From the NCBI GenBank assembly GCA_034439655.1, contig JAWXAU010000189.1, positions 1 through 39,467 of the forward strand: a stretch of DNA of 39,467 nt, written 5' to 3'. The translations under genes and the position numbers were made by a program. Below the pieces are notes generated by a model. That model made no database searches and was not told where the DNA came from. It saw only the letters and a program-made list of their open reading frames with translations. Source of the stretch: Bacteroidota bacterium (lineage in GTDB: Bacteria; Bacteroidota; Bacteroidia; UKL13-3). Positions 1-39,467 of the stretch are shown in pieces (the stretch's first letter is position 1; each line of letters begins with the position of its first letter).

Positions 1-153
1 AGTGAATATGGTAAGAAATATTATAAGCAATATAATGCTAATGGCTTCCCAACTTTTTTAATATTAGATGGCAAAGGTATGCAATTAGAGAAAAGGGCTG
101 GCAGTATGACAAAAGAAGAATTTATAAATTGGATAAAAAAATATTACAAATAA
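1..153 (+). CDS. Thioredoxin-fold protein, C-terminal fragment (cut by window edge)
   Basis: The reading frame is open from base 1 to a TAA at 151-153, giving the last 50 residues of a protein whose start lies outside the window. The piece contains GFPTFLIL near residues 15-22, the cis-proline strand typical of thioredoxin and TlpA/DsbE-like folds, then a DGKG turn, a Gly, and a final amphipathic helix ending in Lys/Tyr residues. The active-site CxxC would be upstream and is not visible, so the redox role is inferred from the fold only. The protein is probably a periplasmic or lipoprotein thioredoxin-family member. It is followed by a short broken lipoprotein start (189-263) and by membrane-protein genes on the same strand. 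Confidence 0.7.
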   Translation, partial: SEYGKKYYKQYNANGFPTFLILDGKGMQLEKRAGSMTKEEFINWIKKYYK

Positions 154-188
154 AAAGTTTGAAGAAAAATTAAAAGCACTTTAATATA

Positions 189-263
189 ATGAAAAAGATC
201 ACTTGCTTAAATCTTTTTTTCAATTTGATAGTTATAAGTAATTGTACAGGACAGGGTGCATAA
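189..263 (+). pseudogene. Truncated lipoprotein gene start (24 codons)
   Basis: An ATG at 189 opens a 24-residue peptide with a lysine-rich start, a hydrophobic core and a lipobox-like ISNC with Cys at residue 19. This is a complete lipoprotein signal sequence followed after five residues by TAA (261-263). Nothing resembling a mature domain follows in any frame before the next gene at 311. The simplest reading is the 5' end of a lipoprotein gene whose body was lost, possibly when the downstream genes arrived. It could also be a chance short frame, so confidence is modest. Confidence 0.35.
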
Positions 264-310
264 TTGGAAAGATATACATCAACAAACGAGATTTCAAAAT
301 GTAATGAGAA

Positions 311-1123
311 ATGGAAAATAAAAATTTAGTTATCAATAACAGAATAATTGGAAAAGACCTTGTAAGGTATTTTATCCTTCTTTATTGGATATTATTTTGG
401 TTATTAAACGTCATTGACAAAATAATTGGAGGTGCACATTTCTTATTTGTGGGCAAGGACAGGTTCGCACAAGTTGAAAGATTTTTTGACTCACTAGGAC
501 TTGGCAATCCAATTATTGCAAATGTGGCATTGATAATTACTGCGGGTTTAGAAATTTTTGCTCTTGTGTTTTTTTCTGGTGCATTGTATCATTTCATAAA
601 GAAAAATATTGACTCTGCTCGTTCGTGGTTTTTTATAGGGATTGTTTTAACACTAACCACATTTACTTACTTTTCACTTGGCGATCAGGTTTTTGGCGAC
701 CACTTTGAACTTTTGGAGCATGGCTTATTTTGGTTTATTACGCTGCTATCTTGGATTATATTTATCCGCATAGACAAAATTCAAATTTTTGACAACTTTT
801 CAATTGGGAAAAAACAGTTTTTTGTTTCAGCAGTTTTTACAATTGTAATAACTGCTACTACTACTTTTGCAATTTTTTGGCATAATCATTCTTCATTTAT
901 AGAAAGAACCCAAGCAGTAGATGCAATTAAAATAACCGAAAACAAATACAAAATTAAATTTCCATTTCTTGCTGGTAGCAAAGCATTTGAAAATTCTATT
1001 GCAAAATTTAAAGAGGACAACCCATCGTTAAGCATAAATTATATTTACACAGCACCAACTCCATTGAGATTAGCAGAGTCAGATGGACTTATTATCTACA
1101 TTCAAACAGATAGCATAAAATGA
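311..1123 (+). CDS. Multi-pass membrane protein, DoxX-like layout, first of a tandem pair
   Basis: This is a 270-residue protein of no family I can name with certainty. About five hydrophobic segments are visible (roughly residues 19-40, 68-95, 104-122, 133-152 and 168-190). A soluble C-terminal domain of about 60 residues follows, with the pattern KFPFL, a Phe-Glu-Asn-Ser/Thr-Ile helix, NPSL and a YTAP turn. Polar residues sit between segments 3 and 4 in the motif LGDQVFGD and LLEHG, which is shared with the next gene. The four-helix core is reminiscent of DoxX-type membrane proteins, but no signature proves it. The ATG is preceded by an A-rich leader without Shine-Dalgarno. The stop overlaps the next start as ATGA (1120-1123), so the pair is translationally coupled. 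Confidence 0.75.
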   Translation: MENKNLVINNRIIGKDLVRYFILLYWILFWLLNVIDKIIGGAHFLFVGKDRFAQVERFFDSLGLGNPIIANVALIITAGLEIFALVFFSGALYHFIKKNIDSARSWFFIGIVLTLTTFTYFSLGDQVFGDHFELLEHGLFWFITLLSWIIFIRIDKIQIFDNFSIGKKQFFVSAVFTIVITATTTFAIFWHNHSSFIERTQAVDAIKITENKYKIKFPFLAGSKAFENSIAKFKEDNPSLSINYIYTAPTPLRLAESDGLIIYIQTDSIK

Positions 1124-1908
1124 AAGAGAAAAAATTAATACAATACTTTATCCTAATCTATTGGACATTTTTTGGGGCTTTAACTGTAATAGACAAAATC
1201 ATTCCTGACGTCTATCCATATTGGGTGGGAGCAGATTTTTATACACTCTTTATAAAATTCTTTGCTTCATTAGGACTTACAGACCCAATATTTGCGACAA
1301 TAGCATTAGCAGGAATTTCTACCTTAGAAATAGTGGCATTTGTTTGCTATTTATTTTCTTTATTCAACCTATATAAAGGCAAGGATAAAATTTCGGAACA
1401 ATGGTTTTATAGAGGAGTTTCATTCTCTGTTTTATTATTCAGTTTATTTTCAATAGGCGACCAAGTTTTTGGAGATAGATTTAATTTGCTTGAACACGGC
1501 ATATTTTGGATAATATTGGTAGTTTCTTGGGTAGTATATAAATATAATTCACTAATCGAAGAAAGATTAATAAAATTTTCGTTTACCAAAGACATTAAAA
1601 TAGGAGTATTGGTAGGAACATTATTAACTATTATAACTTCCTATTCTATTCTGGACTTTTCAAAAAGTACTTCTTCAAACAAAACACTACCTGTGCGAGG
1701 CGAAGAAGTCGTTCAGGGCGTTTATAAGTTTGACTTTCCATTTTTAGGTGACAAGTTCGTTTGGGAAAATACGATTAAAGCATTTGAGGACAAACACCCA
1801 GAATTGAAAATTACTTATGTTTATACTGGACCTGACGAATTAAACTCTAAAAAGAAGACACATATGTTGCTCTACATATTTACAGAACAAAATGATTTAA
1901 AAAACTGA
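1120..1908 (+). CDS. Multi-pass membrane protein, paralogue of the preceding gene
   Basis: This 262-residue protein is clearly homologous to the gene before it: the same Tyr-Phe-Ile-Leu-Tyr-Trp start of helix 1, a VIDKII loop, an FASLGLTDPIFA stretch before helix 2, GDQVFGD(R/H)F and LLEHGIFW before helix 4, and the same C-terminal extracytoplasmic domain (FPFLGDKF...YVYTGP). Five hydrophobic segments are predicted by eye. Its start overlaps the stop of its partner by four bases (ATGA), so the two are made together and may form a heteromeric membrane complex. Function is unknown. The conserved Gly-Asp/Glu-His loop residues in the membrane region could be functional. The tandem arrangement suggests local duplication followed by divergence. 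Confidence 0.75.
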   Translation: MKEKKLIQYFILIYWTFFGALTVIDKIIPDVYPYWVGADFYTLFIKFFASLGLTDPIFATIALAGISTLEIVAFVCYLFSLFNLYKGKDKISEQWFYRGVSFSVLLFSLFSIGDQVFGDRFNLLEHGIFWIILVVSWVVYKYNSLIEERLIKFSFTKDIKIGVLVGTLLTIITSYSILDFSKSTSSNKTLPVRGEEVVQGVYKFDFPFLGDKFVWENTIKAFEDKHPELKITYVYTGPDELNSKKKTHMLLYIFTEQNDLKN

Positions 1909-1921
1909 TTATGTATGAAAG

Positions 1922-2001
1922 TTTGTGCTATAAATAGCCACCTTCGCCAAGCCCAAAGCGTCATTTAAAAAGTTACCGCTAATTAATCCAAATAGCACAA
2001 A
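1922..2001. repeat. 10-bp inverted repeat enclosing a 60-nt loop
   Basis: TTTGTGCTAT at 1922-1931 and its exact reverse complement ATAGCACAAA at 1992-2001 bracket 60 bases. The interior carries an AGCG (1957-1960) / CGCT (1977-1980) mini-stem and a comparatively GC-rich stretch (about 1934-1960) that looks unlike the flanking AT-rich genes. It fills most of the 116-bp gap between the membrane-protein pair and the outer-membrane barrel gene. It could be a recombination-site-like or repeat element. I found no convincing integron attC core sites. Confidence 0.5.
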
Positions 2002-2024
2002 GGACATTAATTATATAATAGAAA

Positions 2025-2939
2025 ATGAGAAATATTAAAATTAAATTTTCACTTGCAACTTGTTTCACTTTATTGGTACAATTTGCCAATGCACAAGGGT
2101 GCAGCGATGCAGGTTTTTGTACTTTAAACAGTTTTAAACCAAACTCGTTAGACAGTATTGACAAAATGAAAAACCAGTTTAAAATTGGTGTATCATTCGG
2201 CAAGGCAGACTATGCTATTTCCACTTTTGGCAATTATCTTGAATATAATAGAATATTGAACAATAAGTTTTCAATTGATGTAAAGTTAACCTCATTATTG
2301 CAACAAGGTAATAATGTTTTGGCATTGGGACTTTCAGATATTTATTTGAATGCAAATTATAAAATAGCAGGAAGAACAAGACTTACATTTGGAACAAAAA
2401 TACCACTAACAAATGGAAATCAAATGAAAGCCAATCTCTCATTACCAATGGACTATCAATCTAGTTTAGGTACTTATGACTTGACTTGTGGCATTGGGTA
2501 TGAAATCAAAAACATACAATTAGTTGCGGCACTTCAACAACCTTTGACACAAAATAGTAATGGATTTATAGCAGAAAGTTATCCAGTGAATTCAGCATTG
2601 AGAGCATTTCAATCTACTAATAAATTTAAGCGAAGTGGTGATGTTTTGTTCAGAGTTTCTTATCCAATAATGCTTGGTAAAAAAATGAAGTTAACACCAA
2701 GTTTGTTATCTATATATCATTTATCAACCGACAAATTCACTGATGCTTTAGGCATAGTAAATGATATAAAAGGTTCTGAAGGATTAACCTTAAATGGAAA
2801 TGTATATTTCGATTATGATATAAATAAAAGTAATCTATTACAACTTAATTTAGGAGTGCCTTTTGTGGTGAGAGACACGAGACCAGATGGCTTGACAAGA
2901 AGTTTTATTGTGAATTTGGAATATAGAATAAAATTTTAA
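2025..2939 (+). CDS. Outer-membrane beta-barrel protein with N-terminal Cys-x5-Cys motif
   Basis: This 304-residue protein starts with a signal peptide (about residues 1-23, ending ANA-Q). The mature N-terminus reads GCSDAGFCT, so two cysteines lie six residues apart right after cleavage. The rest shows alternating polar/hydrophobic strands, short turns and a terminal phenylalanine (YRIKF), the usual C-terminal signature of a Gram-negative outer-membrane barrel. I do not recognise a named family. The motif could form a disulfide or bind metal, which would fit the thioredoxin-fold neighbour upstream, but that is inference. The stop sits inside a small hairpin (TTTTAAC 2934-2940 / GTTAAAA 2945-2951) that may end transcription against the convergent ftsY. 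Confidence 0.75.
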   Translation: MRNIKIKFSLATCFTLLVQFANAQGCSDAGFCTLNSFKPNSLDSIDKMKNQFKIGVSFGKADYAISTFGNYLEYNRILNNKFSIDVKLTSLLQQGNNVLALGLSDIYLNANYKIAGRTRLTFGTKIPLTNGNQMKANLSLPMDYQSSLGTYDLTCGIGYEIKNIQLVAALQQPLTQNSNGFIAESYPVNSALRAFQSTNKFKRSGDVLFRVSYPIMLGKKMKLTPSLLSIYHLSTDKFTDALGIVNDIKGSEGLTLNGNVYFDYDINKSNLLQLNLGVPFVVRDTRPDGLTRSFIVNLEYRIKF

Positions 2940-2988
2940 CTAGCGTTAAAAGCAAACAAAAGTTGCATTTGGCACTTGAATCATACTA

Positions 2989-3939
2989 TCAACTAAACAA
3001 GGAATCAACAAACTCATGCTTATTGAATATTTGCAGGTCGTTCATCCCTTCGCCCACGCCTATATATTTTACAGGAATTTTTAATTCATTCGAGATACCG
3101 ATCACCACACCTCCTTTTGCTGTGCCATCAAGTTTGGTTAATGCCAATGTGTTTATATCAGTTGCTGCCATAAAATGTCGGGCCTGCTCAAATGCATTCT
3201 GCCCTGTTGAGGCATCCAGTACCAATAATATTTCATGAGGTGCATCAGGAATTACTTTTTGCATTACACGTTTTATTTTGCTTAACTCGGCCATCAGATT
3301 TACTTTATTGTGCAGCCTACCTGCTGTATCAATTATTGCGACATCAGCATCCATTTCCACTGCTTTTTTCACTGTATCAAATGCAACCGCACTTGGGTCA
3401 ATATTCATACCCAATGCCACCACGGGAACATCAACTCGTTGTCCCCATATTTTGAGTTGATCAACCGCTGCTGCTCTAAAAGTATCTGCAGCACCCAGTA
3501 CCACTTTTTTGCCTGCTTGTTTAAATTGGTGAGCAAGTTTTCCTATTGTAGTGGTTTTACCTACACCATTTACACCCACTACCATAATAACATAAGGTTT
3601 GGGCACGCCCACTAAGTCGAAATCTATTTTTGCAGTAGGTGCATTTTCATCGAGGAGAAGGCTTATTTCGTTTCTTAATAATTTGTTTAATTCTGTTTCA
3701 CCAAAGTATTTTTCTTCGGAGGCACGTTTCTCTATGCGTTCTATAATTTCTAGTGTGGTTTTAACGCCCACATCGCTGCTAATAAGTATCTCTTCAAGCT
3801 CATCCAAAAACTCTGCATCAACTTTGCTTTTGCCCAGTAGGGCTTTGCTAATGCGTCCAAACAAATTCGTCTTGGTTTTTTCCAAGCCTTTGTTTAGCTG
3901 CTCCTTTTTTTCCTTATATAAAAAATCAAAAAATCCCAT
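2989..3939 (-). CDS. ftsY: Signal recognition particle receptor FtsY
   Basis: This is a complete 316-residue FtsY, the SRP-family GTPase that docks SRP-bound ribosomes at the inner membrane and hands them to SecYEG. The N domain (about residues 1-100) is followed by the G domain. G1 is GVNGVGKTTT at 122-131, the DTFRAAA insertion-box motif is at 152-158, DTAGR is at 204-208 and the TKLDGTAKGG closing-loop region is at 268-277. The long acidic A domain of enterobacterial FtsY is absent and the N-terminus begins with the short membrane-binding MGFFDFL helix, normal for this phylum. It lies downstream of rpmB-rpmG-DUF4295 on the same strand, separated by 162 bp, an order that is common in Bacteroidota. 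Confidence 0.98.
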   Translation of the reverse strand: MGFFDFLYKEKKEQLNKGLEKTKTNLFGRISKALLGKSKVDAEFLDELEEILISSDVGVKTTLEIIERIEKRASEEKYFGETELNKLLRNEISLLLDENAPTAKIDFDLVGVPKPYVIMVVGVNGVGKTTTIGKLAHQFKQAGKKVVLGAADTFRAAAVDQLKIWGQRVDVPVVALGMNIDPSAVAFDTVKKAVEMDADVAIIDTAGRLHNKVNLMAELSKIKRVMQKVIPDAPHEILLVLDASTGQNAFEQARHFMAATDINTLALTKLDGTAKGGVVIGISNELKIPVKYIGVGEGMNDLQIFNKHEFVDSLFS

Positions 3940-4014
3940 TTTTTTTAATTGATTCCCGATAGCCCCGCCGCCGCCGGATTGATGTTTAGTTTAGTAAAGC
4001 AATTTAACTGTTAA

Positions 4015-4031
4015 CCGTAAACTGTTTACGG
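4015..4031. repeat. 17-nt near-perfect palindrome between DUF4295 gene and ftsY
   Basis: CCGTAAAC and GTTTACGG pair exactly around a single T, and flanking GTT/AAC bases extend the symmetry. It lies in the 150-bp gap 3940-4101 that also contains a strikingly GC-rich run (about 3955-3977, CCCGATAGCCCCG followed by CCG repeats) in otherwise AT-rich DNA. The palindrome could be an operator or a hairpin in the ftsY leader. The GC-rich run resembles a dispersed repeat also seen near 28146. Confidence 0.5.
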
Positions 4032-4101
4032 CCAACTTGTTTAAACAAAAAAGCCACCCGTACATTGCACAGATAGCTTTAAATTTTTTAGACAACGAAT
4101 A

Positions 4102-4251
4102 CTAATTAAAGTATTGTTTGATATTATCGTTGGGTACCATTTCTTCCTTAAAAGTGTAGGCACCAGTTTTGGGAGACCTTACAGCTCTAATGATTTTAGC
4201 GTATTCTTTACCAGCTCCTGTTTTTAGTGTAGCAACAACTTTCTTAGCCAT
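4102..4251 (-). CDS. DUF4295 family small protein
   Basis: This 49-residue gene runs from an ATG at 4251 to TAG at 4102-4104. The product begins MAKKVVATLKTG, continues with a YAKIIRAVRSPKTGAYTFKEE core and ends VPNDNIKQYFN. I recognise this as DUF4295, a tiny basic Bacteroidota protein encoded directly after rpmG and before ftsY, and a likely ribosome-associated protein by its linkage to bL28 and bL33. Its function is not established to my knowledge. It starts 15 bp after the rpmG stop and is surely cotranscribed with it. Confidence 0.93.
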   Translation of the reverse strand: MAKKVVATLKTGAGKEYAKIIRAVRSPKTGAYTFKEEMVPNDNIKQYFN

Positions 4252-4266
4252 AGTAGTATAATATTA

Positions 4267-4449
4267 TTATTTAATTTCTTTGTGAACGGTTACTTTTCTA
4301 AGCACCCGGTTATATTTTTTTATTTCCAGCCTTTCGGTGGTATTCTTTTTATTTTTGGTGGTGATGTAGCGGCTAGTGCCAGGAACACCCGAGGTTTTAT
4401 GCTCGGTGCATTCTAATATCACTTGTATACGGTTTCCTTTTTTTGCCAT
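4267..4449 (-). CDS. rpmG: 50S ribosomal protein bL33
   Basis: This 60-residue bL33 sits near the E site of the large ribosomal subunit. The core [12 protein letters not shown], the [20 protein letters not shown] stretch and the basic C-terminus are diagnostic. Of the four zinc-ribbon cysteines of C+ paralogues only one remains (in ECTEH), and the C-terminal CxxC is absent. This is therefore the zinc-independent C- form. It lies 15 bp downstream of rpmB and 15 bp upstream of the DUF4295 gene. Confidence 0.97.
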
Positions 4450-4464
4450 GATACTTGTAGAAGG

Positions 4465-4695
4465 TTAAATTTTTCCGACTTTAATTAGATTGTTCAGGCA
4501 AGCATTGATGCCTTTTTTGTTGATGGTACGCATAGCTGATGTAGATACCTTTAGAGTAATCCATGCATTTTCTTCGGGTATGAAGAATTTTTTGGTATGC
4601 AAATTCGGGTAGAACCTACGCTTGGTTTTCTTGTTGGAAAACGAAACGTTGTTACCTTTCATTGCTTTCTTACCGGTTAAATCGCAAACTTTCAT
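4465..4695 (-). CDS. rpmB: 50S ribosomal protein bL28
   Basis: This 76-residue bL28 begins MKVCDLTGKK, has the SNKKTKRRFYPNL motif in the middle and an LKVSTSAMRTINKKGI segment, all typical of the family. It is the first gene of the rpmB-rpmG-DUF4295(-ftsY) unit and has a well-formed Bacteroidota promoter immediately upstream (4715-4745). The start has no Shine-Dalgarno but an A/T-rich leader, as expected for this phylum. Confidence 0.97.
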   Translation of the reverse strand: MKVCDLTGKKAMKGNNVSFSNKKTKRRFYPNLHTKKFFIPEENAWITLKVSTSAMRTINKKGINACLNNLIKVGKI

Positions 4696-4714
4696 TGATG
4701 TAAAAAATTGGAGT

Positions 4715-4745
4715 GCAAAAGTAAGACTTATTTTCTAAAGAACAA
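4715..4745 (-). promoter_or_regulatory. rpmB: Promoter of the rpmB operon (TTG / TAnnTTTG type)
   Basis: On the minus strand the -7 box TACTTTTGC occupies 4723-4715 and a TTG -33 element occupies 4745-4743, with 19 bases between them, which is the spacing expected for Bacteroidota primary sigma factor. Transcription would start about 4708, leaving a leader of only some 12 bases before rpmB. Confidence 0.7.
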
Positions 4746-4767
4746 ACATCTTGTAAAAAATATCTTT

Positions 4768-6072
4768 TTACCTACCTGAGTTTGTAGAGCTGAACGTCTG
4801 AGCACCAATAAGTTCATCGTAATTATAAATCAAATTTTTATAGTAAAAATAAACGGTATAGTTATTTTCGCTTTCCATGTGGTTGCCTTCTATCAATGTT
4901 TCGTCAGCTACTGTTGTTACTGGATCTTGGGCCACATACATATAATTATATACACCTTGTTTCAGCTTGGCTTTACATTCATAACGAAACAGGTTTTTAT
5001 TGTAGTGCATCTTAAACTCTGGTTTCATTTGCCAGTCCGTTAGCTCACCATATATATATATATCCTGTTTGTATGGGTCCACACTGCTTAGGGCAAAATG
5101 CACCACCGAATAATCGGGATCATTGGCCACACCTTCATTATTGGCTATAGAGCGACGGCCATTAAAATCTATCATATATAAATATTGCAGTGCTGCACGG
5201 CTTTCATCCACATTGAGCAGACAATGATATACCGTATCGAAATATTTACGAGCCACATTTTGGCTATAAGCCCTCAAAGTTCTGATATCGAACATGCGGA
5301 ACTCACTGCCCCCATTAAATAGATTTATATCTTCAAAATTATAATCGAGCTTGTTGCCACTAATAAAACGAGGCTTCATTTCACTGATGGCGTTATCCCA
5401 ACGGTTGTTTTGGGTAATTACCATTTTTGCATCGGCATAAGGGTTGGGCATATTATAACCCAAGTTGTCAACCAATACATCTATTTCCTGTTTGCTGTTT
5501 CTGTATTTTACATCGGTAGCTGGTTTTATAGTGGCTGTATAACTCACTTTTTGATTGCATACCATAAACCTTCGGGTAATGGAGGGAACATCGGCATTAT
5601 CATTTCTTGATACCTTTAATATATAGTTACCCGCCCACAGAAATTTAAAATTGTTACTGGGAAAGTCAAAAGTATAATGCACATATTTTTGAAAAGTGTT
5701 TTGCGAAAATTTCCAGTTGTCTACATTGGTATATTGCAACCCTTGTGCATAGGCATTGAAATCATAATTAGTGTAAGGATTCCAGTTTGCATCGCAAAAA
5801 ATAAAGGAATACTGATAATATACATTGTTCATTCCCAATTGATCAAAATCCATCCGAAGCACATCTTCACTGTTCAAATTGATAATGGTGAGCGGATCGC
5901 CACTGGGTTGTTTTAACTCAACCGTTTTGATAGAACTATCATAAATATAGTTTTCGCAACGGAGGCTAATTTGTGCATAGCTGCTTTTTGATATACCAAG
6001 CAGTATAGACAGCATAAAAAAAAGTTGTCCTATATATAATAGGTGTCGAATGGGTTTGTTTTTGCTCATCAT
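4768..6072 (-). CDS. Type IX secretion system Plug protein (DUF5103)
   Basis: This 434-residue exported protein has a signal peptide ending near residue 33 (SSYA-Q). The body matches my recollection of DUF5103: LRCENYIYD and VELKQPSGDP at the start, YYQYSFIFCDANWNP with FNAYAQGLQYTNV after it, and a C-terminal carbohydrate-binding-like sandwich (IYIYGELTDWQ...YNYMYVAQDP). In the Flavobacterium type IX system the DUF5103 protein is the periplasmic Plug that closes the SprA translocon before substrate binding; that role is from the literature on the family. Two proteins with T9SS sorting domains are encoded in this window (22670 and 37306), so the system is expected to be active. It lies 8 bp after the ABC-F gene on the same strand. 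Confidence 0.85.
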   Translation of the reverse strand: MMSKNKPIRHLLYIGQLFFMLSILLGISKSSYAQISLRCENYIYDSSIKTVELKQPSGDPLTIINLNSEDVLRMDFDQLGMNNVYYQYSFIFCDANWNPYTNYDFNAYAQGLQYTNVDNWKFSQNTFQKYVHYTFDFPSNNFKFLWAGNYILKVSRNDNADVPSITRRFMVCNQKVSYTATIKPATDVKYRNSKQEIDVLVDNLGYNMPNPYADAKMVITQNNRWDNAISEMKPRFISGNKLDYNFEDINLFNGGSEFRMFDIRTLRAYSQNVARKYFDTVYHCLLNVDESRAALQYLYMIDFNGRRSIANNEGVANDPDYSVVHFALSSVDPYKQDIYIYGELTDWQMKPEFKMHYNKNLFRYECKAKLKQGVYNYMYVAQDPVTTVADETLIEGNHMESENNYTVYFYYKNLIYNYDELIGAQTFSSTNSGR

Positions 6073-6080
6073 ACTAGCAT

Positions 6081-7997
6081 TTAATTTTCTTGAAGCAACA
6101 TCATCTGCTCAAATAACATTTCAAAGTTAAGGTTTAGCTGCTTTATGGTTATCGACAATTTTTTATGCTTTTCGGTTGCTTCGTATAGTTTTGTAGAATC
6201 GCTGGCTATATCTGGATTATTATAGCTTGCTTCTATTTGTTTTAATTGCTCCTTTTGCTCTTCAATTTCCTTCTCCAGTTTGTCCATGTCTTTTTGCATT
6301 TGTATCAGTTTGTTTTTTGATACCTGCTTTTTGTCTGAATCATTTTTGTCGATACTTTTTTCTTCCTTAGGCAATTGTTTTGCCATACTTGGTGGAGGCA
6401 CCACACGTTTATTATACCATTCTTCAAATTCATCGTATCCACCTGGGTATTCCTTGATTTCTTGATTTTCGATAAACCAAATTTTATCGGCTATCATACT
6501 AATAAAATGCCTATCGTGACTTACTAATAATATGGAACCTTCGTACTCAATTAGTGCTTTGGCCAATATATTTACACTTTGCATATCTAAGTGATTGGTG
6601 GGCTCGTCCAATAATAAAAAGTTGGAACGACTTACTACAGTTTTTGCCAAAGCGACCCTGCTTTTTTCTCCACCCGATAGTACTTTTATTTTTTTAAATA
6701 CATCTTCACCGGTAAATAAAAAGGATCCCAATATGGTACGAGCATCTTGTTCTTTAACCCAAGGTGCAAAATATTGAAGCTCGTCCACTATAGTTTTGGT
6801 ATTGTCCAAAGACTCACTTTGCTGTTGCGAGAAATATGACATGTGTACATTATGTCCCAAGGTGATTTTTCCTTCGGCGGGCAATAATCCGTCTACAATT
6901 TTTAAAAGCGTAGATTTACCCAAACCATTCGCACCAATTAAAGCAACCTTATCGCCACGAACTATTTGCCCTTCGGCATTATTAAATACATTAAGATTGC
7001 CAAAATTTTTATGTAGTTTTTCAATTTCTAAAGTTACTTTTCCACCCGCATGGTCCATTCCAAAACGGATACCTACCGATGCGGTATCGCCTTCGGGTGC
7101 TTCAATTTTATCAAGTCTGTCCAGCATTTTCACACGGCTTTGTACCGCTACCGATTTACTGGCTTTGGCACGAAAACGATTGATGAATTTTTCCTGATCT
7201 TTTATATATTGTTGTTGATTGCTGAATTGTCGTTGTTGTAATAACATACGTTCTTCTTTCTGATCGATATAATCATCGAAATTCCCTTCAAATATATTAA
7301 ACTTAAGATTGCTTATCTCCACAATTCTATTACACAAACGATTCAAAAAATATCTATCGTGACTCACTACAATTACAGAGCCTGCATAAGTTCTTAAATA
7401 ATTTTCGAGCCATTGTATAGAAGGTAAATCCAAATGGTTGGTAGGCTCATCGAGCATCAACAAATCGGGTTTGGTTAATAGCATTTGAGCGAGCAAAGCC
7501 CTCATACGCCAACCACCCGAGAATTGTTGCAAGGGTTTATCAAGCTGCTCTGTTTTAAAACCCAATCCTTCCAAAACTTCTGCTGCCCGATTATGAATGG
7601 TATATCCATCATGCATTTCATATTGATGTTGCAAATCGCCGAGTCGCTCCATCAATTTATCATTATAATCGGTTTCCATTTTGGCCGTTATTATATGCAT
7701 TTGCTTTTCTATTTCTAATAGTTCTTCAAATGCCTGCATGGTAACTTCCAAAACCGAGCCTTCTAAATTTTTGTCTAAAAAATCTTGGGTAAGGAATCCA
7801 ATTTTAATTCCTCCTTGTTTTTGAATGCTGCCACCAGATATGGAATATTCTCCCATCAATACACGAAGCAATGTAGATTTGCCTGTTCCGTTTTTACCAA
7901 TAAGGCCTATGCGTTCGCCTGGTTTTATTTGCCACGAGGCTTCTTTATATAAGTACCTGCCTCCAAATTCGAAATTAATGTCTTGTAAATCTATCAC
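6081..7997 (-). CDS. ABC-F family ATPase (Uup/EttA-like ribosome-associated)
   Basis: This 638-residue protein has two ABC ATPase domains and no membrane segments. Walker A motifs are GKNGTGKST (34-42) and GANGLGKST (355-363), signatures are FSGGWRMR (159-166) and LSGGEKSR (440-447), and both Walker B motifs read LDEPTNHLD. A linker (about 240-300) joins the domains and a charged coiled coil (about 555-635) ends the protein, the Uup-like arrangement. ABC-F proteins act on translating ribosomes rather than in transport. The start is a GTG at 7997 that overlaps the stop of the MFS gene as GTGA, so expression is coupled. The N-terminus MIDLQDINFEFGG is canonical, so no better start is needed. 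A resistance role (as in ARE ABC-F) is not suggested. Confidence 0.93.
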   Translation of the reverse strand: MIDLQDINFEFGGRYLYKEASWQIKPGERIGLIGKNGTGKSTLLRVLMGEYSISGGSIQKQGGIKIGFLTQDFLDKNLEGSVLEVTMQAFEELLEIEKQMHIITAKMETDYNDKLMERLGDLQHQYEMHDGYTIHNRAAEVLEGLGFKTEQLDKPLQQFSGGWRMRALLAQMLLTKPDLLMLDEPTNHLDLPSIQWLENYLRTYAGSVIVVSHDRYFLNRLCNRIVEISNLKFNIFEGNFDDYIDQKEERMLLQQRQFSNQQQYIKDQEKFINRFRAKASKSVAVQSRVKMLDRLDKIEAPEGDTASVGIRFGMDHAGGKVTLEIEKLHKNFGNLNVFNNAEGQIVRGDKVALIGANGLGKSTLLKIVDGLLPAEGKITLGHNVHMSYFSQQQSESLDNTKTIVDELQYFAPWVKEQDARTILGSFLFTGEDVFKKIKVLSGGEKSRVALAKTVVSRSNFLLLDEPTNHLDMQSVNILAKALIEYEGSILLVSHDRHFISMIADKIWFIENQEIKEYPGGYDEFEEWYNKRVVPPPSMAKQLPKEEKSIDKNDSDKKQVSKNKLIQMQKDMDKLEKEIEEQKEQLKQIEASYNNPDIASDSTKLYEATEKHKKLSITIKQLNLNFEMLFEQMMLLQEN

Positions 7998-9337
7998 TGT
8001 TTATATGCTTTTAATCTGTTATCTTTTAATGGTATGAGTAGTAAAAATCCGAGTATGAAAAATATCATCACGGCGAACAAAGAATTCTGCATACCGTCAG
8101 AATGTTGTTCGATAAATGCGAATAAGAAAAGTCCAATCACCATGGCAATTTTTTCTGTAATATCATAGAAACTAAAAAACGAAGCGGTATCATGGGTGCC
8201 TTCAGGAATAAGTTTGCTATAGGTTGCACGGCTCAAGCTTTGTATGCCACCCATCACCAATCCTACAAAAAATGCAATCATATAAAAACCGCTCTCCGAT
8301 TCATATTCGGCCACAAACCAAGCAGAAACACAAACGCCACACCATATTATTATAGCAATAGAAAGTGAGAGTTTATTTCCGAACATTTTGGATATATAGG
8401 AGAATAAAAAACTACCAGCGATGGCAACAAATTGTATAGTAAGAACTGTAGGGATAAGTTTTGTATCTGGTAATTTAAGCAATTTCGCTCCGAAGTATAC
8501 CGCAACTTGCATCACGGTTTGCACCCCCATATTATAGAAGAAGAAAGAGCTCAAAAATATTTTCATGCTTTTGCTGGCCATGGCATTCTTATATACATCA
8601 TGCAATTTATGGAACCCTTTAAATATGGATGCTCTTATACGCGGTCCAATTTTTTGTTCGGGTACATTATAAAATAATATTTGTGCAAATGATACCCACC
8701 AAACTGCAACGGCCAAGAAACAAATACGGGGAGCAAATGAATTCGGGTATCCAATGTTTTTCATGATGGTGATAAAAACAAGACATAATATCAATAATAT
8801 ACTACTTCCCAAATATCCCAGTGAGAAACCTCTTGCCGAAATTTTATCCATATCGTCGTGCGAGGCTATATCGGGTAAAAACGAATTATAGAAAACTAAG
8901 CCACCCCAGAAACCAATACTTGCCATTACCATACAAAATATACCCCAACCTAGCATTGCAGGTTGTTCGCCACTAATTCCAGGCACTAAAAAATATAATC
9001 CGGCACAAGCAGTTGCACCCAAGTAACAAAAGAATTTGAGGAAGGATTTTTTATTGCCACGGGTATCGGCTATGGATGAAAGAATAGGAGAGAGGAAGCA
9101 TACAATTAAAAAAGAAAACGAAAGTGCATACATGCTTAATACGGTATTTTTAAATTCCATTCCCAAAAACATTACCGTATCTTTTATAATATTTTTGTCA
9201 GCATCTTTTACTGAGGTGATGGACTCATAATATATAGGATAGATTGCCGAGCAGATAACGAGATTATATACCGAATTAGCCCAATCGTACATGCACCAAC
9301 TGTTCACGATTTTCTTGCTGAGGGTAATTTTAGACAT
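7994..9337 (-). CDS. MFS transporter, UMF1 (Atg22-like) family
   Basis: This 447-residue integral membrane protein has about 12 hydrophobic segments. The N-terminal CMYDWANSVYNLVI is the hallmark of the UMF1 family (bacterial relatives of the yeast vacuolar amino-acid effluxer Atg22), and the central GGIQSLSRATYSKLIPEG loop is also typical. Substrate is unknown; efflux of amino acids or small metabolites is the family-based guess. Its last four bases overlap the GTG start of the ABC-F gene. The upstream region is the 489-bp gap shared with divergent dnaA. Confidence 0.88.
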   Translation of the reverse strand: MSKITLSKKIVNSWCMYDWANSVYNLVICSAIYPIYYESITSVKDADKNIIKDTVMFLGMEFKNTVLSMYALSFSFLIVCFLSPILSSIADTRGNKKSFLKFFCYLGATACAGLYFLVPGISGEQPAMLGWGIFCMVMASIGFWGGLVFYNSFLPDIASHDDMDKISARGFSLGYLGSSILLILCLVFITIMKNIGYPNSFAPRICFLAVAVWWVSFAQILFYNVPEQKIGPRIRASIFKGFHKLHDVYKNAMASKSMKIFLSSFFFYNMGVQTVMQVAVYFGAKLLKLPDTKLIPTVLTIQFVAIAGSFLFSYISKMFGNKLSLSIAIIIWCGVCVSAWFVAEYESESGFYMIAFFVGLVMGGIQSLSRATYSKLIPEGTHDTASFFSFYDITEKIAMVIGLFLFAFIEQHSDGMQNSLFAVMIFFILGFLLLIPLKDNRLKAYKQ

Positions 9338-9550
9338 ATATATAGTATAATTTTAAGTGAAGGTTTAAAAAATATTCAAAACTATTTCAGGCATTTTTAT
9401 ACATATTAATAGTTGCTGTTAAACCAAGTTATTTCGTAAGGGTTTGATTATTAACTAAGTAAGAAATAGCAAGCTACTATAATATTGCAAAATTAAGCTA
9501 TTATTCCAAAGCCAAATTATAAAGCGTATTAAAAAACATAGAATTAGTGC

Positions 9551-9582
9551 TTGCAATCACCATAATAATCGAGTACTTTCGC
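9551..9582 (+). promoter_or_regulatory. dnaA: Candidate dnaA promoter
   Basis: TTG at 9551-9553 is followed after 20 bases by TACTTTCGC at 9574-9582, close to the Bacteroidota TTG / TAnnTTTG consensus but with C in place of the last T. If used, the dnaA transcript would have a leader of about 240 bases that includes the TGATAATCAG repeats. Confidence 0.45.
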
Positions 9583-9663
9583 AAACGAATTAAGGAAATA
9601 AAAATAATGGTGAGCAGTTACATAATAGTTTTATATAAACAATGATGTAAGCCTTACAGAGAT

Positions 9664-9702
9664 TGATAATCAGCGACTAAATTTTTACTAACTGATAATC
9701 AG
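9664..9702. repeat. Direct repeat TGATAATCAG x2 in the dnaA leader
   Basis: The decamer TGATAATCAG occurs at 9664-9673 and again at 9693-9702. Each copy contains the inverted arms TGAT/ATCA sharing a central base pair, so each could bind a dimeric protein. The centre-to-centre distance of 29 bp puts both on nearly the same face of the helix. A regulator of dnaA or an origin-binding protein is possible; nothing in the sequence identifies it. Confidence 0.45.
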
Positions 9703-9826
9703 ATTTGTCTAAAACCAATTGTAAAAAAAAAACGCTGAAAGCCCATCCTGTTATCTTTCTCCAAAAGTCAATAGAAATAAAATTTTTTTTTAAACATAAT
9801 TAAACACAACTTGCGGACTTATTAAT

Positions 9827-11275
9827 ATGATAGCCCACGACACCCCAACAACCTGCGAATCTGCTTGGCACGAATGTTCCAAAATAATCAGTGATAATAT
9901 CCCTGAGCAGAGCTTCAAAACATGGTTCCACCCCATAAAGCCTTTGAAGTTAGAAAATAAAGTATTAACAATTCAAGTACCCAGCCAGTTCTTTTATGAA
10001 TGGTTGGAAGAACATTATGTTGACTTGCTTCGCAAAACTATGAAAACAGTTTTAGGGCCAGGCTCACGATTAGAATATAATATTATAGTAGAAAATAGTA
10101 AAGGCAGTAGCTCACCTTATACCGTGAACATGCCTACCAACAATGTGGGAAAGAACGACAATATAGGTGTTACCATGCCATTAAATATTGGCAACAATAT
10201 AAAAAACCCTTTTATAATACCCGGTCTTCGTAAAGTAAATATCGACTCTAACTTAAATTCAAATTATACATTCGAAAATTTTATTGAAGGCGATTGCAAC
10301 CGTTTGGCACGCTCTGCAGGTTATGCAGTTGCAACCAAACCTGGTGGTACTGCATTTAATCCATTGATGATATTTGGTGGAGTAGGGTTGGGCAAAACAC
10401 ATTTGGTACAAGCCATAGGCAACCAAATAAAAGTGAACAACAAAAACAAAGTAGTATTATATGTATCTGCCGAAAAATTCTTGAATCAATTCGTCGACTC
10501 AGTAAAAAATACAACCACCAATGATTTTGTAAATTTCTATAATTATGTGGATGTATTAATTATGGATGATGTACAATTTTTTAGTGGACGAGGCAAAACA
10601 CAAGAAATATTTTTTCAGATATTTAACCAATTGCACCAAACTGGGAAACAAATTATATTAACCAGCGATCGTGCTCCCAAAGATTTGAAAGATATAGAAG
10701 AGCGGTTGCTAACCCGCTTCAAATGGGGCCTCTCAGCCGACTTAGGTACTCCCGATTTCGATACACGTATTGCTATACTCGAGCAAAAAATGTATAATGA
10801 AGGTGTAACTATGCCGAATGAGGTAGTAGAATATGTAGCACATAATATCAATACCAATATTCGTGAATTGGAAGGAGCCATGATATCATTATTGGCTCAA
10901 AGCAGCATGAATCGCAAAGAAATTGATTTGGATTTGGCCAAGCAAATGATGAAGAATTTTGTAAAGAATTCTACCAAAGAAATTTCAATCGACTTTATAC
11001 AAAAATTGGTTTGCGATTATTTTACCATTCCCGTTGAACATGTGAAATCGAAAACTCGTAAACGCGAAGTGGTACAAGCCCGTCAAATTTCTATGTACTT
11101 CGCCAAAGATTTAACCAAAGCATCTCTCAAAAATATTGGTTCCTATTTCGGAAATCGTGACCACAGTACTGTTATCCATGCTTGCCAAACAGTGAACGAC
11201 CTCATGGAAACCGACAAACGCTTCCGTGCCGATGTGGAAGAACTCTCAAAAAGAATTAAGATCAGTACCTTATAA
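9827..11275 (+). CDS. dnaA: Chromosomal replication initiator DnaA
   Basis: This 482-residue DnaA has all four domains. Domain I (about 1-85) contains the EQSFKTWF and PSQFFYEWLEEHY motifs. A variable low-complexity domain II spans about 86-145. The AAA+ domain has Walker A GGVGLGKTH at 184-192 and Walker B VDVLIMDDVQ at 241-250. The C-terminal DNA-binding domain has the signature NRDHSTVIHAC at 443-453. It binds DnaA boxes and melts the origin. The ATG is preceded by an AT-rich leader. A strong intrinsic terminator follows 21 bp after the stop. Gene is intact and standard in length. Confidence 0.99.
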   Translation: MIAHDTPTTCESAWHECSKIISDNIPEQSFKTWFHPIKPLKLENKVLTIQVPSQFFYEWLEEHYVDLLRKTMKTVLGPGSRLEYNIIVENSKGSSSPYTVNMPTNNVGKNDNIGVTMPLNIGNNIKNPFIIPGLRKVNIDSNLNSNYTFENFIEGDCNRLARSAGYAVATKPGGTAFNPLMIFGGVGLGKTHLVQAIGNQIKVNNKNKVVLYVSAEKFLNQFVDSVKNTTTNDFVNFYNYVDVLIMDDVQFFSGRGKTQEIFFQIFNQLHQTGKQIILTSDRAPKDLKDIEERLLTRFKWGLSADLGTPDFDTRIAILEQKMYNEGVTMPNEVVEYVAHNINTNIRELEGAMISLLAQSSMNRKEIDLDLAKQMMKNFVKNSTKEISIDFIQKLVCDYFTIPVEHVKSKTRKREVVQARQISMYFAKDLTKASLKNIGSYFGNRDHSTVIHACQTVNDLMETDKRFRADVEELSKRIKISTL

Positions 11276-11296
11276 TATATTAATATTTAGTAAAAG

Positions 11297-11333
11297 ATTC
11301 CCCGCTATTTAAAAAATAGTGGGGATTTTTTTT
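11297..11333 (+). terminator. Intrinsic terminator of dnaA
   Basis: Arms 11299-11310 and 11314-11325 form a 12-bp stem with a single G-U pair and a three-base loop, followed directly by eight T residues (11326-11333). On the opposite strand the stem is followed only by a short T run, so it may also work, less well, for the convergent yggS. Confidence 0.9.
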
Positions 11334-11387
11334 ACGCAATAAGGTAATAATTGTATTACCAATCATTACCAGCAACTGTACCGATAG

Positions 11388-12053
11388 CTATTCGGCTTTG
11401 CTATTAAATAATATGCTCCCTATTCGTATCATATTACTGCCACAAGCAACGGCAAGTTTATAATCACTGCTCATGCCCATGGAGAGGTGCTTGAAATCAG
11501 GATCGTTTGGGAAATATTCGGCTTGCACTTTATTATATAAATCTTTTAGAAAAGTAAACTCCGATTTTATTTTTTCTTGGTTGTGCGTATTCGTGGCCAT
11601 GCCCATTAGGCCCGCTATTTGGATATGTTTATATTGACTTAAATTATCCAATATATTATATAGTTCTTGCTCGTCGAGGCCGAATTTTGTTTCTTCATCA
11701 GCTATATACATTTGGAGCAGACAAGGGACTACACGATTTATTTTGGCAGCTTCTTTATCGATGGCTTGTAATAATTTTTCGCTATCCACCGAATGAATTA
11801 AAGAAACAAAATTTATAATATATTTTATTTTATTGCTTTGCAAGTGTCCGATTAAATGCCATTGTATATCATTGGGCAATAAATCTTTTTTTGCAATTAA
11901 TTCTTGTACCCAGTTCTCGCCAAATACACGCTGACCTGCATTGTAGGCTTGTATAATAGTTTCAGGGGGGTAGGTTTTGCTTACTGCAACTAAAGTACAA
12001 TTCTCGCCAATTTGAGCTTTGATGTTTTGAATATTTTGTGCGATGCTGTCCAA
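11388..12053 (-). CDS. yggS: YggS/PLPBP family pyridoxal-phosphate homeostasis protein
   Basis: This 221-residue protein has the alanine-racemase-like N-terminal TIM-barrel fold alone. VAVSKTYP places the PLP-binding lysine at residue 26; FGENWVQE, WHLIGHLQSNK, HSVDS, TKFGLDEQE and LSMGMSSDYKLAVACGSNMIRIGS all match the family. It binds PLP without known catalysis and controls vitamin B6 and amino-acid balance. The only usable start that keeps the usual N-terminus is TTG at 12053; the next in-frame Met lies far inside. It follows the permease gene by 20 bp. A CCGATAGCTATTCGG palindrome (11381-11395) overlaps its stop codon. Confidence 0.95.
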   Translation of the reverse strand: MDSIAQNIQNIKAQIGENCTLVAVSKTYPPETIIQAYNAGQRVFGENWVQELIAKKDLLPNDIQWHLIGHLQSNKIKYIINFVSLIHSVDSEKLLQAIDKEAAKINRVVPCLLQMYIADEETKFGLDEQELYNILDNLSQYKHIQIAGLMGMATNTHNQEKIKSEFTFLKDLYNKVQAEYFPNDPDFKHLSMGMSSDYKLAVACGSNMIRIGSILFNSKAE

Positions 12054-12073
12054 TGAAAGTAAGATATATAATA

Positions 12074-13825
12074 TTAAACAGCGTGATTCAATTTACTCTT
12101 CTTTCTGCTATACAAAAAGTATATCACCAAACCAATTACGAGCCAAATACTAAAGTTCCTCCAATTGAGATAACCCAACTCGCTCATCAAATAAAAATTA
12201 CTCAATAGCCCAAAAACTGGGATGAAGCTGTAGTTTTTAATATATGCACGAATGGTGATAAAAATACTGAGAATGATAAATAGGAGCAAGGGTATTTTTT
12301 CGGCGAAGGGTTGCTTGGGATTGTTAAAGAAGTTGAAAAATTCTGCCACACCTTCAATATTAAATATGATAACGAGGGTAATTACAATTGCCCAACAAAA
12401 TGGCAATATATATTTACTATTATAATACGGAATTTTATAATGAATATTTTCTGGTTGTTCTTCTTTGGTTTCGTGGTTGAGTATGATAATACCACCGCAT
12501 ACCAATACAAAGGCAAACATGGTCCCGATACTGGTGAGGTCGGTCATTTCGGTAAGTGTAAAGAAGAGTGCTGGCACAGCAACCACAATACCTGTAATGA
12601 TGGTAGCAAAGGAAGGTGTTCTGTATTTTTTATGAATTTTGCTAAACTTCTTGGGCAATAATCCATCACGACTCATGCTCATCCATATACGCGGTTGGCC
12701 CATTTGAAAAACCAGTAATACACTGGTCATGGCTATTACCGCACCAATTGATATAATTAAACTGAATTCATTCAAATTTAATTTATCGAATACATAAGCC
12801 AAGGGATCATCTACGCCTAGTTCTTTATAACTAACCATACCAGTGAGTACCAGCGAAATTAAAACATATAATACGGTACAAATGGCCAATGACCAAAACA
12901 TGGAACGGGGCAAGTCCCGCTGTGGGTTTTCGCATTCCTCGGCAGTGGTGGAGATGGCATCAAAACCTATATAAGCAAAGAACACACCCGATACTCCTTT
13001 CATCATTCCGCTAAGCCCCGTGGGGAAGAAATCGTTATAATACGTTACATCCACAAATGCAGCACCTACACTTATTACAAATATGATAATAACCAATTTG
13101 AGTAATACCATCATATTGCCTACCCGCTTGCTCTCTTTCATGCCACGATATACAAGTGCCGTAATTAATACAACAATACTAAATGCGGGGATATCCAATA
13201 TACACCTAGTGCCAAAAAATGTGGGGGCTTGCATCCATCCTTGATAACCTTCATAATACTTGGGCATGTATTTGCCAAGTTCGCACGAACATATATTATT
13301 GGTTTTTATATAATCGATAGCTTTTATATAATTGTCGTGGGCGGTAGAATAATCGCAGGTCATCCATTCAGGTATGTGGAAATATTGTTGTCCATTAATA
13401 TGTATACCATCCATGAGTGAGGTGAAATATCCAGACCAAGAAATAGCGACAGCTATATTTCCCACTGCATATTCCATGATTAATCCCCAGCCGATAATCC
13501 AGGCAAACAATTCTCCGAAGCTGGCATAGGCATAAGTGTATGCACTGCCAGAAATAGGGATACGACTGGCAAATTCTGCGTAACACATGGCAGAGAATGC
13601 ACAGGCAATGGCAGTAATAACAAACAATAAAGAAACCCCCGGGCCACCTGCTGCTGCTGCATTTCCAATGGTTGAAAATATACCTGCACCTATAATTGCT
13701 GCAATGCCAAATGCGGTAAGGTCACGAAGTTTTAAGTTTTTGTGCAGGGTATGTTCAGCACCTTCCTCGTTGCGACTTTGCTTTAATATAGCATTGAGCG
13801 ATTTTTTGCGGAAGAGTGATTTCAT
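12074..13825 (-). CDS. APC-superfamily amino-acid permease (CAT-like)
   Basis: This 583-residue membrane protein has about 12-13 helices. GIAAIIGAGIF (40-50) in helix 1 is the APC substrate-backbone binding segment, and GFDAISTTAEECENPQRDLPR (287-307) is the hallmark of the cationic amino-acid transporter-like branch (YfnA/CAT). A long extracytoplasmic insertion (about 140-205) carrying four cysteines separates helices 3 and 4 and is longer than in enterobacterial relatives. Substrate is probably an amino acid. Translation starts at ATG 13825. It precedes yggS by 20 bp and follows the Omp28-like gene by 86 bp. Confidence 0.93.
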   Translation of the reverse strand: MKSLFRKKSLNAILKQSRNEEGAEHTLHKNLKLRDLTAFGIAAIIGAGIFSTIGNAAAAGGPGVSLLFVITAIACAFSAMCYAEFASRIPISGSAYTYAYASFGELFAWIIGWGLIMEYAVGNIAVAISWSGYFTSLMDGIHINGQQYFHIPEWMTCDYSTAHDNYIKAIDYIKTNNICSCELGKYMPKYYEGYQGWMQAPTFFGTRCILDIPAFSIVVLITALVYRGMKESKRVGNMMVLLKLVIIIFVISVGAAFVDVTYYNDFFPTGLSGMMKGVSGVFFAYIGFDAISTTAEECENPQRDLPRSMFWSLAICTVLYVLISLVLTGMVSYKELGVDDPLAYVFDKLNLNEFSLIISIGAVIAMTSVLLVFQMGQPRIWMSMSRDGLLPKKFSKIHKKYRTPSFATIITGIVVAVPALFFTLTEMTDLTSIGTMFAFVLVCGGIIILNHETKEEQPENIHYKIPYYNSKYILPFCWAIVITLVIIFNIEGVAEFFNFFNNPKQPFAEKIPLLLFIILSIFITIRAYIKNYSFIPVFGLLSNFYLMSELGYLNWRNFSIWLVIGLVIYFLYSRKKSKLNHAV

Positions 13826-13911
13826 TTTGATTATACTTTCTGTTTTTTATCTTCGGCATGATGCTCGCCGCGGCTAACAGATGACGTTGAGTTTGCAATG
13901 ACTTTATATTA

Positions 13912-14838
13912 TTATTTAATTTTTTTAGTTTGAGAATGCCAAATTTCAGAATTGCCTGCTGTATTAACACTTCTATGAACAAAAGCCAAAACTTTACAAT
14001 TATTTATATTCCAACTTTTATTAAGATGAACGGCTATTTGTTTGCGATAAACTCTGCCACTTATCCAATTTGTTTTAAGATAGGTTCCATATTGCGAAGT
14101 CACAAAGATTCTAGCCAAATTATCATGAACATAAAATGTATCTATATCTCCATTATTATCTTGCGGATTAACAATACTGTCTTCCAAAATGATTAATGTT
14201 AAATAAACAGAGTCAGATAGAGGTTGCGTGGCTGTTATATAACATGTTAATTTTAAAGAATCATTATTGGCAATTAATACATTGTCAATATCAATATTTA
14301 AAGGTGAAGTTTGATTGTTTATCAGTTGAGCATCGAGCGTTGAACTCCAATCGTTCACACTATTGGTTATTAATAGATTTTTAGTTTTATTCAAAACTCT
14401 ATCTAGTCCTATTGAGGGTAAATTTTTGTTTGTCCCGAATATTGACAATAAATCAGCAGCTTCTCTTAACTGAAAATCCTGAAAACCTGCAATTGTATTA
14501 TATGGTCTTGTTAAAGCGTTTCCGAGCGGATGCATGGATAATATATTCATTCTTCCATTGTGAGAAGCAGCTAATCCTACAGCAGCAACATGTGCATCAG
14601 GGCAGTTTGCACATCGAACTCCAGTATAGTCTTCTAATAATGAATTTCTATATTGTGCTGCGGGAACATTATTAGTTATATAAGTAGAATCTGATCCAGA
14701 ATATAAATTAAAAAAAACCAATGGTGGCTCTTCTTTGCATGATGATAAAATAGAAACTAATAAAAATATATATAATGTTATTGGATTTATAGTTTTTGTT
14801 CTTTTAATTTTAAGGAGCGTTGCTTTTTTCATCATCAT
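13912..14838 (-). CDS. Omp28-related lipoprotein with thioredoxin-like CxxC
   Basis: This 308-residue protein has a lysine-rich start, hydrophobic core and lipobox LSSC (Cys34), so a lipoprotein is likely. Residues about 60-170 match the Omp28 family: LLEDYTGVRCANCPDAH with Cys76 and Cys79, then a HPLGNALTRPY stretch and a LPSIGLDR cis-Pro region, a thioredoxin-like fold. The rest is a beta-sandwich of unknown role. Its start is 5 bp from the stop of the DUF6029 gene, and Omp28-like and DUF6029 genes are often neighbours in this phylum, suggesting joint function at the outer membrane. Confidence 0.85.
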   Translation of the reverse strand: MMMKKATLLKIKRTKTINPITLYIFLLVSILSSCKEEPPLVFFNLYSGSDSTYITNNVPAAQYRNSLLEDYTGVRCANCPDAHVAAVGLAASHNGRMNILSMHPLGNALTRPYNTIAGFQDFQLREAADLLSIFGTNKNLPSIGLDRVLNKTKNLLITNSVNDWSSTLDAQLINNQTSPLNIDIDNVLIANNDSLKLTCYITATQPLSDSVYLTLIILEDSIVNPQDNNGDIDTFYVHDNLARIFVTSQYGTYLKTNWISGRVYRKQIAVHLNKSWNINNCKVLAFVHRSVNTAGNSEIWHSQTKKIK

Positions 14839-14843
14839 ATTTA

Positions 14844-16508
14844 TTAAAAATTAGTCGACATGGTAAATTTTACGCCACTGAAGGCAGGCTCAACACGACA
14901 AACACCACCTGTGCAGTTCATGCCGGCAACTTGTTTTACATAGGCCAATGTAAATCGTGTAGCATGGTGGGTATATGCACCAAAAAATGTATAATAATGT
15001 GCTTTTCCTGGCGGAATAAGAGAGGATGGGGCTCTCCAAGGTTTTATATTATACATATCACCCACGGCTAAACTAAAATGGGGTGCCATGGTCCATTCGG
15101 CCAGTATATTTATAAAGCTACCCAAGTCTTGTTTGGTGCTTAGGTATTGTGACTCCAAACGTATTGCATGTTGTTTGTTTTTAATTTTGAATTTATACAA
15201 TGCCTCACCAAAAGGGGTGGTGGCATGCACATAGGGAAAATCAGTACCTTTTATTTCGTAACGCTGTTGGTTGTAACCTATATTTTGTATACCCAACATC
15301 AATTTAAATTTCTTGCTAAACTCATGTGATGCCTCCAAATATAATTCGTGAAACAAATCACTGTTATCAAGTTTTATTACTTTGGATGCATTGACGTTTA
15401 TAATAGTTTTTAATTTGTTTTTACGTTTTATACTTACTGTAAAATCAGCTTGGAAATCTCTTTCACCCAATTCCTGCACCACGGCATTATATCTAGCTAG
15501 CAAACGATAAGTGTTTTGGCGTGTCACTGATGTGAGGTAATTCATCTGACCAAAAAGATTTTGTTCCAATGGTGAGGTACGTGCTGGGAAGCTATCAATT
15601 TGTTTATACTGTGCATTAAATCCTAAACCAATTAACGCACCTTTCTTTGTTTTAATAGTTTTGGTATATGATAAGGAACCAAATAGTACTTTGCCCTTCC
15701 TATAAACTAATGGAAATGGAGAATTAATAAAATCTTTAACGGCCTCATGTGTTTTGCCATTATATTCTGCATATATGGTGAAATCTTTAATACAAATAGT
15801 ATTATAGAAACTAAAAAGATACACATTGTATTTGGGGTAAAATTGATTGATACCAGGTTGGTCGTTCACAATACTCACAATTGCAGCCATTGTATTATTG
15901 TCAATAGTCCTATTTAATATGGATGCCCCAGGTTCCCAACTAAAAGTTTCCTTTTTGTTGCGAATTGCATATTCTACATTGGCACCACGCATGTTTTGGT
16001 CACGCACGCCAAATCTAAATTTTTGTCTACCAGTAAATACTTTTACTTTGAAATCTTTAAATGGATTATACTTCACTCTCACACCTTGTATGGCATAATC
16101 CAAACCGAGGGTACGGTCTTCAAACGCACGAAATATAGTACCTGTAGCAAACTGTTCGTAAAAATATCCTCCAGTTATTTGCAAATTATCTATATCTTTA
16201 CTAATGCTCCAATAGCCTAAACCACTGCCAGTATATGCTGTGGATGGATCATATAAATTGCTGTTATTAAACAAATCGAAACGGGCTTGAAGGGTAAATC
16301 CTTTTTGAGTATAGTTTGTACTAAGCCATGCTTCCGTTCCCACCAATTGTTTTTGGTATAATTCGGTAGTAGCACCTATACTGCTGTCCAGCATAAAAAA
16401 CTGTGTGTTGGTCGAAAAATTTCCGTTAAAGGTACCTTTGTCGTCTTGAGCTTGCATGATGTTTACTGCAAATAAAAGTACAATACTTATTCTTAATTTT
16501 AACTTCAT
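14844..16508 (-). CDS. DUF6029 family outer-membrane beta-barrel protein
   Basis: This 554-residue exported protein has a signal peptide ending near MQA-Q (residue 20). It consists of amphipathic beta strands separated by short turns and ends in a Phe (MSTNF), as outer-membrane barrels do. The N-terminal part (GNFSTNTQFF, FTLQARFDLFNN, FYEQFATGTIFRAFEDRTLGLDYAIQGV, RGANVEYAI) matches DUF6029 as I know it. Function is unknown. It overlaps the PorV-like gene stop by four bases (ATGA) and is followed after 5 bp by the Omp28-like gene, so the three envelope proteins are one translational unit. Confidence 0.85.
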   Translation of the reverse strand: MKLKLRISIVLLFAVNIMQAQDDKGTFNGNFSTNTQFFMLDSSIGATTELYQKQLVGTEAWLSTNYTQKGFTLQARFDLFNNSNLYDPSTAYTGSGLGYWSISKDIDNLQITGGYFYEQFATGTIFRAFEDRTLGLDYAIQGVRVKYNPFKDFKVKVFTGRQKFRFGVRDQNMRGANVEYAIRNKKETFSWEPGASILNRTIDNNTMAAIVSIVNDQPGINQFYPKYNVYLFSFYNTICIKDFTIYAEYNGKTHEAVKDFINSPFPLVYRKGKVLFGSLSYTKTIKTKKGALIGLGFNAQYKQIDSFPARTSPLEQNLFGQMNYLTSVTRQNTYRLLARYNAVVQELGERDFQADFTVSIKRKNKLKTIINVNASKVIKLDNSDLFHELYLEASHEFSKKFKLMLGIQNIGYNQQRYEIKGTDFPYVHATTPFGEALYKFKIKNKQHAIRLESQYLSTKQDLGSFINILAEWTMAPHFSLAVGDMYNIKPWRAPSSLIPPGKAHYYTFFGAYTHHATRFTLAYVKQVAGMNCTGGVCRVEPAFSGVKFTMSTNF

Positions 16509-17377
16509 TCTTTTGGTTTTTCTATTTGCTCTTTTGGAGTTGTTGTTTTTTCTTTTAATTCTTTGTCAAAGGTAAACCTAAAACTTAATTGTGTGCTTAA
16601 TCCTAAATTAATATCATATACGGAGGCGATGTCTAAATTTATTTTGTGGTATTTGTACCCAAAACCAAAAGTGCCATTGAATACACCCGTGCTTACCCCC
16701 ATCCTGAATATATATTTGCTGTTGGGCTGATATGAAATACCGCCCCTAAAAAGGAAACCATGATTTAAATCCTTTACACCTTCGGCATTAATTCGTACTT
16801 TGGTAGATGCTTTATATCCCAATGCCAGCGTAGCCGAACCGGGTAAACGGTTATTGGTTATATCTGATTGTTTCACTCTATTTGGGTTACTCACATGGAA
16901 TGCCCCCGTAAAATCTTTGTTGATGGTATACATAATTCCTGCATCGAAAAACATATTATTATAAGTGCCGTTCTGTGTGCCCATATAAGTTTGCAGAAAA
17001 TTTAATTTAATACCGCCCGTAAAGCCCGGAGCCATTTTTTTTGAAACGCCTAAACCATATAAGGTGGTGTTCAAATCGCTATTGCCCATTTTGCTAAAAC
17101 CAATACCCACAGCATAAGAAGCAAATGGAAATACTACTGCCGCCCCGCCACGGTTGAGGTCTTTAATAGCAAATTTGTTTTCGGAATATACACCTAACTG
17201 CACGGTTGAAAAATTTGACATACCTGCTATATTGTTGTAGAATGACCATACGTCGGTGCTGAGGCGTGAAGTGCCGCCCATGCCTGCCGCTGCTGCTCCC
17301 ACAGGGTTTTGTATTTGGGCCGATGATAGATTTGTATATAATAACAAACCTGTTAACATGAAAAAATTCCTTAGCAC
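16505..17377 (-). CDS. PorV/FadL-like outer-membrane barrel protein
   Basis: This 290-residue protein has a signal peptide ending SSA-Q. The mature start NPVGAAAAGMGGTSRLSTDVWSFYNNIAGMS is typical of PorV/PorQ-like T9SS-associated and FadL-like barrels in Bacteroidota (the AAGMGG and NNIAG motifs). A charged tail (KELKEKTTTPKEQIEKPKE) follows the last strand, which is unusual for a barrel. It is not necessarily PorV itself. I keep the GTG at 17377 because it supplies the basic n-region. A TATATTTGC promoter-like box at 17390-17382 would instead favour ATG 17359, which leaves a very short signal peptide. It lies 23 bp after the Sir2 gene. Confidence 0.75.
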   Translation of the reverse strand: MLRNFFMLTGLLLYTNLSSAQIQNPVGAAAAGMGGTSRLSTDVWSFYNNIAGMSNFSTVQLGVYSENKFAIKDLNRGGAAVVFPFASYAVGIGFSKMGNSDLNTTLYGLGVSKKMAPGFTGGIKLNFLQTYMGTQNGTYNNMFFDAGIMYTINKDFTGAFHVSNPNRVKQSDITNNRLPGSATLALGYKASTKVRINAEGVKDLNHGFLFRGGISYQPNSKYIFRMGVSTGVFNGTFGFGYKYHKINLDIASVYDINLGLSTQLSFRFTFDKELKEKTTTPKEQIEKPKE

Positions 17378-17400
17378 GTTTGCAAATATATCTATAAATT

Positions 17401-18081
17401 TTATAAAGCCAATTCTTTTATCAATTTTGGCAAGCCCAAAGCAGCGGTATTCTCTATCACTTTTATATTGTTGCCCGAACTAACAGGAGGATAGGGGTCT
17501 ACCAAATATATAGTGGCTTTTCGTGGGGCATAATCCAGCAAACCTGCTGCGGGATAAACTTGCAGCGAGGTGCCAACTACAATTACGATATCTGCTTTTT
17601 GTACTACCATAGCGGCTTTATTTATCATGGGAACCGCTTCGCCAAACCATACAATATGGGGCCTTAACTGTGAATTTTTTTCGCAGTTGTCTCCCGGTTC
17701 TATATTTTTGTAGCCAATATCATATAGTAGTGATTCGTCAATTGTGCTTCGGGCTTTCACTATTTCGCCATGCAAATGTATAATATTGGTAGAGCCCGCT
17801 CGTTCATGCAGGTCGTCAATGTTTTGGGTAATGATGGTCACTTCTGCAATTTCCTGCAATTGTGCCAATGCCTTGTGGCCCGCATTGGGTTTGGCCTTGC
17901 CTATTTCTTGCCTCCGAAGGTTATAAAACTCAAGCACCATTTTATAATCATGTTGCCAGCCTTCGGGCGATGCAACTTCCATCACCTTATACCCATTCCA
18001 AAGCCCGTTATTGCCCCTAAAAGTTTGAAGCCCGCTTTCGGCACTTATGCCTGCACCTGTTAGCACAACGATATGCTTCAT
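17401..18081 (-). CDS. Sir2-family NAD-dependent deacylase (SIRT5-like), zinc site lost
   Basis: This 226-residue sirtuin removes acyl groups from lysines using NAD. Seen motifs are GAGIS (9-13), TQNIDDLHERAG (from 85), catalytic His104 in HLHGE, and GTSLQVYPAA near the NAD site. Tyr53 and Arg56 form the YxxR pair that in SIRT5 and CobB recognises succinyl/malonyl groups, so desuccinylase activity is likely. The four cysteines of the zinc ribbon are absent: the region after HGE contains only Cys133. I place the start at ATG 18081 rather than the TTG just before it. It lies 9 bp after the MBL-rhodanese gene and is presumably cotranscribed with it. Confidence 0.93.
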   Translation of the reverse strand: MKHIVVLTGAGISAESGLQTFRGNNGLWNGYKVMEVASPEGWQHDYKMVLEFYNLRRQEIGKAKPNAGHKALAQLQEIAEVTIITQNIDDLHERAGSTNIIHLHGEIVKARSTIDESLLYDIGYKNIEPGDNCEKNSQLRPHIVWFGEAVPMINKAAMVVQKADIVIVVGTSLQVYPAAGLLDYAPRKATIYLVDPYPPVSSGNNIKVIENTAALGLPKLIKELAL

Positions 18082-18090
18082 CAATAAAAA

Positions 18091-19470
18091 TTAATTTGAT
18101 GCTACAATATCAAGTCCTGTGGTTTTAATTTTATCAAAGCCACCCAAAACATTTTTTACTTTATCAATTCCTTTCGATTTGAGCCAAGCGGCTGCAATCA
18201 TACTGCGGTAGCCTCCTGCACAATGTATATAATAAGTTTTTTCTTTGTTGAGGGTCGAGATATTCTTATCCATATCTGATAAGTTGAAATGGGTAGCGTG
18301 ACCCAAATGTCCATTGTCCCATTCACCAGGCTTGCGAACGTCGAGTACATTTAGTTCATCAAAATTATAATCAATCGCAAATTCTTCGGGTTCGATAGAG
18401 ATGACCATATCATAACGTTTACCACTTTCTTCCCATGCTTTAAAACCACCTTCTAAATAGCCTTGTATATTGTCGAAACCCACACGGGCAAGACGGGTAG
18501 CAGATTCTTCTTCTTTGCCAGGCTCACAAACTATAATAATACTTTGGTGGATATTGAGTAAGGTTGCCGCCCAAATAGCATACTGTCCGTTAAGGCCAAA
18601 GTTATATGCTTTGGGAACAAAACCCAACTCAAATTGATCAGGAATTCTGGTATCTATTATATTGACTCCTGTTCTCGACAATTCTATAAATTGCTCCACA
18701 GACAAAGGTTTCAAAGCTTTTGATATTATATCTGCAAGAGGTTCGTATCCGTTTTTATTCAATTTCGCATCCTCAAAAAAGTAGGCAGGTGCAGGAGAAA
18801 TTCCAGTAGTAATTGTTTTGATGAATTCCTCCTTACTCATCGGTTGCAAAGCATAATTACCTAGCTTTTGTGTGCCAATGGTTGAGAAAGTTTCTTTGCC
18901 AATATTTTTGCCGCAGGCCGAGCCAGGTCCATGTCCGGGATAGTGAATTACATCATCGTTCAAAGGCATCAATTTGTTATGCAAGGAATCGTACATCATG
19001 CCAGCCAAATCTTCGGGTTTCATTAATCCATCCAATAAATCGGGTCGGCCCACATCGCCTACAAATAAAGTATCGCCTGTAAATACGGCATGTTCTTTTC
19101 CGTTTTCATCATATAATAAATAACATGAAGATTCAGGCGTATGGCCGGGTGTGTGTAATACTTTTATATTGAGTTTGCCTAGTGGAAGAATTTCACCATC
19201 AGTAGCTACATGAACCGGGAAATTAGTTTTGGTAGTAGGGCCATATATAATAGTTGCCCCAGTTTCTTTGGCTAGGTCTATATGTCCGCTCACAAAATCG
19301 GCATGGAAATGTGTTTCAAAAATATATTTGATGGCGGCACCGCGTTCATTGGCCAACTTCAGATAGGCAGCAACGTCACGGATTGGGTCAATGATGGCAG
19401 CCTCGCCTTCGCTCTCAATATAATAAGCGGCTTGTGCAAGGCAATTGGTATATAATTGTTCTATAAACAT
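18091..19470 (-). CDS. Metallo-beta-lactamase fold protein with two rhodanese domains (persulfide dioxygenase-rhodanese)
   Basis: This 459-residue protein combines an ETHE1-like metallo-beta-lactamase domain (about 1-240) with two rhodanese domains (about 255-350 and 365-455). THFHADFVSGH gives metal ligands His54, His56 and Asp58, and later TPGHTPES and FTGDTLFVGDVGRPDL supply the rest. Rhodanese 1 has a Cys at the loop VCEPGKE, and rhodanese 2 has the canonical HCAGGYRS active loop. The layout matches CstB/BLH-type enzymes that oxidise persulfides to sulfite and thiosulfate in sulfide detoxification. A TATTTTTGC -7 box at 19493-19485 overlaps the more distal TTG (19488), so ATG 19470 is the real start. 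Confidence 0.92.
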   Translation of the reverse strand: MFIEQLYTNCLAQAAYYIESEGEAAIIDPIRDVAAYLKLANERGAAIKYIFETHFHADFVSGHIDLAKETGATIIYGPTTKTNFPVHVATDGEILPLGKLNIKVLHTPGHTPESSCYLLYDENGKEHAVFTGDTLFVGDVGRPDLLDGLMKPEDLAGMMYDSLHNKLMPLNDDVIHYPGHGPGSACGKNIGKETFSTIGTQKLGNYALQPMSKEEFIKTITTGISPAPAYFFEDAKLNKNGYEPLADIISKALKPLSVEQFIELSRTGVNIIDTRIPDQFELGFVPKAYNFGLNGQYAIWAATLLNIHQSIIIVCEPGKEEESATRLARVGFDNIQGYLEGGFKAWEESGKRYDMVISIEPEEFAIDYNFDELNVLDVRKPGEWDNGHLGHATHFNLSDMDKNISTLNKEKTYYIHCAGGYRSMIAAAWLKSKGIDKVKNVLGGFDKIKTTGLDIVASN

Positions 19471-19484
19471 GAGGGTAATTTTGT

Positions 19485-19493
19485 GCAAAAATA
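19485..19493 (-). promoter_or_regulatory. -7 box upstream of the MBL-rhodanese gene
   Basis: TATTTTTGC on the minus strand is an exact TAnnTTTGC match 15 bases before the ATG. No TTG is seen at the right distance. It probably drives the series of seven co-oriented genes down to yggS. Confidence 0.55.
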
Positions 19494-19558
19494 ATAAATT
19501 TTAGGGAAGAATTTTATATTGATTTAATAACGATTGAGCAGTATGTTTGTTTGCTAGA

Positions 19559-19590
19559 TTGCAATCGTCAAAAAAATAAAATTAATTTTG
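19559..19590 (+). promoter_or_regulatory. Promoter of the LamG pseudogene
   Basis: TTG at 19559-19561 and TAATTTTG at 19583-19590 with 21 bases between fit the Bacteroidota consensus exactly. A hairpin (TATGCTA 19619-19625 / TAGCATA 19631-19637) follows in the leader just before the ATG at 19648. The promoter outlived the function of its gene. Confidence 0.6.
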
Positions 19591-19647
19591 TAGGCACCCA
19601 TTTCCTAAAAATTAAAGTTATGCTATGCATTAGCATATATTAAAAAT

Positions 19648-20042
19648 ATGAAAAAATACTTACACCTTATTATTATTACTTTGTTGTTTTCAAACGTAAA
19701 AGTATTAAGTCAAATTTCGAGTAACGCACTTAATTTTGATGGCCTTGCTGATTATGTATCGGCACCATTGACTGGAGTATTTAAAAATATTGAAACGAAT
19801 GAGGTCACGATAGAAGCCTGGATAAAACCCGATACAAATAAATTCTCAAGAATATTATTTGCCCAACTTGATACAAACGATTTTATAAATATATCAATTG
19901 CAAATAACAATGAAATTGTGTTTTATGTTTATTCTGGAGGGAATAATAGTATATCAACTATTGATACGGTGAGGTAAGGCCAATGGTCGCATATTACAGT
20001 TACTTGGGATGGTGATAATAATGAAGCGGTAATATATATAAT
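19648..20042 (+). pseudogene. Broken LamG/concanavalin-like surface protein gene
   Basis: The frame starts with a signal peptide (about residues 1-22) and a LamG-type domain: ALNFDGLADYV, VTIEAWIKPDT and NNEIVFYVYSGG. A TAA at 19975-19977 interrupts it, yet the same frame continues GQWSHITVTWDGDNNEAVIYI, which is exactly the next conserved LamG strand pair. It is therefore an in-frame nonsense mutation in a once longer gene, not a natural end. The continuation then runs into the 170-bp palindromic element at 20038 and is lost. The complete gene was probably a large secreted adhesin or glycan-binding protein with a C-terminal sorting domain. Confidence 0.85.
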
Positions 20043-20207
20043 ACCAATTCTTAAACTAAATTAGTTCTCCGCCTGTAGCGGATTTAGTTTGTAGAATGGT
20101 AATGTCGAATTACATCCCGAATGCCCCGCTTAATCCCGATAATTATCGGGATGCGGGGGGATTAGTCCCTTTCTTTTGGACTATTATATATTGAGTTTCG
20201 GTATTAT
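20038..20207. mobile_element. 170-bp MITE-like palindromic element with 8-bp terminal inverted repeats
   Basis: ATAATACC at 20038-20045 and GGTATTAT at 20200-20207 are exact inverted ends. Inside are three structures: an imperfect inverted repeat 20041-20103 (AAACTAAAT 20053-20061 with CCGC 20069-20072 against GCGG 20078-20081 and ATTTAGTTT 20082-20090), a GC-rich hairpin 20124-20158 built around the perfect 20-nt palindrome 20133-20152, and a TAGTCC/GGACTA stem near 20164-20184. No coding capacity. The LamG relic ends inside its left end and the nucleotidyltransferase ends inside its right end, so it marks an insertion or a deletion joint. I cannot name the family and see no clear target-site duplication. 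Confidence 0.6.
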
Positions 20208-20339
20208 CCAAATATCTAAATCGCTGGTAGTCCTTCCATAACCATGAAATATTACAGCATAACCACCTGCTATTATAAAATCAACTTTGTTTTGTTGAAA
20301 TTTAAAAAGGATTTCCTCGAAAACATCAGAAAATTTCAT
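20184..20339 (-). pseudogene. Nucleotidyltransferase (AbiEii/DUF6036-like), truncated after 51 residues
   Basis: Translation from ATG 20339 gives 51 residues: a helical start (FSDVFEEILFKFQQNKV), then DFIIAGGYAVIFHGYGRTTSDLDIWI, which is the glycine-rich motif and the paired Asp active site (DLD) of small nucleotidyltransferases related to AbiEii and DUF6036. Immediately after this motif the frame enters the 170-bp element and stops at 20184. The remaining two-thirds of the protein is missing, so it is inactive as a transferase. The start overlaps the stop of the upstream partner as ATGA, showing that the two were a coupled operon, as in toxin-antitoxin-like pairs. Confidence 0.8.
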
Positions 20340-20608
20340 GTATTGGGTTCTTGTAAAGTTATTAATTTAGGGATGGGCACCCACTTCCCATTTGGTAAAA
20401 GATATTCGTTATATATTATTCTACGAAGTTGTTCAGCATTAAACATCCTTTCGTCGTACGATGTCATAGCCCTTTCTTTAGCCACATATTCGTTTTCTTC
20501 TTCAATAGTAGAGAATATACGAATAGTCTTCTTCATGCCAATTTTATATATAGCTGTAGGTTCATTCACCTGCATTTTTGTTTTTTTTGGCTGTGGCTTG
20601 TCTTTCAT
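20336..20608 (-). CDS. Small partner protein of the truncated nucleotidyltransferase (antitoxin-like position)
   Basis: This 90-residue protein has no named family that I can assign. After a basic N-terminus (MKDKPQPKKTK) comes MQVNEPTAIY, then IRIFSTIEEENEYVAKERAMTSYDERMFNAEQLRRIIY, a helical charged region, and a short C-terminus. ATG 20608 is preferred over the GTG at 20629 because the GTG lies only 13 bases from the -7 box at 20650-20642. The stop overlaps the nucleotidyltransferase start (ATGA). Small genes of this kind with a charged helix commonly precede DUF6036-type nucleotidyltransferases; an antitoxin role is inference only. It appears intact although its partner is destroyed. Confidence 0.65.
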   Translation of the reverse strand: MKDKPQPKKTKMQVNEPTAIYKIGMKKTIRIFSTIEEENEYVAKERAMTSYDERMFNAEQLRRIIYNEYLLPNGKWVPIPKLITLQEPNT

Positions 20609-20641
20609 GTCACTATAATAAAAGTTCACTATTTATCAATT

Positions 20642-20650
20642 GCAAATTTA
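20642..20650 (-). promoter_or_regulatory. -7 box of the nucleotidyltransferase operon
   Basis: TAAATTTGC on the minus strand, 33 bases before ATG 20608, is a perfect TAnnTTTGC match. The same nonamer precedes the decayed aspartic-protease operon at 21557-21549. Confidence 0.5.
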
Positions 20651-20679
20651 AAATGTTTTCTACAAAAAAAGAGAATTTA

Positions 20680-20884
20680 TATAATATATTTTGCCACTCA
20701 ACTTTTATTAAATTTTTTGCAACAAAATTATCACATGCAAGAAATTATTGAAGCCGCTTGGCAAGACCTTGCACTATTAAAAGATAGCACCACTTTAGCA
20801 ACCATCAACGAAGTTATAGAACAATTGGACAAAGGCAAAGTCTGCGTGGCAGAGCCTATGGACAATTGTGACTGGCAAGTGAAT
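20680..20884 (+). repeat. Left copy of the duplicated dapD 5' region
   Basis: These 205 bases match 21647-21853 (promoter-proximal leader plus the first 50 codons of dapD). The leaders differ by a few indels (55 versus 57 bases before the ATG). Similarity ends abruptly after the codons for DWQVN, at the stop codon of the convergent aspartic-protease relic. Confidence 0.95.
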
Positions 20885-20887
20885 TAA
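20735..20887 (+). pseudogene. dapD: Truncated dapD copy (first 50 codons)
   Basis: ATG 20735 opens the same N-terminus as the intact DapD at 21704 (MQEIIEAAWQD...) and stops at TAA 20885-20887 after 50 residues, where foreign sequence begins. Codons 1-30 differ from the intact copy only at codons 12-13. In codons 31-50, twelve of twenty codons differ and seven of those are synonymous. The synonymous differences mean this piece once evolved as part of a functional gene, perhaps a different dapD allele. It lacks the hexapeptide-repeat catalytic domain and is not functional. Confidence 0.92.
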
Positions 20888-21272
20888 GAAATAGATATAG
20901 AATTTGTAACTGTGTCAATGCAGAATCTAGTACTCTCTAAAAAGTCCAATCCAAGTAATCCATTATAATCTGAAAAAATTCCGTGAGCTTGGAAGTCGTA
21001 CACTTGAATTTGGAATTCGTTTTTTTGTATTCCAAGAGAAGAAAAACTGCCTACCTCAAAAACCTCTGTTTCTATTGTGCCACTTGCAGTTTCAATTGCA
21101 ACCACCCCAATATTATCTTTTAGGTCATATCCAATAAATACAAAGCATTACTGTAGATAGTTGTATTGGTTGCTCCTGTATCAAAAATCATTTTTAATTC
21201 AAACTTGCTATCTATTTCTATACTAATAATAATTAGCCCACTTTCAGGCTCTCGTTTGAAAGGGAAAGTCAT
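20884..21272 (-). pseudogene. Retropepsin-like aspartic protease gene, frameshifted
   Basis: ATG 21272 gives a 50-residue piece with the active-site motif FDTGATNT (Asp31) and stops at 21122-21120. One base out of frame the protein continues as GYDLKDNIGVVAIETASGTIETEVF, then a central strand region, and the late motif GLLGLDFL that closes the retropepsin fold, ending at 20884. Joined, this is a complete single-domain retropepsin-like protease of about 125 residues with one frameshift near 21125-21135. No slippery heptamer suggests programmed shifting, and the upstream partner is also broken, so it is a pseudogene. The substrate of the original enzyme is unknown. The gene overlaps its partner as TAATG. 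Confidence 0.85.
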
Positions 21273-21526
21273 TATTTGATACGATTAAAAATTCCTGTAA
21301 TCTTTCTAGTTGGTTTGAAAGTGCCTGTATAAATCAGCGTGATTTTATTAAAGGCTGAAGTTTTGGCTCTTCCAATATAACAAACTTCTTTCTTATCCTT
21401 GCTATGATAAATTGGGATGCCAGATACAAGATCAATTTTGCTTTCATCCATAATAGGCTCGCACACAAAAACCCATTAGTTAGGATAAAGTTTTTTGATG
21501 TCGGTAATGTTTAATGATTGTCCCAT
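21272..21526 (-). pseudogene. Small conserved partner of the aspartic protease, nonsense mutation
   Basis: ATG 21526 begins MGQSLNITDIKKLYPN, followed by TAA (21478-21476) and, in the same frame, WVFVCEPIMDESKIDLVSG and the rest through the terminal TAA at 21274-21272. Reading through the one stop gives 84 residues with a Leu-Val-Ser-Gly-Ile-Pro-Ile-Tyr region and a VCYIGRAK segment. I know no function. Small proteins of this type often sit directly before a retropepsin-like gene, as here (overlap TAATG). The intact reading frame on both sides of the single stop shows recent inactivation. Confidence 0.75.
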
Positions 21527-21548
21527 TTTATTGTACAAGTTTACTACT

Positions 21549-21557
21549 GCAAATTTA
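21549..21557 (-). promoter_or_regulatory. -7 box of the aspartic-protease operon
   Basis: TAAATTTGC on the minus strand lies 22 bases before ATG 21526 and matches the TAnnTTTGC consensus. No clear TTG partner was found. Between this box and the right dapD repeat (21558-21646) I see nothing else. Confidence 0.5.
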
Positions 21558-21646
21558 AGATTTTTCTTCTTATTTATTGAAATAATTCCTGTCTAAATTT
21601 GTAATTATAATCTTTTGATTTCCCTTATTCTAAAATCATAAATCCT

Positions 21647-21853
21647 TATAATATATTTTGCCACTCAACTTTTATTATATTATTTTGCAACAAAATTTAT
21701 CACATGCAAGAAATTATTGAAGCCGCTTGGCAAGACCGTGAACTATTAAAAGATAGCACCACTTTAGCAACCATCAACGAAGTTATAGAACAATTAGATA
21801 AAGGCAAGCTCCGCGTAGCTCAACCCATGGGCAATGGCGACTGGCAAGTAAAT
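21647..21853 (+). repeat. Right copy of the duplicated dapD 5' region
   Basis: Leader and first 50 codons of the intact dapD, matching 20680-20884. The leader with its TATATTTTGCC promoter-like box is present in both copies, so the insertion left dapD with a full upstream region. The offset between copies is about 967 bp. Confidence 0.95.
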
Positions 21854-22513
21854 GAGTGGGTAAAGAAGGCGGTAATTTTATATTTTCCTACCCGCGAAAT
21901 GGTGACTACCTATGCCGGCCCGCTGGAGTTTTATGATAAGATGGCTTTAAAAAGTAATTATAAAGAATTGGGAATTAGAGTTGTACCCCATGCGGTTGCA
22001 CGCTATGGAAGTTATATATCGCCAGGGGTCATTTTAATGCCTTCCTATGTAAATATCGGAGCCTATATAGCTGAAGGTACCATGGTAGATACCTGGGCTA
22101 CTGTGGGCTCGTGTGCCCAAATAGGTAAGCACGTGCATTTGAGCGGTGGCGTAGGAATTGGTGGCGTATTGGAGCCTGTGCAGGCAGCACCAGTTATTAT
22201 AGAAGATCATGCATTTATTGGTTCACGTTGTATTGTGGTTGAAGGAGTGAGGGTGGGCGAGGCCGCAGTATTGGGAGCAGGTGTTACTATTACAATGTCA
22301 ACCAAAATTATAGATGTTACGGGCGATACTCCTATCGAACACAAAGGTTATGTGCCGGCCCGTTCGGTAGTGATTCCGGGAAGCTATACCAAAAAATTTG
22401 CCGCCGGCGATTTTCAAGTTCCTTGTGCTCTCATCATTGGCCAACGTAAGCCCAGCACCGATTTGAAAACTTCTTTGAATGATGCTTTGCGTGAGTATAA
22501 TGTAGCGGTGTAA
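21704..22513 (+). CDS. dapD: 2,3,4,5-tetrahydropyridine-2,6-dicarboxylate N-succinyltransferase
   Basis: This 269-residue DapD succinylates tetrahydrodipicolinate in lysine and meso-diaminopimelate synthesis, so it supplies peptidoglycan precursors. The N-terminal helical domain (about 1-95) is followed by a left-handed beta helix of hexapeptide repeats: VILMPSYVNIGAYI, GTMVDTWATVGSCAQIG, HLSGGVGIGGVLEP, VIIEDHAFIGSRCIVVEGVRVG. The C-terminal YVPARSVVIPGS and LIIGQRKPSTDLKTSLNDALREY complete a full-length enzyme. Its first 50 codons and leader also occur as a truncated copy 967 bp upstream, with a decayed protease operon between, so the gene stayed intact through an insertion at its 5' end. 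Confidence 0.97.
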   Translation: MQEIIEAAWQDRELLKDSTTLATINEVIEQLDKGKLRVAQPMGNGDWQVNEWVKKAVILYFPTREMVTTYAGPLEFYDKMALKSNYKELGIRVVPHAVARYGSYISPGVILMPSYVNIGAYIAEGTMVDTWATVGSCAQIGKHVHLSGGVGIGGVLEPVQAAPVIIEDHAFIGSRCIVVEGVRVGEAAVLGAGVTITMSTKIIDVTGDTPIEHKGYVPARSVVIPGSYTKKFAAGDFQVPCALIIGQRKPSTDLKTSLNDALREYNVAV

Positions 22514-22529
22514 AGGGATAAGAAACTAG

Positions 22530-22585
22530 AAATAAGAAATAAGGAATAAGGAATAAGGAGCTTACGCCGAATGGCCCTTATTCCT
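22530..22585 (+). terminator. Heptamer repeat and hairpin after dapD
   Basis: Four tandem 7-mers (AAATAAG x2, GAATAAG x2) occupy 22530-22557. The last arm AGGAATAAGG (22549-22558) pairs exactly with CCTTATTCCT (22576-22585), and the flanking GAAACTAG / CTAGTTCC extend the stem. There is no good T tract, so it is a repeat-derived hairpin that may end or stabilise the dapD transcript. Confidence 0.45.
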
Positions 22586-22669
22586 CCTAGTTCCTGTCGC
22601 AAAATTTTACTTTCCAAATACCGCATTTGTCCTTATTTTTACACCTTTAATCACTAACTATTTTTAAAG

Positions 22670-25600
22670 ATGAGAAATACTTTTAGGGCTTGTGCTCTTA
22701 CACTGATGATCTCCTTGGCATTACAAGGATTTTCGCAAAACACTACATCAACATTTAATTACAAAACCACCGAGGTGGTAATGAACGAGGTTTGGGGAGT
22801 TCCGCAGTTTGTGAAATTCGATGACAATAGCCGCCCAGCAGTTGAACAATTAAAATCGTATTTAGAGAATGAATATGCCTTTGTTCTCAAATTATTGAAA
22901 TCAGAAACTGATGATTTTGGTTGGACACATTATCGCTACTGCCAAACGCAGAATGGATATGAAGTGGCTAATACCATGCTGATATTTCATACAATTAGCG
23001 GGCAAGTAATTTCGTATAATGGAGAAGTATATCCCATAGCAAATGCTGAAACCAAATATGATGTTAATGAAAAAGATGCGTTGAAATTCGCCACACAATA
23101 CTTAGGTGCAAAAGTATATAAATGGCAATTGCCCGACCAAGAAGCTTTTATTAAAATAGAACAAGAAGACCCCAATGCTACTTTTTTGCCCAAAGGTGAA
23201 TTAGTATATAAATCTGTTGGTGATATAAATAAACAAACTATCTTCAAACTTTGTTGGAAATTTAATATATACGCCCACGAACCTTTATTACGCAAAAACA
23301 TATATATAGATGCAAATACCAGCAATACAGTAGGCGAAGAAGATTTGCTACATACAGGCGATGCAAAAGGAACAGCAGTAACCAAGTATGTGGGTACCCA
23401 CACCATTACTACCGACAGTACAGCAACAGAATTTCGTCTGCGTGAAAAAGGAGGCAGGGGAAATGGTGTAGAAACCTATAATTTGCAACAAGGTACTTCC
23501 TATACAAATACTGATTTTACGGATGTCGATAATAATTGGAACAATAAAAATTCAAATAAAGATGAAGTAGCTACTGACGCACATTTAGGTGCTGAAACTA
23601 CGTATGACTATTTTAAGAAAAACCACAATAGAAATAGTTATAATAATACGGGTGGAAAATTATTGAGCTATATACATTATAGTACGCTGTATGATAATGC
23701 TTTTTGGGACGGGCAGCGAATGACTTATGGTGATGGGAAGGTATTGTCGCCACTTACTTGTCTTGATATTTGTGGACATGAACTCACCCATGGTGTTACT
23801 GGCAACTCTGCAAAACTGGTATACTCATACGAGTCTGGTGCATTGAACGAATCCTTTAGTGATATATTTGGCACTTTGGTTGAGTTTTATTTGAAAGGTA
23901 GTGGCGGAAATTATTTGATAGGTGAAGATGCCGGAGGAGGTCAACCATTGCGTAGCATGAAAAATCCTACTTTTTATGGTAATCCCGCTGCCTATAAAGA
24001 CAGTTATTGGATTACAGGGCCGCAGGACAATGGCGGAGTGCATTATAATAGCGGCGTGCAAAACCATTGGTTTTATATAATAAGCGAAGGTGATTCAGAT
24101 TCAAACTTTTTAGGTAAGGTATATCATGTTAAAGGAATCGGGCAAACCAAGGCGGCTAAAATTGCCTATAGAAATTTAACCTATTATTTAACACCGAATT
24201 CTAATTACGCAGCTTCACGTTTATATTCTATTCAGGCAGCAAAAGACTTATATGGTGCTTGTTCCGACGAAGTGAAGCAGGTAACCAATGCTTGGTATGC
24301 AGTAAATGTTGGGAAAGCTTATGATACACTTATAAAAACACAATTTTCTGCTAATAAAACGAAGTTTTGCAATGCGAAAGATACAGTATATTTTACCAAT
24401 ACCAGTGCTTTGTTTGCTTCTTCCAGGTGGGATTTTGGCGATGGCGTTACCTCAAACCTAGATGACCCCAAACATGTATATAATAAATATGGCACCTTTA
24501 ATGTGAAATTATATATCACAGGATGTACTGGGGGTGCTGATAGTTTACTGATAAATCAATATATAACAATTGATTCTACAATGCTTTCGTGCAAATCTGT
24601 TTCACTGCCTATCAGCGGTATAGGTACAACACAAACCAATTGCTTCGGCTCACTTAAGGATAATGGAGGCGATTTAAACTATGGCAATAATACGGATGGA
24701 AGTATCACTATTTCACCCTCCAATGCTTCCGTAGTTACGCTTACTTTTAATAGTTTCAATTTTGCCGCAGGTGATTATTTGAGTATATTTGATGGACCCA
24801 ATACTTCTGGTAATTTGATTGGACGATATACGGGATCAAGTTTACCCAATGGGGGAAGTATTACATCAATGGGTGGTTCCATTACTATTCGCCAAACTAC
24901 TGATAACTCAGGAGTCTCTACTGGTTTTGAATTGAATTGGCTATGTTATGCAAAAGTTCCCAATGATGTGGGCATATTAAAAATACATAATACTTTAGGA
25001 AGGGAGAATACTTCAATCTCTTTATCAAGCACCGAAAAAATAAAAGTATTGGTCAAAAATTTTGGAAGTAATCAGGTAAGTAATATTCCAATATCATATA
25101 ATATAAATGGATTGGGCAATATATACGATACCGTTAAGACATCAATGAATTCAGGTGATACACTCACCTTCACTTTTGCCAAAACAGCCAATCTAGCTGC
25201 AGGGGCATATTACCAAATAGCTTCTCAAACAAATTTTGCCAGTGATACAGCAAGTAATAATGACCAATGCATAAAAATAATAAAAAACATAAAAAATGCC
25301 CCAACCTCTTTACCCTACTTTCAAGGATTTGAGACTGACGGCAATATATATACGCAACAAAATACAATTGGTTTGGACAGTACGGATGAGTTTGATTTCT
25401 CTACCAGCAGACCCGATAACGGTAGATTGAGATTGGCTGCTGGTGCAGGTTTCGCCAATAGTGGAACACATGCCGCAACGATGGATCAGTTCCCTGCCCA
25501 AAGTGGTAATGGACCTTATGCTATTAATTATCTCACACTTACTTTGAACCTGAGTAAGTATAACACCAACGAAAAAATATATTTAGATTTTGCGTATCAA

Positions 25601-26914
25601 AATCATGGTGAAGAACAAAATAGCAATGATAAAGTATGGGTGCGTGGGAATGATAAAAGCACTTGGTTGCAGATATATGATTTATATGCAAATCAACCCC
25701 AGCAGGATAATTACAAATCGGTGCAAGACCAAGATATTAGCACGTTGCTAAAATCAAATGGCCAATCGTTCTCCAGTAGTTTTCAAATTCGTTTCGGGCA
25801 AGAAGATAATAATGGAGCTGCACCAGGGCAAGCAGGAGACGGTTATACCTTTGATGATATTACTATATGGAAAGAAACTTTCGACCTCAGCACAACCAAT
25901 ATACAACACCCAACAAGCGGCTGTAATATAGGAACGCAACCAGTTAAAATTACACTTACTAATAAGGGTGGTCCAATTACTAACCTCACTGTGCCTATTA
26001 GCTATAAAGTAAATGGCGGAAGTGCAGTTACCGAGAATGCGACGGTATCCATTGGTAAAGGCCAAAGTGCTACATACACTTTTACCCAAACAATTAATTT
26101 TGCCGCTATTGGTAATTATGATATAGTTTCTTATGTAAGTTGGTCAAAAGATTCCGACAGAACTAATGATACTTTTAATGTTTCTATATATAATGCTGCA
26201 CCAATTGTAAAACCAACTGTTACTATCCAGGGCGATACTACGTTTTGTCAAGGCGACAGTGCTAAGCTTACAGTCAGTGGTGGTTACACGGATTATAGTT
26301 GGAGCAACAATGCAGGACTAACGCCAACTGTTGCCGTAAAAGGTACAGGAATTTATATTTGTACGGTTAAAAATCAATATGGTTGTGCGGCTCAATCCAG
26401 CCCGATAAAAATTAGTGTTTCTCCATTGCCCAAAGCGGGCTATGGATGGAATGCCCCTGTGCCAAACCTAACAGTGACTTTTAAAAATCAAAGCTCGTAT
26501 GCCAGCAGTTATAAGTGGGATTTTGGAGATGGTGATTCAAGCATTGTTTCTTCGCCAGTGCATACATTTCCTGCTTATGGAAAGTATGCAGTAAAACTAA
26601 CCGCCTATAATAATTGCGGTTCCGATTTTTCTTTGTTCGATGTAAATGTGAACCAGAAATTGGGTCTTGAATTGACACCAAAACAAAGCATTATAGAATT
26701 GTGGCCAAATCCTACCAGTAACGAGTTGTACCTGAAAGGAATTAACGTACCTAGCAAAATAAATATTATAGACGTACAGGGCAAAATTGTTAAAACGCAA
26801 ATAATTTATAACAATCAAGTTATAATGGTCGAAAATTTGCCAGCAGGAATTTATATGGCCCAAATATTTTTAGAAAATATGAAGGTCGTAAATTTAAAAT
26901 TTGTGAAAGAGTAG
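22670..26914 (+). CDS. Secreted M4 (thermolysin-like) metalloprotease with adhesion modules and T9SS sorting domain
   Basis: This 1414-residue protein has a signal peptide (about 1-22) and a propeptide to about 230. The M4 peptidase domain (about 235-545) has HELTH zinc motif at His370-His374 with Glu371 as general base, third ligand Glu394 in GALNESFSD, and His458 in GVHYNSG as the transition-state residue. Downstream modules read in order: PKD (about 557-630), CUB-like (644-761), CARDB-like (764-874), MAM/jelly-roll-like (877-1070), a second CARDB-like (1077-1174), Ig-like (1181-1254) and PKD (1254-1327). The last 80 residues (WPNPTSNELYLKG...LPAGIYMAQ) are a type A T9SS sorting domain. It is predicted to be exported through the type IX system to digest extracellular protein. 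Confidence 0.95.
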   Translation: MRNTFRACALTLMISLALQGFSQNTTSTFNYKTTEVVMNEVWGVPQFVKFDDNSRPAVEQLKSYLENEYAFVLKLLKSETDDFGWTHYRYCQTQNGYEVANTMLIFHTISGQVISYNGEVYPIANAETKYDVNEKDALKFATQYLGAKVYKWQLPDQEAFIKIEQEDPNATFLPKGELVYKSVGDINKQTIFKLCWKFNIYAHEPLLRKNIYIDANTSNTVGEEDLLHTGDAKGTAVTKYVGTHTITTDSTATEFRLREKGGRGNGVETYNLQQGTSYTNTDFTDVDNNWNNKNSNKDEVATDAHLGAETTYDYFKKNHNRNSYNNTGGKLLSYIHYSTLYDNAFWDGQRMTYGDGKVLSPLTCLDICGHELTHGVTGNSAKLVYSYESGALNESFSDIFGTLVEFYLKGSGGNYLIGEDAGGGQPLRSMKNPTFYGNPAAYKDSYWITGPQDNGGVHYNSGVQNHWFYIISEGDSDSNFLGKVYHVKGIGQTKAAKIAYRNLTYYLTPNSNYAASRLYSIQAAKDLYGACSDEVKQVTNAWYAVNVGKAYDTLIKTQFSANKTKFCNAKDTVYFTNTSALFASSRWDFGDGVTSNLDDPKHVYNKYGTFNVKLYITGCTGGADSLLINQYITIDSTMLSCKSVSLPISGIGTTQTNCFGSLKDNGGDLNYGNNTDGSITISPSNASVVTLTFNSFNFAAGDYLSIFDGPNTSGNLIGRYTGSSLPNGGSITSMGGSITIRQTTDNSGVSTGFELNWLCYAKVPNDVGILKIHNTLGRENTSISLSSTEKIKVLVKNFGSNQVSNIPISYNINGLGNIYDTVKTSMNSGDTLTFTFAKTANLAAGAYYQIASQTNFASDTASNNDQCIKIIKNIKNAPTSLPYFQGFETDGNIYTQQNTIGLDSTDEFDFSTSRPDNGRLRLAAGAGFANSGTHAATMDQFPAQSGNGPYAINYLTLTLNLSKYNTNEKIYLDFAYQNHGEEQNSNDKVWVRGNDKSTWLQIYDLYANQPQQDNYKSVQDQDISTLLKSNGQSFSSSFQIRFGQEDNNGAAPGQAGDGYTFDDITIWKETFDLSTTNIQHPTSGCNIGTQPVKITLTNKGGPITNLTVPISYKVNGGSAVTENATVSIGKGQSATYTFTQTINFAAIGNYDIVSYVSWSKDSDRTNDTFNVSIYNAAPIVKPTVTIQGDTTFCQGDSAKLTVSGGYTDYSWSNNAGLTPTVAVKGTGIYICTVKNQYGCAAQSSPIKISVSPLPKAGYGWNAPVPNLTVTFKNQSSYASSYKWDFGDGDSSIVSSPVHTFPAYGKYAVKLTAYNNCGSDFSLFDVNVNQKLGLELTPKQSIIELWPNPTSNELYLKGINVPSKINIIDVQGKIVKTQIIYNNQVIMVENLPAGIYMAQIFLENMKVVNLKFVKE

Positions 26915-26929
26915 TATTATATATTTAGT

Positions 26930-28066
26930 TTGTTGAAAAAAAGGATAGTTATAGTTTTTATTCTGATTGGGGCTTTTGCCGGGCTGTCTTTTATTAAAAG
27001 TCCATCGGCAAAATACCGGGGGCGGACTTTTAAAATTGCGTTGTTCTTACCATTCTGCTCTGGCATTAGCGATGCTGAATTCAAACGTAAAAAATTAGCA
27101 CTGGTACAAAAAGCCGCAATAGAATATTATGAAGGCATATTAGTGGCTTTAGATTCGTTGGAAAAGTTGGGTTTTGAATGTGAAATGAAAGTATATGATA
27201 CCCAAAAAGATTCACTCACCACGCTTCGTATTTTGAACAAGCCAGAAATAAAAGATATGGATTTCATAATAGGTCCCATGTTCAAGGAAGGGATTAATAT
27301 GCTGGCAGGCTATTGTTTGCAAAATAAAATATACCATCTCTCACCCGTAGTGTCAGTTGTATCATCTGTGAATACGTCTTATTTAATCAATACCAATACC
27401 GATATAGTTAACTTTGATAAAAGCATCACCGATTTTTGGGTAAGAGATTTTGATACTGCCAATATATATATCATACATGATGGTAAAAAAAGTATGAAAA
27501 CCTTGGCCGAAAAACTACGCAACAAACCCGATTCCATAAATATGTTGCATGTAAAAGTGTTGAACGCAGTCCCATATTTAAGAACGGAAGATATTATATC
27601 AACGCCCGAAAAACCAGCTTTGCTATTAATACTTAGTAATGATGAAAATTGGGTGAACCGACAAATGAAAAATGTGCGTGAGCTCGAAAATTTCACCTTG
27701 ATGGGTTTAGAAAGTTGGCTCGATTTTAAAAGCCCCGATTTTGATAAGTGGACATTATACCACTGCATGTTTGCCACCACTCACCATGTAAACTTGGCAA
27801 ATGGCAAAGGTTTCCGAGAATTGTTCCGAGCAAAGTATTATACTGAGCCCACGGAGTATTGCTACAAAGGTTTCGACCAAATGTTGTTTATAGGAAATCT
27901 ATACAATACATACGGTGCCAACTGGACAGACCATTTAGATGAAGCCTACCAAGCACTACACAATAATTTTGGATTAGATCAAGACTCCCTAACAGGACAA
28001 TGGATCAACACAGAAATAAAGATTCTGCAATTGGAGGAGAATGGTTTGATGCAGGTGTATAGGTAG
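26930..28066 (+). CDS. Periplasmic-binding-protein-like (ABC substrate-binding type) protein
   Basis: This 378-residue protein begins with a membrane anchor or signal (VIVFILIGAFAGLSFI). The body is type I periplasmic-binding fold: FKIALFLPFCSG, a YYEGILVALDSLEKLGFECEMKVYDTQKD segment, DMDFIIGPMFKEGINMLAGYC, and the YKGFDQMLFIGNLY end. This is the Leu/Ile/Val-binding-like domain that Bacteroidota often carry on LysM or cell-wall proteins; no LysM repeat or transporter genes are seen here. No ATG lies near the N-terminus. The start is TTG at 26930 (or 26933), 15 bp after the protease gene, so the two are likely cotranscribed. Ligand unknown. Confidence 0.75.
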   Translation: MLKKRIVIVFILIGAFAGLSFIKSPSAKYRGRTFKIALFLPFCSGISDAEFKRKKLALVQKAAIEYYEGILVALDSLEKLGFECEMKVYDTQKDSLTTLRILNKPEIKDMDFIIGPMFKEGINMLAGYCLQNKIYHLSPVVSVVSSVNTSYLINTNTDIVNFDKSITDFWVRDFDTANIYIIHDGKKSMKTLAEKLRNKPDSINMLHVKVLNAVPYLRTEDIISTPEKPALLLILSNDENWVNRQMKNVRELENFTLMGLESWLDFKSPDFDKWTLYHCMFATTHHVNLANGKGFRELFRAKYYTEPTEYCYKGFDQMLFIGNLYNTYGANWTDHLDEAYQALHNNFGLDQDSLTGQWINTEIKILQLEENGLMQVYR

Positions 28067-28130
28067 TATAAAGTTTATAGTATAAAGTAGAATGGTAGGG
28101 CATATTTTTTTCAGGACATAATAATAGATA

Positions 28131-28220
28131 ACCTAAATGCCTCTGCCCGATAGCCCCGTCGCAGTAGCGGGATTTACCAACCCATAGCGAGCAGCTTATG
28201 TTCTTCGTACCTAAATGCCT
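28131..28220. repeat. Dispersed-repeat unit bounded by 12-bp direct repeats
   Basis: ACCTAAATGCCT at 28131-28142 recurs at 28209-28220. Between them lies a CCCGATAGCCCCG core (28146-28158) with a CCCG/CGGG hairpin. The same core appears at 3955-3967. The rest of the 325-bp gap 28067-28391 holds AT-rich sequence and the terminator at 28229; I see no gene. Confidence 0.45.
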
Positions 28221-28228
28221 TCGGTATA

Positions 28229-28269
28229 AGCATGGCAGCAATATATATGTTTGCCATGCTATTTTTTTT
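28229..28269 (+). terminator. Intrinsic terminator after the binding-protein gene
   Basis: AGCATGGCA (28229-28237) pairs perfectly with TGCCATGCT (28252-28260), loop 14 bases, then A and eight T (28262-28269). It faces rightward and would end transcription of the protease/binding-protein unit before convergent rng. Confidence 0.8.
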
Positions 28270-28391
28270 AAAAACGGTAGCATATTTATTTGAAAATAGC
28301 AGAACTTTTGCCTAAAGCAAAAATATTTTTGTTATGCTTTTTTTTAATTTTAACGTAATTAATTATGAAAGAGGTCTAGGAAAGAAATCTC

Positions 28392-29948
28392 TTAACTCAT
28401 CACAATCTCATCGCCCAACTTATTGGTGAAATTGTATTGCCCGAAATGTAAATTCTTATCGGGGTTAATGCCTACCCATACTTTGTATTTGCGGTACCAG
28501 TTCCAGCGTGGAGATTTAAGGAATCCTTGCTTGAGGTAAGAGGCCAAGAATGGATGTGTATTGAGTACCAAACTTTTTAGGTTCATCTCGTTTACAAAAT
28601 GGGCCAGATTGCTTTCTATTTGGTCGAGGATGAGCATGGTGGGTCTTACTTCACCTGTACCTTCGCACATGGGGCATATCTCGGCAGTTGATATATTTAT
28701 TTCGGGCCTTACCCTTTGGCGTGTAATTTCCATTAATCCAAAACGACTAATGGGTAATATAGTATGCTTGGCCCTATCGCTACTCATTTCGCTTTTGAGA
28801 TGGTCATATACTTTGCGTTTGAAAGCAGGGTTACGCATATCAATAAAGTCGACCACTATCTGTCCACCCATATCACGCAAGCGTAACTGACGGGCTATTT
28901 CGGTGGCCGATATAATATTTACATTTAAGGCATTCGCCTCTTGGTTAATTTCAATGTCGCTATTGCTTCCGCTGTTCACATCTATTACATGCAAAGCTTC
29001 GGTATGATCTATCACAAGATAACCACCGTCTTCACACTGCACTTTGCGGCCAAATGCGTTCTTTATTTTTTTATCGATCTCATAATGATCGAATATGGTG
29101 CTTTTGCCTGAATGTAATTTTACGATTTTTTCTTTGCCCGGGCTTAAGCGTTTTAGATATTCCTTAATCTCTTCGCCCAAGTCATTATTGTTTACAACTA
29201 TTTGCGTAAAATCGCTACTCAACAAATCACGAACGAGGGTGAGCGAGCGGTCTTGTTCGCCCAATATTTTGCGTGGGGCAACGGCACCTTTGAGTGAACC
29301 AAAAAGTTTATTCCAATTACTTTCAAGTTCGCCCATATCTTTATGGAGTTCTGCCACAGTTTTACCTTCAGCAACGGTTCTTATAATAACCCCAAAGTTT
29401 TTTGGGCGAATGCTTTCCGCTAATTTTTTGAGGCGGGTGCGTTCATCAAGTGTTTTAATTTTTTTGGACACCGATACCATATTGGTAAAGGGAACAAGAA
29501 CCATATAAGTTCCGGGCAAGGATAAATCGCAAGTGAGGCGAGGCCCTTTGGTGGAGATTGGTTCTTTGGTAACTTGTACCAGTATTTGTTTTCCTTTGGT
29601 AAATACTTGCGTAATTTTTCCTGTTTTTTCTATTAAAGACTCAATCTTAAAATTATCGAGGGCTGAATCGCTATATGCACCAGTAATAGCTTGGTCGGTG
29701 AACTTTATTACCGAGCGAAGCTGTGGGCCAAGATCGAGGTAATGCAAAAACGCATCTTTCTCATAACCTACTTCTATAAATGCTGCATTATTGCCGGGCA
29801 TCAATTTTTTCACCCTGCCCAAATAGATATCGCCAACGGAATGTTCTGTATCTAGTTTCTCAACATGATATTCAACCAATCGCTTATCTTTAAGCAATGC
29901 AATAGAGGTTTCCCTGCTTGCGGTATCTACAAATAACTCGTAACCCAA
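28392..29948 (-). CDS. rng: Ribonuclease E/G family endoribonuclease
   Basis: This 518-residue enzyme cuts single-stranded AU-rich RNA in rRNA maturation and mRNA decay. An S1 domain (about 37-130) is followed by an RNase H-like and DNase I-like catalytic core with the metal-binding Asp323 in VIDVNSG and Asp367 in VVDFIDM, and by the Zn-link CPMCEGTG at 425-432. It ends after the small domain, as RNase G and short RNase E do. There is no long C-terminal degradosome scaffold. The start is TTG at 29948, three codons after a stop; no ATG is available nearby. It lies 85 bp after the 29-codon basic gene. Confidence 0.95.
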   Translation of the reverse strand: MGYELFVDTASRETSIALLKDKRLVEYHVEKLDTEHSVGDIYLGRVKKLMPGNNAAFIEVGYEKDAFLHYLDLGPQLRSVIKFTDQAITGAYSDSALDNFKIESLIEKTGKITQVFTKGKQILVQVTKEPISTKGPRLTCDLSLPGTYMVLVPFTNMVSVSKKIKTLDERTRLKKLAESIRPKNFGVIIRTVAEGKTVAELHKDMGELESNWNKLFGSLKGAVAPRKILGEQDRSLTLVRDLLSSDFTQIVVNNNDLGEEIKEYLKRLSPGKEKIVKLHSGKSTIFDHYEIDKKIKNAFGRKVQCEDGGYLVIDHTEALHVIDVNSGSNSDIEINQEANALNVNIISATEIARQLRLRDMGGQIVVDFIDMRNPAFKRKVYDHLKSEMSSDRAKHTILPISRFGLMEITRQRVRPEINISTAEICPMCEGTGEVRPTMLILDQIESNLAHFVNEMNLKSLVLNTHPFLASYLKQGFLKSPRWNWYRKYKVWVGINPDKNLHFGQYNFTNKLGDEIVMS

Positions 29949-30033
29949 AATGATTTAATGAAAATTATATATATAGCCGAAAAGATACCCGTTGCGGAGT
30001 ATCTAAGGCATACCTACAATTAAGCTTTACAGC

Positions 30034-30123
30034 TTATTTTTTCTTATGGCGGTTCTTACGAAGCCTCTTTTTACGTTTGTGGGTAGCAATTTTATGACGT
30101 TTTCTTTTTTTACCGCTTGGCAT
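30034..30123 (-). CDS. 29-residue very basic ribosomal-type protein (AURKAIP1/COX24-like)
   Basis: From ATG 30123 to TAA 30036-30034 the product begins MPSGKKRKRHKIATHKRKK and ends RLRKNRHKKK: 29 residues, more than half Lys/Arg, and no acidic residue. The KxxHKRKKRxRKxR pattern matches my recollection of the AURKAIP1/COX24 domain, whose mitochondrial member is ribosomal protein mS38 and whose actinobacterial relative is bS22. A ribosomal protein is therefore likely, though the exact subunit is unproven here. It sits 15 bp after the TPR gene and 85 bp before rng, a conserved neighbourhood in Bacteroidota. Easily missed because of its length. Confidence 0.8.
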   Translation of the reverse strand: MPSGKKRKRHKIATHKRKKRLRKNRHKKK

Positions 30124-30138
30124 AATATTATAATGTTT

Positions 30139-30990
30139 TTAATGTTTAATTTCTTTTATTTTTATCTTTATTTCTTCTGCCTTTATAGGGTCTTTGGTCA
30201 AACTGAGACATTTTTCATAATTGGCAACTGCATCTTTTGCATTTCCCATACGAACATATATATCGGCCAAGTAACTATAATTATCGGGTAGGCTGGGTTG
30301 CAACCTGATAAGCTTTTCAAACCTAGCTTTTGCTTTTTCCAACTGCCCTGATTTGATGGCTTGCATTCCAAGATTGTATAGGGCTTGCACATTGTTGGAG
30401 TCCTTTTTCAATACCTGTAATAATAATGGTATATACTCGGGCATTCCTTCACTTTTTTTGTCTTGGGCAATTAAGTGTTCGGCCAATAGGTTTTTGGCTT
30501 CATTGCTTTCTACATCCAAGGCCATAGCCTTTCTTGCAGCTTGCTCACCTTTCACAGCATATAACAGAATCTCTTCTTTTGAATTTGCAATAAGCGTACC
30601 TGCATAAAAACTTTGTGCAGTGAAAATCCAATTTTTAAAACTGGGTTTTAGCTCAGCTATCTTATAAGAGTAAATCCCAGCTATTCCGTAGTTTCTTTGG
30701 CTGTTCCACAACATACCTAAGCTATTCATGGTTCTTAGTTTATCACTATCATGACTAGTTAGTTGCATTTCTTTATGTAAAAATTCCCAATCTTTTTTAA
30801 TGTCTTGGGGTAAAGAAACTGCTGCTTTCAACTCGAGACTATCGAAGTTTGCCAGTTTGGGGGCATCAGAATTTAAAGAACTTTTTGCCGGAACTTTTTT
30901 ATTGGAGGTTTTGATGCCTGGCACAAACAAAACCACAACTATCAGTACACATAAACTGATGATGATAAGAGGTGTTCCTATTTTTTTCAT
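30139..30990 (-). CDS. Membrane-anchored tetratricopeptide-repeat protein
   Basis: This 283-residue protein has one N-terminal membrane segment (about residues 6-25) and a periplasmic TPR region. At least three repeats are clear in the last third: NVQALYNLGMQAIKSGQLEKA, LPDNYSYLADIYVRMGNAKDA and a preceding AARKAMALDVESNEAKNLLA helix pair. The start is ATG 30990; the TTG before it is not needed. It is located between HU (20 bp) and the 29-residue gene (15 bp). The order HU-TPR-small basic protein-RNase E/G is frequent in the phylum, but the TPR protein's function is not known to me. Confidence 0.85.
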   Translation of the reverse strand: MKKIGTPLIIISLCVLIVVVLFVPGIKTSNKKVPAKSSLNSDAPKLANFDSLELKAAVSLPQDIKKDWEFLHKEMQLTSHDSDKLRTMNSLGMLWNSQRNYGIAGIYSYKIAELKPSFKNWIFTAQSFYAGTLIANSKEEILLYAVKGEQAARKAMALDVESNEAKNLLAEHLIAQDKKSEGMPEYIPLLLQVLKKDSNNVQALYNLGMQAIKSGQLEKAKARFEKLIRLQPSLPDNYSYLADIYVRMGNAKDAVANYEKCLSLTKDPIKAEEIKIKIKEIKH

Positions 30991-31013
30991 CAATTATAAA
31001 GCGTACTATATAA

Positions 31014-31328
31014 TTATTTTTTTTTGCGGCTTGGTTTAGCTACCGGGTTTGCGTTTTTCTTTACTTTTTCAAGGAAAGTTTTGGCAGGTTTGAATGAAGG
31101 GATAAAATGTTCAGGTATGATGATAGCGGTGTTCTTTGAAATATTACGGGCAATTTTTTTAGCACGTTTTTTTACAATGAACGAACCAAATCCACGAAAG
31201 TAGAGGTTCTTACCGTCTACCATGGAGGTGCGTATTACTTTAAAAAATTGTTCAATGGACTCTGATACCTGAGTTTTGTCGTAACCTGTCTTGTTTACGA
31301 TTTCTGCAATTACTTCTGCTTTAGTCAT
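31014..31328 (-). CDS. HU/IHF-family DNA-binding protein
   Basis: This 104-residue histone-like protein dimerises and bends DNA. The start MTKAEVIAEIVNKTGYDKTQV and the GFGSFIVKKRAKKIARNISKNT arm region are diagnostic, and the beta-arm reads IIIPEHFIPSFKPAKTFLEKV. The final KKNANPVAKPSRKKK is a short basic tail beyond the usual 90 residues. It has its own promoter (31362-31391) and lies divergent from enolase. Confidence 0.96.
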   Translation of the reverse strand: MTKAEVIAEIVNKTGYDKTQVSESIEQFFKVIRTSMVDGKNLYFRGFGSFIVKKRAKKIARNISKNTAIIIPEHFIPSFKPAKTFLEKVKKNANPVAKPSRKKK

Positions 31329-31361
31329 TTTGTTATTGTTTTTGTTTATAAATTGAGGGGT

Positions 31362-31391
31362 GCAAAAATATGCAAACTTTCACATAGTCAA
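31362..31391 (-). promoter_or_regulatory. Promoter of the HU operon
   Basis: TATTTTTGC on the minus strand at 31370-31362 with TTG at 31391-31389, spacing 18 bases. The leader is about 30 bases. Confidence 0.65.
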
Positions 31392-31452
31392 ACACTTTTA
31401 TTAAAAAAAAATCTGTGGGCAAAAAAAATGAGTCTTTACTAGGCTTAAAACT

Positions 31453-31461
31453 TATTTTTGC
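31453..31461 (+). promoter_or_regulatory. eno: -7 box of enolase
   Basis: TATTTTTGC at 31453-31461 lies 29 bases before the eno ATG. No TTG at the expected distance. The divergent HU promoter is only 62 bp away, so the two share a short control region. Confidence 0.55.
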
Positions 31462-31481
31462 GGCATCAATTAAATATCTAA

Positions 31482-32807
<1,326 letters not shown>

Positions 32808-32861
32808 TATAATATATATTTGCTTCCAAGTTTTTAAGAAACCAATATAGGAATATCGCAA

Positions 32862-33164
32862 ATGAAACTCATAAGGTTTATAAAAAACAAATACTTTTGG
32901 GTAACACTATTCTTTATCGCATGGTTATTTTTCTTCGATAAAAACAATTTCTTCGACCAATGGAAGCAACGCCAAACCCTTAATAAACTTGAGGATGAGG
33001 CAACGTATTATAAGAAAGAAATTGAGAAAAATAAAAAAGAAAAGGAAGAACTTTTTTCCAGCGATAAGAACCTAGAAAAGTTTGCCCGAGAAAAGTATAT
33101 GATGAAAAAGCCTGATGAAGATTTGATTATTATCATTGATACTGCTAAGAAGGAAGTGAAGTAG
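32862..33164 (+). CDS. Septum formation initiator (DivIC/FtsB family)
   Basis: This 100-residue bitopic protein has a short cytoplasmic basic start, a membrane helix (about 12-26), and a periplasmic coiled coil (about 35-72, alternating Leu/Glu/Lys with EIEKNKKEKEEL). It ends with the conserved FAREKYMMKKPDEDL segment of FtsB/DivIC. It belongs to the divisome, forming the FtsQBL-type complex. The eno-ftsB neighbourhood supports the call. Confidence 0.92.
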   Translation: MKLIRFIKNKYFWVTLFFIAWLFFFDKNNFFDQWKQRQTLNKLEDEATYYKKEIEKNKKEKEELFSSDKNLEKFAREKYMMKKPDEDLIIIIDTAKKEVK

Positions 33165-33171
33165 AGAAGTA

Positions 33172-33243
33172 GTTGCCAGTTGTGAGACTATACGGCAAAA
33201 TAGCTACTACCATTCTCGCAACCCAAAACTCACAACCCGCAAC
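33172..33243. repeat. Imperfect inverted repeat between the divIC and nhaA genes
   Basis: GTTGCCAGTTGTGAG (33172-33186) pairs with CTCACAACCCGCAAC (33229-33243) with two mismatches in 15. The left half also resembles 35457-35480 in inverse orientation (AGTTGTGAGAC and a TACGGC continuation). It fills the intergenic gap and may be a dispersed repeat or weak terminator. Confidence 0.45.
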
Positions 33244-33248
33244 CATTT

Positions 33249-34406
33249 ATGATATACAAAATCACCTCCGCATTTAGAAGTTTTGCTAGGGGACAGCAGT
33301 TTGCTGGTGTTTTATTGATTGGATGCACCGCGTTTTCTATCATCTTAGCCAATCAGTCGGAGAACTACATACATTTTTGGGAGAAAACGCTCATCAATTT
33401 TGAGGGACACGATCTTAATATACATTGGCTCGTGAATGAATTGCTAATGACTTTTTTCTTTTTATTGGTAGGGATAGAAATTAAAAGAGAATTTACCAAG
33501 GGAGAACTCAATACCAAAAAGAAAGCAGCTTTGCCAATAGCAGGAGCAATTGGAGGGATGCTGGCCCCAGCAATTATATATTATATATTTACGCAACATA
33601 CAAACTATACAAAAGGCTGGGCAATTCCTACTGCCACAGATATAGCTTTTACACTAACTGCTCTAAAATTAGCAGGCAATAAAATTCCTTTTTATATTAA
33701 AATAGTTTTAACCTCTCTTGCGGTTGCCGATGATTTGGGAGCCATATTATTGATATCAGTTTTTTATTCATCACAGCTTGATTATATATATATGGGTGCA
33801 TTGGCTTTGTATTTATTTTTTGTCCATCACAAACTCAAAAATCTGAAACTGCCTATTTATATATTCTCCGTTTCTTTATTTATGATTTGGCTTTTATTGT
33901 TCAAATCGGGAGTGCATCCAAGTATTGCAGGAGTGCTATTAGCATTTGCTTTGCCTGCAAGTAAATCTGCATTTGCTGATAGGGTTGAACAACTGTTGAG
34001 CAAACCCGTAAATTATTTTATCATGCCTTTATTCGCCTTGGCAAATACTGCTATTATAATTAGCGGAGCAGGGTTTATGGAGGTGCTCAATTCTCCATTG
34101 GCTATGGGAATTATTGTCGGCCTATTAGTGGGCAAACCCTTGGGTATTATCTCATTTATTTATATCAGCAATAAACTTAAATTAATAGAAATGCCGCAAC
34201 AGGCAACATTCCCAGGAATTGCGACAATCGGAATTTTTGCAGGAATTGGATTCACGATGTCAATATTTGTTTCCATAATGGCATTTGAAGAAGATCTCAT
34301 TGCAAAGAATATGGCGATATTTTCAGTAGTGATTGCATCAGTTATTTGTGGATTGCTAGGGACACTATTTGTAAAAATTATTCCTTTTACAAAACTAAGT
34401 AAATGA
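33249..34406 (+). CDS. nhaA: Na+/H+ antiporter NhaA
   Basis: This 385-residue inner-membrane antiporter exchanges internal Na+ or Li+ for protons. About 12 helices are visible. The cation/proton site pair Asp161-Asp162 lies in LAVADDLGAI, and Asp131 in PTATDIAF corresponds to the helix-IV aspartate near the crossing. The EIKREFTKGEL segment after helix II and FTMSIFVS near the end are typical. It is full length and carries its own ATG. The next gene, msrA, starts 33 bp after it. Confidence 0.97.
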   Translation: MIYKITSAFRSFARGQQFAGVLLIGCTAFSIILANQSENYIHFWEKTLINFEGHDLNIHWLVNELLMTFFFLLVGIEIKREFTKGELNTKKKAALPIAGAIGGMLAPAIIYYIFTQHTNYTKGWAIPTATDIAFTLTALKLAGNKIPFYIKIVLTSLAVADDLGAILLISVFYSSQLDYIYMGALALYLFFVHHKLKNLKLPIYIFSVSLFMIWLLLFKSGVHPSIAGVLLAFALPASKSAFADRVEQLLSKPVNYFIMPLFALANTAIIISGAGFMEVLNSPLAMGIIVGLLVGKPLGIISFIYISNKLKLIEMPQQATFPGIATIGIFAGIGFTMSIFVSIMAFEEDLIAKNMAIFSVVIASVICGLLGTLFVKIIPFTKLSK

Positions 34407-34439
34407 TAATTTCGTTTGTTTTACAAAAGAATAACGAAA

Positions 34440-35093
34440 ATGAAATACCTTAGCATTTTATCCATCACTATTTTTGCCACACTATTTAGTTGTGCCAATC
34501 AAAATAAAAAAGAAACCATAAATACTCATACCATGCAAACAAATGATACAACAAAACTTGACACCGCTATATTTGGTGCAGGTTGTTTTTGGTGCGTAGA
34601 AACCATTTTCCAAAGATTACAAGGTGTAGAAAAAGTAAGTTCGGGATATTCTGGAGGAACGGTTCAGAACCCAAGCTATGAAGAAGTTTGCAATGGGACT
34701 ACAGGTCACGCCGAGGTAACCCAAGTATTATATAATCCAGCTCAAATTTCGTTTGAAGAATTGTGCCAGGTGTTTTTCTCTATTCATAATCCCACACAAC
34801 TTAACAGACAAGGACATGATATGGGCACACAGTACCGTTCAGCCATATTTTATATGAACGACGAACAAAAGAAAACTGCTGAAAGTGTAAAGCGTGAATT
34901 AGATTCTTCAAAAATATTCGATGATAAAGTTGTAACAGAAATTACGCATTTCCAATCTTTTTATCCAGCCGAAGATTATCACCAAAACTATTTTAACTTA
35001 AACAAAAATAAAAATCCCTATTGCCAAGCTGTTATTATACCCAAGCTTGAAAAGTTTTTGAAAACGTATAAAGGGAAGATGAAAGCGGAATAA
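34440..35093 (+). CDS. msrA: Peptide methionine sulfoxide reductase MsrA, lipoprotein form
   Basis: This 217-residue enzyme reduces methionine-S-sulfoxide. ATG 34440 gives a lipoprotein signal with lipobox LFSC (Cys18); the TTG at 34416 would put eight residues before it and is not needed. The MsrA domain begins near residue 43 with the active site GAGCFWC (Cys49), then GVEKVSSGYSGG, TGHAEVTQV, PTQLNRQGHDMGTQYRSAIF and FYPAEDYHQNYF. The enzyme would sit in the periplasm or on a membrane leaflet, repairing oxidised envelope proteins. The resolving cysteine is not certain; one Cys lies near the end (YCQAV). Confidence 0.95.
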   Translation: MKYLSILSITIFATLFSCANQNKKETINTHTMQTNDTTKLDTAIFGAGCFWCVETIFQRLQGVEKVSSGYSGGTVQNPSYEEVCNGTTGHAEVTQVLYNPAQISFEELCQVFFSIHNPTQLNRQGHDMGTQYRSAIFYMNDEQKKTAESVKRELDSSKIFDDKVVTEITHFQSFYPAEDYHQNYFNLNKNKNPYCQAVIIPKLEKFLKTYKGKMKAE

Positions 35094-35159
35094 AATAATT
35101 ACGATTGACGTACACCGCGGCAGAACGAATTACGATTGCAGGTACTAAGCTCATATTCT

Positions 35160-35431
35160 ACACCGTCATTCTTCGTCCGATAGCTATCGGACGAAGAATT
35201 TGTTGAATCGAAGATTGTTTGAATAGAACTATTTATTTATATCAATATTCCGATTTTGATAAGAAAAGTAGTTGGTTAAAATGCATTAGTTTTGATAATG
35301 GTCGACCAAGAGAAATTACCGAACGCACCATAACCTACTACGAGTAACACTATTATACTAAAGTCCGTCTAGGATTGATAAGATTGCTACGCGGATTCCG
35401 ATAGCTATCTGAACGCTCGCAATGACGGTGT
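35160..35431. repeat. 272-bp repeat-rich unit with 11-bp inverted ends
   Basis: ACACCGTCATT (35160-35170) and its exact complement AATGACGGTGT (35421-35431) bracket the unit. A perfect 32-nt palindrome occupies 35168-35199 and a related CCGATAGCTATC core occurs at 35398-35409. The right end (minus strand: CGTCATTGCGAGC then GTAGCAATCT) resembles a dispersed bacterial repeat. A gene relic lies in the middle. Together with 35094-35159 and 35432-35473, where I see nothing else, this accounts for the 380-bp gap. Confidence 0.6.
35207..35347 (+). pseudogene. C-terminal relic of an unidentified protein
   Basis: An open frame to TAA 35345-35347 encodes about 46 residues ending SSWLKCISFDNGRPREITERTITYYE. 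The end resembles the tails of Bacteroidota proteins that finish with a Trp-containing strand, an Asn-Gly turn and an ITERxIxYY strand (for example proteins with simple repeated beta units). No start codon or upstream sequence exists; it begins directly after the 32-nt palindrome. It is thus a leftover of a deleted or interrupted gene. The family assignment is uncertain. Confidence 0.55.
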
Positions 35432-35473
35432 GGATATGGTTTGCAGTGTTTATAAAGCCGTATGGTCTCACAA

Positions 35474-37306
35474 CTACTTCAACACAACAAATTTCTCACA
35501 CTTCAACACCTCTCCTTTTACATTGATGATATTAATATAGTAATTTCCACTAGCCAATGATGCAGTATTAAAACTAAAACGATTCGGTCCTTTTGCAGCT
35601 TTATCTTTAAATGGCATCAATACATTTTTACCTGCAATATCAACTATATAAAAAGTAAGCATTTCGCTTTGCAGCATTTCAATTTCCAGTATATAATACT
35701 CACTTGCAGGATTAGGGTAGGCAAGGGTTTGGAGTGGCTTTATAATAGATGGAACAGCTAGTTTTGGATCATTGGTTTTGATAACTGCCACCACAGTTTT
35801 TGGTGTAAAAGTAACATCGCCAAAGGAACCACTCATCCAACATTCTCCGGGTTTGTTATAGCGTCGTTGAATACCTGTATAATCTCCCCAACGTTCGGCT
35901 GTATCAGCTAATACATTTACATATTTGTCACCAGCTTTGCATATTACAAAAGGTGAATATCCGTCCAAATCTCTGTTTACATAAAAGGCACAAGTACCAG
36001 GAAATGTATTTTTATTTACGAACGAACAAGTAATTACAGCACCATGATCGGCGGAGCCTTGGCCACTATAACATATATTTGGATAGGCCAACTCAAACGA
36101 ATCATGAGTTACCCAATTACCTTTAATAGTTTGTGAATTTTTCGGATCAAAATATCCATGATATATAGAAGACAGATAAGTGTTTGTATCATTATTGGTT
36201 TGTACATATTGTATATTTTCATTTTCATATATAGCTCCCAAAACTCTGCAATCATTTGTTTGCAGCCATTGTCCACCAGGCTGTTTGGCTGTTGCAGGAA
36301 TTCCATATATTTTATCAGTTATTAATAATCTCGCACTCCATTTTGCAACACCAGATGAAACTGTATTATCAATTGTATGCAAAAAAACAGAATCATTTCC
36401 GATATCTGCTGGCCTCACGGTAAGGAAATACATGAAGGGATGCGTTGGCTGCGTGCCACCTTGCACGGGGCAAATACTCCACAGGGGTTTGCCACCATAA
36501 TTATTTTGATTATGATATATATAAGTTAGTGAATCGCCAGCATAACCTTTACTCATTTGCACTTGCCATATAATAGATTTTACAAATCCATCTTTCCAAC
36601 CCATATTGTCATGTAGTTTATTTACGGTTACAAAAACATCTTCTTTGCTTATTCCTAAAATAGGATAGTCGGTCCAAGTGGTATCTTTTTCATTATTGCC
36701 TGGAAGTTTATAACAATTCCATTTGCCTGCGGGGTCATTTGTTTGCGAGAAACATAGTATAATCCAAGTATCGGTACTTCCTGTTCCTTCCAAAAAAGTA
36801 ACAATAAAACGATCATTATTGGGGTCATATATAGCTTTTGGATCATAATACCGAACGAGTGTACCTACTGAATTGGCAAAGGCTCCCAAGGTTTTCGAAT
36901 ATAAGAATTTGCCACCCGTATCATTATATACTCTGATATTGGTATTACATACACTCACTATTTTTCCGCCGTTAGAAATCGCCATACTGTTATCAGCAGG
37001 AGTTCCATTGGTGCTATTGGCCACCCAATTATTGAGCAGGGTAGGAGCAGGTCCGGTAACATCAGTTTTATAGTAGTTTATTATAGTTTTGTGAGACGTT
37101 TTTTTGCCATCAATATTTTGTTTGTTGCTGATATAATTTCCGCCGGTTGTGGCTTTCGGATATAAAGCTTGCAACACGGGTTCAAAATCATCGGGTGCAT
37201 CACTTAGTGTAATGGTTTGGAATAAGGGAATGGCTTGCTGTTGTGCAATGCTTATAGCCGTCGACAAAAACAATATAATTGTAGTTAAATAAACTCGAAT
37301 GTTCAT
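35474..37306 (-). CDS. Secreted protein with T9SS type A sorting domain, unknown function
   Basis: This 610-residue protein begins with a signal peptide (about 1-21, ISIA-Q). The central region (about 90-500) contains PADNSMAISNGGKIVSVCNTNIRVYN, YYDPKAIYDPNNDRFIVTF and repeated aromatic beta strands that suggest a beta-propeller-like fold of unknown function. The last 80 residues (LAYPNPASEYY...GKNVLMPF...LASGNYYINI...KFVVLK) are a type A T9SS sorting domain, so it is exported by the type IX system and attached to the surface or released. I recognise no catalytic motif. The stop codon lies next to the 35.2-kb repeat region. Confidence 0.8.
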   Translation of the reverse strand: MNIRVYLTTIILFLSTAISIAQQQAIPLFQTITLSDAPDDFEPVLQALYPKATTGGNYISNKQNIDGKKTSHKTIINYYKTDVTGPAPTLLNNWVANSTNGTPADNSMAISNGGKIVSVCNTNIRVYNDTGGKFLYSKTLGAFANSVGTLVRYYDPKAIYDPNNDRFIVTFLEGTGSTDTWIILCFSQTNDPAGKWNCYKLPGNNEKDTTWTDYPILGISKEDVFVTVNKLHDNMGWKDGFVKSIIWQVQMSKGYAGDSLTYIYHNQNNYGGKPLWSICPVQGGTQPTHPFMYFLTVRPADIGNDSVFLHTIDNTVSSGVAKWSARLLITDKIYGIPATAKQPGGQWLQTNDCRVLGAIYENENIQYVQTNNDTNTYLSSIYHGYFDPKNSQTIKGNWVTHDSFELAYPNICYSGQGSADHGAVITCSFVNKNTFPGTCAFYVNRDLDGYSPFVICKAGDKYVNVLADTAERWGDYTGIQRRYNKPGECWMSGSFGDVTFTPKTVVAVIKTNDPKLAVPSIIKPLQTLAYPNPASEYYILEIEMLQSEMLTFYIVDIAGKNVLMPFKDKAAKGPNRFSFNTASLASGNYYINIINVKGEVLKCEKFVVLK

Positions 37307-37367
37307 AACGCAAACTTAATGATAAATTATGATAAGAAGAAAGCAATAAGATTATTTCCGCACCTTT

Positions 37368-37461
37368 CTCTGTGAAACTCTGTGTCATACTCAGAGTAAA
37401 ACTGTGGTAAAAAATTAACCGCAGAGGGACACGGAGTTAAAACGCACAGAACTTCACGGAG
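37368..37461. repeat. 94-bp imperfect palindromic dispersed repeat
   Basis: The left arm (CTCTGTGAAACTCTGTG...) and right arm (...CACAGAACTTCACGGAG) pair with several mismatches, with inner CTGTGGT against ACCGCAG around a central AATT. Sequences of the CACAGAG/CACGGAG type are widely dispersed in intergenic DNA of many bacteria. It fills most of the gap between the T9SS cargo gene (start 37306) and dnaJ (end 37525); I see no gene there. Confidence 0.6.
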
Positions 37462-37524
37462 TTTTTTATTTGTAGTCTGTCAGTCTGAGTTTATCAAAGA
37501 TTTTTCGTTTGTAATACTTCGATA

Positions 37525-38670
37525 TTAACTAAAAAACTCCCTGATCTTATCCATAAAACCCTTATGACCTGCTGGCTTGGGTTTGAAATTCTCAGATTGT
37601 GATAGTTTTTCGATGATAGCTTTTTCTTCGCTACTCAGTTTTTGTGGCGTCCAAATATTCACATATATTAATTGGTCGCCTTTGCCATGAGAGTTTACTG
37701 AAGGCAATCCTTTGCCACGCAACCTTAATATTTCTCCTGCTTGCACACCTGCTTTAATAGTAACTTTCACTTTCCCATCAACTGTGGGTACTTCTATTTG
37801 TTTGCCCACAACCGCATCAGGGAAACTCAAATGTAAATCGAATAATACATTTTGCCCATCACGTTTTAATACTGGGTCTTCTATCTCTTCAAATTGTACA
37901 ATTAAATCGCCCGCACGGCCGCCACGTTCGGGCACATTACCTTTTCCATTTACACTCATTTGCATGCCTTCACTCACACCCGCAGGAATTTTTATATCAA
38001 TCACTTCTTCACCAAAAACTCTTCCCGATCCATGACAACTAGTACAATTTGCCGCTATCATAGTTCCATTGCCATGGCAAGTGGGACAGGTACTTTGCGT
38101 TTGTATCTGGCCTAAAAAAGAATTTTGTACACGCCTTACTTGGCCACTTCCGCCACAGGTATTACAAGTTTTCACTGAACTTTTATCTTTGGCTCCACTT
38201 CCGCTACAAGTATTACAAGTAACTTGTTTATTTATCTTGAGTTTTTTCTCAGCACCATGTGCAACTTCTTGCAATGTGAGTTTCACTTTAATCCGGATAT
38301 TGCTTCCCACACGTTGGCGTTGTCCGCCTCCTCCACCTCCACCGAAGAAACTTCCAAACTGACCACCTTCGCCAAATATATCTCCAAAATTTGAGAATAT
38401 ATCGTCCATATTCATGTGCCCACCAGGACCGTGACCACCAGGGCCACCCACGCCTTCATGACCGAAACGATCGTACTTTGCTTTTTTGTCGGGGTTGCTT
38501 AATACTTCATAAGCTTCCGCCGCTTCTTTAAATTTTTCTTCTGAGGCTTTGTCGCCAGGGTTTTTATCGGGATGGTATTTAATAGCCATCTGTCTATATG
38601 CCTTTTTAATTTCAGACTCGTTGGCACCCTTTGCCACACCTAGTATTTCGTAAAAATCTCTTTTTGCCAT
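37525..38670 (-). CDS. dnaJ: Chaperone DnaJ
   Basis: This 381-residue class A DnaJ has a J domain (1-70) with HPD at 33-35, a Gly-rich linker (about 75-118), four CxxCxGxG zinc modules (CNTCSGSG, CNTCGGSG, CPTCHGNG, CTSCHGSG; about 150-225), and the C-terminal substrate-binding domains. It delivers clients to DnaK and stimulates its ATPase. It starts 59 bp after grpE on the same strand, a normal grpE-dnaJ pair. dnaK is not in this window. Confidence 0.98.
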   Translation of the reverse strand: MAKRDFYEILGVAKGANESEIKKAYRQMAIKYHPDKNPGDKASEEKFKEAAEAYEVLSNPDKKAKYDRFGHEGVGGPGGHGPGGHMNMDDIFSNFGDIFGEGGQFGSFFGGGGGGGQRQRVGSNIRIKVKLTLQEVAHGAEKKLKINKQVTCNTCSGSGAKDKSSVKTCNTCGGSGQVRRVQNSFLGQIQTQSTCPTCHGNGTMIAANCTSCHGSGRVFGEEVIDIKIPAGVSEGMQMSVNGKGNVPERGGRAGDLIVQFEEIEDPVLKRDGQNVLFDLHLSFPDAVVGKQIEVPTVDGKVKVTIKAGVQAGEILRLRGKGLPSVNSHGKGDQLIYVNIWTPQKLSSEEKAIIEKLSQSENFKPKPAGHKGFMDKIREFFS

Positions 38671-38729
38671 GTGTTCTTATTTCTTCGCTTAACTATATAA
38701 TAAAAGTGCAGCGATATGATATATATATA

Positions 38730-39302
38730 TTAATTGCCTACAACCACTTTGGCAAAACGTATTACTTTGTCGCCAAGTATATAACCTCTTTCCACTTCAT
38801 CAATTACTTTACCTTTCTGTGCCTCATCTTCCACAGGAATATTGGTGATGGCTTCGTGAAAATCGATATTGAATTCTTGGCCAATAGATTCGATAGGTTT
38901 CAATCCACGTTGGTCCAATATATTTTTAAATTTGCCTGAGATGAGTTCGATGCCTTCTTTCACTGCAGTAATATCTGCGGCCATTTCGACTGACTTTATG
39001 GCTCGGTCAAAATCATCGACCACAGGTAAAAGTGAAACGATAATGTCGCGACCTGCGTATTCTATTAATTCAATTTTCTCTTTGGCAGTGCGGCGTTTGA
39101 AGTTTTCGAACTCAGAATAAAGACGGATATATTTATCATGCATCTCAGCTTTATCAATTTTGAGTTGCTCCAGTTCGCTTGCAGGTTCGCTAGCTGTGGT
39201 CTCGATTGTTTCACTAACGGTTTCTTCGGTATTGCCTTCTGCGTTGGCTTCTGGCTGCTCGTTGGGTAATTCTTCTTCTTTTTTCATGAACCTTTTAAAC
39301 AT
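38730..39302 (-). CDS. grpE: Nucleotide exchange factor GrpE
   Basis: This 190-residue protein releases ADP from DnaK. An acidic low-complexity start (EEELPNEQPEANAEGNTEE) leads into a long coiled coil (about 45-90, ASELEQLKIDKAEMHDKYIRLYSEFENFKRRTAKEK). The beta domain follows, with the usual FNIDFHEAITNIPVEDE and GYILGDKVIRFAKVVVGN. I start at ATG 39302. A longer frame from 39356 would place the -7 box TATTTTTGC (39330-39322) inside the coding region and adds 18 residues not seen in the family. Confidence 0.95.
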   Translation of the reverse strand: MFKRFMKKEEELPNEQPEANAEGNTEETVSETIETTASEPASELEQLKIDKAEMHDKYIRLYSEFENFKRRTAKEKIELIEYAGRDIIVSLLPVVDDFDRAIKSVEMAADITAVKEGIELISGKFKNILDQRGLKPIESIGQEFNIDFHEAITNIPVEDEAQKGKVIDEVERGYILGDKVIRFAKVVVGN

Positions 39303-39321
39303 TTTTTTATTTTGCGGAATG

Positions 39322-39330
39322 GCAAAAATA
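39322..39330 (-). promoter_or_regulatory. grpE: -7 box of the grpE-dnaJ operon
   Basis: TATTTTTGC on the minus strand, 19 bases before ATG 39302. A TTG lies at 39356-39354, 23 bases away, longer than ideal. No CIRCE-like inverted repeat is visible nearby, so HrcA control is not suggested. The last 110 bases of the window show nothing else. Confidence 0.55.
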
Positions 39331-39467
39331 CGACCATAGGAGCAAATGGGTGACAAGTTGGCGGAGGGATGTTGGCGAAGAGATTAATATTGTATTACCA
39401 ATATTTAGAAATCTGTCTGAAATGTAAAATCTGATTTTTTAATTCAGTAACTATTGCACAATTAGAT

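Follow-up and report, generated by a model that had tools for sequence, protein, structure and literature searches.

A MITE with a TWA target duplication in hundreds of copies in a Bacteroidota genome, and a probable deletion between two of its copies

The 162-bp element at positions 20042-20203 of the window, which is the whole 39,467-nucleotide stretch of DNA analyzed here and all of contig C189 of a 3.50-Mb Bacteroidota genome assembled in 205 contigs (G000), is a MITE, with borders shared among its copies, terminal inverted repeats, a duplicated TWA target and no internal transposase. The best explanation of its position between two truncated genes, and a probable one, is that the MITE multiplied in trans and that two direct copies recombined at this locus, deleting the intervening DNA. 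The features of the locus are as follows.

19501..21683, no strand: G000-specific 2.2-kb island with the element and the gene fragments; the congener G002 has about 530 bp here
19648..20041, plus strand: 5' part of a secreted LamG-domain gene, a pseudogene (Laminin_G_3 E = 2.5e-15; translation)
20039..20041, no strand: left flanking target triplet TAA (TWA flank in nearly all copies)
20042..20203, plus strand: MITE copy, 162 bp, termini TACC...GGTA (borders from the 70-copy alignment)
20042..20065, plus strand: left terminal inverted repeat, 24 nt, imperfect (terminal pattern with 208 genome matches)
20042..20101, plus strand: hairpin 1, a 60-nt stem-loop with its own TACC...GGTA ends (arms 20042-20061 and 20082-20101; folds)
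20124..20158, plus strand: hairpin 2, nested palindromes CCCCGC[...ATCCCGATAATTATCGGGAT]GCGGGG (module varying between size classes)
20163..20183, plus strand: hairpin 3, TAGTCC...GGACTA (folds)
20180..20203, plus strand: right terminal inverted repeat, 24 nt, imperfect (terminal pattern with 229 genome matches)
20204..20206, no strand: right flanking target triplet TTA, unlike the left one (TWA flank in nearly all copies)
20204..20339, minus strand: 5' part (about 45 codons) of a nucleotidyltransferase gene (translation; paralogue match)

The LamG gene reads rightwards and the nucleotidyltransferase gene leftwards, both into the element, and both have lost their 3' ends. The LamG frame matches positions 4-97 of the 151 in the Pfam Laminin_G_3 profile and reaches residue 131 at position 20040, at the element border, with an earlier in-frame stop at 19975-19977. 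The truncated nucleotidyltransferase is 43% identical over 41 residues to a full-length paralogue of 149 aa in G000. For neither gene was a missing remainder found beyond the opposite border of the element. The profile, the translations and the paralogue show that the truncations of both frames at the element borders, as described in the initial annotation, are real. Comparison with G002 showed that window positions 13905-19500 match C10:70750-76369 and positions 21684-28065 match C10:76902-83274, the flanks of the island having the same place and order in both genomes and being collinear over tens of kb. Neither the LamG nor the nucleotidyltransferase gene is present at this locus in the congeners G001 and G002.

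The element had originally been delimited as a 170-bp unit at 20038-20207. The element itself is real and recurs elsewhere in the genome, with borders that coincide among the copies; the alignment places them at 20042 and 20203, within 4 bp of the earlier positions. Of the supposedly exact 8-bp inverted ends, 4 bp belong to the real terminus, and the rest is the TAA/TTA flank pair, which is reverse-complementary because the two triplets mismatch, together with one further base. The outer 24 nt of the element are complementary at 17 of 24 positions in the consensus, and the outer 28 nt are 71% complementary in the window copy. The three internal hairpins described earlier were confirmed, and the fold of the element is far more stable than those of shuffled sequences, with z = -5.5 as DNA and z = -6.1 and -4.4 for RNA of the two strands. 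Structural comparison of 29 copies showed that paired hairpin positions are half as variable as unpaired ones, with no compensatory changes in the hairpins. Rfam covariance models gave no match to positions 19500-22700 at E values up to 1.

With up to three mismatches allowed, G000 contains 229 matches to the right-end pattern, 208 to the left-end pattern and none to the reversed control patterns. The genome thus holds hundreds of copies, and the family makes up roughly 1% of it. Borders and flanks were listed for 57, later 70, distinct copies; the borders are common to all 70, and nearly all are flanked by TWA. Among the 62 copies that have a TWA at each end, the two triplets are equal in 48, where chance alone would give 52.5% (p = 5e-5), and TWA is a 3-bp target-site duplication. 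One copy (G000 C128:14936-15068, triplets TAA/TAA) interrupts a gene whose G002 counterpart is continuous at the corresponding site (C7 near 119.0 kb), where the flanks are directly joined; this is the one clean empty site in G002. The left flanks are enriched in A and T at -6 and -5, with no mirror image in the right flanks, so insertion appears to be oriented relative to the target. Full-length copies measure 117-180 bp and contain no transposase gene. Consistent with the non-autonomous element proposed in the initial annotation, the family has hundreds of copies with no gene within the 162 bp.

The MITE was not detected in 40 relatives, including both congeners, and scanning 84,980 species genomes for exact occurrences of the right end, with records of G000 itself left out, gave no match. 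A single viral match was rejected, as it falls within a protein-coding gene from another organism and has only 20 bp in common. The burst appears to be confined to one species, being absent from the two congeners.

The proposal that the element reshapes the genome is supported by the comparison of about 739 kb of G000, mostly stretches chosen around copies, with 1.2 Mb of G002. Copies lie at all five large breakpoints relative to G002, including both ends of one inversion. A copy was present in 5 of 5 synteny breakpoints versus 15 of 82 collinear gaps (Fisher p = 4e-4); restricted to collinear gaps of at least 400 bp, the comparison gives p = 0.046, in stretches that had been picked around copies. 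Two of the breakpoints are the reciprocal ends of one inversion of ~26 kb in G002 coordinates and carry copies in opposite orientation: on G000 C205, G002 C12:29868 is joined to 56800 reversed, and on G000 C50, position 57060 of the same G002 contig is joined to 31576. Another breakpoint, at G000 C112:4287, joins points about 296 kb apart; the query region for its partner junction is absent from G000. The G001 contigs end at the inversion locus, and this genome is too fragmented there to polarize the inversion. The breakpoint junctions and the intergenic sites of G002 share too little homology for the exchange to be located within the element. Exchange between inverted copies most likely inverted chromosome segments outside the window locus in G000. 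The triplets are equal at four of the five large breakpoints and mismatched at some collinear copies, such as the one at C67:10347. Mismatched triplets were thus rejected as a marker of large rearrangements, and the TAA/TTA mismatch of the window copy alone proves nothing.

Together with the cut genes, the mismatch nevertheless fits a deletion between two copies in the window. The element inserts at TWA and duplicates those 3 bp, and would have been multiplied by a transposase supplied in trans. One copy, flanked by TAA, would have sat in the LamG gene, and a second copy of the same orientation, flanked by TTA, in the convergent nucleotidyltransferase gene. Recombination between these direct copies would have removed the 3' ends of both genes and the DNA between them, leaving a single hybrid copy that keeps the left flank of the first copy and the right flank of the second, as its left triplet TAA and right triplet TTA would suggest. 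Judged from the sequence comparisons, such a deletion is the most likely origin of the junction. The collinearity with G002 at large scale indicates that any deletion was local. The deletion via two element copies put forward in the initial annotation thus agrees with the cut genes and the mismatched triplets, but no genome with the undeleted ancestral arrangement was found, G001 and G002 being without both genes here.

An ordinary insertion splits one gene and cannot give a pattern in which two unrelated convergent genes both lose their 3' ends. The MITE could instead have landed at an existing junction of LamG and nucleotidyltransferase debris, with the TAA/TTA difference arising by later mutation. 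The island does contain much gene debris, such as the second dapD 5' end and the LamG frame with its earlier stop, and the absence of both genes from the locus in the congeners also agrees with such a history. However, both homologies stop only a few bases short of the element, and a near-exact strike on the pre-existing junction would be needed. A mutated triplet is also unlikely at about 4% divergence, at which we estimate ~2 A/T mismatches in the 62 copies compared with the 14 observed. We therefore regard this course of events as unlikely. A rearrangement other than a deletion, either an inversion or the import of the island as a unit, is slightly less likely again; it would have joined two copies and left the missing gene halves elsewhere, next to another copy. 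The copies at the reciprocal inversion ends show that distant copies do exchange. However, both sides of the island keep their G002 place and order, and the only other nucleotidyltransferase match in G000, from a search that covered the retained 5' part, is the distinct 43%-identical paralogue.

A misjoin of short reads inside the repeat would produce the same junction as an artefact. The repeat does confuse the assembler, since many of the 205 contigs end inside a copy. However, a misjoin would almost certainly link distant loci, whereas here the sequence to the left and to the right of the element follows G002 for tens of kb with only 2.2 kb between, which makes an assembly error very improbable. 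Should the deletion between direct copies and the inversion between inverted copies be confirmed with closed genomes, the rate at which recombination between repeats of about 160 bp deletes genes and inverts segments would become measurable, with the TWA triplets serving as tags of the exchanged flanks.

A transposase with matching ends, to which the initial annotation had pointed, was not found among the hits to three DDE families (PF01609, PF13586 and PF13359) in G000, an assembly fragmented at repeats; none of these hits has TACC ends. The match on C83 belongs to another IS that is inserted into a MITE copy. This IS (G000 C83:1-3027, 297-1900) has the termini CCTATCGTGTGGACACA and an interrupted transposase frame. 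The match on C95, a fragment that we take to be IS1182-like, adjoins an unrelated MITE copy. The matches on C98, C19 and C168 are IS5-like fragments with the ends TAGACCTCTTTCA rather than TACC, and the termini of the MITE do not match those of an IS5-family element, as those of an IS5-derived MITE would. The mobilizer may be absent from the fragmented assembly or already lost. IS5-family elements of the IS1031 type target TNA and PIF/Harbinger elements target TWA, both being DDE transposons, and the 3-bp TWA duplication of the present MITE matches this type of target.

The copies fall into size classes of about 120, 133, 145 and 162 bp. The classes differ by the palindromes at or near the apex of the middle hairpin, with none in the first, ATCCCGAAAGCATTCGGGAT in the second, CCCCGC...GCGGGG in the third and ATCCCGATAATTATCGGGAT inside the latter in the fourth. 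Copies of the 162-bp class have a mean identity of 96% to their consensus, and the window copy is 96.3% identical to it. Such palindromes are likewise found in G000 outside the element, and G002, which is without the element, has three of the four kinds. The family could conceivably grow by nesting, with the MITE taking up into its hairpin loops small palindromes that disperse independently, although we hold this to be doubtful. Palindrome capture, if true, would be an unusual evolutionary route for a mobile element. A palindrome within a palindrome was also seen outside the MITE on G000 C205, around position 9478 of the stretch read (GTCCCGATAAG[TCCCGAAAGCTTTCGGGA]CTTATCGGGAC), and resembles the pattern of the size classes. 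Composite copies, in which a 57-nt left hairpin is linked by AGAATGTTATACC to a full element, were observed at G000 C41:7940-8119 and C4:33062-33149. Their occurrence at separate loci with equal TWA triplets suggests that the composite was mobilized as a whole.

Prokaryotic MITEs occur in dozens to hundreds of copies with size variants and are hotspots of homologous recombination (PMC10969869). The present element resembles members such as Correia, ERIC, QMITE2 and Chunjie in being short and non-coding with terminal inverted repeats and a flanking direct repeat, and in occurring in many copies, including truncated ones and size variants (PMC10969869). However, its sequence, target and host are all unlike theirs. 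A term search of the text of PMC10969869 showed no mention of a Bacteroidota MITE family. MITE239, MITE464, MITE700 and BrickBuilt of Porphyromonas gingivalis are likewise Bacteroidota MITEs, with termini matching the IS5 family (GAGAC..., ACGT...) and about 10-20 copies per genome (PMC4596501), whereas the present MITE has the termini TACC...GGTA and more than 200 copies. In comparison with REP palindromes, which are associated with RAYT transposases (in congeners), the MITE shares the form of dispersed intergenic palindromic hairpins, but has the terminal inverted repeats and target duplication that REPs are without. The G000 element adds to the known kind of MITE, and its ladder of nested-palindrome size classes is unusual. 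It represents a clear case of a MITE burst in an uncultured Bacteroidota lineage, with copies at every large synteny breakpoint examined.

Further repeats were observed around the window locus. A tandem duplication comprising the dapD 5' end and the region upstream of it lies at 20641-20884 and 21651-21853; the two copies are about 970 bp apart and 89% identical, and the first dapD copy ends prematurely at about 20886. The nearest named relatives of the dapD product are from Bacteroidota, with 78-79% amino-acid identity, which places the uncultured host in this phylum. Between the two copies, at 20890-21273 on the minus strand, fragments resembling a retropepsin-type aspartyl protease were read by eye. 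Directly after dapD, at 22512-22596, lies a short hairpin-containing repeat, AATAAGGAATAAGG...CCTTATTCC, with dozens of matches in G001 and several in G002, which is another dispersed repeat family of the genus. The corresponding intergenic site in G001 (C227:9000-11991, about 2430-2992) has many TGTTGGTGTTTTCACCAACA palindromes, and the end of that contig carries the start of an apparent REP-associated (RAYT-type) transposase gene.
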